Shown: positions 1 to 64,000 of the stretch, in pieces
Layout of the letters: every line of letters starts with the position of its first letter
How positions within the stretch are numbered: the first letter of the stretch is position 1
DNA from: Deltaproteobacteria bacterium
GTDB lineage: Bacteria; Desulfobacterota; Syntrophia; Syntrophales; UBA2210
DNA: 64,000 bases
Assembly (NCBI GenBank): GCA_019313905.1
Contig: JAFDAI010000002.1
Location: 1-64,000, forward strand
Reading direction: 5' to 3'
Made by a program: the position numbers and the translations under genes
The notes under the pieces: generated by a model
Database searches by the model: none
The model's input: only the letters and a program-made list of their open reading frames with translations
What the model was told of the DNA's origin: nothing

Positions 1-1
1 G

Positions 2-1264
2 GCAACATTCAATGCCCCCTTAGCCGGTGTCATGTTCGCCATGGAAATTATCCTGGGTGAATTCGGCATCGCCACATTCAGCCCCATCGTGGTCTCTTCC
101 GTCATGGCAACTGTCATTTCCAGAGCATACCTGGGAGATTATCCTGCCTTCGATATTCCACACTACACGCTGGTAAGCACAATGGAGATACCCCTCTATA
201 TGGTGCTGGGAATCATCGCGGGAGTGGTTAGTGTAATCTTCACTTCATTTCTATACAAGACCGAAGATCTATTTGATTCCATAAATATCCCCGATTATGT
301 GAAAGCGGCGATAGGCGGTCTGCTAATCGGAATCATTGGAATATTCTTTCCGCATGTCTACGGCGTGGGTTACGGCGCAATCGAACTTGCCCTGCTGGAG
401 AACCTTTCCTGGTATATACTGGTTGCCCTCATCTTTGCCAAGATACTCGCGACCTCTTTTACCATAGGTTCCGGCGGATCCGGGGGCATTTTTGCCCCGT
501 CACTCTTTATCGGGGCCATGCTGGGAGGAGCCTTCGGGTGTATGGTTCACCACTTGTTTCCCGACATCACAACCACATACGGGGCCTACAGCCTGGTCGG
601 CATGGGAGCGGTGGTAGCCGGCGCCACTCACGGCCCGATTACAGCGATACTCATACTGTTTGAAATGACAGGTGATTACAAGATTATACTCCCCCTCATG
701 CTTTCCTGCATTCTGAGCTCTGTTATAGCATCACAGATTAAACGAGAATCCATCTATACCTTAAAACTGATAAGAAGGGGGACAGATATCAGGGCAGGGA
801 AAGAAGTCAATATCATGAAATCCCTTCTCGTTAAGGATGCCATGACAAAAGAGGTGGCAACAGTGTCTGAAAATATGCACCTCAATAAACTGCTCAAGTA
901 CACCTTTTCAAGCAAGCACTCGAGTTTTCCCGTGGTCGACGACAGTGGTCTGTTAAGCGGGATAGTGACCTTTCAGGATTTCAAGGAGGTGGTTTTCGAG
1001 GAAGGCCTGGGAGACCTCGTCGTGGTGAAGGATATTTCCATACCCAATGTAATAACCATAACAGGAAATAGAAATCTGGATGAGGCACTGAAAAAGATAG
1101 GCCTGAAAAATATAGAACAGCTTCCGGTGGTTGACGATAATAACCCGCGAAAGATAGTGGGCATACTCTCCCGAAGGGATATATTCTCGGCATATAACAA
1201 GGCACTTATAAACAGATCACTGGTAAGAGAAATGGGTGAAAAGGACTCGAAGAGCAGGATGTAG
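2..1264 (+). CDS. ClC-family chloride channel/transporter with C-terminal CBS pair (5' end outside window)
   Basis: The gene is open from the first base of the window; the frame reads through position 2, so the Met at 32 is internal and the true start lies upstream. The visible part starts at the ClC signature with the pattern ATFNAPLAG and FAMEI. It continues through hydrophobic membrane segments and carries the second ion-pathway motif GGIFAPSLF around positions 480-520. The last 140 or so residues form two CBS domains (about positions 820-1200), which bind adenine nucleotides and gate many ClC proteins. It is an inner-membrane chloride channel or chloride/proton antiporter. It converges on tyrS. 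The gating glutamate region lies before the window, so channel and antiporter cannot be told apart here. Confidence 0.93.
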   Translation, partial: ATFNAPLAGVMFAMEIILGEFGIATFSPIVVSSVMATVISRAYLGDYPAFDIPHYTLVSTMEIPLYMVLGIIAGVVSVIFTSFLYKTEDLFDSINIPDYVKAAIGGLLIGIIGIFFPHVYGVGYGAIELALLENLSWYILVALIFAKILATSFTIGSGGSGGIFAPSLFIGAMLGGAFGCMVHHLFPDITTTYGAYSLVGMGAVVAGATHGPITAILILFEMTGDYKIILPLMLSCILSSVIASQIKRESIYTLKLIRRGTDIRAGKEVNIMKSLLVKDAMTKEVATVSENMHLNKLLKYTFSSKHSSFPVVDDSGLLSGIVTFQDFKEVVFEEGLGDLVVVKDISIPNVITITGNRNLDEALKKIGLKNIEQLPVVDDNNPRKIVGILSRRDIFSAYNKALINRSLVREMGEKDSKSRM

Positions 1265-1335
1265 GCTGTTGAGCTAACAGATTACAGCTTAAACAACTAT
1301 AGTAAAGCGCTTCATAAATAACTTTGACGACGTCG

Positions 1336-2625
1336 TTATGACACCTTAATCACAATATGCCGTTTTTTTCCTTTTCTCAGGTGTATCTCCCTGGCTTCGT
1401 CAATGTTGTCTGTCCCTATCTTTTCGTCAAACTTACCCACTTGCAAGCCATTTACATATGCCCCGCCCTGCGTGATCAGCCGCCTTGCTTCGCCCCTGGA
1501 TTTACACAGACCAACATCATGAAAGAGCTCGAAGGCAGACACGCCCCTCTCCAGTTCATCCATGCTCTTTTCCACTGTGGGAATTGCCGATGTGCCAACT
1601 TCAGTATTGGATCTCGGTATGGAGCTTGACGGGAACAGGCTGGAGCTTACAGGTTTTAATCCGAAGGTGTTCACCGCCGCTCCCCAGGCGGCAACCGCCG
1701 CATCCTGTCCATGCGTAATCCTTGTCGCCTCAAAAGCCAGAACTGCCTTTGCCATATTCATCTCGGAATCCATAAGCTTTTTCGCCTCTTTTACCTCTTC
1801 CATAGGCAAGAGGGTAAACAGGGCAAGAAACCTCACCACATCCAAATCTTCCGTGTTTATCCAGTATTGGAAATAATCATAGGGCGTGGTAAGTCCTGCA
1901 TCCAGCCATACAGTACCTTTCTCGGTTTTGCCCATCTTGTGTCCCTGGGATGTGGTCAGAAGGGGAAAGGTTATCCCGTAGGTCTTTTTCTCTTCGAGCC
2001 TCCTCGTAAGGTCTATTCCCGCTACAATATTGCCCCACTGGTCATTGCCGCCCATCTGGAGAATGCACCCATAATTCCTGCAGAGGTAATAAAAGTCATA
2101 GGATTGCAGAAGCATATAATTGAATTCGATAAAATTGAGTCCCTTTTCCAGGCGCATCTTGCAACTCTCCGCGGCAAGCATCCTGTTAACACTGAAACAA
2201 CATCCTACGTCTCTCAGGAATTCCACATAGTTGAGCTTGGACAGCCAATCCGCGTTGTTCAACAGAAGCGCTCTGTCTTCCTCAAAGTCCAGGTACTGTG
2301 AAAGCTGCTTCTTTATAGCTTCCGCGTTCATGTCTATTTCATCACGTGTCAATATGCGGCGCATCTCGGTCTTGCCGCTCGGATCGCCTATAAGGGCGGT
2401 GCCTCCGCCGACAAGAGCGATGAGTTTGTGACCACAGCGCTGCATATGCACGAGTGACATTATCGGAACAAGGCTCCCAATATGAAGACTCGCCGCGGTA
2501 GGATCAAAACCGATATAACAGGTGATATTTTCTCTTTCCAGAAGATTCCTTATGGACCCCTCATCCGTTACCTGCTCTATAAAACCTCTCTCATGAAGTA
2601 CGTCATATGCGCTTTTCCCGCCCAT
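1336..2625 (-). CDS. tyrS: Tyrosyl-tRNA synthetase
   Basis: This cytoplasmic class I enzyme charges tRNA-Tyr. The Rossmann domain holds the HIGH-type motif as HIGS (residues 48-51 from the chosen start) and the KMSKS-type loop as KMGKT. A C-terminal S4 RNA-binding domain is seen at SRGEARRLITQGG. A longer reading frame begins with TTG at 2634. I prefer the ATG at 2625, because GGAAGG sits nine bases before it and the preceding ymdB stop lies between the two candidates. The length of about 429 residues fits the family. It is the last gene of the zapA-rny-ymdB-tyrS run. Confidence 0.96.
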   Translation of the reverse strand: MGGKSAYDVLHERGFIEQVTDEGSIRNLLERENITCYIGFDPTAASLHIGSLVPIMSLVHMQRCGHKLIALVGGGTALIGDPSGKTEMRRILTRDEIDMNAEAIKKQLSQYLDFEEDRALLLNNADWLSKLNYVEFLRDVGCCFSVNRMLAAESCKMRLEKGLNFIEFNYMLLQSYDFYYLCRNYGCILQMGGNDQWGNIVAGIDLTRRLEEKKTYGITFPLLTTSQGHKMGKTEKGTVWLDAGLTTPYDYFQYWINTEDLDVVRFLALFTLLPMEEVKEAKKLMDSEMNMAKAVLAFEATRITHGQDAAVAAWGAAVNTFGLKPVSSSLFPSSSIPRSNTEVGTSAIPTVEKSMDELERGVSAFELFHDVGLCKSRGEARRLITQGGAYVNGLQVGKFDEKIGTDNIDEAREIHLRKGKKRHIVIKVS

Positions 2626-2630
2626 AATTA

Positions 2631-3416
2631 TCAACCTTCCATACCAACGCTCATCCTCTCAATAGAAAGAGACCTGCCCGTCCTGTTATCAATGTCTATC
2701 AGAACTCCCTGGAGCCGGATATCCCCTTTCGCGACATCGAACCTGTTGGGCAGGAGGGTCAAAAATCTTTCAAGCGCCGCCTCTTTCTTTATACCCAGAA
2801 CAGAATCAAAGGAACCCGTCATACCGACATCCGTTATATACGCTGTTCCACCGGGCAACACCCTCTCATCCGCCGTTTGCACATGTGTATGTGTGCCCAG
2901 GACAGCGCTGACCTTTCCATCCAGAAACCAGCCCAGTGCCTCCTTCTCGGATGTCGCCTCGGCATGCATGTCAACAATTATTATATCCGTCTTATGCTTC
3001 AGTTTTTCTATTTCTCTCTCGGCAACACGAAAGGGACAATCAAGAGGTTTCATAAAGATTCTTCCTTCAAGATTCAACACGCCCAGAGATATCCCCAGTC
3101 TGGTGTCTATTGCCACGCTTCCCTTGCCCACAGTTCCTTCCGGATAATTGGCCGGCCTTAAAAGGGTCTCGTAGTCGTCAATAAAATCACTTGTCTCTTT
3201 TTTATCCCATATATGATTTCCGGAAGTCAGAATGTCTATTTCGTTGTGGTAGAGTTCATCCACTATCTTCCTGGTTACGCCGAACCCGCCGGCCGCATTC
3301 TCACAATTCGCGATGACAATGTCCACTCCATATTGCCCCACTATACCGGGGAGAAGAGCACTTACCGCTTTTCTCCCCGGTTTTCCTACTATGTCCCCTA
3401 TAAAGAGTATCTTCAC
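2631..3416 (-). CDS. ymdB: YmdB-family metallophosphoesterase
   Basis: A 261-residue protein of the TIGR00282/YmdB family, whose characterised Bacillus member is a 2',3'-cAMP phosphodiesterase. All metal-binding blocks are visible: FIGDIVGKPGR at the N-terminus, NCENAAGGFG, SGNHIWDKK, DMHAEATSEKEA and LGTHTHVQTADE. The start is a GTG at 3416 with GGGAAG about nine bases upstream. It follows rny by 16 bases and touches tyrS, so it is co-transcribed with both. The pairing with ribonuclease Y is widely conserved and suggests a shared role in RNA turnover or signalling; the substrate here is inferred only from the family. Confidence 0.93.
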   Translation of the reverse strand: MKILFIGDIVGKPGRKAVSALLPGIVGQYGVDIVIANCENAAGGFGVTRKIVDELYHNEIDILTSGNHIWDKKETSDFIDDYETLLRPANYPEGTVGKGSVAIDTRLGISLGVLNLEGRIFMKPLDCPFRVAEREIEKLKHKTDIIIVDMHAEATSEKEALGWFLDGKVSAVLGTHTHVQTADERVLPGGTAYITDVGMTGSFDSVLGIKKEAALERFLTLLPNRFDVAKGDIRLQGVLIDIDNRTGRSLSIERMSVGMEG

Positions 3417-3432
3417 TTTTCAGATCTTCCCT

Positions 3433-4998
3433 CTATTTTGCGAAATCAGACACACGTGTTTCCCTTATGACGGTAACCTTTATCTGTCCCGGATAGGTAA
3501 GTTCCGATTCGATCTTTTTCGCAATATCCCTGGAGAGCATCACGGCATCATTGTCAGATACTTTTTCATTTTCAACAAGGATACGGATCTCTCTCCCGGC
3601 CTGTATAGCGTAGCACTTATCGACGCCGTTGAAAGAGGTCGCTATCCCCTCCAGTTCGGTCAGCCGCTTCACGTAAGTCTCCAGCATTTCCCTGCGGGCA
3701 CCCGGCCTCGCAGCAGAAAGTGTGTCTGCCGCCTGTATAAGAACATCCAGGACAGTGTTGTTGCGCCCGTCGTCATGATGATGCGCTATAGCCTGAACAA
3801 TCCTCTCGGATTCCCCGAACTTTCTGGCGTATTCCGCTCCAATGGCGGCATGAGGCCCTTCGACTTCATGATCGATGGCCTTCCCTATATCGTGCAGCAA
3901 CCCCGCCCTTTTTGCGTCTTTTACATTCACCTTGAGCTCGGCGGCCATCATGCCCGCAAGATGCGAGACTTCAATGGAATGTTCCAGAACGTTCTGGGAA
4001 AAGCTTGTCCGGAATCTCAACCTCCCAAGGAGATTCAGCAGCTCAGGATGAACATCATGGACACCTGCATCGAATGACACACTTTCGCCTGTTTCACGAA
4101 TCACCCTGTCAATCTCGGATCTTACCTTTTTGACTATGTCCTCTATCCTCCCCGGATGAATTCTCCCGTCGCTTATCAGATTTTCCAGGGATCTTTTTGC
4201 CACTTCCCGCCGCACGGGATCGAAACTCGAAATAACCACGGCCTCGGGTGTATCATCTATAATCAGGTCTGTACCTGTAGCGGCCTCTATGGCCCTTATA
4301 TTTCGCCCTTCCCTGCCGATTATTCTTCCCTTCATTTCATCCGATGGGAGGGTTACAACTGACACGGTCTTTTCAGCCACAAAATCGGAGGCATATCTCT
4401 GGACCGCATAAGCCAGTATTTCACTGGACCTTTTCTCGGATTCCCGTTTTGTTTCTTCCTCTATTCTTCTTATTACACCACCCGCCTCGTGCCGCGCGCT
4501 ATCTACCATCAACTGTACCAGATATTCCTTTGCTTCCTTTGATGAAATCCCGGCGATTTTTTCCAGTTTTTCCTTTTGTTCTTCCAGAGCCCTATCCAGC
4601 TTACCATGCTTTTCATCCAGGAGCGCTTCTTTACTTATGGCTGCGTTCTCTTTCTTCTCTATATCGGATTCTCTCTGGGCGAAAAGGTCCGTTTTTCTGT
4701 CCAGATTTGCTTCCTTCTGCTGAAGCCTGTTTTCTACCTTCTCAAGCTCTGTTCTTCTATCTTTGGTTTCTCTTTCAAACTCATTCTTTGCCCTGAGGAG
4801 ATTGTCCTTGGCCTGGAGAATAGCCTCTTTCTTTATACTCTCCGCTTCCTTTTTGGCCTCGCCAGTAATCCTTAATGACAGGCTCTCAGACGACTCCAGC
4901 ATCTTGCTGGAGATGCTTTTCCTCACAAAATATCCCAGCACTACACCTGCTGCGACAGACCCCAGCACTACAAGTATTATAAAGCTGATATTTAACAA
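3433..4998 (-). CDS. rny: Ribonuclease Y
   Basis: A membrane-anchored endoribonuclease of 521 residues that starts bulk mRNA decay. The layout is typical: one N-terminal transmembrane helix (residues about 4-24), a charged coiled coil to about residue 200, a KH domain with [15 protein letters not shown], and an HD domain with [10 protein letters not shown] and [12 protein letters not shown] as metal ligands. The start is TTG at 4998, preceded by a strong GGGAGGAGG nine bases away. About 200 bases separate it from the 6S-like RNA upstream. Length and domains match the family fully. Confidence 0.97.
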
Positions 4999-5197
4999 AT
5001 TTATTTACCTCCTCCCGTAATTGTCCCGCAAGGACATGGATCTCGGATTTGTATGAACGGGAGGGGCCAGGAATAACGATAGGTTGCGCCCAAAGCACAA
5101 TCGCACGGAGACAGGGCTTGATATATCTTGCCCGGGACTTTAAGAGAAATGAAACTGCTTCTGCTATATCTCTCCCCCGCCTATGCCGTAACAACCA

Positions 5198-5333
5198 TTT
5201 TTTTGAACCTTACAAAAGAATTGGCGCCCTGTTGCTGCTTCAGGCTTTCCACCTCTCTCATCGTAGAGAGCCGGCGGACATGCACACCACTAACAAGGAA
5301 GGGCTCCCGATTATAAGGTGTTGGTTCAAAAAA
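5198..5333 (-). ncRNA. ssrS: 6S RNA candidate (SsrS-like)
   Basis: A gene-free stretch between zapA and rny can fold into one long rod. TTTTTTGAACC at 5333-5323, immediately after the zapA stop, is complementary to GGTTCAAAAAA near 5198-5208. GGAGCCC pairs with GGGCGCC with one mismatch, and CTCTCT pairs with GAGAGAG around an ACGAT loop at the tip. Unpaired stretches between the arms resemble the central bubble of 6S RNA, which mimics an open promoter and binds sigma-70 RNA polymerase. A position directly downstream of zapA is the classic place for ssrS. The ends are approximate and the call rests on structure plus synteny, not on a covariance search. Confidence 0.62.
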
Positions 5334-5645
5334 CTAAAAGCTGTCACGCACATCGCAGGGGGTTACCTTGCTTTCTTTATCTATATAACTGATTAATTCC
5401 CCAATTTCGTCTTCGAACCTGCTGCGCAGGTCTTCTTTCTCTCCTCTTACTCTGAACAATTCCTCGGCAATATTTAAAGCAACTAATATAGCAATATCTG
5501 AAGTTGTTACATCCTCTGAGGCATCTCCTATTTCCTTTGCCCTCTCATTTATATGTTGAACAATCTTACTTACATATTCATCCCCTTTATCACTCAGGAC
5601 TGAAAATTCCTGCCCTATAACCCTTATATCGAAACGCTTTTTCAA
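5334..5645 (-). CDS. zapA: Cell division protein ZapA
   Basis: A 103-residue protein of the ZapA family, which bundles FtsZ filaments at midcell. The N-terminal half fits the ZapA globular head (RFDIRVIGQEFSVLSD, then a helix with VSKIVQHINERAKEIGD). The C-terminal half is a long helix for coiled-coil dimerisation (AEELFRVRGEKEDLRSRFEDEIGEL). It starts 20 bases after the upstream ZapB-like gene, and its stop codon abuts the 6S-like RNA. This neighbourhood supports the identification. Confidence 0.9.
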   Translation of the reverse strand: MKKRFDIRVIGQEFSVLSDKGDEYVSKIVQHINERAKEIGDASEDVTTSDIAILVALNIAEELFRVRGEKEDLRSRFEDEIGELISYIDKESKVTPCDVRDSF

Positions 5646-5665
5646 CTGCTTTCCCCGTGCTTTGC

Positions 5666-5905
5666 TTATGGTACTTCTATATCATGCAGCATATCAAGGA
5701 GCATATCCACCCCTGTACGCACAGCATCCTTTTCCTCATTTAAAACCTTCACTCTGTTTTTCACCTCTTCCAACTCCGCGCTTTTCCCTTCCAGCAATTT
5801 TTCCAGCTCGCGGTTCCGGTTTTTTAACGTGGAATACTCTTCTAAAATTCTCTTTATTTTTTGTTCAAGTTCGCTAAATCTTTCTAATTCCACGTCCGGT
5901 TTCAA
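5666..5905 (-). CDS. Small coiled-coil protein, ZapB-like
   Basis: A 79-residue protein that is almost entirely charged heptad-repeat coiled coil (from about residue 8 to 65). It precedes zapA. In many proteobacteria this position holds ZapB or an equivalent division coiled coil that works with ZapA at the FtsZ ring; the role here is inferred from size, coiled coil and context. The reading frame opens with TTG at 5905, but AAGGAAG sits directly against that codon. A GTG at 5893 has better spacing and also fits the short leader implied by the upstream promoter candidate, so the true protein may be four residues shorter. Confidence 0.72.
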   Translation of the reverse strand: MKPDVELERFSELEQKIKRILEEYSTLKNRNRELEKLLEGKSAELEEVKNRVKVLNEEKDAVRTGVDMLLDMLHDIEVP

Positions 5906-5917
5906 CTTCCTTTCAAT

Positions 5918-5946
5918 GATATCTTATCTTGATCTGATTATGTCAA
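5918..5946 (-). promoter_or_regulatory. Candidate sigma-70 promoter for the zapB-like/zapA/rny operon
   Basis: On the minus strand, TTGACA at 5946-5941 is followed after 17 bases by GATATC, a partial -10 match. Transcription would begin within a few bases of the ZapB-like start. The -35 is perfect and the -10 weak. Confidence 0.4.
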
Positions 5947-6053
5947 CTCGTCCGGCAAAAGTCAAGGTGCTATTTCTCAATGTGTTATCAACAAGTAGAA
6001 TTATCAGGATAAACAACTTTAGTGCCACGGACCAGGAGATATCCATTATTGCC

Positions 6054-6085
6054 TTGACACATAGCAATATTTTTGGCATATAATT
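6054..6085 (+). promoter_or_regulatory. Candidate promoter for the aldehyde dehydrogenase-ACP operon
   Basis: TTGACA at 6054-6059 and TATAAT at 6080-6085 are both perfect consensus boxes, about 70 bases before the gene. The spacer is 20 bases, longer than the usual 17, so the promoter may be weak or activator-dependent, or the boxes may be used with other partners. Confidence 0.4.
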
Positions 6086-6153
6086 CGGCGCATTCTTGGA
6101 AAGAAGGAAGAACTATAAATTACAACCATAGATCATTGGTTTGAGGAGAAGAC

Positions 6154-7554
6154 ATGGGCGAAGAGCTGAAGGAAGAATTGCAGGAAATACTTGATAAAGC
6201 ACGGAAAGCACAAGCAATCGTTGAGCACTGGTCACAGGAAAAGGTTGATGAGATGGTGTTGGCTGCAGCCTGGGAAGCTATTATACCGGAACATGCCAGG
6301 GAATGTGCCGAGCTTGCCGTTAAAGAAACGAAAATGGGTATTTATGAGAACAAATATGCCAAACACCGCAACAAGATCCTGGGTACTCTTCGCGACATGG
6401 AAGGCGCCAAATCATGTGGCATAGTTGATGAAGACATTGAAAAAGGTCTTTTCAAGGTTGTTAAACCCATGGGCGTTGTTTTCGCTCCGACACCCTGCAC
6501 AAACCCGACGGCAACTCCAGGGGTTATGGGTATTTTAGCACTGAAAACCCGTAACGCGATCATCTTTGCACCCCATATGATCGCCCGCCGCTGCGCTAAT
6601 AAGACTGTTGAATATCTGAGAGCAGGACTCAAGAAAGTCGGCGCCCCCGAAGATCTGATACAGGTAATGGAAAGACCTTTCATCGAGGATATTCAGTCAA
6701 TGATGAAAGCCTGTGATATAGTTATTTCCACTGGCGGTACTCAGTCTGTTATTGCAGCTTATTCCAGCGGCAAACCGGCACTCGGAGTCGGAGCCGGAAA
6801 TTCAGTCATGATCGTCGATGAAACTGCTGATATTGCCGATGCAGCCGAGAAGATCTTCATGAGCAAAACGTTTGACAACGCCACTTCCTGCTCCGCTGAG
6901 AATAATCTCGTTATCCAGGAGTCGGTGTGGAATCAGACCATTGATGCCCTCAAATCCCACGGTGGTTACCTCTGTAATGCCGAGGAAAAAGCCAGACTGA
7001 AAGAGGCCGTCTGGCCGGATGGTGTCCATATCAATGCCAAGGTCGTGGCACGTTCTCCAGTCAGAATTGCCAATAAGATCGCCGGCCTGAACGTTCCCGA
7101 GGATACTAGATTTATCATGGTTCTTGGTGATGACCCGGTCAAAAGTGACAAGTTTGCTGATGAAAAGCTTTCAGTGATCGTAACTCTCTGGAAATATAAG
7201 AACTTCAGCGATGCTATTGAATATCTCAATAAAATTCACGCGATCCGTGGCATCGGTCACTGCTGCGGCATCCACACCACCAGCGAAGATCGTATTTATG
7301 AGCTTGCCGAGCAGGCAAAGGTCAGTCGCCTGATGGTCAACCAGCCGCAGTGCCTCGCGAACAGCGGAGCAACCACCAACGGTATGCCATGGACCATGAC
7401 ACTCGCCTGCGGCACCTGGGGTAACAACAGTTCATCGGATAACATAACCTGGAAACATATGGTCAATCATACATGGGTTTCCAAACCAATTGCTGAATAT
7501 AAGCTTGATGAAGATAAGCTTTTTAAAACCCATTGGGACAAATACGGGAAATAG
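6154..7554 (+). CDS. CoA-acylating aldehyde dehydrogenase (EutE/AdhE N-domain/SauS-like)
   Basis: A 466-residue NAD(P)-dependent enzyme expected to interconvert an aldehyde and an acyl-CoA thioester. The nucleophile is the Cys in NATSCSAEN, in the same place as in AdhE and EutE. The class lacks the catalytic Glu of ordinary aldehyde dehydrogenases. The nucleotide fold is marked by STGGTQSVIAAYSSGKPALGVGAGN, close to the AdhE version. A clear GAGGAG ribosome site lies five bases before the ATG. An acyl carrier protein gene follows on the same strand after 125 bases, suggesting that the acyl group may be carried on ACP or CoA. Sequence flavour recalls sulfoacetaldehyde dehydrogenase SauS, but substrate cannot be assigned by eye. 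Confidence 0.88.
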   Translation: MGEELKEELQEILDKARKAQAIVEHWSQEKVDEMVLAAAWEAIIPEHARECAELAVKETKMGIYENKYAKHRNKILGTLRDMEGAKSCGIVDEDIEKGLFKVVKPMGVVFAPTPCTNPTATPGVMGILALKTRNAIIFAPHMIARRCANKTVEYLRAGLKKVGAPEDLIQVMERPFIEDIQSMMKACDIVISTGGTQSVIAAYSSGKPALGVGAGNSVMIVDETADIADAAEKIFMSKTFDNATSCSAENNLVIQESVWNQTIDALKSHGGYLCNAEEKARLKEAVWPDGVHINAKVVARSPVRIANKIAGLNVPEDTRFIMVLGDDPVKSDKFADEKLSVIVTLWKYKNFSDAIEYLNKIHAIRGIGHCCGIHTTSEDRIYELAEQAKVSRLMVNQPQCLANSGATTNGMPWTMTLACGTWGNNSSSDNITWKHMVNHTWVSKPIAEYKLDEDKLFKTHWDKYGK

Positions 7555-7679
7555 TACACCCAGACAGCAGGCATGCCGGGAACACTGAAATATAAGAACC
7601 ATTCCGGCGATCCTGGAAACCTGTCAAAGCGCCTTAAGGCGTTTGCCGTTGCATAATAATTTAGAATAGGAGAGCATAC

Positions 7680-7919
7680 ATGGAAAAACAGGAACTTACT
7701 GACAAGCTGCTGGCCTTCTTGAGAAGAGCGCTGGCAAATAAGGATGCACAGGTTGATCCTGAAGCCCCCCTGGTAGACCAGGGACTGAATTCTTCCGGTC
7801 GTCTCGAGTTATTTACCATGATTGAAGACGAATGGGACCTGATGCTGGACGAAGATGATACCGACGAAGTAGAAACCTTCAATGACGTGGTGGCACTGGC
7901 AGAGAAAATGCTGGCCTAA
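7680..7919 (+). CDS. Acyl carrier protein, divergent
   Basis: A 79-residue acidic protein with the ACP helix pattern. The phosphopantetheine site reads GLNSSGRLEL, where most ACPs have G-x-D-S-L: the attachment Ser is kept, but the Asp before it is Asn and the Leu after it is Ser. AGGAG lies seven bases before the ATG. A perfect CGCCTTAAGGCG palindrome lies in the gap after the aldehyde dehydrogenase and could attenuate between the two genes. It is not next to fabF or fabG, so it is more likely a specialised carrier than the housekeeping ACP. A dedicated role with the neighbouring dehydrogenase, fabD and PPTase is inferred. Confidence 0.85.
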   Translation: MEKQELTDKLLAFLRRALANKDAQVDPEAPLVDQGLNSSGRLELFTMIEDEWDLMLDEDDTDEVETFNDVVALAEKMLA

Positions 7920-7943
7920 GCTGTTTTATACCGCGAACAGATC

Positions 7944-7986
7944 AAGAAAACCGGTCCCCAAAGGGCCAGTTTTCTTTGCTTTTACA
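7944..7986. terminator. Bidirectional Rho-independent terminator between ACP and fabD
   Basis: AAGAAAAC at 7944-7951 pairs with GTTTTCTT at 7969-7976, with a GC-rich GGTCCC/GGGCC core and a CAAA loop. Both sides have T-rich or A-rich flanks, so it can end transcripts from the ACP gene (plus) and fabD (minus). Confidence 0.75.
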
Positions 7987-8051
7987 CATCCATTAAAACA
8001 CTTATCAGCTGACACCTCTGTGCCGGCTGTTAACTTTTAAAACCATGCTGA

Positions 8052-8978
8052 TTATGCCAGGACCCTTTTGAGGGTTTCCATGTTTTCAATATTTTTCATC
8101 TTAACATCGCGACTGATTTTCCTCATAAGACCGCACAGCACCTTTCCGGGACCAAGTTCGAAAGCGCTTTCAATTCCAGCCTGCATCATCTTGTCCATTT
8201 CCTCGATCCAGCGCACCGGATGATTAACCTGCTGAGTCAGCAACCGTTTTACATCGTCTTTTGACGAATAAAAATCGGCTTCGACATTGGACAACACGGG
8301 CACATCCAGTTCACCAATCTCAATGGCCTTCAAGGCCTCGCCAAGCCGGTCGGCAGCCGGTTTCATAAGTGTACTGTGAAAGGGCGCGCTTACTGCCAAT
8401 ATTGCAACTCGTTTGGCACCTTCGGCTTCGGCCTTTTCAACAGCCCGCTTGACTGCCTCCGTATGACCCGAAATAACGATCTGTCCGGGAGCATTATAAT
8501 TGGCTGGGGCAACAAACTGCCCTTGGGCGCTTTCTTCGCATATTTTTTCAATCGTATCAGTATCCATCCCCAGAATGGCTGCCATGCCGCCAACTCCTAC
8601 AGGCACAGCTTCCTGCATGAATGTGCCTCTTTTGCGCACAATGCGGACCGCATCGGAAAATTTCAGGGCTCCCGAAGCCACCAAAGCACTGAATTCACCC
8701 AGGCTGTGACCCGCTACCAGCTCGGGAGTAATTGAGCTTTCCTGCTGCAAAACACGCAACGCTGCAACGCTGACAGTCAGAATGGCTGGCTGGGTATTCA
8801 TCGTCAATTTCAAATCATCCTCCGGACCTTCAAAACAGAGTTTTGACAACCCTTTACCCAGGGTATCGTCAGCCTCCGCAAAAACATCAGCGGCTACCTT
8901 GAAATTATCCTTAAGTTCCTTGCCCATTCCGATATATTGGGATCCTTGCCCTGGAAATAAAAACGCACATTTTGCCAT
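8052..8978 (-). CDS. fabD: Malonyl-CoA:ACP transacylase
   Basis: A 308-residue enzyme that moves malonyl from CoA to the ACP phosphopantetheine arm for fatty acid or polyketide synthesis. The N-terminal FPGQGSQ, the nucleophile elbow GHSLGE (catalytic Ser), the substrate Arg in VRKRG and the catalytic His in APFHS are all present. It lies alone on the minus strand with a strong promoter upstream, not in the usual fabH-fabD-fabG run. It converges on the ACP gene. It may be the only FabD of the cell or a second copy serving the neighbouring carrier protein. Confidence 0.95.
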   Translation of the reverse strand: MAKCAFLFPGQGSQYIGMGKELKDNFKVAADVFAEADDTLGKGLSKLCFEGPEDDLKLTMNTQPAILTVSVAALRVLQQESSITPELVAGHSLGEFSALVASGALKFSDAVRIVRKRGTFMQEAVPVGVGGMAAILGMDTDTIEKICEESAQGQFVAPANYNAPGQIVISGHTEAVKRAVEKAEAEGAKRVAILAVSAPFHSTLMKPAADRLGEALKAIEIGELDVPVLSNVEADFYSSKDDVKRLLTQQVNHPVRWIEEMDKMMQAGIESAFELGPGKVLCGLMRKISRDVKMKNIENMETLKRVLA

Positions 8979-9022
8979 GACCTTACCTCTATTATTAATA
9001 GTTGCTTTGTTGAAAATGGAAA

Positions 9023-9051
9023 ATTATAAGGTAACGTTTCACCGGTGTCAA
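9023..9051 (-). promoter_or_regulatory. Sigma-70 promoter of fabD
   Basis: On the minus strand TTGACA (9051-9046) and TATAAT (9028-9023) are both perfect, with a 17-base spacer, about 45 bases before the fabD start. This is the best housekeeping promoter seen in the window. Confidence 0.75.
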
Positions 9052-9123
9052 TGCAAAAACCACAGGCGATAGAGTCTCTTTGGTTGCTATATTTTCGCAC
9101 CGAGGAGAAAAGCTGGATGAGCA

Positions 9124-9789
9124 CTATTTAATAAGGACGATACCGGTGAACACTTCCCCCTCATATAACAGGTAGCGCCCTCGAAGGGACGAAAATGATG
9201 GAATCCGTGAGGTAATTTTATCCGTCAGCCGGACCTTAAATGAGAAACCATCCGCGTGGGGAATAATCTCCGCGTCGTGAAATCTGGCGCCTTTCCCCAC
9301 AAGGGGGGACAGGCATTTATAGATTGATTCCTTGGCACTAAAAATCAGTGTAAACCATTTTCTGCTTTCATCCGCGGCCTGCCTGCCAACCCAGTCCATT
9401 TCGCTGTCGGTGAGAACCCTTTTGGCGATGCTGCGCGTAACGCGATCAGCCGTCTCGATGTCAAAACCAACTCCTAAATAATCGCTTTGCCGCGCCACAG
9501 CCGCGCCACACCACGAATCAGTATGGGAAATAGCCCCGACTATTCCCGGGGGCCATGCGGTTGAACCATCGGATTTTCTGGCCAGCACACATTCCTGTAT
9601 GCCCAGACTTTCAAGCGCGCTCCGGGCACACATTCTGCCGGCGCCAAACTCGTTACGCCGACTGGCAACGGCTTTTTTAACGACAGTGGCCTCTTCCCGG
9701 TGCAACGCATAGTGTTTATCCTCTATGCGGCAGCATTCAGTGAAAACGCGATCGGGAAATAATTGTTGTATATTCGGAGCGTCTGGCAT
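9124..9789 (-). CDS. 4'-phosphopantetheinyl transferase, Sfp/EntD type
   Basis: A 221-residue enzyme that loads the phosphopantetheine arm onto carrier proteins. The hallmarks are the substrate block IVGAISHTD, the Mg-binding GFDIET and the second block FSAKESIYKCL with catalytic Glu and Lys. The N-terminal layout (C-CRIEDKHYALHREE, then RRNEFGAGRMCAR) resembles the EntD branch. It lies upstream of fabD in the same direction, with a 145-base gap containing the fabD promoter. Sitting within 2 kb of a divergent ACP, it is a good candidate for the activator of that carrier. Confidence 0.92.
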   Translation of the reverse strand: MPDAPNIQQLFPDRVFTECCRIEDKHYALHREEATVVKKAVASRRNEFGAGRMCARSALESLGIQECVLARKSDGSTAWPPGIVGAISHTDSWCGAAVARQSDYLGVGFDIETADRVTRSIAKRVLTDSEMDWVGRQAADESRKWFTLIFSAKESIYKCLSPLVGKGARFHDAEIIPHADGFSFKVRLTDKITSRIPSFSSLRGRYLLYEGEVFTGIVLIK

Positions 9790-9990
9790 TTGACATATCC
9801 CATCAACAACTTCTTAAACGAACCATCTCTCTGCGAGTGAACGTGAGAAATTTCTGTATCGCCCGGCTAAATCCCGATAAATCGGAACTAAAACTCGCGC
9901 TAATGCACCCAGACAGTTAGATTTTCACGGGGTCGGACACTGTCAGCACATTTTTCCCCAAAACGTTTGAATACACTACGAAAAAACTTT

Positions 9991-10773
9991 TTATGACAAT
10001 GTTGATAGCTTATCAATAAAATCTTTTACAGCCGCATTAAACGCATTCCGCCTATCGATCATTACCACATGACCCGCGTCCGGAATAATGCAAAGCTCGC
10101 TTCCCGGTAGACTCTGGTTCATCTTTTCCGGCAGATCGCGGGCAGTTATCAGATCATCTGCCCCCCAGATAATAAGGACAGGCTGTTTTATTGATGATAT
10201 CCAATCCGAACTGTCAAAAAGACCCGCTGCCAGTAAATCGGCCTGCAGTGCATCGCTGCCCATTTCCCTGAGCATTGTAAGACCCTGTTTAAATGAATCC
10301 GGAACATCCATCCCGCAGGAAGAAATGTTGTCAATAACATCCTCTGCCGAGAGATCAACCCCCTTTTCATACAGTTTGCGATACATACGAGAGAGCCTGA
10401 AAACGGTGCTGGTACCCACAAGTACCAGTCCCTTTATTTTGTCGGGATGTGCCCGGACATATTCCTGTGCAATTGCTCCGCCGAATGAGTGACCCATAAG
10501 AAAAAATGAGGAAAGGCCAAGAGCTGTAGTAAATTGGTCAAGCCATGCGGAATACTCTTTAACCGATGTAAGAGGCGTGCCACCGGATCTGCCATGACCG
10601 GGCAGGTCAGGAACAATGATTTTAAAGTACTTGCTGAGTCTGCTTACCTGGTAACCCCAGACAAGCCCGTTAGCCCCGGCACCGTGCAGGCACACAACAG
10701 CATGCTCTTTATCAATCCCCCGCTTTGATATCCGGTAATGATACTCATTACCATCTATTGTCACACGCGCCAC
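9991..10773 (-). CDS. Alpha/beta-fold hydrolase
   Basis: A protein of about 260 residues with the alpha/beta-hydrolase core: oxyanion region VVCLHGAGANGLVWGYQ, nucleophile elbow GHSFGG, acid in WGADDLIT and catalytic His in DAGHVVMID. A TTG at 10800 opens the frame, but the GTG at 10773 has GGGGG six bases upstream and matches the usual N-terminus, so I chose it. Members include esterases, thioesterases and C-C hydrolases. Its place after an acyl-carrier island makes a thioesterase role attractive, but this is inference. Confidence 0.88.
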   Translation of the reverse strand: MARVTIDGNEYHYRISKRGIDKEHAVVCLHGAGANGLVWGYQVSRLSKYFKIIVPDLPGHGRSGGTPLTSVKEYSAWLDQFTTALGLSSFFLMGHSFGGAIAQEYVRAHPDKIKGLVLVGTSTVFRLSRMYRKLYEKGVDLSAEDVIDNISSCGMDVPDSFKQGLTMLREMGSDALQADLLAAGLFDSSDWISSIKQPVLIIWGADDLITARDLPEKMNQSLPGSELCIIPDAGHVVMIDRRNAFNAAVKDFIDKLSTLS

Positions 10774-10954
10774 GGCAAACCCCCATTTGACATGAGCCAA
10801 TGCCTTTCAAAAATTGCAGGTAATTATTCTGTGTGAAATCTGTTTACACTGCCCCATAATATGAACCAGCGTTATCCGGACAGCGAACTTGTGGGCAAAA
10901 CAGGACACACCCGTCGCCTGAAACAGCAGCTTTCGAACCATCCGGGTTGCGGCC

Positions 10955-12586
10955 CTACCACCTCAGGATGGAGATAAAACACCCGCCGCCACCACCACCG
11001 CCTTCAGCGCAATTGGTCGAGAATGTCTTGTCGGCTCCCCCTATTGTCCCGGCTGTGTTTGTCGCCACAATTCGATAATGATAGGCAGTGCATGCAGAAA
11101 GTCCCGAGATATCAACTCTGACTGAAACATCGCCCGTCCCTGAACCGGCATCCATGCTTGCCGTTGCCGATCCGTAAGCGGTTGTTGCCCCGTATTCGAA
11201 GTGATAAGTCGTGCTTGAGTGATTAGGATTGACTGTGCCTCCCAGTGTAACTGTATTAAGACCCACCGAGGCAGCCACCCCTGTTGTTACCATCGGGGGA
11301 ATGGCAAGGGTGGTAAAGGTTTCGTCATTTCCATAGGTAGTACCCTCACTATTTGTCGCCACTATTCGATAATGATAGGTGGTATGGACATAAAGGCCAG
11401 TGATATCAACGTTGACTGCAACATCGCCCGTCCCTGAACCGGCATCCATGCTTGCCGTTTCTGATCCGTAAGCGGTTGTTGCCCCGTATTCAAAATAGTA
11501 AGTTGTACTCTCCATGCTGGGATTTACTGTGCCGTTTAGTGTCGCGGAGGAGAATGTTATCGAAGAGGCAACCCCCGTGGTCACCGCGGGCGCTGTTCCG
11601 TAATCTACATCCAGCGTCTGCCAAAAGAGATTGTGGCCTCCCTGGTCATCCGCGCAGTCATAATCCATGTCCATATCCACGCGGAAAAGCCCGGTCGGGC
11701 GGTCTGTGGTCGTTCCCCAGGAATTCAGCATTATCCAGTAAGAATTGGCCGGCCAGTCATCGTCATTGTAGCCCACACATAAAACCGCGTGACCACCGCC
11801 CCCGGGTGTTGTGTAGGGCTCGCCGCACGTACTATCAAAGTTCCACAAAACGTCTCCCTCCTGACTGTTCCAGAAGGTACGAAAAGCAGTCCAATTGTCC
11901 GCGGTACCCATGAAAAAGGCAAACCAGACAGCCTTATTCTGATCCAGAACACTTTTGATATTGGCGATGGCCTGTGCCTGGCCGACACCATGCGTTATGA
12001 TCGTCTGTGTCTCTATGGATTCTATGGGGTACCTTGGTAAAGTGGAAATATCTTCGCATGCCACACCGGATTCCCCGTCGGAGCATCGACTGCTGCCATC
12101 CTGCCAGCTTGCATTTGTATTGGACCAGGGAATGGTCCGTCCCTTATCCGAACAAAAGTCTGCAAGATCCGACAGCCAGCCCCCGCAGCAGGCATAACTG
12201 GTATCGCATGAATTCAGATATTGAATTGAGAGACGATCATAGATGCCTTCCTGAACATCCAGAGCGATCGCCATTACGCCGGTACCGGCCCAGACCCAAC
12301 AGTTGCCGCAGGACCCCTGGCTACGCGCGGAGGGCGTGTATTCCAAATGACTGAGGAGACTGAGTGAACCACGCGGGGAGGGAATACCGGGCTTGACCCG
12401 TTCGCCCGACAGGGCCCTTGGCGCATTTTCATAAGCCCGTATCCATTCCATACGTATTTCATCATCCGGGTGCATTATGGCATAATCATCTGACTCTTCA
12501 CCGGACCATGCCCAACCCGCTGAAAATAGAACCAGGATAAGGCTTAAAACCAGCCATAACGTCTTTTTTCTCATAGAGTTTCTCAT
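10955..12586 (-). CDS. Secreted papain-family (C1) cysteine peptidase with two fibronectin-like repeats
   Basis: A 543-residue exported protein. Residues 1-29 form a Sec signal peptide (MRNSMRKK, then a hydrophobic stretch to AWSGE). The peptidase domain covers about 60-330. It has the oxyanion Gln in QGSCGNCW, catalytic Cys96, His266 in GGGGHAVLC, and Asn288 in LNSWG; no long inhibitory propeptide is seen. Two repeats with a 98-residue period follow (about 333-523), each with NP, FEYGATTAYGS and TYHYRIVATN blocks of fibronectin type III-like folds. The end is a Gly run, then CFISILRW, like a shortened version of the Gly-rich CFIATAAYG tails of other deltaproteobacterial surface proteins. The start overlaps the upstream lipoprotein stop as ATGA. 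Confidence 0.9.
   Translation of the reverse strand: MRNSMRKKTLWLVLSLILVLFSAGWAWSGEESDDYAIMHPDDEIRMEWIRAYENAPRALSGERVKPGIPSPRGSLSLLSHLEYTPSARSQGSCGNCWVWAGTGVMAIALDVQEGIYDRLSIQYLNSCDTSYACCGGWLSDLADFCSDKGRTIPWSNTNASWQDGSSRCSDGESGVACEDISTLPRYPIESIETQTIITHGVGQAQAIANIKSVLDQNKAVWFAFFMGTADNWTAFRTFWNSQEGDVLWNFDSTCGEPYTTPGGGGHAVLCVGYNDDDWPANSYWIMLNSWGTTTDRPTGLFRVDMDMDYDCADDQGGHNLFWQTLDVDYGTAPAVTTGVASSITFSSATLNGTVNPSMESTTYYFEYGATTAYGSETASMDAGSGTGDVAVNVDITGLYVHTTYHYRIVATNSEGTTYGNDETFTTLAIPPMVTTGVAASVGLNTVTLGGTVNPNHSSTTYHFEYGATTAYGSATASMDAGSGTGDVSVRVDISGLSACTAYHYRIVATNTAGTIGGADKTFSTNCAEGGGGGGGCFISILRW
11027..11584 (-). repeat. Tandem fibronectin-like repeat within the C1 peptidase gene
   Basis: Two coding repeats of about 290 bases, period 294 bases. 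A nearly identical core encodes FEYGATTAYGS and ASMDAGSGTGDV in both copies, showing recent duplication or gene conversion. Confidence 0.8.
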
Positions 12587-13077
12587 TTTCTGATCTCTTT
12601 AAACTCAAAATCATCGCCAAGATCAATTGTGGGAAAATCGAAAAGAACCGGCGTGCAGGTTCCCCTGGTAATCACCTTTAAATAACATTCAAAATTCCTG
12701 CCCGCTTCAATCCCGTATTTTTTTAGGAATTTTGCCCCCGGATTCCAAGAACTGGTCAATTTTAGGGTATATTTCTTTCCTCCAACATTACCATAGGATT
12801 CTTCTATTTTTTCATCAGAGGAGAAGGAGAATCTAACCACATAGCTTTGACAGGGAAGGCCGCCCCGGGATTCCTGGTTTTCTTTTGTTTCGCGAACAGA
12901 AGTAATCGTGGCAATACCTCTATAAGATTTGTATTCGCACGGGCCACCAACAACTCTCTGCGTCCGCATCTCTTCACCCCTGTCCGTGCCGGAAACCACA
13001 TCTGTGCAACCCTGGTTGAGCAGGACAATCAGAAGCAACAGAAAATATACTTTGGAATGATTCAACCTTCTGCACAT
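12583..13077 (-). CDS. Small lipoprotein-like exported protein, unknown function
   Basis: From the ATG at 13077 the protein is about 164 residues. It starts with MCRRLNHSK, a hydrophobic core (VYFLLLLIVLL) and NQGC, a lipobox-like end that is not canonical at the -3 position. A longer frame from GTG 13173 or ATG 13167 exists, but it would bury the signal peptide behind 30 polar residues; AGGAAG lies about nine bases before 13077. The rest is hydrophilic, with several Cys (CEYKSY, CQSYVV, CYLKV, CTPVLF). I recognise no family. It is translationally coupled (ATGA) to the C1 peptidase, so the two are probably exported together; an inhibitor or chaperone role is only a guess. Confidence 0.68.
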   Translation of the reverse strand: MCRRLNHSKVYFLLLLIVLLNQGCTDVVSGTDRGEEMRTQRVVGGPCEYKSYRGIATITSVRETKENQESRGGLPCQSYVVRFSFSSDEKIEESYGNVGGKKYTLKLTSSWNPGAKFLKKYGIEAGRNFECYLKVITRGTCTPVLFDFPTIDLGDDFEFKEIRK

Positions 13078-13176
13078 GCTGTCTTGCTTCCTGTAGCTGT
13101 TATCAGATTGTTGCGAAAATTGTCTTACGCGTTTCAAGCTGACCCGGTATCCGCTTCGATTGGCCATTTTCACCTC

Positions 13177-13205
13177 TTTGCAAGGACTTTACAATCAAGG
13201 GACTG
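13177..13205. repeat. Copy 1 of a 29-base intergenic element shared with 53.7 kb
   Basis: The stretch with GCAAGGACTTTACAATCAAG followed by GGACTG recurs at about 53672-53700 with three single-base differences. It lies just upstream of the lipoprotein gene and overlaps the longer alternative start region. Confidence 0.6.
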
Positions 13206-13276
13206 ACTTTCTAAATATAACTTTTGATTGTATCTCTCCTCGTTCCAAAATGACAAAATACATGCCAACAAAACGG

Positions 13277-14347
13277 TTATATCTTGCCCGGCTCATATGC
13301 ACAGAATGGTTCTTCAGCCAGGTAGTCTCCGGTGATCTCATACGCGCGGGCGCGGCATCCCCCGCACACCTTCAGAAATTCGCAGCGGCCGCATTTTCCT
13401 CTGTATTTCCCCAGATCCCTGAGCTCATTGAAGATTCTGGAGTTATTCCAGATATCCTCAAATTTCTTTTCTTTGAGCTGCCCGCAGTCAACCTCAAGAA
13501 ATCCACATGGCTGCACCTGTCCGGTATTTGAGATAAAACAGAATGAGCTTCCCCCCATACATCCTCTTGTCATGGAATGCAGGGGGTTTTCCATCTCTTT
13601 CAGCTTTTTATTACTCTCTTTTTCCCTCTGATGAAAGATCCGGTAATACTGCGGAGCGCAGGTGGCCTTGAGTTGAATCGGACATGTAAGACTCTGCTCA
13701 TAAAACCAGCCCAGCGTTCTCTCATAATCTTCCGGTGAGATTTCCTGATCGGCCAGCTCCCTGCCGCGACCCGTCGGAACCAACAGGAAGATATGATGGG
13801 CAGCCGCACCCAGTTTTACTGTCAGGTTAAAGATGTCTTCGATATGATCCCGGTTGAATCTGGTTATTGTGCTGTTGATCTGAAACTCCATTCCCGCCCG
13901 CTTAAAGGTATTAATACCCGCCATTGCGCCGTCAAAGGCGCCCGGCACCCCGCGAAAGGCATCATGACTTTTCGCGTCATGACCATCTATACTTACGCTG
14001 ACCCTCTTTATCCCGGCGGCAATAGTCTTCTGTGCAATCTCATCCGTAACGAGGGTGCCATTCGTCGCGAGAACCATGCGAAGACCTTTTTTCTCTCCAT
14101 AGGAGGCAATTTCAAAGATGTCTTCGCGGAAATAGGGCTCACCACCGGTAAGAATAATTACGGGGGAGCTGAAAGCGGCTATATCGTCAAGAAGTCGGAT
14201 ACATTGTCTGGTATCAAGTTCTCCTTCGTATGGGCCGTATTTCGATGACGCGCGGCAGTGCACGCATGAAAGATTACATCTCCGGGTAACCTCCCACGCA
14301 ATCATGCGAAGCGTATGAGGCAGGATTAAAGATCGTTTAGAAACCAT
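13277..14347 (-). CDS. ahbD: AhbD-type heme synthase (radical SAM/SPASM)
   Basis: A radical SAM enzyme of about 356 residues expected to convert iron-coproporphyrin III to heme b by oxidative decarboxylation, the last step of the siroheme-dependent pathway. The cluster motif CNLSCVHC (C24, C28, C31) is near the N-terminus, followed by LTGGEPYFRED. The C-terminal SPASM region has CGFLEVDCG and CGRCEFLKVCGGCRARA. The frame opens at 14488, but the ATG at 14347 has GGAG nine bases upstream, starts at the conserved N-terminus and follows hemB by 29 bases. Assignment to AhbD rather than NirJ rests on similarity and on ahbC and hemB beside it. Confidence 0.88.
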   Translation of the reverse strand: MVSKRSLILPHTLRMIAWEVTRRCNLSCVHCRASSKYGPYEGELDTRQCIRLLDDIAAFSSPVIILTGGEPYFREDIFEIASYGEKKGLRMVLATNGTLVTDEIAQKTIAAGIKRVSVSIDGHDAKSHDAFRGVPGAFDGAMAGINTFKRAGMEFQINSTITRFNRDHIEDIFNLTVKLGAAAHHIFLLVPTGRGRELADQEISPEDYERTLGWFYEQSLTCPIQLKATCAPQYYRIFHQREKESNKKLKEMENPLHSMTRGCMGGSSFCFISNTGQVQPCGFLEVDCGQLKEKKFEDIWNNSRIFNELRDLGKYRGKCGRCEFLKVCGGCRARAYEITGDYLAEEPFCAYEPGKI

Positions 14348-14376
14348 TACTGACAACTCCGTCAACCTCGAAACCT

Positions 14377-15348
14377 TCACCTCAGCAGTTCGGCTGCTTC
14401 CTGCGCGAAATAGGTGATTATAATGTCCGCTCCGGCCCTCTTGATAGACACCAGGGATTCCATCATGGCCTTTTTGCCATCGAGCCATCCCAGCTTGTCC
14501 GCCGCCTTTATCATGGAAAATTCGCCGCTGACGTTGTAGGCCGCTATGGGCAGATCAAATTCATCTCTTGCTCTTCGTATAATATCAAGATAGGAAAGGG
14601 CCGGTTTCACTATGATGATGTCGGCTCCCTCTTCAATATCAAGGGCAATTTCCCTGATCGCCTCGCAGCTGTTGGGAGGATCCATCTGATATGACCTTCT
14701 GTCACCAAACTGCGGCGCTCCTTGAGCGGCTTCCCGGAAAGGGCCGTAAAAGCATGACGCGTACTTGGCCGAATATGCCATAATAGGTATATCCTCATAA
14801 CCCTCATCATCAAGCATTCCCCGGATCGCGCAAACCTGTCCATCCATCATGGCCGACGGCGCAACCATATCGGCCCCAGCAAGCGCGTGTGACAGCGCCG
14901 TTCGCGCAAGCAGCTCCAGAGTAGCGTCATTGTCAACCTCGCTGCCATCGAGTATCCCGCAGTGGCCGTGGCTTGTGTATTCGCAAAGACACACATCCGT
15001 AATAACCAGGATATCCGCGATTTCATCCTTGATCTTTCTTACCGCCTGCTGGATAATCCCATCCTCGGCCCAGGCGCCGGAACCCTCTTCATCCTTTGCC
15101 TCGGGTATGCCGAAAAGCATGATCGCGGGTATGCCCATACCTTTTATTTTCTTCACTTCCTCCACAAGATTATCAATCGACATCTGGAAATTTCCCGGCA
15201 TGGAAGAAATAGGATTCTTCACTCCCCTGCCATGGGTCACAAACAGGGGACAGACAAGATCATCAACCGACAATCCGGTCTCCCGGATCATCCTTCGGAA
15301 ATTCTCGTTTTTTCTCAGCCTTCTCGGACGGTAATCAGGAAAATTCAT
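14377..15348 (-). CDS. hemB: Porphobilinogen synthase (delta-aminolevulinate dehydratase)
   Basis: A 323-residue enzyme that condenses two aminolevulinate molecules to porphobilinogen. The zinc site is the three-Cys type ([14 protein letters not shown]). The two active-site lysines lie in [16 protein letters not shown] and [15 protein letters not shown]. It overlaps ahbC by four bases and precedes ahbD, so the three are one operon. The start is ATG at 15348 behind AAAGGTG. Confidence 0.97.
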
Positions 15349-16532
15349 ATATCACCTTTTATTTCTTCATCTGTCAGATAACAGGCCGGATCGGGTCCCC
15401 ATATATCACCCGTCACCGTCTCGGCCCTTGCGCGAAAATTGCCCCCGCACACGTCGAGCCAGCGACAGCCCGCACATCGCCCCGTTACGTAAGATTTTTT
15501 GTCCTTCAATTTCGCCATCAGTTCATTGGATGTATCCAGCCATATATCGCTGAAGAGTCGTTCCCTTACATTTCCAAAGGAGATCTCCCTCCAGAACTGA
15601 TCCGCGTACACCTCACCATCCCAACTCACGCAACCTATCCCCCGTCCGGAATTGTTCCCCTCATTCATCCTGAGGAGTTCCAGGACATCGGCAGCCCTTT
15701 TCGGGTCCTCCCTGAGCAACCGCAGATAGATATATGGCCCGTCGGCATGGTTGTCCACTGTAAGTATCTCTTTTGGCATGCCCCTGTCGAAGAGATCACG
15801 CGTCCTGTCCATGATCAGATCCACAACCTCCCTTGTCTGAGCGTGCGACAGGTCATTATCGGCCAGCATGGAGCCGCGTCCCGAATAGACCAGATGGTAG
15901 AAACACGCCCTGGGAATATTGTTCTTCTCAATGAAATCAAATATTGCGGGGATCTCGGAGCTGTTCTCTCCGGTTATCGTAAAGCGGGCACCTACCTTTA
16001 TTCCCGCGTTCTGACAGTGTCGGATCCCCCGTACAGCAGCGTCAAACGCCCCTTTTACGCCCCTGAACCTGTCGTGAATCTCTCCTGTCCCATCCAGGCT
16101 TACACCCATATATGAAAGGCCGATACCGGCAAATATCCTGGCCTTTTCCTCGGTGATGAGAGTGCCGTTTGTTGAAATAACCGCCCTTATCCCGCTGTCC
16201 GCGGCAAACTGCACAAGTTCCGGCAGATCTTCCCTCGTCAGGGGCTCCCCCCCGGAAAAAAGAATCACAGGACATCCGAAAGAGGCAAGATCGGATATCA
16301 GATTCTTTCCCTCCTCTGTGGTCAGTTCACCACTGTATTTTATGTTCTGAGAACTTGAATAGCAGTGAATACATTTGAGGTTGCACCTTCTGGTGACGTT
16401 CCAGACCACAACCGGACGCTTATCACTGGAAAACTGGAGAAGATGCGAGGGAAGCTTTCCCGATTTTGCCCCATAACGAAGTACATCGGAGGGTTCAACA
16501 CCTCCGCAGTATAGTTTTGAAATTCCTATCAT
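15345..16532 (-). CDS. ahbC: AhbC-type 12,18-didecarboxysiroheme deacetylase (radical SAM/SPASM)
   Basis: A radical SAM enzyme of about 395 residues predicted to remove two acetate side chains from didecarboxysiroheme, giving iron-coproporphyrin III. The N-terminus [11 protein letters not shown]...SDVLRYG...[10 protein letters not shown] is characteristic of this subfamily and sits before the cluster motif CNLKCIHC (C50, C54, C57). The C-terminal SPASM part has [12 protein letters not shown]. The longer frame (to 16616) is rejected because ATG 16532 has GGAG seven bases upstream and gives the family N-terminus. The siroheme decarboxylase AhbA/B, needed before this step, is not in the window. 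Confidence 0.9.
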
Positions 16533-16564
16533 TGACACACTCCAGTCTTTATCGATGCACCTGC

Positions 16565-16692
16565 AAAAAGTCAAGATTGACGGCAAAGTAAAAAGCTTCA
16601 AGTTCAAGGCACGCAAATCATTAGGAATGAGGCGTACTTACGGTACGCCGCAGTGACGAAGGATGCAGCGGAACGTAGAAATTGGACTTTTT
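16565..16692. repeat. Dispersed repeat-like element with inverted ends and a central hairpin
   Basis: The gap between ahbC and the cobA-hemD fusion begins with AAAAAGTC (16565-16572) and ends with GACTTTTT (16685-16692). In the middle is a perfect hairpin, GGCGTAC at 16631-16637 and GTACGCC at 16643-16649. Elements of this look are frequent between genes in deltaproteobacterial chromosomes. One end overlaps the stop codon of the upstream gene, so it may also shape the mRNA end. Confidence 0.55.
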
Positions 16693-18199
16693 ACGAAGCC
16701 GTCTTTATTGCCTCCACCAGACCGGGAATCGAATAAGGCCCCTGCATGATATCGACTCCGAGACCGGCTTTTCTGCACGCATTTTCCGTTACCGGGCCTA
16801 TGCACGCGATCTTTATATGATTCGGAATGGTTGTTCCATTTCCGATAATATCCATAAAATTAGTCACTGTGGATGGACTTGTAAAGGTAATCACGTCGAT
16901 TTTTCCACTGTCCATCAATTCTTTAATGGTCTCCCCAGCCTCACCGGAATTTACTGTCTTGTAAGCGGTTGCCACATCCACATTTGCACCCAGTTCCGAG
17001 AGTCCGCCGGGAATAATATTCCCGGCAATCTCCGCTCTTGGCAGAAATACGTTTGCACCCGCAACATCCATACCCCTGAACGCCTCCACCACTCCATCGG
17101 AGATGTACTCTTCGGGAACCATGTCCACCCGGATACTATATCTTTCAACGCGGGCCCGGGTGGCCGGACCTATGGTACAGATCTTTATCCCCTTGAGATC
17201 CCTTATATCATTTCTCAGTTTACAGAAACGCTCAAAAAAGAATCTCACACCATTCGCGCTGGTAAATACAATCCAGTGATATTTTTCAATATTCTCTATG
17301 GCCCGATCCAGATCGCCATAATCTTCCGGCGGCACAATCCTGATGGTCGGAAAGGAGATGACCCTTGCCCCTTCATCACGCAGAAGCGCCGCGAATTCTT
17401 CCGATTGTTCCTCCGGTCTCGTGATAACAATGCCCTTCCCGAAGAGTGGTTTCTTCTCAAACCAGCCAAGACGCTCTCTCAGACCGACCACATCGCCCAC
17501 GACAAACACGGCGGGAGGTGAAAATTTCTTCTCCTTCGCCAGTGTAGCTATATCCCCGAGCTTCCCCGTCAGTGTCTCCTGATCCGGGGTTGTTCCCCAC
17601 CTGATCAGCGCTACAGGAGTATCCGGACTCCTGCCATTTTCCATGAGGTTGGATGCAATTTTGGAAAGATTCCTTACACCCATAAGAAATACGATTGTTT
17701 CAATGGTGGATATCTTTTTCCAGTCGATGCGGCTTCCAGCTTTGTCAGGATCTTCATGCCCCGTTACAAAGGCAAGGGTGGAGGTAAATTTTCTGTGCGT
17801 AAGGGGTATTCCGGCATAGGCAGGGACGGATATTGCCGATGTTATACCCGGCACCATCTCAAAGGGCACTCCCGCCTTCTGAAGAAATTCGGCCTCCTCA
17901 CCACCCCTCCCGAATATGAATGGGTCTCCTCCCTTGAGCCTGACCACTGTATTTCCCTTTAAGGCCTCTTCCACAAGTATGCGGTTCAGGTTTTCCTGAG
18001 ATATATTGTGATGTCCCCCTATCTTTCCAACATAGACAAGCCGCGCGCCTTTCCCGGCGCGCCGCAGTATCTCCTTTCCCACGAGATAGTCATGCACAAC
18101 TACATCCGCCCTGCGCAGGCACTCTACCCCCTTAATCGTTATAAGATCCGGATCACCGGGACCCGCGCCTATTATATATACCTTTCCGGGTTTTTTCAT
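16691..18199 (-). CDS. cobA-hemD: Uroporphyrinogen-III C-methyltransferase/uroporphyrinogen-III synthase fusion
   Basis: A protein of about 502 residues with two activities. The N-terminal half (to about residue 245) is the SAM-dependent methyltransferase making precorrin-2, with VYIIGAGPGDPDLIT, YVGKIGGH, RLKGGDPFIFGRGGEE and PGITSA. The C-terminal half, from ITRPEEQSEEFAALL onward, is HemD, which closes the uroporphyrinogen III ring. The GTG at 18241 that overlaps the hemC stop is possible, but the ATG at 18199 gives the family N-terminus. The fusion channels hydroxymethylbilane from HemC straight towards siroheme, the branch that feeds AhbC and AhbD. Confidence 0.95.
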   Translation of the reverse strand: MKKPGKVYIIGAGPGDPDLITIKGVECLRRADVVVHDYLVGKEILRRAGKGARLVYVGKIGGHHNISQENLNRILVEEALKGNTVVRLKGGDPFIFGRGGEEAEFLQKAGVPFEMVPGITSAISVPAYAGIPLTHRKFTSTLAFVTGHEDPDKAGSRIDWKKISTIETIVFLMGVRNLSKIASNLMENGRSPDTPVALIRWGTTPDQETLTGKLGDIATLAKEKKFSPPAVFVVGDVVGLRERLGWFEKKPLFGKGIVITRPEEQSEEFAALLRDEGARVISFPTIRIVPPEDYGDLDRAIENIEKYHWIVFTSANGVRFFFERFCKLRNDIRDLKGIKICTIGPATRARVERYSIRVDMVPEEYISDGVVEAFRGMDVAGANVFLPRAEIAGNIIPGGLSELGANVDVATAYKTVNSGEAGETIKELMDSGKIDVITFTSPSTVTNFMDIIGNGTTIPNHIKIACIGPVTENACRKAGLGVDIMQGPYSIPGLVEAIKTAS

Positions 18200-18240
18200 A
18201 TCAGTCTCTTCACCTGTTGCCACGCCACGCGGGACAGGCA

Positions 18241-19269
18241 CTACTTGTATATTTCGTCCAGAACAGCCCGCCCGCCTCTGGACAGTATATTCTCAGCCAG
18301 GGTGTTTCCCATATCCTCCCAGTCACTGCTGGGCCCCCTGATCTCGTCTGTAATCATGACTTTTCCATCAACACTCCCCACAAGGCCCTTAATGATCAGA
18401 CCGTCTCCATGCTTCCTGGCAATGCCTGCTATCGGCACCTGACATCCCCCTCCAAGACGTCTGAGAAACGCGCGCTCGGCGGAGATTTCCACCAGGGTAT
18501 CCGGGTAATTGAGGGAGGAGATGAGATCTTCAGCTTTTCTGTCATCCTCTCTCAGCTCTATGCCCAGCACCCCCTGCCCGACCGATGGCATCATAACTTC
18601 AACTGGTATATACTGCGAGATTTCTCTGCCACGTCCCATCCTCTTCATCCCGGCAGCCGCTATAATTATTCCATCCAGATTTTCCGTTATAATCTTCTTT
18701 ATTCTCGTGTCTATGTTGCCGCGCACAGGGACGATCTCTATATCCGGCATCAGGTTTTTGATCTGCATTCCCCTCCGGAGAGAGCCTGTGCCCAGTCTTG
18801 CCCCTTTGGAAAGTTTCTCCATCTTCGTGCCTTCCCTGGAAATCAGCACATCTCTCGGATCTTCTCTCTCCGGTATAGCTCCTATCATCAGACCATCCGG
18901 GAGATCCACGGGGACATCCTTCATGCTGTGAACCGCAATATCTATATCTCCCCGCAGCAGCGCTTCTTCTATCTCCTTTACGAAGATCCCCTTGCCCCCG
19001 ATTTCCACCAGGGAGATATTCTGCACCCTGTCTCCGCGCGTCCTTATCGGAACAACCTCCACAGACATGTCCGGATACAAACTCTTCAGACGATTCGAAA
19101 CCCAGTTCGCCTGTACAAGCGCAAGGTCACTTCCACGTGTGCCTATCAGTATCTTCTTGATTCTATTTCTCCTTTTACCCGCTATCCGATCAAGGCCGGG
19201 CACCAAATCCGATATTTTGCTTAACAGAAAGATACAGACTTTCGAGGAAAGACTTCGAGCAGGCGTCAT
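18241..19269 (-). CDS. hemC: Porphobilinogen deaminase (hydroxymethylbilane synthase)
   Basis: This enzyme joins four porphobilinogens into hydroxymethylbilane. Seen are ILIGTRGSDLALVQANWV, GDRVQ, the catalytic Asp in HSMKDVPVDLP, and the dipyrromethane-cofactor Cys in LGGGCQVPIAG. The start is uncertain. ATG 19269 overlaps the upstream stop as TAATG but adds about 36 unusual residues. The family N-terminus (KKILIGTRGS) begins near 19161, where AAAGGAG is followed seven bases later by ATC, a very rare start codon. A GTG at 19203 lacks a ribosome site. The catalytic call is certain; the N-terminus is not. Confidence 0.95.
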   Translation of the reverse strand: MTPARSLSSKVCIFLLSKISDLVPGLDRIAGKRRNRIKKILIGTRGSDLALVQANWVSNRLKSLYPDMSVEVVPIRTRGDRVQNISLVEIGGKGIFVKEIEEALLRGDIDIAVHSMKDVPVDLPDGLMIGAIPEREDPRDVLISREGTKMEKLSKGARLGTGSLRRGMQIKNLMPDIEIVPVRGNIDTRIKKIITENLDGIIIAAAGMKRMGRGREISQYIPVEVMMPSVGQGVLGIELREDDRKAEDLISSLNYPDTLVEISAERAFLRRLGGGCQVPIAGIARKHGDGLIIKGLVGSVDGKVMITDEIRGPSSDWEDMGNTLAENILSRGGRAVLDEIYK

Positions 19270-20306
19270 TACACCTGACATATCCTGGAAAATTCGGCCA
19301 GATTCTCTTCTTCGCCGAGGGCAACCAATTTATCCCCCAACTCTATTACATAAGAGGCGACTGGATTGAATACCATCTTTCCGGATTCTTTCGCGACGGC
19401 TACCACGATTAAACCATGCTCTTTTCTCAACCCTGACTCCTCCAGATTTTTACCGACAACGGGCGAATCTTTACAAACATCCAGTTCTTCCATCCTGAGC
19501 GCGAGGCTCTGTCTCGTCGTGGTAAGCTCTATAAAGTCCAGCATGGCGGGTCTCAGGATAGCCTGAGACATTCTCATCCCGCCCACCCTGTAAGGCGATA
19601 TGGTCCTGTCCGCTCCCGCGTTCATCAGCCTGCGTTCCGAGGCGTTGTCTTCAAATCTGGAAAGTATATATATCTCCGGATTCAGTTCCCTGGCCGCCAG
19701 GACAACATAGAGGTTATCCGCATCTGTGGGAAGAGCGCAAACAACACCCTTGGCCCTCTTGACTCCCGCAGCCAGCAGGGTTTTATCCTCCGCCGCATTC
19801 CCGTTTATATAGGCAAAACCACTGTCTTCAATATCCTGTATTACCTCTGGGTTGTTGTCCACAACGACAAACCCGATCTTTTCATGAGTCAGCTCCCCAC
19901 AGATAAGCTTGCCTATCTTCCCGCAACCGCAAATGATATAATGATTTTTTATCTTTTTTATTCGTTTCTCCAATTTACCCCTCCCCAATATCTTCTTCAA
20001 ACGCCCTTCCATAAAGCTTTCCATTATCATTGCAACGGTATAGGCCATAGCGCCCACACCAAAGACGATAATAAAAATCGCAAACAACTTTCCCCCAAGG
20101 GTTACCGGGTAAAAATCGCCAAAACCCACTGTGCCGAGGGTTACTATTGTCGCATAAAAGGAATTCGCCAGGGACCATCCTTCCAGGAAATGATACCCCA
20201 CGGTTCCCGCAACAGTTATCAAGAATAGAAAGGAAAAAGCGACTTTGACCTTGCCCGTTAACAACACGTGAAATCCCCCCTCATGTCCATCTTTTGGAGA
20301 ATCCAT
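19269..20306 (-). CDS. Two-TM potassium channel with TrkA/RCK domains
   Basis: A 345-residue membrane protein. Two transmembrane helices (about 18-38 and 71-93) flank a pore helix with the selectivity filter TLGTVGFGDFYPVT. A TrkA-N Rossmann domain follows (YIICGCGKIGKLICGEL, about residues 115-245), then a TrkA-C domain. It should be an inner-membrane potassium channel gated by a cytosolic ligand, like MthK or Kch. The filter has GFGD rather than GYGD, a known variant. Its stop overlaps the upstream end of the hemC frame, so it heads the heme operon, although no functional link is obvious. Confidence 0.92.
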   Translation of the reverse strand: MDSPKDGHEGGFHVLLTGKVKVAFSFLFLITVAGTVGYHFLEGWSLANSFYATIVTLGTVGFGDFYPVTLGGKLFAIFIIVFGVGAMAYTVAMIMESFMEGRLKKILGRGKLEKRIKKIKNHYIICGCGKIGKLICGELTHEKIGFVVVDNNPEVIQDIEDSGFAYINGNAAEDKTLLAAGVKRAKGVVCALPTDADNLYVVLAARELNPEIYILSRFEDNASERRLMNAGADRTISPYRVGGMRMSQAILRPAMLDFIELTTTRQSLALRMEELDVCKDSPVVGKNLEESGLRKEHGLIVVAVAKESGKMVFNPVASYVIELGDKLVALGEEENLAEFSRICQV

Positions 20307-20413
20307 TTCCGGATGGAATCTATTTAGTGCCCATCCAGAAATGAGATATTTTTCTCAAGATCAAGAAAAACGCGTAGCATAGTCCCGATGAGTCGGGATT
20401 TACAAAACCATCA

Positions 20414-21343
20414 CTATTTACTCTTCGCAACCTCTATACCCGCAAGTTCAACAAGAAATTCTCTCGCCTCCCCGGCATGTATCATAAACACCAGCATAAA
20501 GGGAATATCTGCACCCGGCTCTATCTCTGCGTTAGAAAACTCTCTTCCGTAAGGATTGGAGAGTTCTTTCATAATTTCTTTCTCCGTCAGACCTTTCAGT
20601 TCGTCATCCGTAAGTATATTCCCACAGTTAGATTCCTCTTCGGCAAGAATCTCCCCTGATGAATCCAGTATCTTCCCTCTGACTCTTATATCGGAAACCG
20701 CGCATTTATTGTTATTCACGGCAAAACCTTCAACCACTATAATGTCTCCGGCAACCCAGTTTTTCACGAATCGTTCCTTCACATTTATCAGGTCCACGCC
20801 CAGTCCGGACAGACACTCATTCGGAATGTCCCTGTTATTTGTCCCGAGGAACTTTTCCGCTCCGGGCAAAATCCCTATGAATTTTTCCACCTGTGGCAGA
20901 GCCCTGTTCAAGATCCCCTCTATTGCCCGGGGTGAAGTCCACAGATAAATCCCCCCCGATAGCAAGATAACCAGCATGAGAAAGATCGCTATTCTCTTGC
21001 CGGGTGACCGGGGCTTTTGTGCTTTTTCTTCTGAAGTTTCCGCATTGTCTATGATCTCACCGGCATCACCACAAGCTTCTTCCTGCTCGGGGTTCTGCGC
21101 ATCATCTTCCCCTTCAATCTCCATGAGAATCCTGTCTATATCTTCCGCGTTCTCCTCGTACGTTTTCTCATGGATCTCTTCTTCCAGTTCTATCGAACCT
21201 GTTAATGAAGCAATCCCCGCCAGGGGATTTTCCTGAAAGAAAACTGCCTTACAGTGACTGCACCTGACCCATATCCCCTCGCGATCTATTTGCGATTTAT
21301 CAAATCTGTATTTTGTCCCGCACTTTTTACACTGGATAATCAC
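20414..21343 (-). CDS. Zinc-ribbon membrane protein (DUF3426-like)
   Basis: From GTG 21343 (GAGGAG seven bases upstream) the protein has about 309 residues. An N-terminal MJ0042-type zinc ribbon uses CKKC (residues 5 and 8) and CSHC (28 and 31). An acidic linker (about 45-115) and one transmembrane helix (about 123-143, FLMLVILLSGGIYLWT) follow. The C-terminal extracytoplasmic part (VKNWVAGDIIVVEGFAVNNNKCAVSDIRVRG) matches the DUF3426 style. Members are widespread in deltaproteobacteria, with no firm function. It lies directly after hpt, overlapping by frame only. Confidence 0.82.
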   Translation of the reverse strand: MIIQCKKCGTKYRFDKSQIDREGIWVRCSHCKAVFFQENPLAGIASLTGSIELEEEIHEKTYEENAEDIDRILMEIEGEDDAQNPEQEEACGDAGEIIDNAETSEEKAQKPRSPGKRIAIFLMLVILLSGGIYLWTSPRAIEGILNRALPQVEKFIGILPGAEKFLGTNNRDIPNECLSGLGVDLINVKERFVKNWVAGDIIVVEGFAVNNNKCAVSDIRVRGKILDSSGEILAEEESNCGNILTDDELKGLTEKEIMKELSNPYGREFSNAEIEPGADIPFMLVFMIHAGEAREFLVELAGIEVAKSK

Positions 21344-21347
21344 ATCC

Positions 21348-21872
21348 CTACTCCTCAATCACGTAAATGTCCGGCAGGCACCGGAACTTTTCGTCAAAGT
21401 CAAGCCCGTATCCCACAATAAATCCCTCATCCACGGCAAATCCCACGTAGTCCGCATCAATAGCGATTTCTCTTCTGTGTTTCTTGTCTATCAACGTACA
21501 TATCCTTATAGAAGCAGGCCTTCTCTTCTCAAGTCTCTCCCGCAGAAATGCCATAGTGATTCCGGTATCTATTATATCTTCCACGATAATCACTTCTTTT
21601 CCCTCTATATCTGTCTCTATATCTTTCGTAACTGTTATGTTTCCCGAACTCACCAGCCCGGAACCATAACTTGCCAACCTTGTAAAATCCACACTGTGCG
21701 ATATCTTCAGGTGCCGTGCAAGGTCCGCCAGAAAAATAAAGGCTCCCTTGAGGACGCCTATGAGCACAACTTCCTTTCCTTCAAGATCATGCGAAATCGC
21801 ATCGGCCAACTCTTTCACACGCTGATCGATAACCTCTCTTGGATATAGAATCTTTTTTCTCAACTCTTTCAC
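21348..21872 (-). CDS. hpt: Hypoxanthine phosphoribosyltransferase
   Basis: A 174-residue purine-salvage enzyme that makes IMP or GMP from hypoxanthine or guanine and PRPP. The PRPP-binding motif is VIIVEDIIDTGITM; other blocks are VLIGVLKGAFIFLADL and the C-terminal VGFAVDEGFIVGYGLDFDEKFR. The GTG start overlaps the stop of the upstream gene as GTGA, with GGGAGG very close before it; a TTG nine bases inward is an alternative. Confidence 0.95.
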   Translation of the reverse strand: MKELRKKILYPREVIDQRVKELADAISHDLEGKEVVLIGVLKGAFIFLADLARHLKISHSVDFTRLASYGSGLVSSGNITVTKDIETDIEGKEVIIVEDIIDTGITMAFLRERLEKRRPASIRICTLIDKKHRREIAIDADYVGFAVDEGFIVGYGLDFDEKFRCLPDIYVIEE

Positions 21873-22741
21873 AAACCTCCCTTTTCACAGAGCATTGCGC
21901 CAGACCGCGAGGTTTGAAATTGATCCACAGCATCCATTTTATAACAGGATATAAACTCTTCTATATTTTCCCGGATGATTTCTTCCCCCAGTCTAAGTTC
22001 CTCGAGTGTCCTGAATCTTGAGGTGAGGCTCAGGAATATCTTGTCGAACTTCGACCTTTCACACCCAAGAGCATCATAATCGATGCGGCTTATCATGTAC
22101 TGTGAACCGTCGAAGTAGTATTTCCCGAAGCGGTTCGTGTCCGTTGACCGGAAAGGCCAGGAAATCTTCAACGAAAAGAATCTGAAGGCGATATCCCTGA
22201 GTCTGCCTTCAAACCTGTCGGGACGGGGAACCTCATATATGCCTTCGCTTATAAATCGAAAATACTCTTTTACCAGGTCTATATCGGTAATGCACAGACC
22301 ATAAAGATACCAGTCATCAATAATCCTGATCATGGAAAGTTTCTCTTCACGGGATATGAAGTGGTAGCTGGGGCACAAGTGCCCATCGCATAATTCCTTT
22401 CCATAGAATGATGCATCTCTCATGTCCACCCCGTCGTTCTGAAGGGGGTGCAGGAGACAACCTACTCTCTTTTCCTCATCGTCAAGAAATCCCAGGTATT
22501 CACAGCAATGTATTACATCATAGAGCTTTTCCCGGGACTCAAGACCCTTTATCCTGTCCGAAAAGACCTTCAGGTCAGCCGTCTCTTCAACCGTCTCACA
22601 AAATATCCTTGTCCTGTTTCTCAGTCTCCTGACCAGGGATTCCTTCGTGCTGTCAGCATAATTATATAAACCGCAACAGGCCCCGCAGGATTTACCTGAA
22701 TCCGGCTGACACAGGTGGATAAAAGCTTCTTCCTTCATCAA
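21869..22741 (-). CDS. Uncharacterised Cys-rich protein
   Basis: A 290-residue soluble protein of no family I can name. The N-terminus has a Cys cluster (SGKSCGACCGLYNYAD) reminiscent of the YkgJ-type metal-binding motif. More Cys follow in HCCEYLGF, GCLLHP and CDGHLCPSYHF, enough for a metal or Fe-S centre within the first 130 residues. The second half is charged and helical without clear motifs. It is translationally coupled to hpt (GTGA). Confidence 0.75.
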   Translation of the reverse strand: MMKEEAFIHLCQPDSGKSCGACCGLYNYADSTKESLVRRLRNRTRIFCETVEETADLKVFSDRIKGLESREKLYDVIHCCEYLGFLDDEEKRVGCLLHPLQNDGVDMRDASFYGKELCDGHLCPSYHFISREEKLSMIRIIDDWYLYGLCITDIDLVKEYFRFISEGIYEVPRPDRFEGRLRDIAFRFFSLKISWPFRSTDTNRFGKYYFDGSQYMISRIDYDALGCERSKFDKIFLSLTSRFRTLEELRLGEEIIRENIEEFISCYKMDAVDQFQTSRSGAMLCEKGGL

Positions 22742-22845
22742 GCACTCACTACATTTTTCCAGATTGGTTTTCTTTATATAGTAGAATCGCGTAAAAAAGC
22801 AAGGGATATGCCGATTATTGCCCCTCGCGGACAGTCGATTAAAGC

Positions 22846-22935
22846 TCCTCGCAACAAGTTGCGGGGAATCTCCGATTGTTAAGGAAAGTGTTTATTTGTT
22901 ATTCGCTCGCTAACCCCACCGCAAGCAACGGGGAA
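22846..22935. repeat. Hairpin-rich intergenic repeat between the Cys-rich gene and gltX
   Basis: This 321-base gap holds two hairpins. CGCAAC at 22850-22855 pairs with GTTGCG at 22858-22863, extended by CCT/GGG. CCCC at 22914-22917 pairs with GGGG at 22930-22933. The second module, ACCCCACCGCAAGCAACG at 22913, recurs at 55719 with one change. No gene is visible here. A weak promoter (TTGTAA, 15 bases, TATACT near 22968-22994) may serve gltX. Confidence 0.55.
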
Positions 22936-23062
22936 TGCGCTCGCTGTTCAATTCACGAGAATCAGGCTTGTAATCTGACACAAAAAATTATACTAACACA
23001 CCTGAAAAAATCTCTGACAGATGTCAGAAAACATCAAAATTTAAATAAACAGGAAAATCAAA

Positions 23063-24508
23063 ATGCATAAAGATGATAATCAGGTTAGGGTAAGATTCGC
23101 GCCCAGTCCGACAGGATATCTTCATGTCGGAGGGCTGAGAACGGCACTGTTCAATTATCTGTTCGCACGCAAACATGGGGGAAAATTTGTCCTGAGGATA
23201 GAAGATACGGACCGGAAGAGGTCTATCTCCGGAGCTCTGGAGAAGCTCACTACCACACTGAAAGGAATCGGTCTCCAATATGATGAGGGTCCTGATATTG
23301 GAGGGAACTACGGGCCTTACATACAATCGCAACGAACGGACATCTATAAAAAATACACCCAAAAGCTTCTGGATTCCGGAAATGCATACTATTGTTTCTG
23401 CTCTGAGGAACGGCTGAACAATCTGAGGGAAGAACAGCGGAAAAGAAAGAGGCCGCCGATGTATGACGGCAAGTGCAGAGACCTGTCAAAGGATGAGGTC
23501 GAAGACAACCTGGCGCAGGGGATGCCCTTCGTCATCCGCCTGAGATATCCCAGAGAAGGAAAAACCGTTTTCGACGATGTTGTGCGCGACAGGGTCGCCA
23601 TTGACAATTCCATGGTTGACGACCAGGTTCTTATAAAATCCGATGGATTTCCCACCTACCATCTCGCAAGTGTGGTGGATGATCATCTCATGAAAATCAC
23701 TCACGTGATACGCGGAGAGGAATGGCTTTCCAGTGTTCCGAAGCATATCTTTCTGTACGAATCCTTCGGATGGAAAGTGCCTGTGTTCGTCCATCTTCCC
23801 CTGTTGCTGAATTCCGACAGGAGCAAACTGAGTAAACGGCAGGGGGATGTCTCTGTCGAAAGTTACATCCAAAAGGGATACCTCCCCGAGGTAATGCTGA
23901 ATTTTATCGCACTTCTCGGGTGGCACTCGGCAGACGACAGGGAGATATATTCCCTCAGGGAACTGGAAGATGCATTCTCATTGGACAGGATTAACAAGGC
24001 CGGGGCCGTATTTGATATAGAAAAACTGAACTGGATGGGGGGACAGTACATAAGGAATCTTGATGTGGAATACATCGCCGATCAGTCGAGGCATTTCTTT
24101 GAAGAAGCCGGCATGGATATAAGTGATAATGACAAGTATCTGAAAGTAATCAACACTGCGCGTGATTATGTCTATTGTCTTGCCGATATTGTGGAACACG
24201 CGAAGATGTTCTATGAAGAGATGATCTTTTCGGAAGAGGACAGGAAACTGATCGAAGAGGAAAACTCTCAAAAGATCTATTCTTACTGGATCGAAGAGCT
24301 GGGTAAAAAGGTTGGGTGGGAACCCGAAGAAATATCCTCGCTGACAAAACAATCGATCGGTGAGCTGGGTATAAAAGGGAAAAAATTCTATTTTCCCATC
24401 CGCCTCGCCCTTTTCGGAAACTGTCACGGTCCTGATATCCCGACGCTTATCGATATACTGGGAACGGATGAGTCCATAAAAAGGCTGGAGACCTGCCTGA
24501 CCCGGTAA
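23063..24508 (+). CDS. gltX: Glutamyl-tRNA synthetase
   Basis: A 481-residue class I enzyme that charges tRNA-Glu, and possibly tRNA-Gln if the indirect pathway is used. The HIGH motif is PSPTGYLHVGGLRTALFN, the KMSKS motif is SKLSKRQGD, and the anticodon-binding C-terminal half is present. AGGA lies seven bases before the ATG. It is a single-gene unit on the plus strand. Confidence 0.97.
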   Translation: MHKDDNQVRVRFAPSPTGYLHVGGLRTALFNYLFARKHGGKFVLRIEDTDRKRSISGALEKLTTTLKGIGLQYDEGPDIGGNYGPYIQSQRTDIYKKYTQKLLDSGNAYYCFCSEERLNNLREEQRKRKRPPMYDGKCRDLSKDEVEDNLAQGMPFVIRLRYPREGKTVFDDVVRDRVAIDNSMVDDQVLIKSDGFPTYHLASVVDDHLMKITHVIRGEEWLSSVPKHIFLYESFGWKVPVFVHLPLLLNSDRSKLSKRQGDVSVESYIQKGYLPEVMLNFIALLGWHSADDREIYSLRELEDAFSLDRINKAGAVFDIEKLNWMGGQYIRNLDVEYIADQSRHFFEEAGMDISDNDKYLKVINTARDYVYCLADIVEHAKMFYEEMIFSEEDRKLIEEENSQKIYSYWIEELGKKVGWEPEEISSLTKQSIGELGIKGKKFYFPIRLALFGNCHGPDIPTLIDILGTDESIKRLETCLTR

Positions 24509-24657
24509 TGCCTGCACCAATTCCGGCAAGACGAATAGAAGCTACGGGTATTTTCGTCATCCATACAATTTATTTTTAAGGATCATCTCCCGATTAGTTG
24601 TAGTTAATTAAGGCAGAATAAGCGCGTTATCTACAATTAATCAAGTGTGATTATAGA

Positions 24658-24938
24658 GGGTTCAAGGAGTCAAGGGTTCGAGTAAAAGGAAGAAAGATAT
24701 AACAGAAGGATATGGAAGAAAGACAACCCTGGATTACATTAGGATGCTTTATATATCTTATGGTTCTGTTTGCGAACTTGAAACGCAGATATTATTAGCA
24801 TGGGGTTTAGATTTAATTGAAAAAGGTGTATTGGGTAAACTAAAAAAATATAGCAGAAAGCGAAAGAATGTTAAAGGCGCTGATAAAGTCTTTAGAAAAC
24901 AAACCCTTGAATCCTTGACCCTTGGAATCCTTGGGCCC
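24658..24938. repeat. Inverted GGGTTCAAGG-type repeats bracketing a decayed gene
   Basis: The left end (24658-24682) contains GGGTTCAAGGAGTCAAGGG. The right end (24904-24938), read on the other strand, contains GGGCCC, AAGGATTC, CAAGGGTC and AAGGATTCAAGGG. The two are inverted copies built from the same 8-10 base units. Together they enclose the four-helix-bundle remnant. Confidence 0.6.
24680..24918 (+). pseudogene. Remnant of a four-helix-bundle (23S rRNA intervening-sequence-type) protein
   Basis: One frame reads DITEGYGRKTTLDYIRMLYI then SYGSVCELETQILLAWGL, which is helices 2 and 3 of the four-helix-bundle (S23/IVP) family. The usual first helix is missing: the frame begins directly at the left repeat. 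Near 24860 the family sequence jumps frame to ERMLKALIKSLENKPLNP and stops at 24918. So the gene is both 5'-truncated and frameshifted. The 96-residue frame from 24744 is a mixture of these frames and not a real protein. Confidence 0.72.
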
Positions 24939-24966
24939 TCTTCTCCAACTGAATTGGAGAAGAACC

Positions 24967-25167
24967 TTATTTCTTTATTCCAGACTTCTTTTCAGAGGTA
25001 CTGTTTTTCTTTTCTTCTTTGTTTTTCTTTATGATCGAAAGGGTAACAACAATTATTACGACTCCGATCATCACGCTTATTCTGTCCCCGGACCAGAGAC
25101 CGTAGGCAAAATCCGCCATACCCAGAACCATAAAGAAGTTAAGAATGGATTGATTCATATCTGTCAC
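24967..25167 (-). CDS. Small putative membrane protein
   Basis: A 66-residue protein with two short hydrophobic stretches (about residues 8-22 and 30-46) and a highly charged lysine-rich tail (KKNKEEKKNSTSEKK). AGGAG lies four bases before a GTG start at 25167; an ATG three codons inward is also possible. No family is recognised. It precedes nothing in the same direction, and its end is about 30 bases from the four-helix-bundle remnant. Confidence 0.5.
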   Translation of the reverse strand: MTDMNQSILNFFMVLGMADFAYGLWSGDRISVMIGVVIIVVTLSIIKKNKEEKKNSTSEKKSGIKK

Positions 25168-25282
25168 ATCTCTCCTGTATGCTTATCCGTCAAAAATATC
25201 ATAGTTGCTTATCTGAACTCTTGACCTCTGCACCGGATTTTTCATCTTGTTTTCTCTTTACAGTTAGTTCGTGCCTGTCAGT

Positions 25283-25741
25283 TCAATACCCTGAAACTTT
25301 CCCCTTCATATCTTCGACATCAACCTTTATCATAGTAATTCCGGAGACTTCGCTCTCTGTAAAATCAAACACTCCTTCAGAATAATTCCCCATTATTATT
25401 CTCAGTGCCTCGCGTTTTGATTCTGGATCTCTGATAAATGAGGCCTTGCCAAATCCAACAACACTCCTGTATCTGAACCCCCATTTACACGGAATCTCCT
25501 CGGAAACAAGTTCCTGACCTACATCCATCTCGAAACATACATTCCGGTTATTTTCAAGAATCTCCAGTTTTCTGCCCTGCGAAGCGGAATGGAAATACAA
25601 CTTTCTGCCCTCATAGCCGAAACAAAGCGGGACGATATAAGGACGACCTTCTTCGCACATGGCCAACCTGCATATGTTTGCCCTGTGTATGATCTCTTCA
25701 ATATCTTTCACATTGCCTGTTTCCCTGTCCTTACGTCTCAT
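25283..25741 (-). CDS. Pyridoxamine 5'-phosphate oxidase-family (flavin-binding) protein
   Basis: From ATG 25741 (GGTGGAG eight bases upstream) this is about 152 residues. It has the split-barrel fold seen in NimA-like and PPOX-related proteins: IIHRANICRLAMCEEGRPYIVPLCFGYEGRKLYFHSA, then GRKLEILENNRNVCFEMD. Such proteins bind FMN or heme, and some reduce nitroimidazoles. The longer frame to 25861 has no support. It lies after the giant GlmS-like gene but 156 bases away, so it may have its own promoter. Confidence 0.85.
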   Translation of the reverse strand: MRRKDRETGNVKDIEEIIHRANICRLAMCEEGRPYIVPLCFGYEGRKLYFHSASQGRKLEILENNRNVCFEMDVGQELVSEEIPCKWGFRYRSVVGFGKASFIRDPESKREALRIIMGNYSEGVFDFTESEVSGITMIKVDVEDMKGKVSGY

Positions 25742-25897
25742 CACATTTTCTCCACCAATAATCAATATGATTCCCCAAACAGCAATTGTGACTTGATCGT
25801 CAAAAGTTTTTTCGTAGCGAATCCAAGCGTTTTGGGGAAAAACGCTGGCAGTGCACGGCATCTGGGAAACCTGGCTGGAGGGTGAAAATCATATCCT

Positions 25898-28800
25898 TTA
25901 ACTGCTACTCTCTCCTGGTGATTCCATGATCTTTCCTGCTATCACATCAACTCCCTCCCCGAGAAGAGATTCTATCGGAATCTTATCGAGGAAACGATCG
26001 TCCCATGCAAGATTGTATTCGTTTACAAGATTGTTTATCTTGTTGAACTTATCACCAAGGATCTCCTTCTTTTTCGATGACGCCAAGTCACTCCTGAAAC
26101 TCACATGGACAAGGAGTATATGTCTTATTCGATGATCTCTTCCGAGGAGCGGAATGATAACGATGGGGGCTTTGTCGGTCTTTCCAAGCCCCGCGTACAT
26201 TTCTCCGGTACCGATAATGTTCTTTTTCGTTCCCTTCAGGGGTCCCGGTTTTTCTACCCTCGATTCCATCTCAAGGGAGATGCCCCCCCTCCTGTTTATA
26301 CAAATCGTGGTATATTCCGAAGGCTTCCCATCATAATCAAGGTTTTCTATATCATAAAGGGTGTAACCCCTGATAAGAGAAAGGGCATTTTGAAGCCTCC
26401 TTATGGTAAATCCATCGTAGCTTGTCAGGTTCTCAAGGGAGAACCCAATCGCTTTCATAAAGTCAAAGAGGATACCCCTTTGCATCTCACCCTTCCTGCT
26501 CGTCCCGACGGTAACCGTCTTCGCCTGGTGTCTTATAGCGTCTATGGGTCTCGACAGCTCGTCTATCGCCCTTCCGAGGGAAATATCCAGCATGTCAAAG
26601 GGTGACGAGGATGGTCTTTTCTCTTCGTATTCCTGCCAGAAATCTTCGACGGGAAGTTTACCTACGGCGTATTTCATGAGGAGAACTATGTCCGAAGCCA
26701 CCTCAACGCTCATGGATGAGAAGAATCTCCTGTTTCTGAGCTTATGAAATTCCGAAGAAAAATCCTCCACAATCCTGTGAACGTCAGGGTCAGCGATCTT
26801 CTCGAAAAGGGACTCTGTCTCCCTGTCTAGTTCTCCTGTCCTTTCAGAAAGATCATTCCTGAATTTACGAAAGAACTCGCCGTCTTCATTGATACTGCAT
26901 GCCGCATAATAGCTCCAGAGGTGACCTGCCATCGTATTAAGGATCACTGATACGGGAAAAGAGGACTGGGGTACGAAAATGACAGAATCCGCTATGTCAT
27001 TGAATCTCATCTCCCCCTCGTCCGTAATTACCACGACCGACGCCTGATGGGCCTTGAATATGGCGATATCCTTTGCGATATCCTGGACAACGGGCTCCGG
27101 ATTGCCCGCCACACAGGCAAGAATAAGGGGCTCAGAGGAAAGGTCGATATGTTTTTTATCCTCCACGATATCCGACGAGATGGTCTTGTAGCAAAGCTCG
27201 CTCAGCTTTATCCTTACCTCATCGGCCGCAATCTTGTTGGGTCCGCTTCCCACAACCGCCCAGTATCGCTTTTTCTTTGCCACCTCCCAGGCCGATTTCT
27301 TTATATCATCCCTCACCTCAATTACCCTCTCCATCTTCTCCGGTGCAGATTCGATGGACAAAAGCTCGCCGACAATCTGATCACCCGACATTGTACCGAG
27401 CATGCCGGCAAAATCGAGGGCAAGGATAAAACCCGCGACTACCTGAGAGTAAAAGGCCTTGGTCGAGGCAACCGACATTTCTACATCACGGCCGTCACTT
27501 GTGTAGAGGACACCATCTGTCACATGGGTAATGTCAGACTGTCTCCTGTTTACAATCGAAATAAGATGGGCATCCCTTTCCTTTGCCATGGACACCGCAC
27601 GGTTCGTGTCTGTCGTCGTGCCCGACTGAGTGACGGCAATTATGAGGGTGTCGGCAAGATTGTCTCTCAGGAGAAAACCGCTCAGTTCGGACGATGTCTT
27701 CGCCTGAACATTGATATCACTGCCTCTCAGGTATTCGGACAGTGCTGCAGAAATGGCGGTACCCGCTACGGCTGCGGTACCCTGCCCTACCACAAAGATG
27801 TTTTTTATGAGGCCTTTTTCAATTGTATCCCTTAATCTCGGTGAGATAACGTCCTCTCCGAGATTGAAGGCAACATCACGGAGACCTCTTCTTCTCCCGG
27901 TGATGCTGTATTTTCCCCTGAGTGTCTTCTTTACTGAGAGCGGTGCCCCCATTATTTCCTTTAAAAGAAAATGGGGGTAATCCCTGCGGTCTATATCACG
28001 GGTTGTAATCTCCGCCTTCTGAATCACGTTATTTGGTAATTCGACGGGTTGTCTGTCATAATAGAAGGCCTCTATACCCGATATACCTCCTCCATCCCTG
28101 CTTAGGACAAAGATCTGTCCCTTTGTCCGCGGATTTCCTTCTATTCTCTCGGTTTCCCCATCCATCTTGATAAAGAAGGGCGTTAGCTCCACCAGGCCGT
28201 AAAGCTCTGAAGAAAACATATACTGATTATCGCAGAGACCTACATAGAGTGATTGACCGCTCCCCCTGAGGGCGAGGAATACCTTTCCCGGCTCCAGGTT
28301 GCTTTCCATGGCAATGGCGTGGGAACCTTCAAAATCGCCCAAGGCAAGACGGAACGCCTCCGTCAGGTCCTGGCCTTCAAAGAGATATTTTTCGATTCGA
28401 AGGGGGATTATCTTCGTATCCGTTGTGATGCCCTTGCCTATGAGGTCTTCCCCTTCAGGTTCTGTTTCGCCTCTGAGTAAGCTGTAATTGTCAACATCGC
28501 CGTTGAGGGCAACATTTATGGACCAGGCACCTTTCCCGTAAAAGGGATACTCCTTCCAATCTTCGTCTCCGGCATTGATGGTATAATTATTCACGGGATG
28601 GCAGTTTTCTTCAGTTATTGAACCGACGGAGGCCCATCTGGTATGGCCGAGATATATCTCCGATTCCACTGCTTTGCCGGTAACGGCGTGAAACAGCCCG
28701 TCCGATCTTATTCTATCTCTCAGATACCTTCCGTTTTCCCCCAGCTTACCCGTAACAGATGCTTTTTTATAGGTAAACGAGATCGATACACGACCATCTT

Positions 28801-29677
28801 CCCCCGCTCCGCGAGAAACATGGATGCAACCATCCATGAGATCGCCCGGTTTTACCCTCTCCACCCAGCTATCATAGAGACCGTTATCTCTTATAACCTT
28901 TATCACCCGGTCCAAGGAATCCTTCCCTTCCAATTCAAGAATTATCTGTATCCCCGCCGAGTCTCTCCCTCTTACCTCCAGCCGGTCGAGTGAGTTCAGG
29001 AGAAAATTGATATTTCTGTATCTCCTGAAGGCCTCTTTCGATAACTCCATCTTTCCCTTTAATCCCGAAAGGGAACTGATTTTCTCGATATTGGAAAGGA
29101 CATCCCTCTCGAGACCCCATACAAGATCCTTGAAGAGGGTAAGATCATTGTTCACATATTCCATATCTGCCGTTGAGAAATAACCGGCCCTCTTCTCTAC
29201 CAGTTTTTCCTCTTTTTCGAGAAAGGAATTCATCTTCCGACAGAGATCTTCCAGCTTTTCTTTCTTTTCGTTCTCAAAAAAGATGTCCTCCATAAATGAA
29301 TCCTGCTTAAGCTTATGGATATTCTCTTCCATGGTCTCAAGCACATCGCCACCGCCAAGGTAGTATTCCCTTGAGATCTTATTATCTTCCAGGCTTTTCA
29401 GGTTGTTCTTCCCTGTCTTTTCAAAGACACGCAAGAGGTTTTCAATTATATCACCTTCTTCAACAGATTTCTTTTTCTTTACTGTCAGGATTCCGGTAAG
29501 ACCGCAGAAAAGCCTGTCGGAAAACGCCGGGAATAGAATGACCGCGTTGGGAAGAACATGTCCGGGATTCTTCCCGATGACCAGCCTCCAGCTTTTAAGA
29601 TACTTCAGTATTTTCAAGGTGATATTTATGATCTGGCTTATCATTATTATGGAATCCCGGCTACTTTGTCTCCGCAT
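25898..29677 (-). CDS. Giant GlmS-like protein: class II glutamine amidotransferase plus double SIS, with large extra regions
   Basis: At 1259 residues this is about twice the length of glucosamine-6-phosphate synthase. The Cys expected as N-terminal nucleophile is in [10 protein letters not shown], about residue 58, so a propeptide would have to be removed. A charged helical insert of roughly 180 residues then splits the amidotransferase domain, which resumes at [12 protein letters not shown] and [18 protein letters not shown]. The first SIS domain has [22 protein letters not shown] and [12 protein letters not shown]; the second has [21 protein letters not shown]. The GlmS tail is replaced by about 330 residues with no motif I recognise. 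It overlaps the pyrG end. ATG 29644 is an alternative start. Confidence 0.85.
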
Positions 29678-31265
29678 ACTTCAGAGACGCCTCGATGAAC
29701 CTGCGAAAGAGGGGATGAGGTTTTATCGGCTTCGATTTAAATTCGGGATGGAACTGACAGCCCAGAAACCAGGAATTGCCGTTGAGTTCCACTATCTCTA
29801 CAAGATGTCCATCCGGTGATGTACCACTGACGCGGAGTCCGTTTTCGGTCAGTACATTTCTGTACTCGTTGTTGAACTCATAACGGTGCCTATGGCGTTC
29901 ACTGATCTTCCTCGTACCATAGGCCTGAGATGCGAAGGTGTTCTCATCCAGAAGGCATTCATAGGCTCCCAGCCTCATGGTACCTCCCATGTCGGTAACA
30001 TCATTCTGTTCCGGAAGAAGGTCAATCACCGGATAGGCCGTATCCCCGTTGAATTCGGAGCTGCTCGCCTCTTCCATGCCGCACACATTTCTCGCATATT
30101 CCACAACGGCCATCTGCATCCCGAGACAGATACCAAAATAGGGGATCTTCTGAAGGCGAGCGTGACTTACCGTATCAATCATACCCTCGATACCTCTTTT
30201 CCCGAATCCCCCGGGCACCAGTATTCCCCCGATACCATCAAATTGATCACTAATTCCTTCACGCTCTATCTGTTCTGAATCTACGAAACGAAGAGTTACT
30301 TTACAATCGTTTGGAATACCGCCATGAACCAGGGCTTCATTTAAACTCTTATAAGAGTCCGTCCAGTCAACATATTTTCCTACAATGGCAATACATACTT
30401 CGCGGGAGGGATTTTTCATCTTATCTACTACATCTTCCCACTCCCCCAGACGGGGCTGTCCGGTCCATATATTCAAAAGATTTACGATCTTTTCATCCAC
30501 GCCTTCCTTATGAAAAATGAGGGGAACTTCATAAATACAGTCAACATCCTTAGCGGTAAAGACCGAGTCAATCTCCACATTGCAGAAAAGGGAGATCTTT
30601 GCCTTTATATCATTCGATAAAAATTCCTCTGTCCGGCAGAGAAGAATATCCGGCTGAATACCAATTTCACGAAGGGCTTTCACGCTGTGCTGTGTTGGTT
30701 TTGTTTTTACCTCCCCTGCCGCTTTAAGGTGGGGAACCCATGTCAGGTGAATAAAGATCGCGTTTTCTTTCCCCGCCTCATTTCGGAACTGCCTTATTGC
30801 TTCCAGGAAGGGGAGACTCTCAATATCTCCGACTGTTCCGCCGATTTCTACAATGGCAACATCAACACCGGCGGCTGCATCTCTGATATAATCTTTTATT
30901 TCATTGGTAATATGGGGTATAACCTGGACCGTCCCACCCAGATACTCTCCCTTTCTCTCCTTTGATATTACCGAAAAGTACACCTGCCCTGTTGTAAGAT
31001 TGTTCCCCTTCCCAAGATGAGCGTTTGTAAAACGCTCATAATGACCAAGATCCAGATCGGTTTCTGCCCCATCGTCCGTAACGAAAACTTCACCATGCTG
31101 GAAGGGATTCATTGTACCCGGATCAACATTGATGTATGGATCCAGTTTCTGATTGGTTACTTTCAGACCCCTGTACTCAAGAAGGGAGCTTATAGAAGCA
31201 GCGGCTAATCCTTTGCCGAGGGAAGAAAGAACCCCGCCGGTAATAAAGATGAATTTTGTTCTCAT
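29661..31265 (-). CDS. pyrG: CTP synthase
   Basis: A 534-residue enzyme that aminates UTP to CTP with glutamine. The synthase domain begins [16 protein letters not shown] and has [19 protein letters not shown] and GGTVGDIES. The amidotransferase domain has GICLGMQ (nucleophile Cys) and CQFHPEF (His/Glu). ATG 31265 is preferred over the long frame to 31361: it has AAGG eight bases upstream and gives the invariant family N-terminus. Its end overlaps the GlmS-like gene, linking CTP and possible amino-sugar synthesis. Confidence 0.97.
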
Positions 31266-31595
31266 ATTCCATACCTTCTCGACTTCATGTCTGCCCCGTT
31301 GTGCTGACTTGATCGCGCCTGTGTGTTGATTTATCTCCCCACATTTACAACCAGCGGTCAAGGATGTCGTCTTATACTATTTTAAATCTCTTTTGGCAAA
31401 TCGCTGATGGGCAGGCTGTCTATTGAAAAATACTGATGGCAGGTCTGTTCCCCGTATGTTTCCGGGTAGTCCGTAACAAAGAAAATCGGATCTTCCAGGG
31501 TTCATATCCGTAAGGTAAATCAAACCCTGCGGATTTCGCAGCGCCCTTCAACTGATTAGAGCAATCTGTGTAATCTGCGAAATCTGTAAATTAAA
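31266..31595. other. Gene-free gap between pyrG and the glutamate synthase operon
   Basis: I see no gene. The only structure is a 9-base tandem repeat in which AATCTG occurs three times at 31563, 31572 and 31581, just after the glutamate synthase operon ends. No clear terminator hairpin was found. Confidence 0.5.
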
Positions 31596-33758
31596 TTAGT
31601 CACCAGGTTCGTCCATGGTAAAATCACCGACGAACTCTTCCTGAATGGCCCCTCGCGGGCAAACGCTCACACAGGTATAACATCCAGTGCACTTTACAGG
31701 GTCTATAGTAAATATCTCATCATTGCGGGTCATAGCTTCCTGGGGGCATTTTTCCATACATATATCACAGAAAATACATGTGCCACAACTCATGCACCTT
31801 TCAATCTCAGTTGTTTCACTGCCAAAATAGACGGTGCCGATCCTTTTCGTTGGAACAAGTTCCTTCTCAGGATAAGAGAATTTCTCCCCATTGAGAGTTG
31901 CGTGTATCTCCATGGCGGCAAGTCGTCCCATTCCTATTGCATCCGTGATAAGACCAGGTTTAATAATATCGCCCGCGCCATAGACTTTGGGATCGCTGCC
32001 CTTAAAGGATTTATCCGCAGTTACCATATAACCTCTCTTGTCAAGCAGTACGGATTCCGGCAGGAATGATGTATCCGGAACTTCACCTATGCTGAAAAAA
32101 ATCACGTCAGCCGTTACATCAGTCCCATCTTTGAAGTATATCTTATTTTCATCCAGTTTTTCTATCATCTTCGGCCAGAGAATCTGCGTTCCAAGTTCCT
32201 CAGCCAGTTCCAGTTCCCTTCCGAAGGCAAGGGGTTTCTGAATATCAACAGCCGTCACCTTTCTTGCACCCAACCGCCATGATTCACAGGCCATATCCAT
32301 ACCGACATTACCGGCGCCGATAATGACAACCTCTTTTCCTGAGAGATCCATCGGCTGACCCTCATTAATATTAATGAGAAATTCAAGGCCTGACAAGATC
32401 CTCTCGCCACCGGGATAGTTTATCCTTTTGGTAATATGGGCGCCTGTCGCGATCATAACAGCATTACTATTACTGTAAATTTCCTCTAACTTTTCTCTGT
32501 CAAGAAACATGCCCAGATTAAATCTGATTGGCAGCGTTTTGATCCTGTTTATATCTTTATCCAGCGCCTCATCAGACAGTCGTTCACGGGGAATCGCATT
32601 CCTTACCTTTCCCCCGAGATCATCCATTGCGTCATAGACATTAACATTATAACCACGTCTTGCCAGCTGCCACGCAGCGGACAAGCCGGCAGGACCGGCT
32701 CCGATGATTGATATGATCTCCTGTCTCTTATCCTTTGGCAGCTCGGGATCAAAATCCGGATAGTAATCCCTGGCCAACTGCTGAATCTGAACCGGACCGT
32801 CTATGAGATTTCTGCTGCATGCATCCATACAGGGCGCGGGGCAGACAGTCCCGCACACGGACATCCTGAACGGAGTAAATTCATCCATTAGAAGCTGGGC
32901 TTCCTTGATTTTTCCATCAACGATAAGTTTAATAAATTCCGGCGTAGGAACATCCGCAGGACAGTTATATGTACATGGGGGTGTGAGATTAAGATGCTTC
33001 GGAGTTCCATATTTGATATTCATACCTGGGGTATAGAGCTTTGCAAAAGGTCTGTACCCCTTTCTTGTAATCTTTACAAAATCCTCAAGTGCAATTCCCG
33101 TAAGGTCAAGCCCAAGATCTTTCGAATATTCCCCAAGGGCATCCTCAAGAAATTCACGGTCGGCTTCATTAATATCGGCAAAAATCGCACCAACCCCAAG
33201 CTGATATTCTTCGACACGACCCCGTATATATATCGCCCCGCCGTGTATTCCGGTACCGACACTATACCCGACTGGAGAACCTTCCTTATCTTCCAGATTA
33301 AGGATAATCACACGGCCCCCGGCCATATATTCACCGCAGTAATCCTTTGCCGTTCCGCCGATAATGAGCCGGGGAACCTGGTCCATATATTCTTTCATAT
33401 GAATGCCGGCCCGGTATTCCACATCACCTTTGATAAAAACCTTTCCGCCCCTCATCGAATGACCGGGTATCTCTCCCGCTTTTCCGTGGATAACGATCTT
33501 TCCGGCGTTCATCGTATTGGCTACACCATCCTGGGCATTTCCATGAACCGTTATAGAAGAACCGTTCATGAAGGCGCCAAGATCCTGCCCCGGAGTACCG
33601 TAGATTTGCAATGCAGCCCTGCTCCTCAGTCCATCTCCGATATATCTCTGCCCCAGTATATTCTTTAAGATAATCTCTTTCTCTCCCTTAGAAAGGATTT
33701 CTCTTATTTGTCTATTCAAGGTTTTATAATATAAACCTTTTGCATCTATAGTGACCAT
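31596..33758 (-). CDS. Glutamate synthase: GXGXG domain fused to GltD-like FAD/NAD(P) oxidoreductase and ferredoxin
   Basis: A 720-residue fusion. Residues 1-235 are the GXGXG beta-helix normally at the C-terminus of large GltB (repeats such as GAFMNGSSITVHGNAQDG and GKIVIHGKAGE). A GltD-like part follows, with Cys-rich Fe-S ligands (CTYNCPADVPTPEF, CGTVCPAPCMDAC), an FAD site (IIGAGPAGLSAAWQLARRG) and an NAD(P) site (VVIIGAGNVGMDMACE). Two 4Fe-4S motifs close the protein (CMSCGTCIFCDICMEKCP, CTGCYTCVSVCP). It should pass electrons from NAD(P)H or ferredoxin to the FMN subunit. The start is three bases after the FMN subunit stop. Confidence 0.92.
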   Translation of the reverse strand: MVTIDAKGLYYKTLNRQIREILSKGEKEIILKNILGQRYIGDGLRSRAALQIYGTPGQDLGAFMNGSSITVHGNAQDGVANTMNAGKIVIHGKAGEIPGHSMRGGKVFIKGDVEYRAGIHMKEYMDQVPRLIIGGTAKDYCGEYMAGGRVIILNLEDKEGSPVGYSVGTGIHGGAIYIRGRVEEYQLGVGAIFADINEADREFLEDALGEYSKDLGLDLTGIALEDFVKITRKGYRPFAKLYTPGMNIKYGTPKHLNLTPPCTYNCPADVPTPEFIKLIVDGKIKEAQLLMDEFTPFRMSVCGTVCPAPCMDACSRNLIDGPVQIQQLARDYYPDFDPELPKDKRQEIISIIGAGPAGLSAAWQLARRGYNVNVYDAMDDLGGKVRNAIPRERLSDEALDKDINRIKTLPIRFNLGMFLDREKLEEIYSNSNAVMIATGAHITKRINYPGGERILSGLEFLININEGQPMDLSGKEVVIIGAGNVGMDMACESWRLGARKVTAVDIQKPLAFGRELELAEELGTQILWPKMIEKLDENKIYFKDGTDVTADVIFFSIGEVPDTSFLPESVLLDKRGYMVTADKSFKGSDPKVYGAGDIIKPGLITDAIGMGRLAAMEIHATLNGEKFSYPEKELVPTKRIGTVYFGSETTEIERCMSCGTCIFCDICMEKCPQEAMTRNDEIFTIDPVKCTGCYTCVSVCPRGAIQEEFVGDFTMDEPGD

Positions 33759-33761
33759 TTA

Positions 33762-35285
33762 TTAAGCTCCGGCATGTTTGATTCCAAGAATTTTCAACTC
33801 TTCTTCATTAAGGCCCACGCCCCTGATTCTGTCCCTGTTCCCCCTCAGGGCTTCTATAGCGCTTATCCCCATCGACCCCATCAATTCCTTGATCTCCTCT
33901 CCCCAGGCATGGAGAAGATTTGTAAGCGCCCGGGTTGCATCTTTAACATCGATCCTCTCTGCCAGCCCCGGTTTATTAGTCGTAATTCCGTAGGGACATT
34001 TTCCGCTGAAACACCTTTGACAGACTCCACACCCAAGGGCTATCAAAACCGGTGTTCCCACGTATACCGCATCGGCGCCAAGACAGATAGCCTTCAAGAC
34101 GTCAGATGAACACTGTATGCCCCCGGATGCGACGAGGCTTACCGTTTCCCTTATACCCTCTTCTCTCAATCTGGTATCAGCGGCAGATATGGCAAGCTCA
34201 ATGGGAATACCCGTATTCTGTCTTATCTGAAGGGGTGTAGCGCCGGTACCACCCCTGAAGCCATCGATAGTTATAATGTCCGCGCCGGCCCTGGCAATAC
34301 CACTTACAATGGGCGCGACATTGTGCACCGCCGCAATCTTTACCGAAACAGGCACCTCGTATTCCATTGCTTCTTTTATAGCAAATATGAGCTGCCTCAA
34401 ATCTTCAATCGAATATATATCGTGATGGGGCGCCGGAGATAGAGCGTCCGTTCCTTCGGGAATCATCCTTGTCTCTGAAATAGCCTTCAAGACTTTTTCT
34501 CCCGGAAGGTGCCCCCCGATTCCCGGCTTTGCGCCCTGACCGATTTTGATCTCCACTGCTGCGGCAGACTTCAGGTATTTTTCACTGACTCCGAACCTGC
34601 CTGATGCAACCTGTACAATAGTATTGCCGCTATATTTCTTCAGATCCCTGTGAAGTCCACCCTCCCCAGTATTCCAGTAAGTGCCGACAGACTGAGTAGC
34701 CCGCGCCTCCGCCTTCTGAACCCTCAGGTTCACGGCGCCGAAGCTCATTGCGCCAAACATTACAGGAACTTCCAGCTTGAGCTGCGGGCCGGCTTCTCCA
34801 CCATAATGCTCCGGTTTCCTGCCAAGGTACCTCCGTATCTCCATGGGTTCCCTCAGGGGATCTATGGACGGGTTTGTGACCTGGCAGGCATCGAACATCA
34901 TGTGATCAAAATACCTTTTCTGGGGTCCCGTAGCTCCTGTTCCGACAAGCAGAACCCCACCCTCTGATCCTGCCTGTCTCCATATATTACCAATGTGATA
35001 AGGGGTCCAGTACCCATGGGAAGAATGCATGGGAGATGAGTTTATATGAATGGCATTTTGCGGGCACATCTTTACACATCGCTGGCAGGCATTGCATGCG
35101 GTCAGATTAGCCCAAGGTTTATAATAAACTTCTCCATCCCTGCCTTTTACAGGTTTGAGGGATATTTCTCCGAATGAGCACTCTTTCGCACAGATATTAC
35201 ACCCATTTTCATAATCACATCTTTCAAGATCGAACTCCGGGTGAAAATCGGGAATGATCTTCCAGTTGTTTTTCATCTCATTCAT
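33762..35285 (-). CDS. Glutamate synthase FMN domain with N-terminal ferredoxin domain
   Basis: About 507 residues. The N-terminus has two 4Fe-4S motifs (CDYENGCNICAKEC and CNACQRCVKMCPQ). The rest is the FMN/2-oxoglutarate-binding barrel of GltB (PVMFGAMSFGAVNL, IGQGAKPGIGGHLPGEKV, ITIDGFRGGTGATPLQ, CGVCQRCFSGKCPYGI), holding the 3Fe-4S cysteines. It makes glutamate from 2-oxoglutarate with ammonia delivered by the separate amidotransferase subunit. The ATG at 35285 overlaps the previous stop as TGATG, with AAGG seven bases upstream; a TTG one codon earlier is rejected. Confidence 0.94.
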   Translation of the reverse strand: MNEMKNNWKIIPDFHPEFDLERCDYENGCNICAKECSFGEISLKPVKGRDGEVYYKPWANLTACNACQRCVKMCPQNAIHINSSPMHSSHGYWTPYHIGNIWRQAGSEGGVLLVGTGATGPQKRYFDHMMFDACQVTNPSIDPLREPMEIRRYLGRKPEHYGGEAGPQLKLEVPVMFGAMSFGAVNLRVQKAEARATQSVGTYWNTGEGGLHRDLKKYSGNTIVQVASGRFGVSEKYLKSAAAVEIKIGQGAKPGIGGHLPGEKVLKAISETRMIPEGTDALSPAPHHDIYSIEDLRQLIFAIKEAMEYEVPVSVKIAAVHNVAPIVSGIARAGADIITIDGFRGGTGATPLQIRQNTGIPIELAISAADTRLREEGIRETVSLVASGGIQCSSDVLKAICLGADAVYVGTPVLIALGCGVCQRCFSGKCPYGITTNKPGLAERIDVKDATRALTNLLHAWGEEIKELMGSMGISAIEALRGNRDRIRGVGLNEEELKILGIKHAGA

Positions 35286-36346
35286 CAAGCTACCTTCTTA
35301 TCTTCGGTCATTAAGTCGATGATCACCGGCTCTCCTCCTCTGGGTGACCATAATCTTTCTACCTCGGGGGATAATAATCGTATGCTGCATTCTTCCGACG
35401 ATGCATAATACGTATTCCCCGCCTTCGCACATACAACAGGCCGAAGCTTGTTTCTGTCATTAAGAACAATAGCACCTTTCTGATGAGTAAGGACAATACC
35501 GAATGGACCGTTGACGGTAGCAGACCCGTAGAGCTGCCGCAAGTATCTCTTTTTCTCGTCTCCTGCCCTGTCTATTGCTTCCCATAGCGACGGCGCCATT
35601 ACATAGCAGGCATCCTCCTTCGAGAGGGCATCACCTCTTGTAAGTTTGTCGTATATGTAAGAGATTACCTCTGTATCTGTCTGCAGCATGCAGTAATATC
35701 CATACATTTCAAGCCATCTTAAATTTGTCCCATAACTGGTAATTTCACCATTATGGACAACCGCTTTATCAAGAATTGTAAAGGGATGGGCTCCACCCCA
35801 CCAACCCGGGGTATTTGTGGGAAACCTGTTGTGAGCCACCCACATGTAACCTCTGTAATCTTCTATTCTGAAATAATCGGCAATATCCTCGGGATATCCC
35901 ACACCCTTAAACACACCCATGTTCTTTCCGGAAGATACGACAGAAGCACCTTCTATCTTATTGATATTCATCACGATATCAACAATATAGCTCTCTTCTG
36001 TCTGTTCCGGGGACAGGAACTCTTCAATTGGCCGCAGAAAGTACCGCATAAAATAAGGTCCTTTTGAAACACGGTCATTGGGGTAAACAGGAATCTGCTC
36101 AGCCTGGGATACATTCGTCCTCTTTTTCAGATAATCCTCCACTGTTGATATACAAGGACTGTGTCCATTCCCTTCGTACATAATATGAAATGCGTATTGA
36201 TCTTCATGCTCAGGATATACACCATAAACGGCGAAGCCACCTCCCAGACCATTTCCCCTGTCTCTTTGGATCCTTATGGCTTCTCTTATATGACTGCCGT
36301 CTACGAGTTGTCTGTCTGTATTAATAATGCCAACAATTCCACACAT
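35285..36346 (-). CDS. Glutamate synthase class II glutaminase subunit
   Basis: About 353 residues starting MCGIVGIINTDRQ, so Cys2 becomes the N-terminal nucleophile after Met removal. Later blocks are VAHNRFPTNTPGWWGGAHPF and HNGEITSYGTNLRWL, typical of the GltB glutaminase domain. The GTG at 36358 would leave the Cys internal, and GGAGGG lies four to five bases before ATG 36346, so 36346 is chosen. With the next two genes it forms a glutamate synthase split into three chains, a layout known from archaea and some anaerobes. Confidence 0.93.
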   Translation of the reverse strand: MCGIVGIINTDRQLVDGSHIREAIRIQRDRGNGLGGGFAVYGVYPEHEDQYAFHIMYEGNGHSPCISTVEDYLKKRTNVSQAEQIPVYPNDRVSKGPYFMRYFLRPIEEFLSPEQTEESYIVDIVMNINKIEGASVVSSGKNMGVFKGVGYPEDIADYFRIEDYRGYMWVAHNRFPTNTPGWWGGAHPFTILDKAVVHNGEITSYGTNLRWLEMYGYYCMLQTDTEVISYIYDKLTRGDALSKEDACYVMAPSLWEAIDRAGDEKKRYLRQLYGSATVNGPFGIVLTHQKGAIVLNDRNKLRPVVCAKAGNTYYASSEECSIRLLSPEVERLWSPRGGEPVIIDLMTEDKKVA

Positions 36347-36367
36347 GGGACCCTCCACTATATTTAT

Positions 36368-37081
36368 TCATAATTCTCTCCGGCTGCCTGCAGACTTACG
36401 GCAAATATCCGTAAGCCATAAAAAATTCGCGTAGATCATCCTGGCCTGAGTGTGGAGATTATGCTTTATTCTTTCGTAGATATGAATACTTTCCCCACAT
36501 TCGGGAAGGTTAGTCATCCACTCAATTAACATCTCACGCGTAATCTCAATGTGAAACTGGAGACCATATGCATTACCATACCTGAACGCCTGGTTGGGAC
36601 ATTCTTCTGACGTTGCGAGTAAAGATCCCCCATATGGTATTTCAAAGGTATCTTCGTGCCACTGAAATACCCTCATCTTATCTGTAATTCCTTGGAAAAG
36701 AATGTCCCTCCGACCTGAATCGGTCAGAGAGACATTTTTCCAGCCCAATTCTTTTTCAAAAGCTTTATTCACCGGGGCATAACAAGCCTTGGCAATCATC
36801 TGGGCGCCAAGACAGATTCCCAGGATCGGGATGTTCGCATCAATCGCCTGCTTTAGAAATTTTGTTTCTTCTTTCAAAAACGGGTACTCATCCTCATCAT
36901 GGACATTCATCGGCCCACCCATCGTTACAATTGCGTCAAAACTCCGTGCATCATCCGGAAGCTTCTCGCCATTGTAAAGTTTCGCTCTTTGAATCTTTAA
37001 ATCTTCAAAGGATTGAAGAAAGTCTCCAAGCGTACCGGGGCCCTCGGCTTCGACATGTGTAATAATGAGTACCTTTTTCAT
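36368..37081 (-). CDS. Class I glutamine amidotransferase (GMP synthase N-domain-like)
   Basis: A 237-residue stand-alone glutaminase. The nucleophile elbow GICLGAQ and the His/Glu pair in LQFHIE are present, with an early MGGPMNVHDEDEYPFL block typical of the GuaA-like family. It is five bases after glnA and 20 before the glutaminase of glutamate synthase, so it is embedded in the nitrogen operon. No synthetase partner is nearby. It may break down glutamine or a gamma-glutamyl compound. Confidence 0.88.
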   Translation of the reverse strand: MKKVLIITHVEAEGPGTLGDFLQSFEDLKIQRAKLYNGEKLPDDARSFDAIVTMGGPMNVHDEDEYPFLKEETKFLKQAIDANIPILGICLGAQMIAKACYAPVNKAFEKELGWKNVSLTDSGRRDILFQGITDKMRVFQWHEDTFEIPYGGSLLATSEECPNQAFRYGNAYGLQFHIEITREMLIEWMTNLPECGESIHIYERIKHNLHTQARMIYANFLWLTDICRKSAGSRREL

Positions 37082-37086
37082 CCCAC

Positions 37087-38421
37087 TTAAAGGATTGGTA
37101 AATATTTTTCTATTTCAAATTCACTTACGTGCGTCCGGTAACTATCCCACTCTATCTTTTTGTTAGCGATAAACTTCTCAAAGATATGGTCACCCAGTGC
37201 CTCTCGCACAAGATCACTCTTTTCTGTAATTGATATTGCTTCACCCAGGCTTCCCGGTAAGGTGTCGATACCTCTACCCTCACGCTCGGCAGCAGTCATC
37301 TCAAAGATATCTTCTTCAACCGGATCAGGAAGTTCATATCCTTCCTCCATACCTTTCAAGCCGGCCGCCAGCATAACCGAAAATGCAAGATACGGATTGC
37401 AGGCAGGGTCAGGACAACGAAATTCCATTCTGGTAGCATTTGCCTTGCCCGGCTTGTACATGGGAACACGTATAAGGGCCGATCGATTTCTTCTCGCCCA
37501 TGAAATATATACGGGTGCTTCATAGCCGGGTACCAGTCTCTTGTATGAGTTCACCCATTGAGCGACAACCGAAGACAATTCAGACGCATGTTTTAAAAGT
37601 CCTGCGATATAACTCTTTGCGATATCAGATAGATAATACTCATCTTTTTCGTTAAAAAAGGCATTGCTCGATCCTTTGAAAAGGGACTGGTGCACATGCA
37701 TTCCGCTTCCATTTTCACCAAATACCGGTTTTGGCATGAATGTGGCGTAAACGCCGTGTCTCATTGCTACTTCTTTAACCACAAGACGATATGTCATAGC
37801 CGCGTCCGCCATGGAAAGTGCCTCTTTATATCGCAAGTCAATTTCATGCTGACTGGGAGCCACCTCGTGATGACTGTATTCCACCTGAATCCCCATGTTC
37901 TCGAGGGTCAAAATCGTGTCCCTTCTTAGATCACTGGCCATATCCAGGGGAGTCAGATCAAAATAACCGCCACGGTCAAGGAACTCCGGTTTACCTGAGT
38001 CACTCTTGAAATAAAAGAACTCAAGTTCCGGTCCCACATTCAGCATGTATCCCTTTTCGGCAGCCTTCTTCAGATTCCTCTTGAGAACCCAGCGCGGATC
38101 ACCTTCATAGGGAGTGCCATCGGGTTTTAAAATATCGCAGAACATCCGGGCCACGTTCATTCCTTCACTGGCTCGCCAGGGAAGAATAACGAAAGTCTCC
38201 GGATCAGGTTTTGCCATCATATCGCTTTCTTCAATCCTGGCGAATCCTTCAATGGACGACCCATCGAAACCCATTCCTTCCTCAAGACCAGTTTCCAGTT
38301 CCGCCGGTGTAATCGAAAAACTTTTCAAAATACCTAAAACATCCGTAAACCAGAGACGTATAAACTTTACATTCTGTTCCTTTACCTGTTTCAATACATA
38401 TTCTTTGTCTTTCTTTACCAT
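37087..38421 (-). CDS. glnA: Glutamine synthetase, type I-alpha
   Basis: A 444-residue enzyme making glutamine from glutamate, ammonia and ATP. Visible are FDGSSIEGFARIEESDM, NVGPELEFF, GSGMHVHQSLF and NSYKRLVPGYEAPVYISWARRNRSALIRVP. The length and the C-terminus WDSYRTHVSEFEIEKYL match the short alpha form. The segment that carries the adenylylated Tyr in the beta form (NLYDLPP) reads GYELPDPVEED, so GlnE control is not expected. The Arg in the FARIEESD block matches the feedback-control Arg of the alpha form. AGGAGG lies seven bases before the ATG, and a sigma-54 promoter match precedes it. Confidence 0.97.
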   Translation of the reverse strand: MVKKDKEYVLKQVKEQNVKFIRLWFTDVLGILKSFSITPAELETGLEEGMGFDGSSIEGFARIEESDMMAKPDPETFVILPWRASEGMNVARMFCDILKPDGTPYEGDPRWVLKRNLKKAAEKGYMLNVGPELEFFYFKSDSGKPEFLDRGGYFDLTPLDMASDLRRDTILTLENMGIQVEYSHHEVAPSQHEIDLRYKEALSMADAAMTYRLVVKEVAMRHGVYATFMPKPVFGENGSGMHVHQSLFKGSSNAFFNEKDEYYLSDIAKSYIAGLLKHASELSSVVAQWVNSYKRLVPGYEAPVYISWARRNRSALIRVPMYKPGKANATRMEFRCPDPACNPYLAFSVMLAAGLKGMEEGYELPDPVEEDIFEMTAAEREGRGIDTLPGSLGEAISITEKSDLVREALGDHIFEKFIANKKIEWDSYRTHVSEFEIEKYLPIL

Positions 38422-38479
38422 TTTTCTGCCTCCTGTATTTTATTTTCATTAACTTTCTATACTTATCTGGGGTGTATCA

Positions 38480-38495
38480 CGCAAATGCCGTGCCA
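38480..38495 (-). promoter_or_regulatory. Sigma-54 promoter of glnA operon
   Basis: On the minus strand TGGCACGGCATTTGCGT has TGGCAC, five bases, then TTGCG, with exactly ten bases between the GG and GC dinucleotides. It lies about 60 bases before glnA. Confidence 0.75.
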
Positions 38496-38631
38496 TACAT
38501 CAAATAAATATAAATAACATTTGAGAACAGCATCTTACAAGCGTACATCCGTTAGAAAACTATACAACTATACATACTATTCTACCATACTGTAGGAAAC
38601 AGATCACAAAGCACACATATTTGTACCATTT

Positions 38632-38973
38632 CTAACCTATTGCCTTATCTCCTTCCTCGCCGGTACGTATTCTTATTGTGTTAACTACATCGGATATAAA
38701 TATTTTCCCATCTCCTATTTCGCCGGTCCTCGCTGCTTCAATTACAGCCGTGACGATCTCATCTACAGCCTGGTCATTGACAACAACTTCAATCTTGACC
38801 TTTGGCAAAAACTCAACCTTAAACTCCCTGCCGCGAAATTGTTCAATCTTGCCTTTCTGCTGACCATGTCCCTCGATACGGACAGTGCTCATCCCTGGAT
38901 AATCTATTTTCTTTAATGCTTCTTTCACGTCATCTAACTTTTCAGGTCTTATTATTGCTTCTATCTTTTTCAT
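38632..38973 (-). CDS. glnB: PII nitrogen-regulatory protein, without Tyr51
   Basis: A 113-residue PII protein that senses ATP/ADP and 2-oxoglutarate. The fold is clear: MKKIEAIIRPEKLDDVKEAL, then [15 protein letters not shown] and IRIRTGEEG. The T-loop reads GQQKGKIEQFRGREFKVEF: Phe stands at position 51, where enterobacterial PII has the uridylylated Tyr, and Phe also replaces Tyr46. It is 12 bases downstream of amtB, and the two are likely one transcript. It probably blocks its partner ammonium channel when 2-oxoglutarate is low. Confidence 0.96.
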   Translation of the reverse strand: MKKIEAIIRPEKLDDVKEALKKIDYPGMSTVRIEGHGQQKGKIEQFRGREFKVEFLPKVKIEVVVNDQAVDEIVTAVIEAARTGEIGDGKIFISDVVNTIRIRTGEEGDKAIG

Positions 38974-38985
38974 TTGTTTTCCTCC

Positions 38986-40359
38986 TTATCTGTTTAACTG
39001 AACAAAATCGGGGTAAGCCGGTGTCCCATGTTCAATAATATCCAACCCCTGCAACTCTTCTTCAGGAGAAACCCGGATGCCAATCATCTTATCCAGTAAT
39101 TTGAACATTATGTACCCTATACCGAATGCCCAGACGAAAACTACCACCACACTGATGGCTTGGGCGATAAGCTGATCCCAACCACCGCCATAAAACAGTC
39201 CCGTGGCAAATGGCTTGGCGATTGCGTAATTGCCATAAGTTCCGTCTGCAAAAAATCCTATACTGAGAAGACCCCACAGACCACATGTACCATGCACACT
39301 TACAGCACCAACAGGATCGTCTATTCCTATATTATCAAAGAATTGAACACTCGCATACATCAACGCTCCGGCAATAAGACCTATGACAATTGCCGCCCAG
39401 CCTTCTACCCAGGCACAGGGTGCGGTTATTGCTACCAAACCCGCCACAGCACCATTTAGCGCCATACCCAGATCCCATTTAGCTGTTTTCCAGTATGCTA
39501 TGAGCATCGCTACCAGGGCGCCGGCGGCAGCAGCCAGATTAGTATTTACCGCGATAACTGAAATCCTCAGGTGGTGCGCATCACAGGTACTTCCAGTATT
39601 AAAACCAAACCAGCCGAACCACAAAATAAAAACACCAATAGCAGCCATGGCAATACTGTGCCCTGGAATAGCCTGAGGTTTTCCATCTACATATTTGCCA
39701 AACCTGGGACCTAAAACCATTGCTCCTGCCAGGCCTACGAAACCACCTATAGCATGGACCACTCCCGAACCGGCAAAATCGATGGCGCCTAATCCAAAGG
39801 GAAGACTGGACAGCCAGCCTCCACCCCAGACCCAGTGTCCATATATGGGGTAAATGATAAGGCTCACCAGAATACTGTAACCAAAGTAAGCCTTGAATTT
39901 CATACGTTCAGCTACCGCACCGGAGACTATAGTCGCTGCCGTGGCACAGAAAACCAGCATCCAGAACATATTAAGGTACTTGTCCACATCGTAATAGTCT
40001 CCAAGCATAAACCATCCACTTGTACCCAAAAGACCATGCCAGTCTCCGCCCATCATTATGGCATAACCAAAGAGGGAAAATACCAACGAGCCGAGAACAT
40101 AATCCATCAGGTTCTTAGACATGAGATTGGTAACATTTTTTGCCCTGCAAAATCCCGCCTCCAACATTGCGAAACCTGGCTGCATGAACATGACAAGAAA
40201 AGCGCAAATAAGTATCCAGACATAGTTCAAAGGAGCCTGAGAGTTTTCCTTCAAGGCTTCGGCCCCCGTTGGATCACCGGCAAAAGCATAATTAATAACA
40301 CCGAAAAACGCTAAAAACAGCATACACAAAAACAAAAAAGTCTTAGTTTTTCTTTTCAT
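38986..40359 (-). CDS. amtB: Ammonium transporter (first copy)
   Basis: About 457 residues. The N-terminus looks like a signal peptide (MKRKTKTFLFLCML to AFAGD), as in many Amt proteins, followed by 11 hydrophobic segments. The two pore histidines lie in SGVVHAIGG and SVHGTCGLWG. ATG 40359 has AGAGG seven bases upstream and begins the signal peptide, so the long frame to 40452 is rejected. It is paired with glnB. A sigma-54 promoter match lies about 280 bases upstream. Confidence 0.96.
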   Translation of the reverse strand: MKRKTKTFLFLCMLFLAFFGVINYAFAGDPTGAEALKENSQAPLNYVWILICAFLVMFMQPGFAMLEAGFCRAKNVTNLMSKNLMDYVLGSLVFSLFGYAIMMGGDWHGLLGTSGWFMLGDYYDVDKYLNMFWMLVFCATAATIVSGAVAERMKFKAYFGYSILVSLIIYPIYGHWVWGGGWLSSLPFGLGAIDFAGSGVVHAIGGFVGLAGAMVLGPRFGKYVDGKPQAIPGHSIAMAAIGVFILWFGWFGFNTGSTCDAHHLRISVIAVNTNLAAAAGALVAMLIAYWKTAKWDLGMALNGAVAGLVAITAPCAWVEGWAAIVIGLIAGALMYASVQFFDNIGIDDPVGAVSVHGTCGLWGLLSIGFFADGTYGNYAIAKPFATGLFYGGGWDQLIAQAISVVVVFVWAFGIGYIMFKLLDKMIGIRVSPEEELQGLDIIEHGTPAYPDFVQLNR

Positions 40360-40984
40360 TTTCTGACCTCTCTTAGCTAATTTTATACTGCTGAGAAAAA
40401 ACCTGTTACAAAAACATGGCTTAATATCGCCTAAGCCATAAAACCCGTCCAAATTACCTTCATTTTCGTGAAAACGTCACCCGTGTAAGGTAACCAAATC
40501 ACGAACCACGAGATAAACTTTAAGTCTTCTTCATTCTCATTACACCTCCCATCAATATATTTTCGAACATTACGCTGTAAAGATTAAGAACGAAGCAACA
40601 CTTATATAATTCCACATCGTTCCTACAGTTCTGTATTAAAGCAACATTAATGCCAAAATCCATCCTGGCAAATCTGCTTAGTCAACAGCTTGATAAAACA
40701 GGATATATTGTTATAGTAATGCGCAATGACAGAATTGATTTGAAGTGGAATAAACTACATATTTGTGGGATAGATAGTAGACACCTACCCTCACGTATAC
40801 AAATCGGGAGGATGGAAGGAATGTGGAATGGGGGACGTCCGGAAATAAGTAAACAACTCAACTTCTACGTTCAGATACTCATATATTTATGGATATCCCC
40901 ATCGTCCGCAGCCAATGGTATTGTATGAGCATATCAATAGCGAGAGCAGAAATTCTCTTGACGTTTTTGCTGTACTTTTCGAGT
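40360..40984. other. Long regulatory gap upstream of amtB-glnB
   Basis: No gene is seen. The gap holds the sigma-54 match at 40640-40655, a leader of roughly 270 bases with no obvious fold, and TTGTGGGATA at 40763-40772, about 120 bases upstream of the promoter. The same ten bases occur at 41868, upstream of the next sigma-54 promoter, so this is a possible activator site. Confidence 0.5.
40640..40655 (-). promoter_or_regulatory. Sigma-54 promoter of amtB-glnB
   Basis: On the minus strand TGGCATTAATGTTGCT gives TGGCAT, five bases, TTGCT, with the required ten-base GG to GC spacing. Confidence 0.7.
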
Positions 40985-41710
40985 TCAGGTTATTATCTCA
41001 ATGTAATTTCTGAAAAGTATTTCAAATTGTTTTTCCATAACGGTTTCTAATCTCCTGGCATCGGCAAGTACACAAGCCGGATCTACCATCGGCGGTGGAA
41101 GAGCGGTAAGCCACTCCCGATCCTCTCTCAACCATTTCTCGGCATCTTCATAGTCAGCGGCATGATTATCAAACTGAAAGCCTACTATATGCGGCCGGCC
41201 CTCCAGTGAAATGGCTTCCACTTCACAATCTCTGGAGATTGCCAGAACCTCTATATGTTTAGACAAAGGTTGTAAGACGGCCTGGGAGTGCCATTTAAAG
41301 AGTGGAAAGGAACCGGGGATATCACGGAACAATGGATGCCCAGAACCTTTTTGGGTAAGCTTTCCCTCTATAAAACCAACACTATACATCAAATTTGGTC
41401 CCACTTCAGCGCCCAGCACATCGGCCAGGAGCTGATGTCCCAGACAGAACCCCATATAGGGCATATCCCTTTTTATAACATTTCTGATAATCTCTTTTTC
41501 TTCCGAGAGAAAGGGGTACAGGTCTTCCTGATCGACATTGGGACCGCCACCCAGGACTAAAAGCCCTTCGTATGATCCAATGTCAGGAATCGGCTGGTGC
41601 CATACTTCAATAATATGCAGATACACGTTTAATTTCTTTGCTGAACGGATCAGGTGGCGTCCGGGCCCTTCCCACGGCATGTGTTGAAAGACAAGAAATC
41701 GTTTTGACAT
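40985..41710 (-). CDS. Class I glutamine amidotransferase (second copy)
   Basis: About 241 residues, related to but clearly different from the copy at 36.4 kb. The nucleophile Cys is in MGFCLGHQLL; the His is in VGFQFDNH, where the usual Glu after the His is not obvious. LVLGGGPNVDQEDLYPFL is the early GuaA-like block. ATG 41710 with GAGG six bases upstream is preferred. It has its own sigma-54 promoter match about 85 bases upstream, so it belongs to the nitrogen regulon. Whether it is an active glutaminase is uncertain because of the altered His block. Confidence 0.82.
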   Translation of the reverse strand: MSKRFLVFQHMPWEGPGRHLIRSAKKLNVYLHIIEVWHQPIPDIGSYEGLLVLGGGPNVDQEDLYPFLSEEKEIIRNVIKRDMPYMGFCLGHQLLADVLGAEVGPNLMYSVGFIEGKLTQKGSGHPLFRDIPGSFPLFKWHSQAVLQPLSKHIEVLAISRDCEVEAISLEGRPHIVGFQFDNHAADYEDAEKWLREDREWLTALPPPMVDPACVLADARRLETVMEKQFEILFRNYIEIIT

Positions 41711-41795
41711 CTTCCGCCTCAAGACTCAAGATTGCTTTGGTCAAGTGATTGAACACTCATGACATGTTCAAGATATTCCTACTTCGATGTAGTGA

Positions 41796-41811
41796 AGCAA
41801 CGTCCATGCCA
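41796..41811 (-). promoter_or_regulatory. Sigma-54 promoter of the second class I amidotransferase
   Basis: On the minus strand TGGCATGGACGTTGCTT gives TGGCAT, five bases, TTGCT with correct spacing. TTGTGGGATA lies about 60-70 bases upstream at 41868. Confidence 0.7.
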
Positions 41812-41949
41812 CACGTACAGGAGAAATGGCACAATATATCTATGGCATTGATAATATTATTAGAATATTGTGGGATAATAGATTAAAAGAGGCGGGTTTT
41901 TGTTAAGTCTAAATCACATACATGTATATCAGTTAGCTTGTTTCTACAT

Positions 41950-43512
41950 TTACGTACGGAATCGCTTTGCATCAATCTTATATTTATTTACTCTCAAACC
42001 TACGATTCTTTCCGTGATGCCGAGAATCTTGGCCGTCCTTGACATATTTCCCTTAGATGTCTTGAGCGCGTCTACAATCAGATCCCTTTCCAGGTTATCT
42101 ATTTCACCCTGCAACGTCCCATAAGGGGTTGTCCCCGTAGATGAAGATGTCTGGAGTGTAGGCGGCAGGTGATATCCGTAGATAACGCTTTCATTACTGA
42201 GAAGAACGGCTCGCTCAATACAGTTTTCAAGTTCCCTCACATTCCCCGGCCAATGATAACCCATAAGCATGTCTATGGCGTGTGTACATATACGCTGAAT
42301 CCTTTTATCATTTGCTTTCGCATATCGCTCAACGAAAAAATCGGTTAAAAGCATTGTATCTGTTTTCCGTTCACGAAGGGGAGGAACATAGATGGGAAAT
42401 ACGTTTAACCGATAGTACAGGTCCTCTCTGAATTTCCCTTCCTCCATCAGGCTCTCCAGGTTACGATTGGTAGCGGCAATGATTCTCACATCGGCCTTAA
42501 TAGTAGCAGTTCCGCCCAATCGTTCGAACTCGCGCTCCTGAAGCACGCGCAGTAATCTTATCTGTACCGTTGGGGAAAAATCACCTACCTCATCGAGAAA
42601 TATGGTGCCACCGGAGGCCAGCTCAAAACGCCCTTTCCTCTGTGATACTGCTCCCGTAAATGCACCCTTTTCATGACCGAAGAGTTCGCTTTCCAGAACT
42701 GTTTCAGGCAGGGCGGCACAATTAACCTTGATAAATGGTTTATTCGCTCTCAGGCTGTTATAGTGAATTGCGTTGGCTACCAGTTCTTTTCCCGTCCCGC
42801 TCTCCCCACGAATCAAAACAGTGGCATTACTCTTGGAGACCTGCGCAATGAGGTCATACACCTCTCGCATTCCTCTCGAATTTCCTATGATATTTGCCGG
42901 ATGAAACCGATCCTTTAGTTCGCTCTGCAGCCGCAGATTTTCCTGTATAAGGAACTCACGTTCTTCCTGTGCCTCCTGACGAAGACGCACGGCCTGTGCC
43001 ACCATGGACGCGATAATAGATAAAAGGCGGACATCCTCTTCTAGAGACACCGATTCATCAAATAATCTGTCGGCGCTTAACGTACCAACGACCTCTTTTC
43101 CGATTTTGATGGGAACAGATATGAAAGAGATATCTTTTTTTTCTAAATTCTTGCGGGAACCTGTACGGTCTAAAAATAGAGGGTCATCGGAAATGTGAGG
43201 AACGATTACGGGCTGACCCGTTCCTACAACCTTGCCTGTCACGCCTTCTCCTATTTTATATCTGCCCCGCTTTTTTTCACTTTCAGAAAGTCCATGGGCA
43301 ACCTCGATATAAATTTCTCTCGTCTTTCTATTCAGGAGCGCCAGGGTACCACGTGTCATACCCATACGTTCTGCCAGAGCGCTAAGTACCGGACCAACCG
43401 TTTCCCGGAGATCCATACTTTTACTCAAGGTCTGGCTGATCTCCCAGAGAAGGGATAATTCCCTGATTTCTCTATTGACAGTTATGTTCTTACGTTGAGA
43501 GTTGGATTCCAT
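41950..43512 (-). CDS. NifA-family sigma-54-dependent activator (GAF-AAA+-HTH)
   Basis: A 520-residue regulator. Residues about 25-175 form a GAF sensor domain of the NifA type. A sigma-54 AAA+ domain follows, with Walker A GESGTGKE, the sigma-54 loop GAFTGA, Walker [12 protein letters not shown] and a sensor-region block ([11 protein letters not shown]). The Fis-type helix-turn-helix ends the protein ([27 protein letters not shown]), matching the NifA C-terminus. There is no receiver domain, so it is not a response regulator. No nitrogenase genes are in the window; the sigma-54 promoters around it belong to ammonium assimilation genes, making these its likely targets. Confidence 0.92.
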
Positions 43513-43559
43513 TGAATAATTACCTTATTTAGAAATTTGGTACCGGAATGTCAAATTTT

Positions 43560-43581
43560 GTGGAACCATATCACATTCCAC
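43560..43581. promoter_or_regulatory. Inverted repeat between the NifA-like gene and amtB2
   Basis: GTGGAA (43560-43565), a ten-base spacer and TTCCAC (43576-43581) form a perfect inverted repeat. It starts 48 bases upstream of the NifA-like start codon and about 150 bases upstream of the amtB2 sigma-54 promoter. It could be an operator or an activator site. Confidence 0.45.
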
Positions 43582-43721
43582 GATCAATATCAAAACTTTA
43601 CTACAATATTGTCGCTTTAAGTGTTTATTCATACGGTCATGTAAGCAACTCGAATACGATTAACGCCCCCTTGCCTGCATTTCGTTTATTATATCCACAA
43701 GTTACAATGTTGTGATGCCAA

Positions 43722-43738
43722 TGGCATTATAATTGCTC
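43722..43738 (+). promoter_or_regulatory. Sigma-54 promoter of amtB2-glnK
   Basis: TGGCATTATAATTGCTC gives TGGCAT, five bases, TTGCT with the exact ten-base GG to GC spacing, about 50 bases before the gene. Confidence 0.75.
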
Positions 43739-43787
43739 AATCCAGAACGGTAAGACTTACTCATAACAGTTTCAGGAGGAGAAAAGT

Positions 43788-45020
43788 ATGAATTCAGGAG
43801 ATACAGCGTGGGTATTAGTTTCTGTTGCATTAGTCTTTATTATGACTCCAGGTGTAGCCTTTTTTTATGGAGGTATGGCGAGACGAAAAAACATCCTTTC
43901 CATTTTGACTCAGTGTTTTGCCATTATTTGCCTGGTTAGTTTGCAATGGGTTTTATTTGGTTATTCATTATCCTTCAGCCCGGATACGGGATATGGCATC
44001 ATTGGGGGCCTGGACTGGATCGGCCTCAGAAACGTTGGCCAACAACCCAGCGCCGATTATGCCAGCACGATACCCCATCTTGCCTTTATGATATTCCAGG
44101 CAATGTTCGCGATTATTACACCGGCATTGATGGTTGGCGCCTTTGCTGAAAGAATTAAATTCTCCGCACTTGTTATATTTACCCTTTTATGGACAACTTT
44201 TGTTTATGATCCCATAGCTCACTGGGTTTGGGGAACCGGTGGCTGGCTGGGAAATATAGGGGCGCTCGATTTTGCAGGCGGGATCGTAGTCCATGTAAGC
44301 TCGGGTGTTTCAGCGCTGCTCATTGCCGTTCTGATCGGAAAAAGAATGGGTTACAAAAAAGAACCATTCGCGCCTCACAATTTACCTATCACTTTTTTAG
44401 GAGGCGCCCTTTTATGGATCGGATGGTTTGGTTTTAACGCGGGAAGTGCCCTCGAGGCGGGGGGACTTGCCGCAAATGCTTTTGTAACCACAAACACGGC
44501 AGCTGCTGCTGCGGGAATGGCCTGGGCATTTATGGAATGGCAGCAGGACGGAGCGCCAACCGTTCTTGGCATCGTAACAGGGGTAGTTGCGGGACTGGTT
44601 GCAATTACACCCGCCTGCGGTTTCGTGAGTACTTTGTCCGCAATACCGATTGGACTTATAGCGGGCATATTATGCTATTTTGCGGTTGCAAAAATTAAAC
44701 CCGCGTTAGGATATGATGATTCGCTGGATGTCTTCGGCGTCCATGGTATCGGCGGCATCTGGGGAACACTTGCAACCGGAATCTTTGCGGCAACAGCGAT
44801 CAACAGCGGCGGAGCGGATGGGCTTCTGCTCGGCAACGCGAAGCTGCTCTTGATTCAGATAATCTACCTTGTAGTGTGCATAGCGTACGCTCTGGCGGTA
44901 ACCTGGATCCTGTACAAGATTGTCGATGCCCTGGTCGGGATGAGAGTTGATAAAGAAAGCGAGCTAATTGGTCTTGATCTGACTCAGCATAACGAATCTG
45001 CATATACCGTTTTAGAATAG
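43788..45020 (+). CDS. Ammonium transporter (second copy)
   Basis: A 410-residue Amt protein without the N-terminal signal-like extension of the first copy. It begins MNSGDTAWVLVSVALVFIMTPGVAFFYGGMARRKN, with the pore histidines in GGIVVHVSSG and FGVHGIGGIWG. AGGAGG lies close before the ATG. It is followed after 12 bases by a PII gene, the usual Amt-GlnK pairing, and is divergent from the NifA-like gene. Confidence 0.97.
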   Translation: MNSGDTAWVLVSVALVFIMTPGVAFFYGGMARRKNILSILTQCFAIICLVSLQWVLFGYSLSFSPDTGYGIIGGLDWIGLRNVGQQPSADYASTIPHLAFMIFQAMFAIITPALMVGAFAERIKFSALVIFTLLWTTFVYDPIAHWVWGTGGWLGNIGALDFAGGIVVHVSSGVSALLIAVLIGKRMGYKKEPFAPHNLPITFLGGALLWIGWFGFNAGSALEAGGLAANAFVTTNTAAAAAGMAWAFMEWQQDGAPTVLGIVTGVVAGLVAITPACGFVSTLSAIPIGLIAGILCYFAVAKIKPALGYDDSLDVFGVHGIGGIWGTLATGIFAATAINSGGADGLLLGNAKLLLIQIIYLVVCIAYALAVTWILYKIVDALVGMRVDKESELIGLDLTQHNESAYTVLE

Positions 45021-45032
45021 GAGTTAATACAG

Positions 45033-45374
45033 ATGAAATATATCATTGCTATTATCAAACCCCACAAGTTGGAAGAAGTAAAGAAGGCGCTTGAAGGTGC
45101 TGATGTAAATTTGATGACCGTATCCAACGTCGTTGGGCAGGGAAGACAGAAGGGACGTACCGAGATCTATAGGGGTGCAAAAGAGAGCAGCGGCCTTCTT
45201 AAGAAAGTCAAACTTGAGATTGGTGTTAACGAAGAATTCGTAGAACAAACTATTGAAGCCATCACAAAAGCGGCATACACGGGAGAGATTGGAGACGGAA
45301 AAATCTTCGTGCTGGACCTTCAAGATGTAGTCAGAGTCGGCACAGGAGAGCGGGGAGGAAAAGCAATCAACTAA
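45033..45374 (+). CDS. PII protein (GlnK-like), divergent T-loop
   Basis: A 113-residue PII protein paired with the second ammonium transporter, which it probably gates. The core is typical ([43 protein letters not shown]). The T-loop reads [22 protein letters not shown]: Tyr46 is kept, but position 51 is Glu and the following residues differ from the usual Y-x-V-D-F. Uridylylation at Tyr51 is therefore impossible. AGGAG lies nine bases before the ATG. Confidence 0.95.
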
Positions 45375-45465
45375 CGGAGGCAACCGAGATGGGTATCATG
45401 TTATGCAGATGCCCTGCCTTTGGGTGGGGCAATTCGCTCCGCACTCCAGCATTTACAGATCTGCA

Positions 45466-48400
45466 TTATACATCATACATCTCCTGAAGCGGCCTCACAA
45501 TCAGACCTCCTCCCCCGAGAGCGCTGACAGCGTTAACCATCGCTTTAGCGCCGGAGATTGTGGTTACAACCGGTATGTTACGTGAGACTGCGGCACTTCG
45601 AATCCTTATCTCATCGCGTCTCGGTTTCGGGCCGCTCGGTGTATTGATAAGAAGCTGGACGTCTCTGTTCTTGATATAATCCATGAGATTGGGCCGGCCT
45701 TCATCAAGCCGGGGTAATTGTGTTACACTCACGCCACTTTTCATGAGTGTTTTTGCCGTGCCGGGCGTCGATAATATCTCGAATCCCAGATCGGCAAATT
45801 GCTTTCCAATATCTATGGCTGCATGTTTGTCATAATCCTTTACACTTATAAAAACCTTTCCGGAGTCCGGGACCATCTGCCCCACCGCAATCTGACTCTT
45901 TGCGAAGGCTATCCCCAGATCGGGATCTATTCCCATCACCTCTCCTGTGGATTTCATCTCCGGTCCCAGCACCGTATCCGCGCCATAAAACCTGTTGAAT
46001 GGCAGTACCGATTCCTTGACCGAAAAATACCTGATTTCGGGGTCCTTCGTTATTCCCTGTTCCATCAGGGTCTGACCGACCATTACCTTTGTCGCGATCT
46101 TTGCCAGCGGTAAACCGGTAGCCTTGGAAATAAAGGGAACGGTCCTTGAGGCCCTCGGATTTACTTCAAGGATGTAGAGATCGTCTCCCTTGACGGCAAA
46201 CTGGATATTGAGCAGTCCCCTGACACCAAGCTCCAGTGCCATGCTTTTTGTCTTCTCCTTTATTTCGGAAAGCATCTTCTCGCTCAGCGAATAGGCGGGG
46301 AGCACCATGGCGCTGTCCCCCGAATGAATGCCGGCATGCTCTATATGCTCCATAATCCCGCCGATCACCACATCCCTGCCGTCCGAAACGGCATCAACAT
46401 CAACCTCGATGGCGTCTTCGAGAAACTTGTCTATAAGTATGGGGTGATTTGGTGATGCATCAAACGCCTCGTCAACAAATCCCCTGAGGTCGGCCCTGTT
46501 CCAGACTACCACCATGGCTCGTCCACCAAGGACGTAGGATGGCCTGATAAGAACAGGATAGCCGATCCTTTCAGCTATCTCTTCCGCCTCTTCAAAGGAG
46601 AGCGCCGTGTCATTTTCAGGTTGTTTTATGCCGAGCATATCGGCCATCTCCTTGAAGAGTTGCCGGTCCTCGGCACGGTCAATGGCCTCGGGGGGTGTTC
46701 CGAGAATTCTCACACCGTTTCGCGCAAGGGGCAACGCCAGATTGAGCGGCGTCTGACCACCCAACTGGACAATAACCCCCTCGGGCTTTTCAGCCTTTAC
46801 GATATTTAATACATCTTCCAAGGTTAACGGTTCAAAATAAAGCCTGTCGGATATGTCATAGTCTGTTGATACTGTCTCCGGATTGGAATTTACCATTATC
46901 GTTTCATATCCAAGTTCTCGAAGAGCCATTGACGCATGGACGCAACAGTAATCAAATTCTATACCCTGACCTATTCTGTTTGGCCCGCCGCCGATTATCA
47001 TAACCTTCTCTGTCCCCCCGCCGCGGCTTTCATCTTCCTCTTCGTAGGTAGAGTAGTAGTACGGTGTATATGCCTCAAACTCGGCTGCGCAGGTATCGAC
47101 GAGCTTATAAACAGGTGTAATTCCCGCTTTTTCACGAATGGCACGTACCTCAAACTCGGTCATGCCGATAATATCGCCTATCTGTCTGTCAGAAAACCCA
47201 AACCGTTTAGCACTTTGCAGGATCTCTGCAGGAATATTCTCATCTTCCCTGCAGGTTTCCAGCTTTCTTTCCATATCCATAATTTCCTGTATATTGCTCA
47301 GAAACCAGGGATCGATCCGGGTGAGTTCAGCAATATGGTCCATGGACATGCCCATTCGAATTGCCTGCTTTATATAGAACAGTCTTTCCGGTGTCGGTCG
47401 GGCAAGCATTGCGTTAACGTATTCCGGCTCCAATTTTTCATTGAATTTGTAATCAAATCCATGGAGGCCTATCTCCAGTCCCCTGAGACCCTTCTGCAAT
47501 GCCTCCTTGAATGTACGACCAATCGCCATCGTTTCCCCCACGGATTTCATGGATATGGTAAGGGTGTCTTCCGCACCGGGGAATTTTTCGAAGGCGAAAC
47601 GGGGTATCTTAACTACACAGTAGTCTATGGCGGGTTCAAAGGATGCGGGGGTCTGTTTCGTAATATCATTCGGAATCTCATCGAGGCTGTATCCGACGGC
47701 AAGTTTTGCGGCAATCTTTGCGATGGGAAAACCCGTTGCCTTCGATGCCAGGGCGGAGGACCGGGAAACACGCGGATTCATCTCTATAACGACAACGCGG
47801 CCCGTTTTCGGGTCCACGGCAAATTGTATGTTCGATCCCCCGGTGGCAACACCGATCTTTCGAATAACAGAGATCGACGCATTCCTCAGATACTGGTATT
47901 CCCTGTCGGTCAGTGTCTGTGCCGGCGCGACGGTAATTGAATCACCTGTATGAACCCCCATGGCGTCGAAATTTTCGATAGAACAGATGATAACGACATT
48001 GTCCTGCTGATCACGCATGACCTCCAGTTCATATTCCTTCCATCCAAGGACAGATTCCTCTATCAGTATCTCTCCTATCATACTCTGCTCTATGCCGTTG
48101 GAGGCAAACTCTTCAAACTCCTCGTCATTATAGGCCAGAGCACCGCCGGTACCGCCGAGCGTGAAGCTGGGTCGTATGACAAGCGGAAATCCCAGCTCCC
48201 CGGCGATTTTCCGCGCCTCTTCCATGGAATGGGCAACTTCGCTTTTCGGCACATTGAGTTCGATCTCCTCCATCGCCGTCCTGAATTTGTCCCTGTCTTC
48301 CGCTTTCTTTATTGCCGCAAGATCAGCACCGATCATCTCAACATTATATTTCTCGAATACTCCTTTTTCGGCCGCCTCAACAGCCGTATTCAGGGCTGTC

Positions 48401-48678
48401 TGACCGCCTATCGTGGCGAGTACGGCCTGCGGCCGTTCCTTCTCCACTATCTTCTCGATTACATCCACCGTTATCGGCTCTATATACGTCCTGTCGGCCA
48501 TTTCCGGGTCGGTCATTATGGTGGCCGGATTTGAGTTCAGCAAAACTATCTCGTAACCCTCTTCAGCCAGGGCCTTACAGGCCTGTGTGCCGGAATAATC
48601 GAACTCGCACGCCTGTCCGATAACGATGGGACCTGAGCCGATAATCAGTATCTTCTTTAAATCAGTACGTTTAGGCAT
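45466..48678 (-). CDS. carB: Carbamoyl phosphate synthase large subunit
   Basis: A 1070-residue enzyme with two ATP-grasp halves ([22 protein letters not shown] at the N-terminus and [20 protein letters not shown] at about residue 560), an oligomerisation region between them, and a C-terminal methylglyoxal-synthase-like regulatory domain ([20 protein letters not shown]). It makes carbamoyl phosphate for pyrimidines and arginine with ammonia tunnelled from CarA. It follows carA by 69 bases and converges on the PII gene. Confidence 0.98.
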
Positions 48679-48747
48679 ATATTGTTCTTATTCCCATTCA
48701 GAGATAACAGACATCGCGATTACCTCTTATATTCATTTATTCATTCT

Positions 48748-49830
48748 TCACGATCTCGTTATCATTTCCACAAAACGCCCAAAGAGATATCTTGCATCGT
48801 GTGGTCCCGGACCCGCCTCCGGGTGAAACTGTACCGAAAATATGGGCAGTTCTCTGTGCCTGATACCCTCCAGGGTATTATCGTTGAGATTGACATGTGT
48901 CATCTCTATCGCCTCCCTGTCCAGAGAATCCATATCTACGCAAAAACTGTGATTCTGAACGGTGATATCGATTTTACCCGTTTTCAGATCTTTTACCGGG
49001 TGATTTGAACCGTGATGGCCAAACTTCAGCTTGAAGGTTTTTCCCCCCAGAGCGAGGCTCAGGATTTGCTGACCCAGGCAGATGCCGAACAGTGGGATAT
49101 TCTCATTATCCACAAGCTTTCTGGTGGTTTCAATCGCATATTTCACCGCATCGGGATCACCGGGTCCGTTAGAAAGGAGAATGCCTTCCGGCTCATGCGC
49201 CATGATATCATCAATCGGAGTATTCGCGGGAAGGACCGTAATGTTACAGCCCGTACCGTAAAGCTGATTCAGGATACTTTGTTTCACGCCGAAATCTATG
49301 ACAACGACCCGTGGGCCATCCTGCTCTTTAAAAGAATAGGGCATGTCACAGGTCACGCTCGCTACCAGGTCCCGCCCCTCCAATCCGGGTGATGCAACGG
49401 CTTTTGCGACAAGTGAACCGGTATCATGATCCACCGTCGATATAACCGCTCTCATGGCTCCTCTGGTTCTGATATGCCTGGTCAGTGCCCTCGTATCTAT
49501 ACCCTGGATCCCTATAACGCCGTTTTCTTCGAGATAGGAACCAAGGTCTTTTTGTGATCGCCAGTTGCTCGTTATCCTGCTCAGTTCCCCTATAACAAAC
49601 CCTTCAAGCCAGAGAGCTCTCGACTCCGAATCCTCTTCATTTACCCCGTAATTACCTATCAGAGGATAGGTCATTGCCACTATCTGTCCCTTGTAGGAGG
49701 GATCGGTCAGCACTTCCTGGTAACCGGTCATTCCTGTATTGAATATCACTTCCCCACAGCGCTCACCGGATGCACCAAATGATACACCTTCAAATATCCT
49801 TCCGTCTTCCAATGCAAGAAATGCCTTCAT
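48748..49830 (-). CDS. carA: Carbamoyl phosphate synthase small subunit
   Basis: A 360-residue glutaminase subunit. The N-terminal domain starts KAFLALEDGRIFEGVSFGA with FNTGMTGYQEVLTDPSY. The class I amidotransferase has GICLGQQ (nucleophile) and VQFHPEAGPGPHD. It starts 17 bases after aspS and precedes carB. Confidence 0.97.
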   Translation of the reverse strand: MKAFLALEDGRIFEGVSFGASGERCGEVIFNTGMTGYQEVLTDPSYKGQIVAMTYPLIGNYGVNEEDSESRALWLEGFVIGELSRITSNWRSQKDLGSYLEENGVIGIQGIDTRALTRHIRTRGAMRAVISTVDHDTGSLVAKAVASPGLEGRDLVASVTCDMPYSFKEQDGPRVVVIDFGVKQSILNQLYGTGCNITVLPANTPIDDIMAHEPEGILLSNGPGDPDAVKYAIETTRKLVDNENIPLFGICLGQQILSLALGGKTFKLKFGHHGSNHPVKDLKTGKIDITVQNHSFCVDMDSLDREAIEMTHVNLNDNTLEGIRHRELPIFSVQFHPEAGPGPHDARYLFGRFVEMITRS

Positions 49831-49847
49831 AATTCAAATTACTCTCT

Positions 49848-51692
49848 TTACCTATTCATAACCTTTTTGCCCTCAACCCATTTCCCCCCGTCAAGATCAA
49901 GCAGGCCGAGTTCCGAAAGCTGTTTCCTTGAAACGGGAGAAGGTGCCTTACTCAAAGGACAATAGGCTCTCCGGTTCTTTGGAAAAACCATAACTTCGCG
50001 AATAGATTCCTTTTTCAGTATCATGGCAATAACCCTGTCCATCCCCAGGGCAATGCCCCCGTGAGGCGGGGTTCCATATTCGAGGGCCTTCAGAAAAAAA
50101 CCGAATTCTTTGGCCACTTCGTCATCCGATAATTTCAAGGCCTTGAAAATCTTTCTCTGAAGACTTCTTTCATGAATTCTGATACTGCCACCGCCGAGTT
50201 CTTCACCATTGACAATCAGATCATAGGCCCGGGATTTGAGTGCAAGAAGTTCTTCCCGGTTTTCCGGATTGAAATCTGTTCGGTCGGGTGCGGTAAAGGG
50301 GTGGTGATTCGATGTGATTCGCCTGCCTGTCAGAGAAAAGAGCGGAAACTCTGTAATCCAGGCGGGACAATATCTGTCTTCCCTGACAAGGTCAAGCCTT
50401 TTTGCGAGGTGCAACCGCAACTGTCCCAGAACAGATACGACGGCATCCCAGGAGGTATCGGCAATCAGTATAATAACGTCACCATCCTCAGCCTTAAACC
50501 GCTCGATAATCTTCTGCCTTTCCTCCTCGTTGAAGAACTGAACTATATTGGATTCAAGCACTCCTCCGGTTACCCTCATCCAGGTCATTCCTTTCGCACC
50601 GAAAGATGGAACAATCTTCTTTGCATATTCGTTCTGCAGTACATTCTTGCTCAGTCTGTCCGACTGTCCCCTGATATTTATCCCCTTTATCACACCGCCC
50701 TTGTCCAGAATCTTTCTGAAAATACCGTATGATGTCTCTCTGAACATATCCGTAGCATCTGTGAAACGCAGTCCGAAGCGGGTATCGGGATGATCGGTTC
50801 CCATTGTATTCATAGCCTCGCGCCAGGTCATCCTCGGAAAGGGACGCTCAAGTGAAATGCCTCCAAGGGCAAACATGCGCTCGGTAAGTCTCTCAACCAT
50901 CTCATATATAAATTCCTCATCTATAAAGGATGCCTCTATGTCGAGCTGCGTAAATTCGGGTTGCCTGTTCGGACGGAGATCTTCGTCACGGAAACAACGT
51001 GCTATCTGAAAATATCGCTCAATTCCGCTCACCATGAGGAGCTGCTTGAAAAGCTGAGGCGACTGGGGAAGCGCGTAGAACCTTCTCGGATGTACACGGC
51101 TGGGCACAAGATAATCCCTTGCTCCCTCAGGTGTGCTTTTCGTCAGTATCGGTGTTTCCACCTCAATAAAGGTCTCTTCATCCAGGTAGTCGCGAACGCA
51201 TTTGATGATACGGTGTCGCATAATTATGTTGCTCTGCATACTGGGACGTCTGAGATCCAGGTAGCGGTACCGTAGCCTCACATCTTCGGCCACAGAACCT
51301 ATTCCGTTTACGTCAGCCCCGGCAACCATCGCCTTCTCCGATATGGGAAAGGGAAGCGACCTTGATCTGTTCAGGATCTCAAGCCCGGAAGCTGCTACCT
51401 CTATCTTGCCCGTCTCAATGTTGGGATTTGCCGTATCCTTCTTTCTCTCAATGACAGTGCCCCTGATAAGAATACAATATTCGCTCTTTAATGCCGATGC
51501 CCGTTTGCATATATCAGCAGATGTATTTTCCGGGTTAAATACAACCTGTATGATACCGCTCCTGTCACGCAGATGAATGAAAAGAACCTCTCCATGATCA
51601 CGAAGTGCATCCACCCATCCGGCAAGTTCCACTTCCCGACCCACATCGGGAAGACCGTACTCTCCGCAGTTTGTACGTTTAGTAAAGCTCAT
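49848..51692 (-). CDS. aspS: Aspartyl-tRNA synthetase, bacterial type
   Basis: About 614 residues, a class II synthetase. An OB-fold anticodon domain (VELAGWVDALRDHGEVLFIHLRDRSG) leads to the catalytic core (LPQSPQLFKQLLMVSG; FRDEDLRPNRQPEFTQLDIE), a bacterial GAD insertion and the C-terminal GIALGMDR motif. ATG 51692 lies inside the end of purF (14-base overlap) with GGAG about ten bases upstream. The long frame to 51821 is rejected. Confidence 0.96.
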   Translation of the reverse strand: MSFTKRTNCGEYGLPDVGREVELAGWVDALRDHGEVLFIHLRDRSGIIQVVFNPENTSADICKRASALKSEYCILIRGTVIERKKDTANPNIETGKIEVAASGLEILNRSRSLPFPISEKAMVAGADVNGIGSVAEDVRLRYRYLDLRRPSMQSNIIMRHRIIKCVRDYLDEETFIEVETPILTKSTPEGARDYLVPSRVHPRRFYALPQSPQLFKQLLMVSGIERYFQIARCFRDEDLRPNRQPEFTQLDIEASFIDEEFIYEMVERLTERMFALGGISLERPFPRMTWREAMNTMGTDHPDTRFGLRFTDATDMFRETSYGIFRKILDKGGVIKGINIRGQSDRLSKNVLQNEYAKKIVPSFGAKGMTWMRVTGGVLESNIVQFFNEEERQKIIERFKAEDGDVIILIADTSWDAVVSVLGQLRLHLAKRLDLVREDRYCPAWITEFPLFSLTGRRITSNHHPFTAPDRTDFNPENREELLALKSRAYDLIVNGEELGGGSIRIHERSLQRKIFKALKLSDDEVAKEFGFFLKALEYGTPPHGGIALGMDRVIAMILKKESIREVMVFPKNRRAYCPLSKAPSPVSRKQLSELGLLDLDGGKWVEGKKVMNR

Positions 51693-53142
51693 TGTGTTTC
51701 TTCTCCTGCTTTTTGCCCCCATCCGCCGCAAATATCTCCTTGCTGAAGTTTTCGGGAACCTTTGTCGGATAATTCCCGGTAAAACATGCCGTGCATTGAA
51801 GATCTCCTCTGGGAACCACACTCAGCATTCCCTCAACCGATAAATATGCCAGCGAATCCGCTTCTATATACCGGCATGTTTCTTCTACACTGTGAGACGC
51901 CGCAATCAGTTCACCCCTGCTCGATATATCGATCCCGTAAAAACAGGGAAAAGTGATAGGGGGAGAGCTTACCCGTACATGAACCTCGGAAGCACCAGCG
52001 CTCCGTATGAGGCGTATTAACTGTTTCAATGTGGTTCCGCGAACAATCGAATCCTCCACGACTATTACACGTTTTCCCTTCAATACACCCGTAACGGGGT
52101 TGAATTTTACACGAACATCCAGATCTCTTTCCTTTTGATGAGGCGCTATAAAGGTTCTCCCCACGTAGTGATTCCGTATGAGACCTATCTCGAAATGTAT
52201 TCCCGATGCCTGCGAATATCCAAGGGCGGCGGTGTTTGCGGAATCGGGAATCGCTATCACGATATCGGCCTCGCAGGGAGCTTCCTCGGCAAGCTTTCTG
52301 CCCAAGAGTCTCCTCACCTTGTCCACCTTCTCCCCAAAGATAATGCTGTCCGGCCGCGAAAAATATATGTACTCAAAGACGCAGAAAGATTTCGGATCTT
52401 TCGGCGGCAGAAACCTTGAAGAGAAACCCCCTTCATCTATTACGACGATCTCTCCCGGCTCTATACTGCGGACATAGTCCGCTCCTATGATGTCACAGGC
52501 ACAGGACTCGGAAGCAACAACAAAGGCATCTCCTGTCTTCCCGATACATAGCGGCCTGAAACCATGAGGATCTCGGGCCGCGATCAGCTTGGAGGGCGTA
52601 AGAAAGACAAAACAGTATGCGCCCACAAGATGGGACAGGGAATCTTCTATCTTTTCCTCTATTGATGCCCTCTTTGACCTTGCTATCAGATGGAGGATTA
52701 TTTCGCTGTCCGACGTGGTCTGAAATATGGCCCCCTTCTCCTCCAATATATTGCGGAGTTCGGAAGAATTTACCAGGTTCCCGTTATGGGCGGCGGCAAT
52801 CTGACTGCCCCGTGACCGTATAAGTATCGGTTGCGCATTCATGAGGTCAGACGACCCCGTCGTTGAATATCTGTTGTGACCGATTGCGGATGTTCCTCCC
52901 AGCCTTGGCATTATGTCAGGATTCTGGAAAACGGACCACACCAGGCCCATCCCCCTGTGAAGCGATATCTCCCTTCCATCAGTTGCCGCTATTCCCGTGC
53001 TTTCCTGTCCCCTGTGCTGGAGGGCATACAGTCCAAGGTAGGTCTTCTCCGCGGCCTTCCGATCACCGAAGATACCGAAGACACCACAGAATTCGCGCGG
53101 ACAATCATCCGGCTCTCTTATAATCATCTCTTCACAAGACAC
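51679..53142 (-). CDS. purF: Amidophosphoribosyltransferase
   Basis: A 487-residue enzyme for the first step of purine synthesis. The nucleophile Cys19 (REFCGVFGIFG) follows an 18-residue propeptide that must be cleaved, as in Bacillus PurF. The phosphoribosyl site is VIVVEDSIVRGTTL. Cysteines at FPCFYGID and QCTACFTG, with SCACD and SFCVFEY earlier, match the 4Fe-4S form of the enzyme. The GTG start at 53142 is preferred over ATG 53127 because GAGGGG lies seven bases before it. It leads the purF-aspS-carA-carB run. Confidence 0.96.
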   Translation of the reverse strand: MSCEEMIIREPDDCPREFCGVFGIFGDRKAAEKTYLGLYALQHRGQESTGIAATDGREISLHRGMGLVWSVFQNPDIMPRLGGTSAIGHNRYSTTGSSDLMNAQPILIRSRGSQIAAAHNGNLVNSSELRNILEEKGAIFQTTSDSEIILHLIARSKRASIEEKIEDSLSHLVGAYCFVFLTPSKLIAARDPHGFRPLCIGKTGDAFVVASESCACDIIGADYVRSIEPGEIVVIDEGGFSSRFLPPKDPKSFCVFEYIYFSRPDSIIFGEKVDKVRRLLGRKLAEEAPCEADIVIAIPDSANTAALGYSQASGIHFEIGLIRNHYVGRTFIAPHQKERDLDVRVKFNPVTGVLKGKRVIVVEDSIVRGTTLKQLIRLIRSAGASEVHVRVSSPPITFPCFYGIDISSRGELIAASHSVEETCRYIEADSLAYLSVEGMLSVVPRGDLQCTACFTGNYPTKVPENFSKEIFAADGGKKQEKKHNELY

Positions 53143-53671
53143 CTGGTTACCCCTCTCATTCCCAATTTACATCAATCCCTTTTAAACGTCGACCGCTTTC
53201 CCAGCCGGTCATCGGGTACGGCCAGGATGAGACTGTTCCCATATCTTAATATATTATAACAACCTTCAGATACGAGTCCATAGATACATTCTCTCCTGCC
53301 GCGCCAGTACCAAAAGGCTGTCCGAGAATCAACCAATAGGAAAATAAACATTCCGTCAGCAATAAGACACACGAATCCTTGCGCTACACTAAGCAATTAC
53401 AGTGCCAGTCAAATAAATGAAGGCATTAAACTGATATAGCTATAATAATCGCCAAAAAGGAGCTGGAAAGATCAGAGAGGGCTATAGGAAAATCTACATT
53501 CTTGTAGGATTAAACTATCAAGACTACAAATATGTGCAAAAACTCAATCTCTCTTTAGAGATCACAAGAATTTTCGTGTTTGTTTCTACTCAACCCGGAC
53601 AAGCCGGAACCAAACAAAATATACCTTTATCACAAAAACAGGAAATATTGTTTTTAATCCTTTTGCCATTC

Positions 53672-53700
53672 TTGCAAGAACTTTACAATTAAGGGATTGG
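53672..53700. repeat. Copy 2 of the 29-base element shared with 13.2 kb
   Basis: GCAAGAACTTTACAATTAAG followed by GGATTG matches the copy at 13177-13205 with three changes. Both copies are intergenic and in the same orientation. Confidence 0.6.
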
Positions 53701-53920
53701 CAAGATCGGTCCAGACGCATATTATCCCCAGATTTTTCAACTTCCTCCGCATCGGGTTCCGTGGCGAGAGGTATAACCGCTGGACCCTGCGGCTTCGGGG
53801 GTCAGCGTGGCTGTATCATCGGGAGTTATCTGTCCAAGGGCATCTTCGCGCAAACCACACATTCCGCTTATCGGATATCAGTTACTACCTGTCCTGTTCT
53901 TCGTTAATGCCACATATGCC

Positions 53921-53958
53921 AGACAGCGAAGATGCCCTTCAGGGCATCTTCGCTGTCT
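53921..53958. repeat. Perfect 38-base palindrome
   Basis: AGACAGCGAAGATGCCCT (53921-53938), two bases, and AGGGCATCTTCGCTGTCT (53941-53958) are exact reverse complements. It lies 34 bases past the stop of the minus-strand gene but has no T run, so it is an mRNA-end hairpin or repeat and not a classic terminator. Part of the arm (GGGCATCTTCGC) recurs at about 53840. Confidence 0.85.
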
Positions 53959-53991
53959 ACTGCATTCTCAGTTATTTTGATTGATCAGCTC

Positions 53992-55581
53992 TTACTCATC
54001 TAAAATTTTTTCAGCTTCATGCCTGTAAGCATCCATGACATAAGGAATACCGGAGATTTTTTCGGCTTCTTCTGTCAGGGCCATTACATCTTTACGAGTA
54101 ATGGTGGAAAGATTGAAATTCCGGGTTCCCGCCATTAACTGCTGCAGACCCACCTTAAACTTCTGACTGTAGGTATAGATTGCAACCGCACCCAACGGTA
54201 TATCCTTAATGTCGGAACCAAATTTTTCCTTTAATTCCTCATAAGAAACAAAAATCTCCTCTACTGTGCTTCCGTACTTGGAAACCGTCTTTGGAAGTTT
54301 TGATTCTTTGAGCCAGTTGTCGATGTTCTTGCCCAGCATACCTGGAATCATCAGGGCTCTACCCATACAAACCGCCTTGAAATATGGAGCCCCCATAGAC
54401 AGTCCTTTAAATACACCGTCTTCTGAAGAAAATCCGCCAGCGATGGCAAGATCCGGAACTCTCATCCCCTTTGCCGTAAGTTTTTCAGCAAATTCATATG
54501 CAAGAGACTGGAGATAGAAAGTGGGGATACCCCATTCGTTCATCATGGGCCACGGGCTCATACCTGTTCCACCCGGTGCACCGTCTATAGTAAGCAGATC
54601 GATTTTCGCTTCCGAGCAAAAACGCAGGGCCATGGCCAATTCTACCATTGAATACGCGCCGGTTTTAAGTGTAATCCTCTTGAAACCTAATTTACGCAAA
54701 CGCTCGACCTCGGCAAGGAATGTTTCTTTTTCTACAAAACCAAGGCGTGAATGCCTTTCAAATTCCTTAATAGCGCCCTGTTCATAACCCTTCTGGATGT
54801 CGGGAATCGTTGGGTCGGGTGTTACGATATACCCTCTCTCTTTGAGTTCAGTGGCTCTTGCTATATCCTTGACCTTAATTTCGCCACCTATGCATTTGGC
54901 TCCCTGCCCCCATTTCAGCTCGATTGTGTCAAGTTTGTGTTTGTTTAAAACATATTCCGCCACGCCAAGACGTGTATCCTCAACATTTATCTGGACCAGG
55001 ATTTCCCCATAACCCTCATGAAAACGTTTGTAGGTTTCTATACGGCGATCCATCTCGGGAGACTCTTTAACCATGCCGTTACCGTCCCGCTCAAGTCCCG
55101 TGTCTATACCGCATACGTTTTCCCCACATACAATTGTAATGCCTGAAATGGCAGTTCCTATGGCAAAGTGTTCCCAGTTCACGCGGGCAATCTCGGTGGA
55201 ACCGAGCGCACCGGTAAATATGGGCACTTTCATTTTAACTTTTTTATCCCAACCATATTCAGTCTCCGTATTCACGGCCGGGAAGGTAGCCGTATCGGGA
55301 CCGGCTTCCACTCCCTCAGGCAGTCCTTTTGCCCCGACAGCGTAACCCTGTATGTTGAGGTGAGAATAATCCACCGGATAGTCTTTATCCGCACCTGCTG
55401 TAACTTCTCCAAAAGGTCCCGGATAGAGTACCTCACGGCCCCTGAAAGACGCCAGCCACACTTCACAGCCACCGGTACAGCCGTCAGTACACCTGCTGCA
55501 AAGACCAGACATGGGCACTACACTTCTGGAACGATTAAAAGTTCCCGTTGCATCATCAGCATTTGGTCTTCTCAAATTCAT
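53992..55581 (-). CDS. Solo FMN-type glutamate synthase-like protein
   Basis: A 529-residue protein. A Cys-rich start (SGLCSRCTDGCTGGCEVW, about residues 25-42) could hold an Fe-S centre. The rest is the GltB FMN barrel (PIFTGALGSTEIA, ELKWGQGAKCIGGEIKVK, LLTIDGAPGGTGMSPWP). It has no glutaminase, GXGXG or GltD partner nearby. AAGGAGG lies eight bases before the ATG. The family is recurrent in sulfate reducers with no firm function; it may use a substrate other than 2-oxoglutarate. Confidence 0.87.
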   Translation of the reverse strand: MNLRRPNADDATGTFNRSRSVVPMSGLCSRCTDGCTGGCEVWLASFRGREVLYPGPFGEVTAGADKDYPVDYSHLNIQGYAVGAKGLPEGVEAGPDTATFPAVNTETEYGWDKKVKMKVPIFTGALGSTEIARVNWEHFAIGTAISGITIVCGENVCGIDTGLERDGNGMVKESPEMDRRIETYKRFHEGYGEILVQINVEDTRLGVAEYVLNKHKLDTIELKWGQGAKCIGGEIKVKDIARATELKERGYIVTPDPTIPDIQKGYEQGAIKEFERHSRLGFVEKETFLAEVERLRKLGFKRITLKTGAYSMVELAMALRFCSEAKIDLLTIDGAPGGTGMSPWPMMNEWGIPTFYLQSLAYEFAEKLTAKGMRVPDLAIAGGFSSEDGVFKGLSMGAPYFKAVCMGRALMIPGMLGKNIDNWLKESKLPKTVSKYGSTVEEIFVSYEELKEKFGSDIKDIPLGAVAIYTYSQKFKVGLQQLMAGTRNFNLSTITRKDVMALTEEAEKISGIPYVMDAYRHEAEKILDE

Positions 55582-55690
55582 TCAACAAACCTCCTTTTTA
55601 AATCACATATATTTAGGTGAGCCTTGATTAGATCGAGTTCGTTTAACACTTCACCACCACACAGACAAGAAAAACTTTCCTGCAGGGTTT

Positions 55691-55805
55691 TTACATTAAA
55701 AGATCTATTTGATGAACTACCCCACCGCAAGCAGCGACAGTCCTTCTGATAGTAACCTCATCGCGCCCTGGTTTTGGACCGTCTTGTGTATTGATTCGGG
55801 CAGTC
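55691..55805 (-). pseudogene. Possible remnant of a carB 3' end joined to a repeat
   Basis: One minus-strand frame reads ARINTQDGPKPGRDEVTIRR, close to the CarB C-terminal segment [20 protein letters not shown] encoded at about 45.6 kb. The match ends where the repeat module ACCCCACCGCAAGCAGCG (55719-55736) begins. No start codon or ribosome site is visible. It looks like a duplicated and decayed fragment. Confidence 0.45.
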
Positions 55806-56136
55806 TCCTGGTAAAAATTTTATAATAACATATTACTTTCCGCGATTTTATATCTGCCACAATTCATAAATGCTCCCCCTTTTTTCTTTTTTGCAACAAA
55901 ATACTTTGACTTTTGTAATTATCTTATAGCGTTTGCGCACTTTGCTTTGGGCACAGGCAAAAAATCCTTGATTGTCTGTTATCTGCTTAAAATCTTAAAA
56001 AATAATTGACATCACAGTGGTGGCATGATATCGGTGTCTGCCAACATGCGAAATGTGATTTTCAATATTATGGATATCTTAGCAGGATTATTCTGTTACA
56101 GCATATAGTTTATAAAAAATATCAGGAGGAATGAGC
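55806..56136. other. AT-rich upstream region of the decarboxylase genes
   Basis: No gene is seen. TTGACA at 56006-56011 is a -35 candidate, but no good -10 follows at normal distance (only GATATC at 56027-56032). AGGAGG at 56124-56129 is the ribosome site of the biotin carrier gene. Confidence 0.4.
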
Positions 56137-56346
56137 ATGGAAATATCAGCACCTTTGCCGGGAAGTGTTATTGAAATTTTAGTGAAGGTTGGCGATGAAG
56201 TCAAAGAAAACGACGAGTTGCTAATCATTGAAGCGATGAAGATGGAAAATCCCATCTTTGCTTCAGCAGATGGGACAGTCAAGGAAATAAAAGTAAAAGA
56301 AAAAGATACTGTGGAAGCTGAGCAGGTATTGGTGGTGTTGGAATAA
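56137..56346 (+). CDS. Biotin carboxyl carrier protein of a decarboxylase
   Basis: A 69-residue single biotinyl domain (ISAPLPGSVIEILVKVGDEV, then EAMKMEN, then GTVKEIKVKEKDTV). The Lys in AMKM carries the biotin. The frame also opens at 56131, but AGGAGG is seven bases before ATG 56137 and only one before the other. In sodium-pumping decarboxylases a carrier like this takes carboxyl groups from the alpha subunit to the membrane beta subunit; the OadB homologue is 630 bases downstream. No carboxyltransferase alpha subunit is in the window. Confidence 0.93.
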   Translation: MEISAPLPGSVIEILVKVGDEVKENDELLIIEAMKMENPIFASADGTVKEIKVKEKDTVEAEQVLVVLE

Positions 56347-56369
56347 AAAAGTTTTACAGTTGTTTATAA

Positions 56370-56404
56370 CCCGGGTTGAGCCCTTGAAAAAGCTTCAACT
56401 CGGG
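56370..56404 (+). promoter_or_regulatory. Stem-loop between the biotin carrier and OadG-like genes
   Basis: CCCGGGTTGA (56370-56379) pairs with TCAACTCGGG (56395-56404), with one G-U pair, around a 15-base loop. No T run follows, so it may protect or attenuate the message. Confidence 0.45.
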
Positions 56405-56599
56405 AAAACACCATTTATACTGTATGTTGATCTGTTTTCAGGATACTGAGGGCTGGTGGTTTTGCAGCTTCTGCATAGTGGAACCGGATCGTATTTTCAA
56501 GGATGATGTGTGCCTTGAGTTTGGGCCTATTTACATCTCCATCGGGATTTAATTTTTACCGGAGATATAATAATTGATGTCAGGGGGTTTTAGGTTGAC

Positions 56600-56734
56600 A
56601 TGATTGATTGGAATTTAGCGATAAAAATCGCGGGTGGCGGTTTTGGCATGGTATTTCTGATACTGGTAATATTACAGGTAGCGGTAGAACTGGTAAGAGT
56701 GACCACTGAAAAGATTACCGGTGCCAAAAATTAA
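56600..56734 (+). CDS. OadG-like gamma subunit, 44 residues
   Basis: The protein starts MIDWNLAIKIAGGGFGMVFL and ends TTEKITGAKN. It has one transmembrane helix (about residues 8-33) preceded by the pattern found in OadG gamma chains. OadG normally helps assemble the alpha and beta subunits of oxaloacetate decarboxylase and related pumps, and is usually about 80 residues with an extra C-terminal tail; this one is only the membrane anchor. The ribosome site is weak (AGG five bases upstream). The place between the carrier and OadB supports it strongly. Confidence 0.75.
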   Translation: MIDWNLAIKIAGGGFGMVFLILVILQVAVELVRVTTEKITGAKN

Positions 56735-56975
56735 CGGTTTGTCTTTGTTTGACATCATCTAAATTCCATCCAGGAATTGGCAGTTTTCCGCACTTATATG
56801 TCATCAGGGTTTAATTCCATAGCGTGCATGTTTAGTACGTTTTTGTATAGTCTGTCAGTTTTCTTGAGCTTTTTAAAAGCTCTCTTTTCTGGATTGCGGG
56901 TTAGATGGTGGCCTTTTTTTGAAAATTTATTTTTGGATGAACAATATCTAAAAAGCTGTTATCGGAGGTATAGCA

Positions 56976-58319
56976 ATGTTCGGATTACTTGAAAGTGGCT
57001 TCGGCCTGTTCTACTGGGGCAATGCCCTCATGATTGTTATAGGCCTGGTATTCATTTATCTGGCAATTTCCAGAAATATGGAGCCCCTTTTGCTGATACC
57101 CATAGGGTTCGGCATGATGTTGGTCAATCTGCCTCTTGGAGGCATAATGGACTATGAAATGATGCTGAAAGCCCCGCAGGCAGGTACTGTAATGGAAGTA
57201 CAAATGCAGGAGGGAGATTCTTTTAGCAAAGGAGGGGTGGTATGCAAACTTGATTCGGGGGAAATAGTAACCCCTGTCTTCGGGAGGGTTGACACTCTGA
57301 AGGTATCCAAGGGTCAACATATTAACAAGGGGGATGTTATAGGTAAGCTTATAACAATGGAACAAACCGATCAGTCGGTGCTGCCCACAAGACCTATAGG
57401 ATTGCTTTCCAGAATTTTCCAGTATGGAATTATGTGGCAGATGCTGCCGCCTCTCATGTTTCTTTGTCTGGGAGCGCTTACGGATTTTGGGCCCATGCTT
57501 GCCAATCCCAAAACCCTGCTCCTTGGCGCTGCCGCGCAATTTGGAGTTTATCTGGCATTCTTCATGGCTTTGTTAGTCGGGTTTACTCTTCCGGAGGCAG
57601 CGTCCATAGGAATAATAGGTGGTGCTGAGGGGCCCACCACCATATATGTTACTTCTCTGCTCGCCCCACATATTATAGGTGCTACCGCTGTCGCGTGCTA
57701 CTCTTATATGGCGCTTGTTCCCATTATTCTGCCTCCGGTGGTATACCTTCTTACCACGAAGAAGGAACGCCAGATATACATGAAACCGTCGCTCAGGAGG
57801 GTGTCAAAGCTGGAGAAGATTATATTTCCCCTGGCTACGACCATTATTGTCATATTGATGGTACCCTCTTCCGCTCCCCTCATAGGATGTTTCATGGTTG
57901 GAAATCTCTTCAGGGAATCCGGCGTTACCGAAAGACTCAACAAGACATCGCAGACAACCTTTGTTGATATCATAACCATATTCCTGACACTTGCCATTGG
58001 TGCATCAATGCCGGCCCAGAACTTTCTGCGGTCCTCGACCCTGCTGATACTGGTACTTGGCGTCGTGGCTTTTGCCAGTGCGGCGGGAGCAGGCGTTCTC
58101 CTTGCAAAGTTTATGAATCTTTTCTTGAAGGAAAAGATAAATCCCATGATAGGCGCAGCCGGCGTATCCGCTGTTCCTATGTCTGCAAGGGTTGTACAGG
58201 TTTTGGGTCAAAAGGAAAACAGGCAGAACTTTCTCCTGATGCATGCCATGGGACCTAATGTCGCCGGTGCCATAGGCGCGGCGATTGCAGGTGGCGTGTT
58301 CATTGGTATATTGTATTAG
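56976..58319 (+). CDS. Sodium-pumping decarboxylase beta subunit (OadB-like) with inserted biotinyl-like domain
   Basis: A 447-residue membrane protein. Family blocks are present: GIIGGAEGPTTIY (commonly GGADGPT), PLIGCFMVGNLFRESGVTERL, GAAGVSAVPMSARVVQ and GPNVAGAIGAAIAGG. It should decarboxylate carboxybiotin and export sodium. Between the first two membrane segments and the rest lies an extra hydrophilic domain (residues about 64-130) with the pattern of a biotinyl/lipoyl barrel (KAPQAGTVMEVQMQEGD, GRVDTLKVSKGQHINKGDVI). Where the carrier has AMKM it has LDSGE, so it cannot carry biotin. GGAGG lies seven bases before the ATG. Confidence 0.93.
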   Translation: MFGLLESGFGLFYWGNALMIVIGLVFIYLAISRNMEPLLLIPIGFGMMLVNLPLGGIMDYEMMLKAPQAGTVMEVQMQEGDSFSKGGVVCKLDSGEIVTPVFGRVDTLKVSKGQHINKGDVIGKLITMEQTDQSVLPTRPIGLLSRIFQYGIMWQMLPPLMFLCLGALTDFGPMLANPKTLLLGAAAQFGVYLAFFMALLVGFTLPEAASIGIIGGAEGPTTIYVTSLLAPHIIGATAVACYSYMALVPIILPPVVYLLTTKKERQIYMKPSLRRVSKLEKIIFPLATTIIVILMVPSSAPLIGCFMVGNLFRESGVTERLNKTSQTTFVDIITIFLTLAIGASMPAQNFLRSSTLLILVLGVVAFASAAGAGVLLAKFMNLFLKEKINPMIGAAGVSAVPMSARVVQVLGQKENRQNFLLMHAMGPNVAGAIGAAIAGGVFIGILY

Positions 58320-58384
58320 GATTGTGAGAAAGAATCTTCACCTTCAGGCATAAGTTTTGAAGGTGCAAACTTACAGGTAGTGAT

Positions 58385-58413
58385 CATGGCCACCAGTCCT
58401 TCTGGTGGCCATG
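58385..58413 (+). terminator. Probable terminator after the OadB gene
   Basis: CATGGCCACCAG (58385-58396) and CTGGTGGCCATG (58402-58413) are a perfect 12-base stem with a five-base loop, followed by a modest T-rich stretch (GTAGTTTTGTCTT). Confidence 0.6.
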
Positions 58414-58424
58414 GTAGTTTTGTC

Positions 58425-58740
58425 TTAAGTTGTACAAAATTTTCCTGCTGTCGCAACCCCGGCCGATTTAACAACACGCTTCGAGTCATATTCGGACAGG
58501 GCCTTCCGTCCCTTGTCGATTGCTTCCTGCAGTATTTCTTTCGTATTATTTTCCCCTTTCAGACAACTCAATTTCTGCTTTCGCCCTTCCCGGGAAGCTG
58601 CACCTCCTGGTTTCACCTCTCCAGAATATCCAGGGATTCCGCTTCAAAGTCTTCCAATTGTTCGTCAAGGGAACTGATTTTATGTTCGAACTGACCGATA
58701 ACATCTTTTCTGTCGAGGAATCTTAAAGAAAAGATTGGAA
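58425..58740 (-). pseudogene. Decayed coding fragments on the minus strand
   Basis: Two neighbouring frames look coding but have no good start. One (58735-58625) reads DVIGQFEHKISSLDEQLEDF, a helical tail ending with a stop. The other (about 58560-58425) reads NTKEILQEAIDKGRKALSEY and DSKRVVKSAGVATAG. This resembles the entry of the ATP-grasp domain of ADP-forming acyl-CoA synthetases, then breaks off. I read this as leftovers of lost genes; the family guess is weak. Confidence 0.35.
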
Positions 58741-58766
58741 CGAAAGTCCTCATCAGGCAAAAAATC

Positions 58767-58796
58767 TTGACATATCAAACGTTCGTTTGATATACA
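58767..58796 (+). promoter_or_regulatory. Promoter with embedded TetR operator
   Basis: TTGACA (58767-58772) and TATACA (58791-58796) are 18 bases apart. Spanning the spacer is a near-perfect palindrome with arms ATATCAAACG (58772-58781) and CGTTTGATAT (58784-58793). It is the expected operator for the TetR protein encoded directly downstream, which would repress the whole efflux operon. Confidence 0.8.
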
Positions 58797-58823
58797 TTTC
58801 TTTCACTGAAAGGAATGTACGCT

Positions 58824-59471
58824 ATGTCTTCGGACAACGGAAGCAAAACAACCCGGGATCGTCTGTTGGAAGTCGCCGAAACGCTGTTTGCTCAAAAAGG
58901 TTACGATGCGGTAAGCGTTCGGAAAATTACAACCGCAGCAGGGTGCAACCTTGCCGCTGTAAACTACCACTTCGGCAACAAAAAAACCTTGTATCTGAAC
59001 GTGTTCCGCGAACGCTGGATGCACCGGGCACAGCGCATCCGTGCATGTTTCGAGGAAAACCTTGCCGGTTGTGACAACACATCGCCCGCGTCTGTGATCC
59101 AATCCCTCGCTGAAGCCCTCATCAAGGGTCCCCTTACGGACGAAGAGCGCCTGTTCCATTTTCAGTTAATGATCCGGGAGATAATCAAACCGACAGAGGC
59201 CTTTGAAATAGTGCTGGAAGAGACCATGAAGCCTTCCTTCGAAGGATTGGGGCAATTACTTCAACCTTATCTGCATGAGAGCATCGATGAAGAACGCACG
59301 CTCCTTAACATTCTGAGCATTTTTTCGATGGTTCTCTATTTCAATTTTGCGAGGCTGCCGGTATCGAAAATTATCGGGCATGCCTATGACCAGCCGTTCA
59401 AAGACAGGCTGGTTCAACACATTGTCGATTTTTCCCTCTCCGGCCTGCCTGCAAAGGAGAACGCCAGGTGA
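58824..59471 (+). CDS. TetR/AcrR-family repressor
   Basis: A protein of about 215 residues. The N-terminal DNA-binding domain (TTRDRLLEVAETLFAQKGYDAVSVRKIT, then AAGCNLAAVNYHFGNKKTLY) is classic TetR. The larger C-terminal part resembles the CerR/DUF1956 group of efflux regulators. Two in-frame ATGs exist; the second (58824) has AAAGGA nine bases upstream and is preferred to 58815. It overlaps the outer-membrane gene by four bases, and the palindrome in the promoter indicates autoregulation together with the efflux genes. Confidence 0.93.
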   Translation: MSSDNGSKTTRDRLLEVAETLFAQKGYDAVSVRKITTAAGCNLAAVNYHFGNKKTLYLNVFRERWMHRAQRIRACFEENLAGCDNTSPASVIQSLAEALIKGPLTDEERLFHFQLMIREIIKPTEAFEIVLEETMKPSFEGLGQLLQPYLHESIDEERTLLNILSIFSMVLYFNFARLPVSKIIGHAYDQPFKDRLVQHIVDFSLSGLPAKENAR

Positions 59472-60859
59472 AGCGCAGAACATTTCCCATGCTCATAACC
59501 ATCTCTGCTCTTATGCTCCTTGCGGGATGCATGAAGGTAGGCCCCGACTTCAAAAAACCCGACATGAGTTCACAGATCAGGGAATCGTATCAGCATGCTC
59601 GATCTAATGTTGAAGCGGGAAAGATTACCAAGTGGTGGGCCGCTTTCAACGATCCTGATCTGAATCAGCTTGCGGAAAATGTATTGTCGGGTAATCTGGA
59701 TATCAGGAAAGCTCTGGCTGTGATCTCCGAGACGCGGGCTTATTTTGTCCAATCCAGGGCGGATCGTTTCCCCAACCTCAGTCTTCAGGGTGAGGTGAGG
59801 CGACACCGTATTCTCCCGGGAATCGAATCAGACGTATATAACCTTTCTCTGCCGGCATCATTTGAAATCGATCTCTGGGGCCGCCTGACCCGTGCCGAGG
59901 AAGCCGCACTGGCAAGTCTCGCAAAAACGGAGGAGAATGCCCGCATTATTGCCCAGACCATTGTATCGGAAGCGATAACATTATATTTTCAGATAGAATC
60001 CCTGGAGCGGAGGATTCAGATAACAGCGCAAAGCATAGAAAATTACCGCCGAAACCTCTCATTTATAGAGCGCCGATATGAAGGAGGACTGACCTCCATC
60101 CTTGATCTGAAACAGGCAAGACGCGCCCTTGCCCAGGCGAAGGCCATCCTTCCTTCTCTGAGACAGGATATCGGCATCAAGCAACAGAAACTGGCCGTAC
60201 TTTCAGGACAATATCCCGAAACACGATCGGCACGAACCCAACCGGAAAACTATTTCAATCTTCCCGCCCTCGTGCCATCGGGGTTGCCTTCCGACCTCCT
60301 CTTACGCAGACCCGATATCAGAGCAGCTGAAGCAACCCTGCAGGCGCTTAACGCAAAAATCGGTGTCGCCAAGGCCAGCCGCTTCCCGAGAATAACACTA
60401 ACGGGAACCTTCGGCTACTCCAGCAGCGAGCTGGATCGACTCTTTATGCCGGGAAGCAGCCTGTGGAATATAGCCTTCGGAGCACTTCAGCCTATTTTTG
60501 ACGCAGGCAGACTCAAGGCTGGACAACGCGCCGCAGAGGCGCAGTTTCAACAGGGGATGGCTGATTATGCCAAAACTGTCCTTACCGCTTTTTCCGAGGT
60601 GGAAAGCGCCCTTCTGACACGAAAGGAACAGATGGAAAGAAGAGAAAGAATGCTGGATTTTCTTTCCGAAGCACGGTCCACGCAGAAAGTGGCCGAAAAT
60701 CGCTATGAACGGGGACTGGTCGACTACCTCACAGTGCTGGACGCCCAGCAGGCCCGCTTTCAGGCCGAAGAAAGTCTGGTCCTGGTGGAACTGGCCATTC
60801 TCAGCAATCGCGTAACACTGCATCGCGCACTGGGCGGCGGATGGGGCGGACCGGAGTGA
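59468..60859 (+). CDS. RND efflux outer-membrane lipoprotein (OprM/NodT family)
   Basis: A 463-residue outer-membrane channel. The signal peptide ends in a good lipobox, LLAGC. The early MKVGPDFKKPDM block, two TolC-type repeats and the helical barrel (RRYEGGLTSILDLKQAR; NRYERGLVDYLTVLDAQQARF) fit the NodT/OprM family. Its GTG start overlaps the TetR stop. With the next two genes it forms a three-part pump. Confidence 0.94.
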   Translation: MKRRTFPMLITISALMLLAGCMKVGPDFKKPDMSSQIRESYQHARSNVEAGKITKWWAAFNDPDLNQLAENVLSGNLDIRKALAVISETRAYFVQSRADRFPNLSLQGEVRRHRILPGIESDVYNLSLPASFEIDLWGRLTRAEEAALASLAKTEENARIIAQTIVSEAITLYFQIESLERRIQITAQSIENYRRNLSFIERRYEGGLTSILDLKQARRALAQAKAILPSLRQDIGIKQQKLAVLSGQYPETRSARTQPENYFNLPALVPSGLPSDLLLRRPDIRAAEATLQALNAKIGVAKASRFPRITLTGTFGYSSSELDRLFMPGSSLWNIAFGALQPIFDAGRLKAGQRAAEAQFQQGMADYAKTVLTAFSEVESALLTRKEQMERRERMLDFLSEARSTQKVAENRYERGLVDYLTVLDAQQARFQAEESLVLVELAILSNRVTLHRALGGGWGGPE

Positions 60860-60915
60860 GAAAAACCGGGGAAGCGTGAAATTGAGTGCAATAAGATAGA
60901 CAGAGACTTGAATTT

Positions 60916-61002
60916 TGTCATTTCGAGGAGCATAAACGACGAAAAATCTTAAGACTGTAGCACATTAAAAAAACAAGATTTCTCCCTGCGGTCGAAATGA
61001 CA
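60916..61002. repeat. Inverted-end intergenic repeat inside the efflux operon
   Basis: TGTCATTTCGA (60916-60926) and TCGAAATGACA (60992-61002) are exact inverted ends of an 87-base element with AAAATCTT and AAGATTTC inside. Elements with these ends are common between genes in many bacterial genomes. It lies in the 233-base gap between the outer-membrane and adaptor genes. Confidence 0.65.
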
Positions 61003-61092
61003 GAATGATGGTCAAAATAACAAATAGCCGACGTTATGCAAAGATCTCGGACAGCCAACGGCTGACAACTAATATCTTCCAAGGAAAAAACA

Positions 61093-62268
61093 ATGAGCCG
61101 AAAAAGAAAAACTATTATCCATATCACCGTAAGCGCAGCACTCGTTATCACGGGGGTAATCGTTATGATCGCACTGACAGCGAGTAGCCCTGAACTGCAG
61201 AAGATAAAACCCTCCGCTCCGGCGCCCATGGTTCAAGTGATCAAGATCAAAACAGGGCCGAAACCGATAATTATCAGGGGCGAGGGAACGGTACGCCCGC
61301 TGAAGGAAATTGATCTTGTTACACAGGTTGGCGGCAAAATCGTCCATACATCTCCCTCCCTGGTCAATGGCGGCAAGTTCAGCAAGGGTGATTCATTGCT
61401 TTCAATAAACCCGATCGATTATGAATTGGCTGTTACGCTGGCAAAGGCAAAGGTGAGAAACTCGGAGAGTAACCTGAAGATTGTTCAGGAGGAAGCGCTG
61501 GTGGCAAGGGAAGAATGGCGGGCTCACTACTCAGACATTTCCCATACCGGAAAAGAGATTCCACCACTTGTGGCCAAAGAGCCACAGCTGGCAGCGGCTC
61601 GCTCCAGTCTTGACGCTGATCGGGCTGATCTGAAAAAGGCCTTCCTGAATCTTGAAAGAACGGTTTTGAAGGCGCCCTTTAATGGCCGCGTCAGCAGAAA
61701 ATCTGTTGATATCGGTCAATATGTGACACCGGGACAGCCCCTGGCAAGACTCTTCTCTACTGAAGCGGCCCAGATCGCCCTGCACTTGGAAGACAAAGAC
61801 CTCTTCTGGTTTGACGTCCCCGGATTCACGCCGGGTGCCGGAAGCGGGTCACCAGCCACAGTTCATGCCGGGATTGCGGGACATGAACTGGTCTTTTCGG
61901 GAAGAGTGGTCCGCGCTGAAGGCGAACTGGATGAAAGAACCCGAATGATAACCGTCATTGTCGAGATTGACAAACCATACGCGACAAAACCGCCCCTTGC
62001 GATCGGCCTTTTTGTAACGGTTGACATTATGGGACGGGTTCTGCCAGACGCCGCCGTCATCCCCCGGGCGGCCCTCCGCCAGGGAAATATTGTGTGGACA
62101 GTGAATGATCAAGGCATACTGAGTTTCAGGACAGTCAGGGTCGCCCTTTATCAGGGTGAAGAAATCGTTATCGAGTCCGGCCTCAGAGACGGTGAAATAG
62201 TCGTTTTCTCATCTCTTAAGACCGCCACAGACGGCATGACTGTACGAAGAGCGGTGGAAAAGGATTGA
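61093..62268 (+). CDS. RND efflux periplasmic adaptor (membrane fusion protein)
   Basis: A 391-residue HlyD/AcrA-type adaptor. One N-terminal membrane anchor (about residues 10-30) is followed by a split barrel-sandwich domain (VTQVGGKIVHTSPSLVNGGKFSKGD, later LKAPFNGRVSRKSVDIGQYVTPGQPLARLF), a helical hairpin between them and a beta-barrel part. AAGGA lies just before the ATG. It bridges the inner-membrane pump to the outer-membrane channel. Confidence 0.95.
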   Translation: MSRKRKTIIHITVSAALVITGVIVMIALTASSPELQKIKPSAPAPMVQVIKIKTGPKPIIIRGEGTVRPLKEIDLVTQVGGKIVHTSPSLVNGGKFSKGDSLLSINPIDYELAVTLAKAKVRNSESNLKIVQEEALVAREEWRAHYSDISHTGKEIPPLVAKEPQLAAARSSLDADRADLKKAFLNLERTVLKAPFNGRVSRKSVDIGQYVTPGQPLARLFSTEAAQIALHLEDKDLFWFDVPGFTPGAGSGSPATVHAGIAGHELVFSGRVVRAEGELDERTRMITVIVEIDKPYATKPPLAIGLFVTVDIMGRVLPDAAVIPRAALRQGNIVWTVNDQGILSFRTVRVALYQGEEIVIESGLRDGEIVVFSSLKTATDGMTVRRAVEKD

Positions 62269-62270
62269 CA

Positions 62271-64000
62271 ATGAAAAGCGTTATCTCCTGGTTTGCTGAA
62301 AATCACGTCGCGGCAAACCTGCTTATGATATTTCTGGTTCTGGCCGGAATCTTCACACTCTACACAATAAAGCTGGAGGTGTTTCCTGAGACCTCTCTGG
62401 ACCGGATCTCTGTAATTACCAGTTATCCGGGCGCTTCCCCCGCCGAGGTGGAAGAGGCAGTCATCCTCCGTATAGAGGAACGGCTGGCTGGATTATCCGG
62501 CATTAAGCGCATCGATTCCACGTCAAAAGAGGGCATCGGCACTGTTACGGTAGAAATCATCAAAGGGTGGGACATTAAAACACTCTTGGATGAGGTTAAT
62601 GCCGAGATCGACCGTATTACCACATTCCCGGACGAAGCGGAAAAGCCCATTGTCCAGGAGATAACCCAGCGTGTACAGGTAATCAACGTTGGAATTTATG
62701 GCGATGTCCCGGAAGCAACAATCAAATATCTTGCCGAAAAGATCAAAGACGACATCACCAATCTGCAGGGCGTCACTTCAGCCAACGTCCTGGGTGTCCG
62801 TAATGGGGAAATCCATATTGAAATTTCCGAGGAGACATTGCGTCGCTATGGTCTGACCCTTGGCCGGGTAGCCGATGCCGTCAGGCAGGCAAGTCTCGAC
62901 CTTCCCGCTGGAAGCGTCAAAGCGAAAGGCGGTGAGATACTGATCCGCACAAAAGGGCGGCGGTATTACGCCGACGAATTTACCGATATCGCCGTCATTA
63001 CACGCGCCGACGGCAGCAAAGTAACACTTGAACAGATCGCGTCCCTTCGTGACGGGTTTGAAGATGTAGATCTTTTCGCGCGCTTTCAGGACAAACCGGC
63101 GGCCATGATCCAGGTTTACCGAGTAGCCGACCAGAACGCTCTCGACGTTGCCGGAAAGGTAAAACAATATGTCGCTGATATCGGGCCTTCATTACCCGAA
63201 GGTGTTGATATCGCCTTTTTTGCCGACATGTCGGAAATCCTGCACAGCCGCCTCAATCTCCTGTTGAAAAATATGGCTATCGGTCTCGTCCTGGTGATTC
63301 TGATCCTCGGAGCCTTTCTCAACATCAGGCTCTCATTCTGGATAACACTCGGGATTCCCATATCCTTTTTGGCGGGGCTGGCCACACTGCCCTACCTGGA
63401 CGTAACCATCAACATGATTTCCCTTTTTGCGTTCATTATGGTGCTCGGCATCGTGGTTGACGACGCCATTATTGTCGGGGAAAACATATTTCAAAAACAG
63501 GAAAAGGGATTGGCACCCCTGAACGCGGCAATTCAGGGCACCATGGAAGTGGGCCGACCGGTTATTTTCTCCGTTCTCACCACCATGGTGGCCTTCGCGC
63601 CACTTCTGATGGCAACCGGTATGATGGGAAAATTGATGCGCAGTATACCGATCGTGATCATTGTCGTCCTGTTCGGATCACTGATTGAGTCGCTCTTTAT
63701 CCTGCCGTGCCACCTGTCAAGGAGCAAACCTGCCAGACACAGACAGGCCTCCGTCCCGAAGAAAGAAAAACGGATGGCGCTATGGATGCGGGCATTTATT
63801 AACGGTCCATATTTGAAAGCAGTAAGTTTTTGTGCAAAGTGGCGGTATGCCACCGTGGCGCTTGGCATTGCCCTGCTACTCATAATTGTGGGAGCGTTCC
63901 GGGGCGGACTCCTTGAATTTACATTTTTCCCAAAAGTGGAAAGCGATATGCTGGAATGTTCGCTCACCATGCCCGCGGGAACGCCTCTGGAGCGCACTGC
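62271..64000 (+). CDS. RND efflux transporter, AcrB family (3' end outside window)
   Basis: The first roughly 576 residues of an inner-membrane proton-driven pump. It begins MKSVISWFAENHVAANLLMI, with the first membrane helix at about 14-34. The periplasmic porter domains follow (SYPGASPAEVEEAVILRIEE). The membrane bundle from about residue 340 contains the proton-relay pair in GIVVDDAIIVGENIF. The gene is open to the last base. It starts two bases after the adaptor stop. Confidence 0.95.
   Translation, partial: MKSVISWFAENHVAANLLMIFLVLAGIFTLYTIKLEVFPETSLDRISVITSYPGASPAEVEEAVILRIEERLAGLSGIKRIDSTSKEGIGTVTVEIIKGWDIKTLLDEVNAEIDRITTFPDEAEKPIVQEITQRVQVINVGIYGDVPEATIKYLAEKIKDDITNLQGVTSANVLGVRNGEIHIEISEETLRRYGLTLGRVADAVRQASLDLPAGSVKAKGGEILIRTKGRRYYADEFTDIAVITRADGSKVTLEQIASLRDGFEDVDLFARFQDKPAAMIQVYRVADQNALDVAGKVKQYVADIGPSLPEGVDIAFFADMSEILHSRLNLLLKNMAIGLVLVILILGAFLNIRLSFWITLGIPISFLAGLATLPYLDVTINMISLFAFIMVLGIVVDDAIIVGENIFQKQEKGLAPLNAAIQGTMEVGRPVIFSVLTTMVAFAPLLMATGMMGKLMRSIPIVIIVVLFGSLIESLFILPCHLSRSKPARHRQASVPKKEKRMALWMRAFINGPYLKAVSFCAKWRYATVALGIALLLIIVGAFRGGLLEFTFFPKVESDMLECSLTMPAGTPLERT

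Follow-up and report, generated by a model that had tools for sequence, protein, structure and literature searches.

A conserved aldehyde dehydrogenase and acyl carrier protein pair beside a separable fabD module in a deltaproteobacterial genome

What do an acylating aldehyde dehydrogenase (Ald), an acyl carrier protein (ACP), a malonyl-CoA:ACP transacylase (FabD), a phosphopantetheinyl transferase (PPTase) and a hydrolase do together when they are encoded side by side? The preliminary description of the window, the 64,000-nucleotide stretch of DNA that was analysed, placed five such genes at positions 6154 to 10773 and suggested a small route that makes or uses an ACP-bound aldehyde or acyl group. 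All five ORFs are found at that place and, in agreement with that description, none of the ten proteins searched between 5334 and 14488 is a ketosynthase. The end of the hydrolase gene given previously, 10773, would be an internal start; the ORF reaches 10800. The features of the block are:

6154 to 7554, plus strand: Ald, an acylating aldehyde dehydrogenase of SauS/SucD/AdhE-N type
7680 to 7919, plus strand: a divergent, apparently dedicated ACP, in which Ser38 caps the N-terminus of helix II
7945 to 7975, no strand assigned: hairpin between the convergent modules, predicted as a possible two-way terminator
8052 to 8978, minus strand: FabD, malonyl-CoA:ACP transacylase, a probable housekeeping copy of xenologous origin
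9023 to 9051, minus strand: sigma-70-like -35/-10 promoter upstream of FabD (12 of 12 positions, 9051 to 9023), a consensus match alone
9124 to 9789, minus strand: PPTase, an Sfp/PptT-type 4'-phosphopantetheinyl transferase (PF17837, PF01648)
9991 to 10800, minus strand: alpha/beta hydrolase with a GHSFGG nucleophile elbow, a member of the second module

A terminator shared by the two sides had been proposed. A hairpin is indeed located where the strands converge, with folding energies of -16.6 kcal/mol (7925 to 7985, plus strand) and -20.4 kcal/mol (7935 to 7985, minus strand), but a terminator scan of the region did not rise above chance (8 found, 6.5 ± 2.6 expected).

The ACP is as odd as first described, scoring 24.7 bits against the TIGR00517 model (cut-off 70.45) and carrying the serine motif NSSGRLE. 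It contains an ACP domain (PF00550, 26.8 bits; gathering threshold 20.8), and its predicted fold is that of a canonical ACP (pLDDT 95.7). Strong matches to it occur in 11 genomes, comprising nine of the 395 in the G155 phylum search together with G000 and G005. The phylum search matched 12 genomes, of which G421, G488 and G542 contain other ACPs without an adjoining Ald and are not counted as pairs; a second match in G543 is also another ACP and is not counted. The 11 proteins form a private clade, in which the attachment serine, Ser38, is invariant (11 of 11) and the ten others are 49–92% identical to the ACP of the window. No tblastn match was obtained among 72,556 plasmid records.

The block is conserved, yet as two modules, Ald-ACP and hydrolase-PPTase-FabD. 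Ald and ACP are encoded on the same strand in every one of the 11 genomes, with the ACP gene directly 3' of the Ald gene at a distance of 32–292 bp (32–48 bp in seven). At 102 other Ald-like (SauS/AdhE-like) loci, an ACP never adjoins Ald; in one of them an ACP ORF is located some 5 kb from it. Some loci of this set are truncated by the end of their contig, and at least one is counted twice (as L059 and L121). The linkage in 11 of 11 genomes rejects a chance neighbourhood of Ald and ACP, a rejection that does not extend to the whole block. FabD is convergent with and adjoins the pair in five genomes, and is located elsewhere in six. All five genes occur in the same order in four genomes, and the recurrence of this order in three besides that of the window (G005, G226 and G429) is more than chance; the hydrolase is kept beside PPTase and FabD in G226, G429 and G189. 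Thus, conservation of the grouping in relatives, the check suggested in the preliminary description, holds for more than near-copies (4 of 11 genomes for the full order, 5 of 11 for adjacency of FabD and ACP). A single five-gene route is not supported: the conserved core is Ald-ACP alone, and FabD is separate in six genomes. The genes flanking the pair vary between genomes, and therefore the context points to no substrate.

The best NCBIfam match of Ald is SauS (NF047625), over the full length. Four paired Alds, that of the window included, score 507, 517, 524 and 520 bits with this model, all below the curated cut-off of 600, and no sulfoacetate pathway genes were found among the window neighbours of Ald that were searched. 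The scores with the EutE/AdhE models are far below the cut-offs (TIGR02518, 334 bits with a cut-off of 620; NF010378, 395 bits with a cut-off of 951). In a tree the nine full-length paired Alds form a single clade with support of 100/100; those of G429 and G543 are clipped by contig ends and were excluded from the tree and from the residue counts.

Ald is closest to succinyl-CoA reductase, with SucD as the best PDB match (TM 0.92–0.93), and the catalytic residues C246 and H369 are present in the alignment. In CkSucD (PMC10249356), Lys70 and Ser243 hold the distal carboxyl group, and Thr365 is described as assisting the protonation of CoA on its release. Lys70 and Ser243 align with K74 and S247 of Ald (distal anion site), which are Lys and Ser in all nine paired Alds and in 36 of 36 SauS-like Alds, whereas the seven rows that we labelled AdhE/EutE-like in this analysis have Ala or Ser in place of the lysine and Ala in place of the serine. 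Retention of the residues that bind a distal carboxylate points to an acyl group that is short and acidic rather than fatty, and makes a long-chain fatty aldehyde route unlikely.

The position of Thr365 is occupied by Cys370 in 9/9 paired Alds, by Ser in 36/36 SauS-like Alds, and by Ser or Thr in SucD-like rows from other genomes; among the sequences compared, C370 is exclusive to the paired clade. The G429 fragment likewise shows GHCC. Further changes specific to the clade are M142, S192, S198 and F110, at positions where the relatives are uniform or nearly so, and which we place, from ALDH motif positions, presumably in the cofactor/CoA pocket. The clade-specific residues may reflect descent or altered NAD(P) binding instead of a change of carrier. 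In net charge the paired Alds are no more positive than their relatives, so that a basic docking face is not indicated at this coarse level.

Acylating aldehyde dehydrogenases are known as CoA enzymes. The constant position of Ald beside its own ACP suggests that it loads or unloads the ACP in place of free CoA. We tentatively propose that Ald is an ACP-acylating semialdehyde dehydrogenase which functions as a pair with the ACP; we infer that the ACP is the acyl partner, as we do the substrate class, which possibly includes malonate semialdehyde, succinate semialdehyde or sulfoacetaldehyde. Conversion of the ACP to holo-ACP would be due to this PPTase or to a different one of the same cell. 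Ald would then couple a short aldehyde with a distal anionic group to the phosphopantetheine thiol, giving a thioester while NAD(P)+ is reduced, or, in the opposite direction, would reduce acyl-ACP to the aldehyde. The acyl group would be held on a private carrier, outside the CoA pool. A second module, consisting of FabD, PPTase and hydrolase, accompanies the pair in some genomes; FabD would serve chiefly general fatty-acid synthesis and could also load malonyl onto this ACP. In a more specific form, which we consider unlikely, the enzyme would be of a new type: a dehydrogenase for malonate semialdehyde or a related compound that uses a private ACP instead of CoA, has the Cys370 thiol at the leaving-group site, is loaded by FabD or feeds malonyl-ACP directly to fatty-acid synthesis, and has spread with FabD as a mobile block displacing the fabD of the recipient. 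Our literature search found no acylating aldehyde dehydrogenase paired with a private ACP, nor did titles on CoA-binding structures or sulfoacetaldehyde. If the clade is tied to one dedicated carrier, it would show a central reaction carried out on a carrier protein, would offer clear residue predictions that can be tested, and would possibly give a handle on the aldehyde metabolism of uncultured deltaproteobacterial lineages.

FabD itself (TIGR00128, 365.9 bits; cut-off 260.9) carries GQGSQ, GHSLGE, RGTFMQEA and PFHS, which we take to be the Gln/Ser/Arg/His catalytic motifs. Four genus-mates have a different fabD, within a fatty-acid operon. That operon copy is gone from the genome of the window, and the window FabD, the sole match above the cut-off there, belongs in the tree to the clade of the Ald-ACP genomes. 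A housekeeping role is therefore most likely. The same clade provides the main stand-alone FabD in all nine other Ald-ACP genomes, wherever it is located, and a pathway-specific acyltransferase is a weak candidate for that reason. The objection raised in the preliminary description, that fabD and the PPTase gene might be the only genomic copies and serve general metabolism, applies in large part to FabD, which replaces the operon copy, but not to the PPTase, since a second one is encoded on contig C36. The PPTase of the block scores above gathering for both 4PPT_N (79.3 bits) and ACPS (63.9 bits). Its clade is present in nine Ald-ACP genomes (G000, G005, G155, G189, G226, G364, G429, G469 and G543; for G259 and G288 the analysis covered just the surroundings of FabD) and in none of the 58 other relatives of G000. 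The hydrolase was rejected as BioH (TIGR01738, 85.5 bits; cut-off 206.95) and, scoring far below the cut-off, as PcaD.

The lineage probably acquired the block by transfer, and the genes beside Ald-ACP look like fatty-acid housekeeping genes that came along with the pair. There is no compositional mark of recent transfer (GC content 0.48 for Ald, 0.474 for the window), and the case for transfer thus rests on the trees and the genus-mates. Contamination of the bin is 5.05%. However, the same contig is present in another assembly from the genus, G005, where the proteins of the five genes are 87–96% identical, in agreement with the 90–100% at contig C36; this counts against contamination as the origin of the block, though not fully. 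The loss of an essential fabD from its operon and its replacement from another lineage, beside the pair, looks like a clean case.

A serious contender is that two unrelated modules share a place, with Ald-ACP doing its own job and hydrolase-PPTase-FabD carried along as a fatty-acid housekeeping set. The separation of FabD from the pair in six genomes, its role as main FabD in the nine others and its takeover from the operon copy all favour this explanation, whereas the recurrent convergent layout in five genomes and the confinement of the PPTase clade, among the genomes searched, to Ald-ACP genomes speak for a closer tie. It can be compatible with a functional Ald-ACP pair. More doubtful is that Ald is an ordinary CoA-dependent enzyme of the SauS/SucD type and that the ACP is acylated afterwards or regulates Ald. 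Although Ald retains every catalytic residue of its CoA-dependent relatives and has SauS as its top match, all four paired Alds tested fall short of the SauS cut-off, C370 is confined to the clade, and none of the 102 relatives has an ACP beside it.

It is also conceivable, but improbable, that the pair serves a nearby redox complex of the membrane, comprising NrfD, DsrO-like and fused DsrM/K-like proteins and c-type cytochromes, in which the ACP would act as a thiol carrier or as a structural component. Five genes for such a complex, with families assigned on G226 only, are located directly upstream on the same strand in G155, G189, G226 and G469. However, they do not adjoin the pair in the window or in G005, G288 and G364 (the flanks are too short in the remaining genomes), orthologues with 66–76% identity are found on other contigs in G259, G288, G364, G429 and G543, and relatives with 38–51% identity occur in the genus with or without Ald-ACP.

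The proposed ACP-acylating Ald resembles SucD from Clostridium kluyveri (8cei, 8cej, 8cek) in fold, in the catalytic Cys and His and in the Lys/Ser pair for the distal carboxyl; it differs in sequence (37–38% identity), in having Cys370 instead of Thr365 and in its adjoining, dedicated ACP. SauS-like relatives share K74 and S247, but those examined lack an adjoining ACP, and Ald scores under the equivalog cut-off of SauS. With EutE and the N-terminal acetaldehyde dehydrogenase domain of AdhE it shares superfamily and chemistry, and is set apart by the scores and by the residues at positions 74 and 247. The cyanobacterial acyl-ACP reductase (AAR) converts an ACP thioester to an aldehyde and is thus similar in principle to the proposed activity; no AAR model is among the family matches of Ald, whose predicted site is for a short acidic acyl group, not a fatty one. 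Finally, the ACP shares with type II ACPs such as AcpP the PF00550 domain, the fold and the serine at the helix II N-cap, and is distinguished from them by its low TIGR00517 score, its NSSGRLE motif and its private clade.

The preliminary description placed five genes at 6154-10773 of the window, and all five are real open reading frames in the order it gave:

6154-7554, plus strand: aldehyde dehydrogenase (Ald)
7680-7919, plus strand: acyl carrier protein (ACP)
minus strand: FabD
minus strand: Sfp-type PPTase
minus strand: alpha/beta hydrolase

Ald belongs to PF00171, and its top NCBIfam match, SauS, scores 507 bits, short of the 600-bit cut-off; the PP-binding domain of ACP is weak (26.8 bits), and FabD scores 366 bits against a cut-off of 261; the other two were assigned by family. 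Upstream of Ald, on the opposite strand, lie zapB and zapA, along with genes that we take to be rny and ymdB, and past the hydrolase a gene for a papain-like protease comes next, then ahbD, a heme gene. The protease (10955-12586) has no match in NCBIfam; it contains two closely matching repeats, each about 80 residues long, and ends in a glycine run followed by CFI, presumably akin to a sorting tail. The heme b synthase AhbD (13277-14488; 561 bits against a cut-off of 500) and a nearby fused uroporphyrinogen-III methyltransferase/synthase (16691-18241) form a predicted siroheme-dependent heme route. A 1259-residue protein at 25898-29677 matches GlmS in part only (248 bits against a cut-off of 381) and carries large unexplained extensions.

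Among 60 genomes comprising that of the window (G000) and its relatives, only G005, a second assembly of the genus, has a close Ald (96%) and ACP (94%); the remaining Alds in the class (155 genomes) reach at most 49% and the remaining ACP matches at most 35%. Among the 80 Ald loci kept in a contig scan, the window-type ACP was found only on the G005 contig and at L098, from a Deltaproteobacteria MAG (G155) with an Ald of 78%. A profile built from these three ACPs (G000, G005 and L098) matched 12 of 395 genomes of the latter's phylum, nine of them with E < 1e-30, and in all nine the gene preceding ACP is an Ald (64-79% identity). With G000 and G005 included, Ald stands directly before ACP in 11 of 11 genomes, mostly fragmented assemblies. 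A general ACP profile, which detects ordinary acpP genes, found no ACP adjoining Ald at 102 other Ald-like loci, some of which end at contig edges. Kinship was left in these counts (G259 with G288, G469 with G543 in the FabD tree, and G000 with G005), and the number of independent lineages is nearer eight.

Hydrolase, PPTase and FabD recur as a separate same-strand set, which accompanies the pair in G000, G005, G226 and G429 (in G429 the PPTase is split over two frames). FabD adjoins the pair in G364, with the PPTase 3 kb distant; all three genes lie together but apart from the pair in G189, as do PPTase and FabD in G469 and G543. In G155, this PPTase and FabD occupy separate contigs. G259 and G288 have FabD without a PPTase within the at most 1.5 kb visible on each side. 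From this distribution, the proposed island of five genes holds as a conserved layout but not as an obligate grouping.

In G155, G189, G226 and G469, the pair is preceded by five further genes:

L239:9949-15297: five-gene membrane complex, directly upstream of Ald-ACP
L238:2730-8133: five-gene membrane complex, directly upstream of Ald-ACP
L098:152-5672: five-gene membrane complex, directly upstream of Ald-ACP
L241:11402-16238: five-gene membrane complex, directly upstream of Ald-ACP

Pfam assignments, made on the G226 locus L239 only, are a cytochrome c, a DsrO-like ferredoxin, NrfD, a fused NarI/CCG protein and a multihaem cytochrome. The fused protein occurs in all nine genomes at 66% or more to the G226 copy (G226 being the query), and in five of the nine it is on other contigs than the pair. 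We regard the linkage suggested by this gene order as a lead, not a requirement.

The window FabD is the sole copy above cut-off in G000, where a second match, on contig C73, scores lower. PP-binding domains occur in G000 on C170 (acpP adjoining fabF), in the window ACP and on C36, and PPTases in the window and on C36. G005, the closest relative, additionally has AcpS. There, ACP, phosphotransacetylase, AcpS and acetate kinase are consecutive on one strand (L216:142-3312, contig C103), another carrier protein adjoining a thioester enzyme; this ACP has no counterpart among the PP-binding matches of G000.

The genus-mates G001, G002 and G004 share a row of a presumably YceD-like gene, fabD, fabG, acpP and fabF, and G006 has the same row with no acpP among the ORFs listed there. 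The corresponding row of G000 is without fabD, and in G005 a FabD of the genus-mate type was not found, as judged by an absent match. When 46 FabDs are placed in a tree, the G000 and G005 copies lie inside the clade to which the other nine Ald-ACP genomes belong (98/100); there they join G226 and G364 (91/92), away from the genus-mates. In the Ald tree, the Alds of G000 and G005 are also nested in the paired clade (100/99). Probably the block was transferred into the window's lineage and the native fabD was lost, which would account for both placements; base composition bears no mark of transfer at the block. In G001, a FabD-like gene (L214:819-1790) heads a cluster of a PPTase and genes that we take to encode KSIII and KS. 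A different gene is at that place in the window's genome (L045:1292-2914), from which this second native FabD-like gene also seems to have been lost.

The Ald model (pLDDT 91.9) best matches succinyl-CoA reductase of C. kluyveri. Catalysis by this enzyme uses Cys242, its distal-carboxyl site consists of Lys70 and Ser243, and protonation of the released CoA is aided by His364 and Thr365 (PMC10249356). By alignment, the window equivalents are C246, K74, S247, H369 and C370. K74 and S247 are retained in all nine full-length Alds of the Ald-ACP genomes and in 36/36 SauS-like relatives without an adjoining ACP. The rows that we take, from the Ald tree and presumed family, to be AdhE/EutE-like (n=7) have Ala or Ser at 74 and Ala at 247, and those taken to be SucD-like (n=5) have Lys at 74 and Ser (3) or Ala (2) at 247. 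This pattern favours a substrate whose acyl group is short and bears a distal anion. Malonate semialdehyde would be attractive because FabD supplies malonyl groups, although FabD probably serves a general role in the main. Position 370 is Cys in 9/9 paired Alds; the SauS-like rows have Ser there (36/36), and the 12 remaining rows have Thr or Ser. The paired clade has twenty invariant positions whose residue occurs in at most 10% of the SauS-like rows, and C370 alone among them is placed at the thiol by the SucD paper (PMC10249356). We infer that Ald may have exchanged CoA for the ACP arm as its thiol partner.
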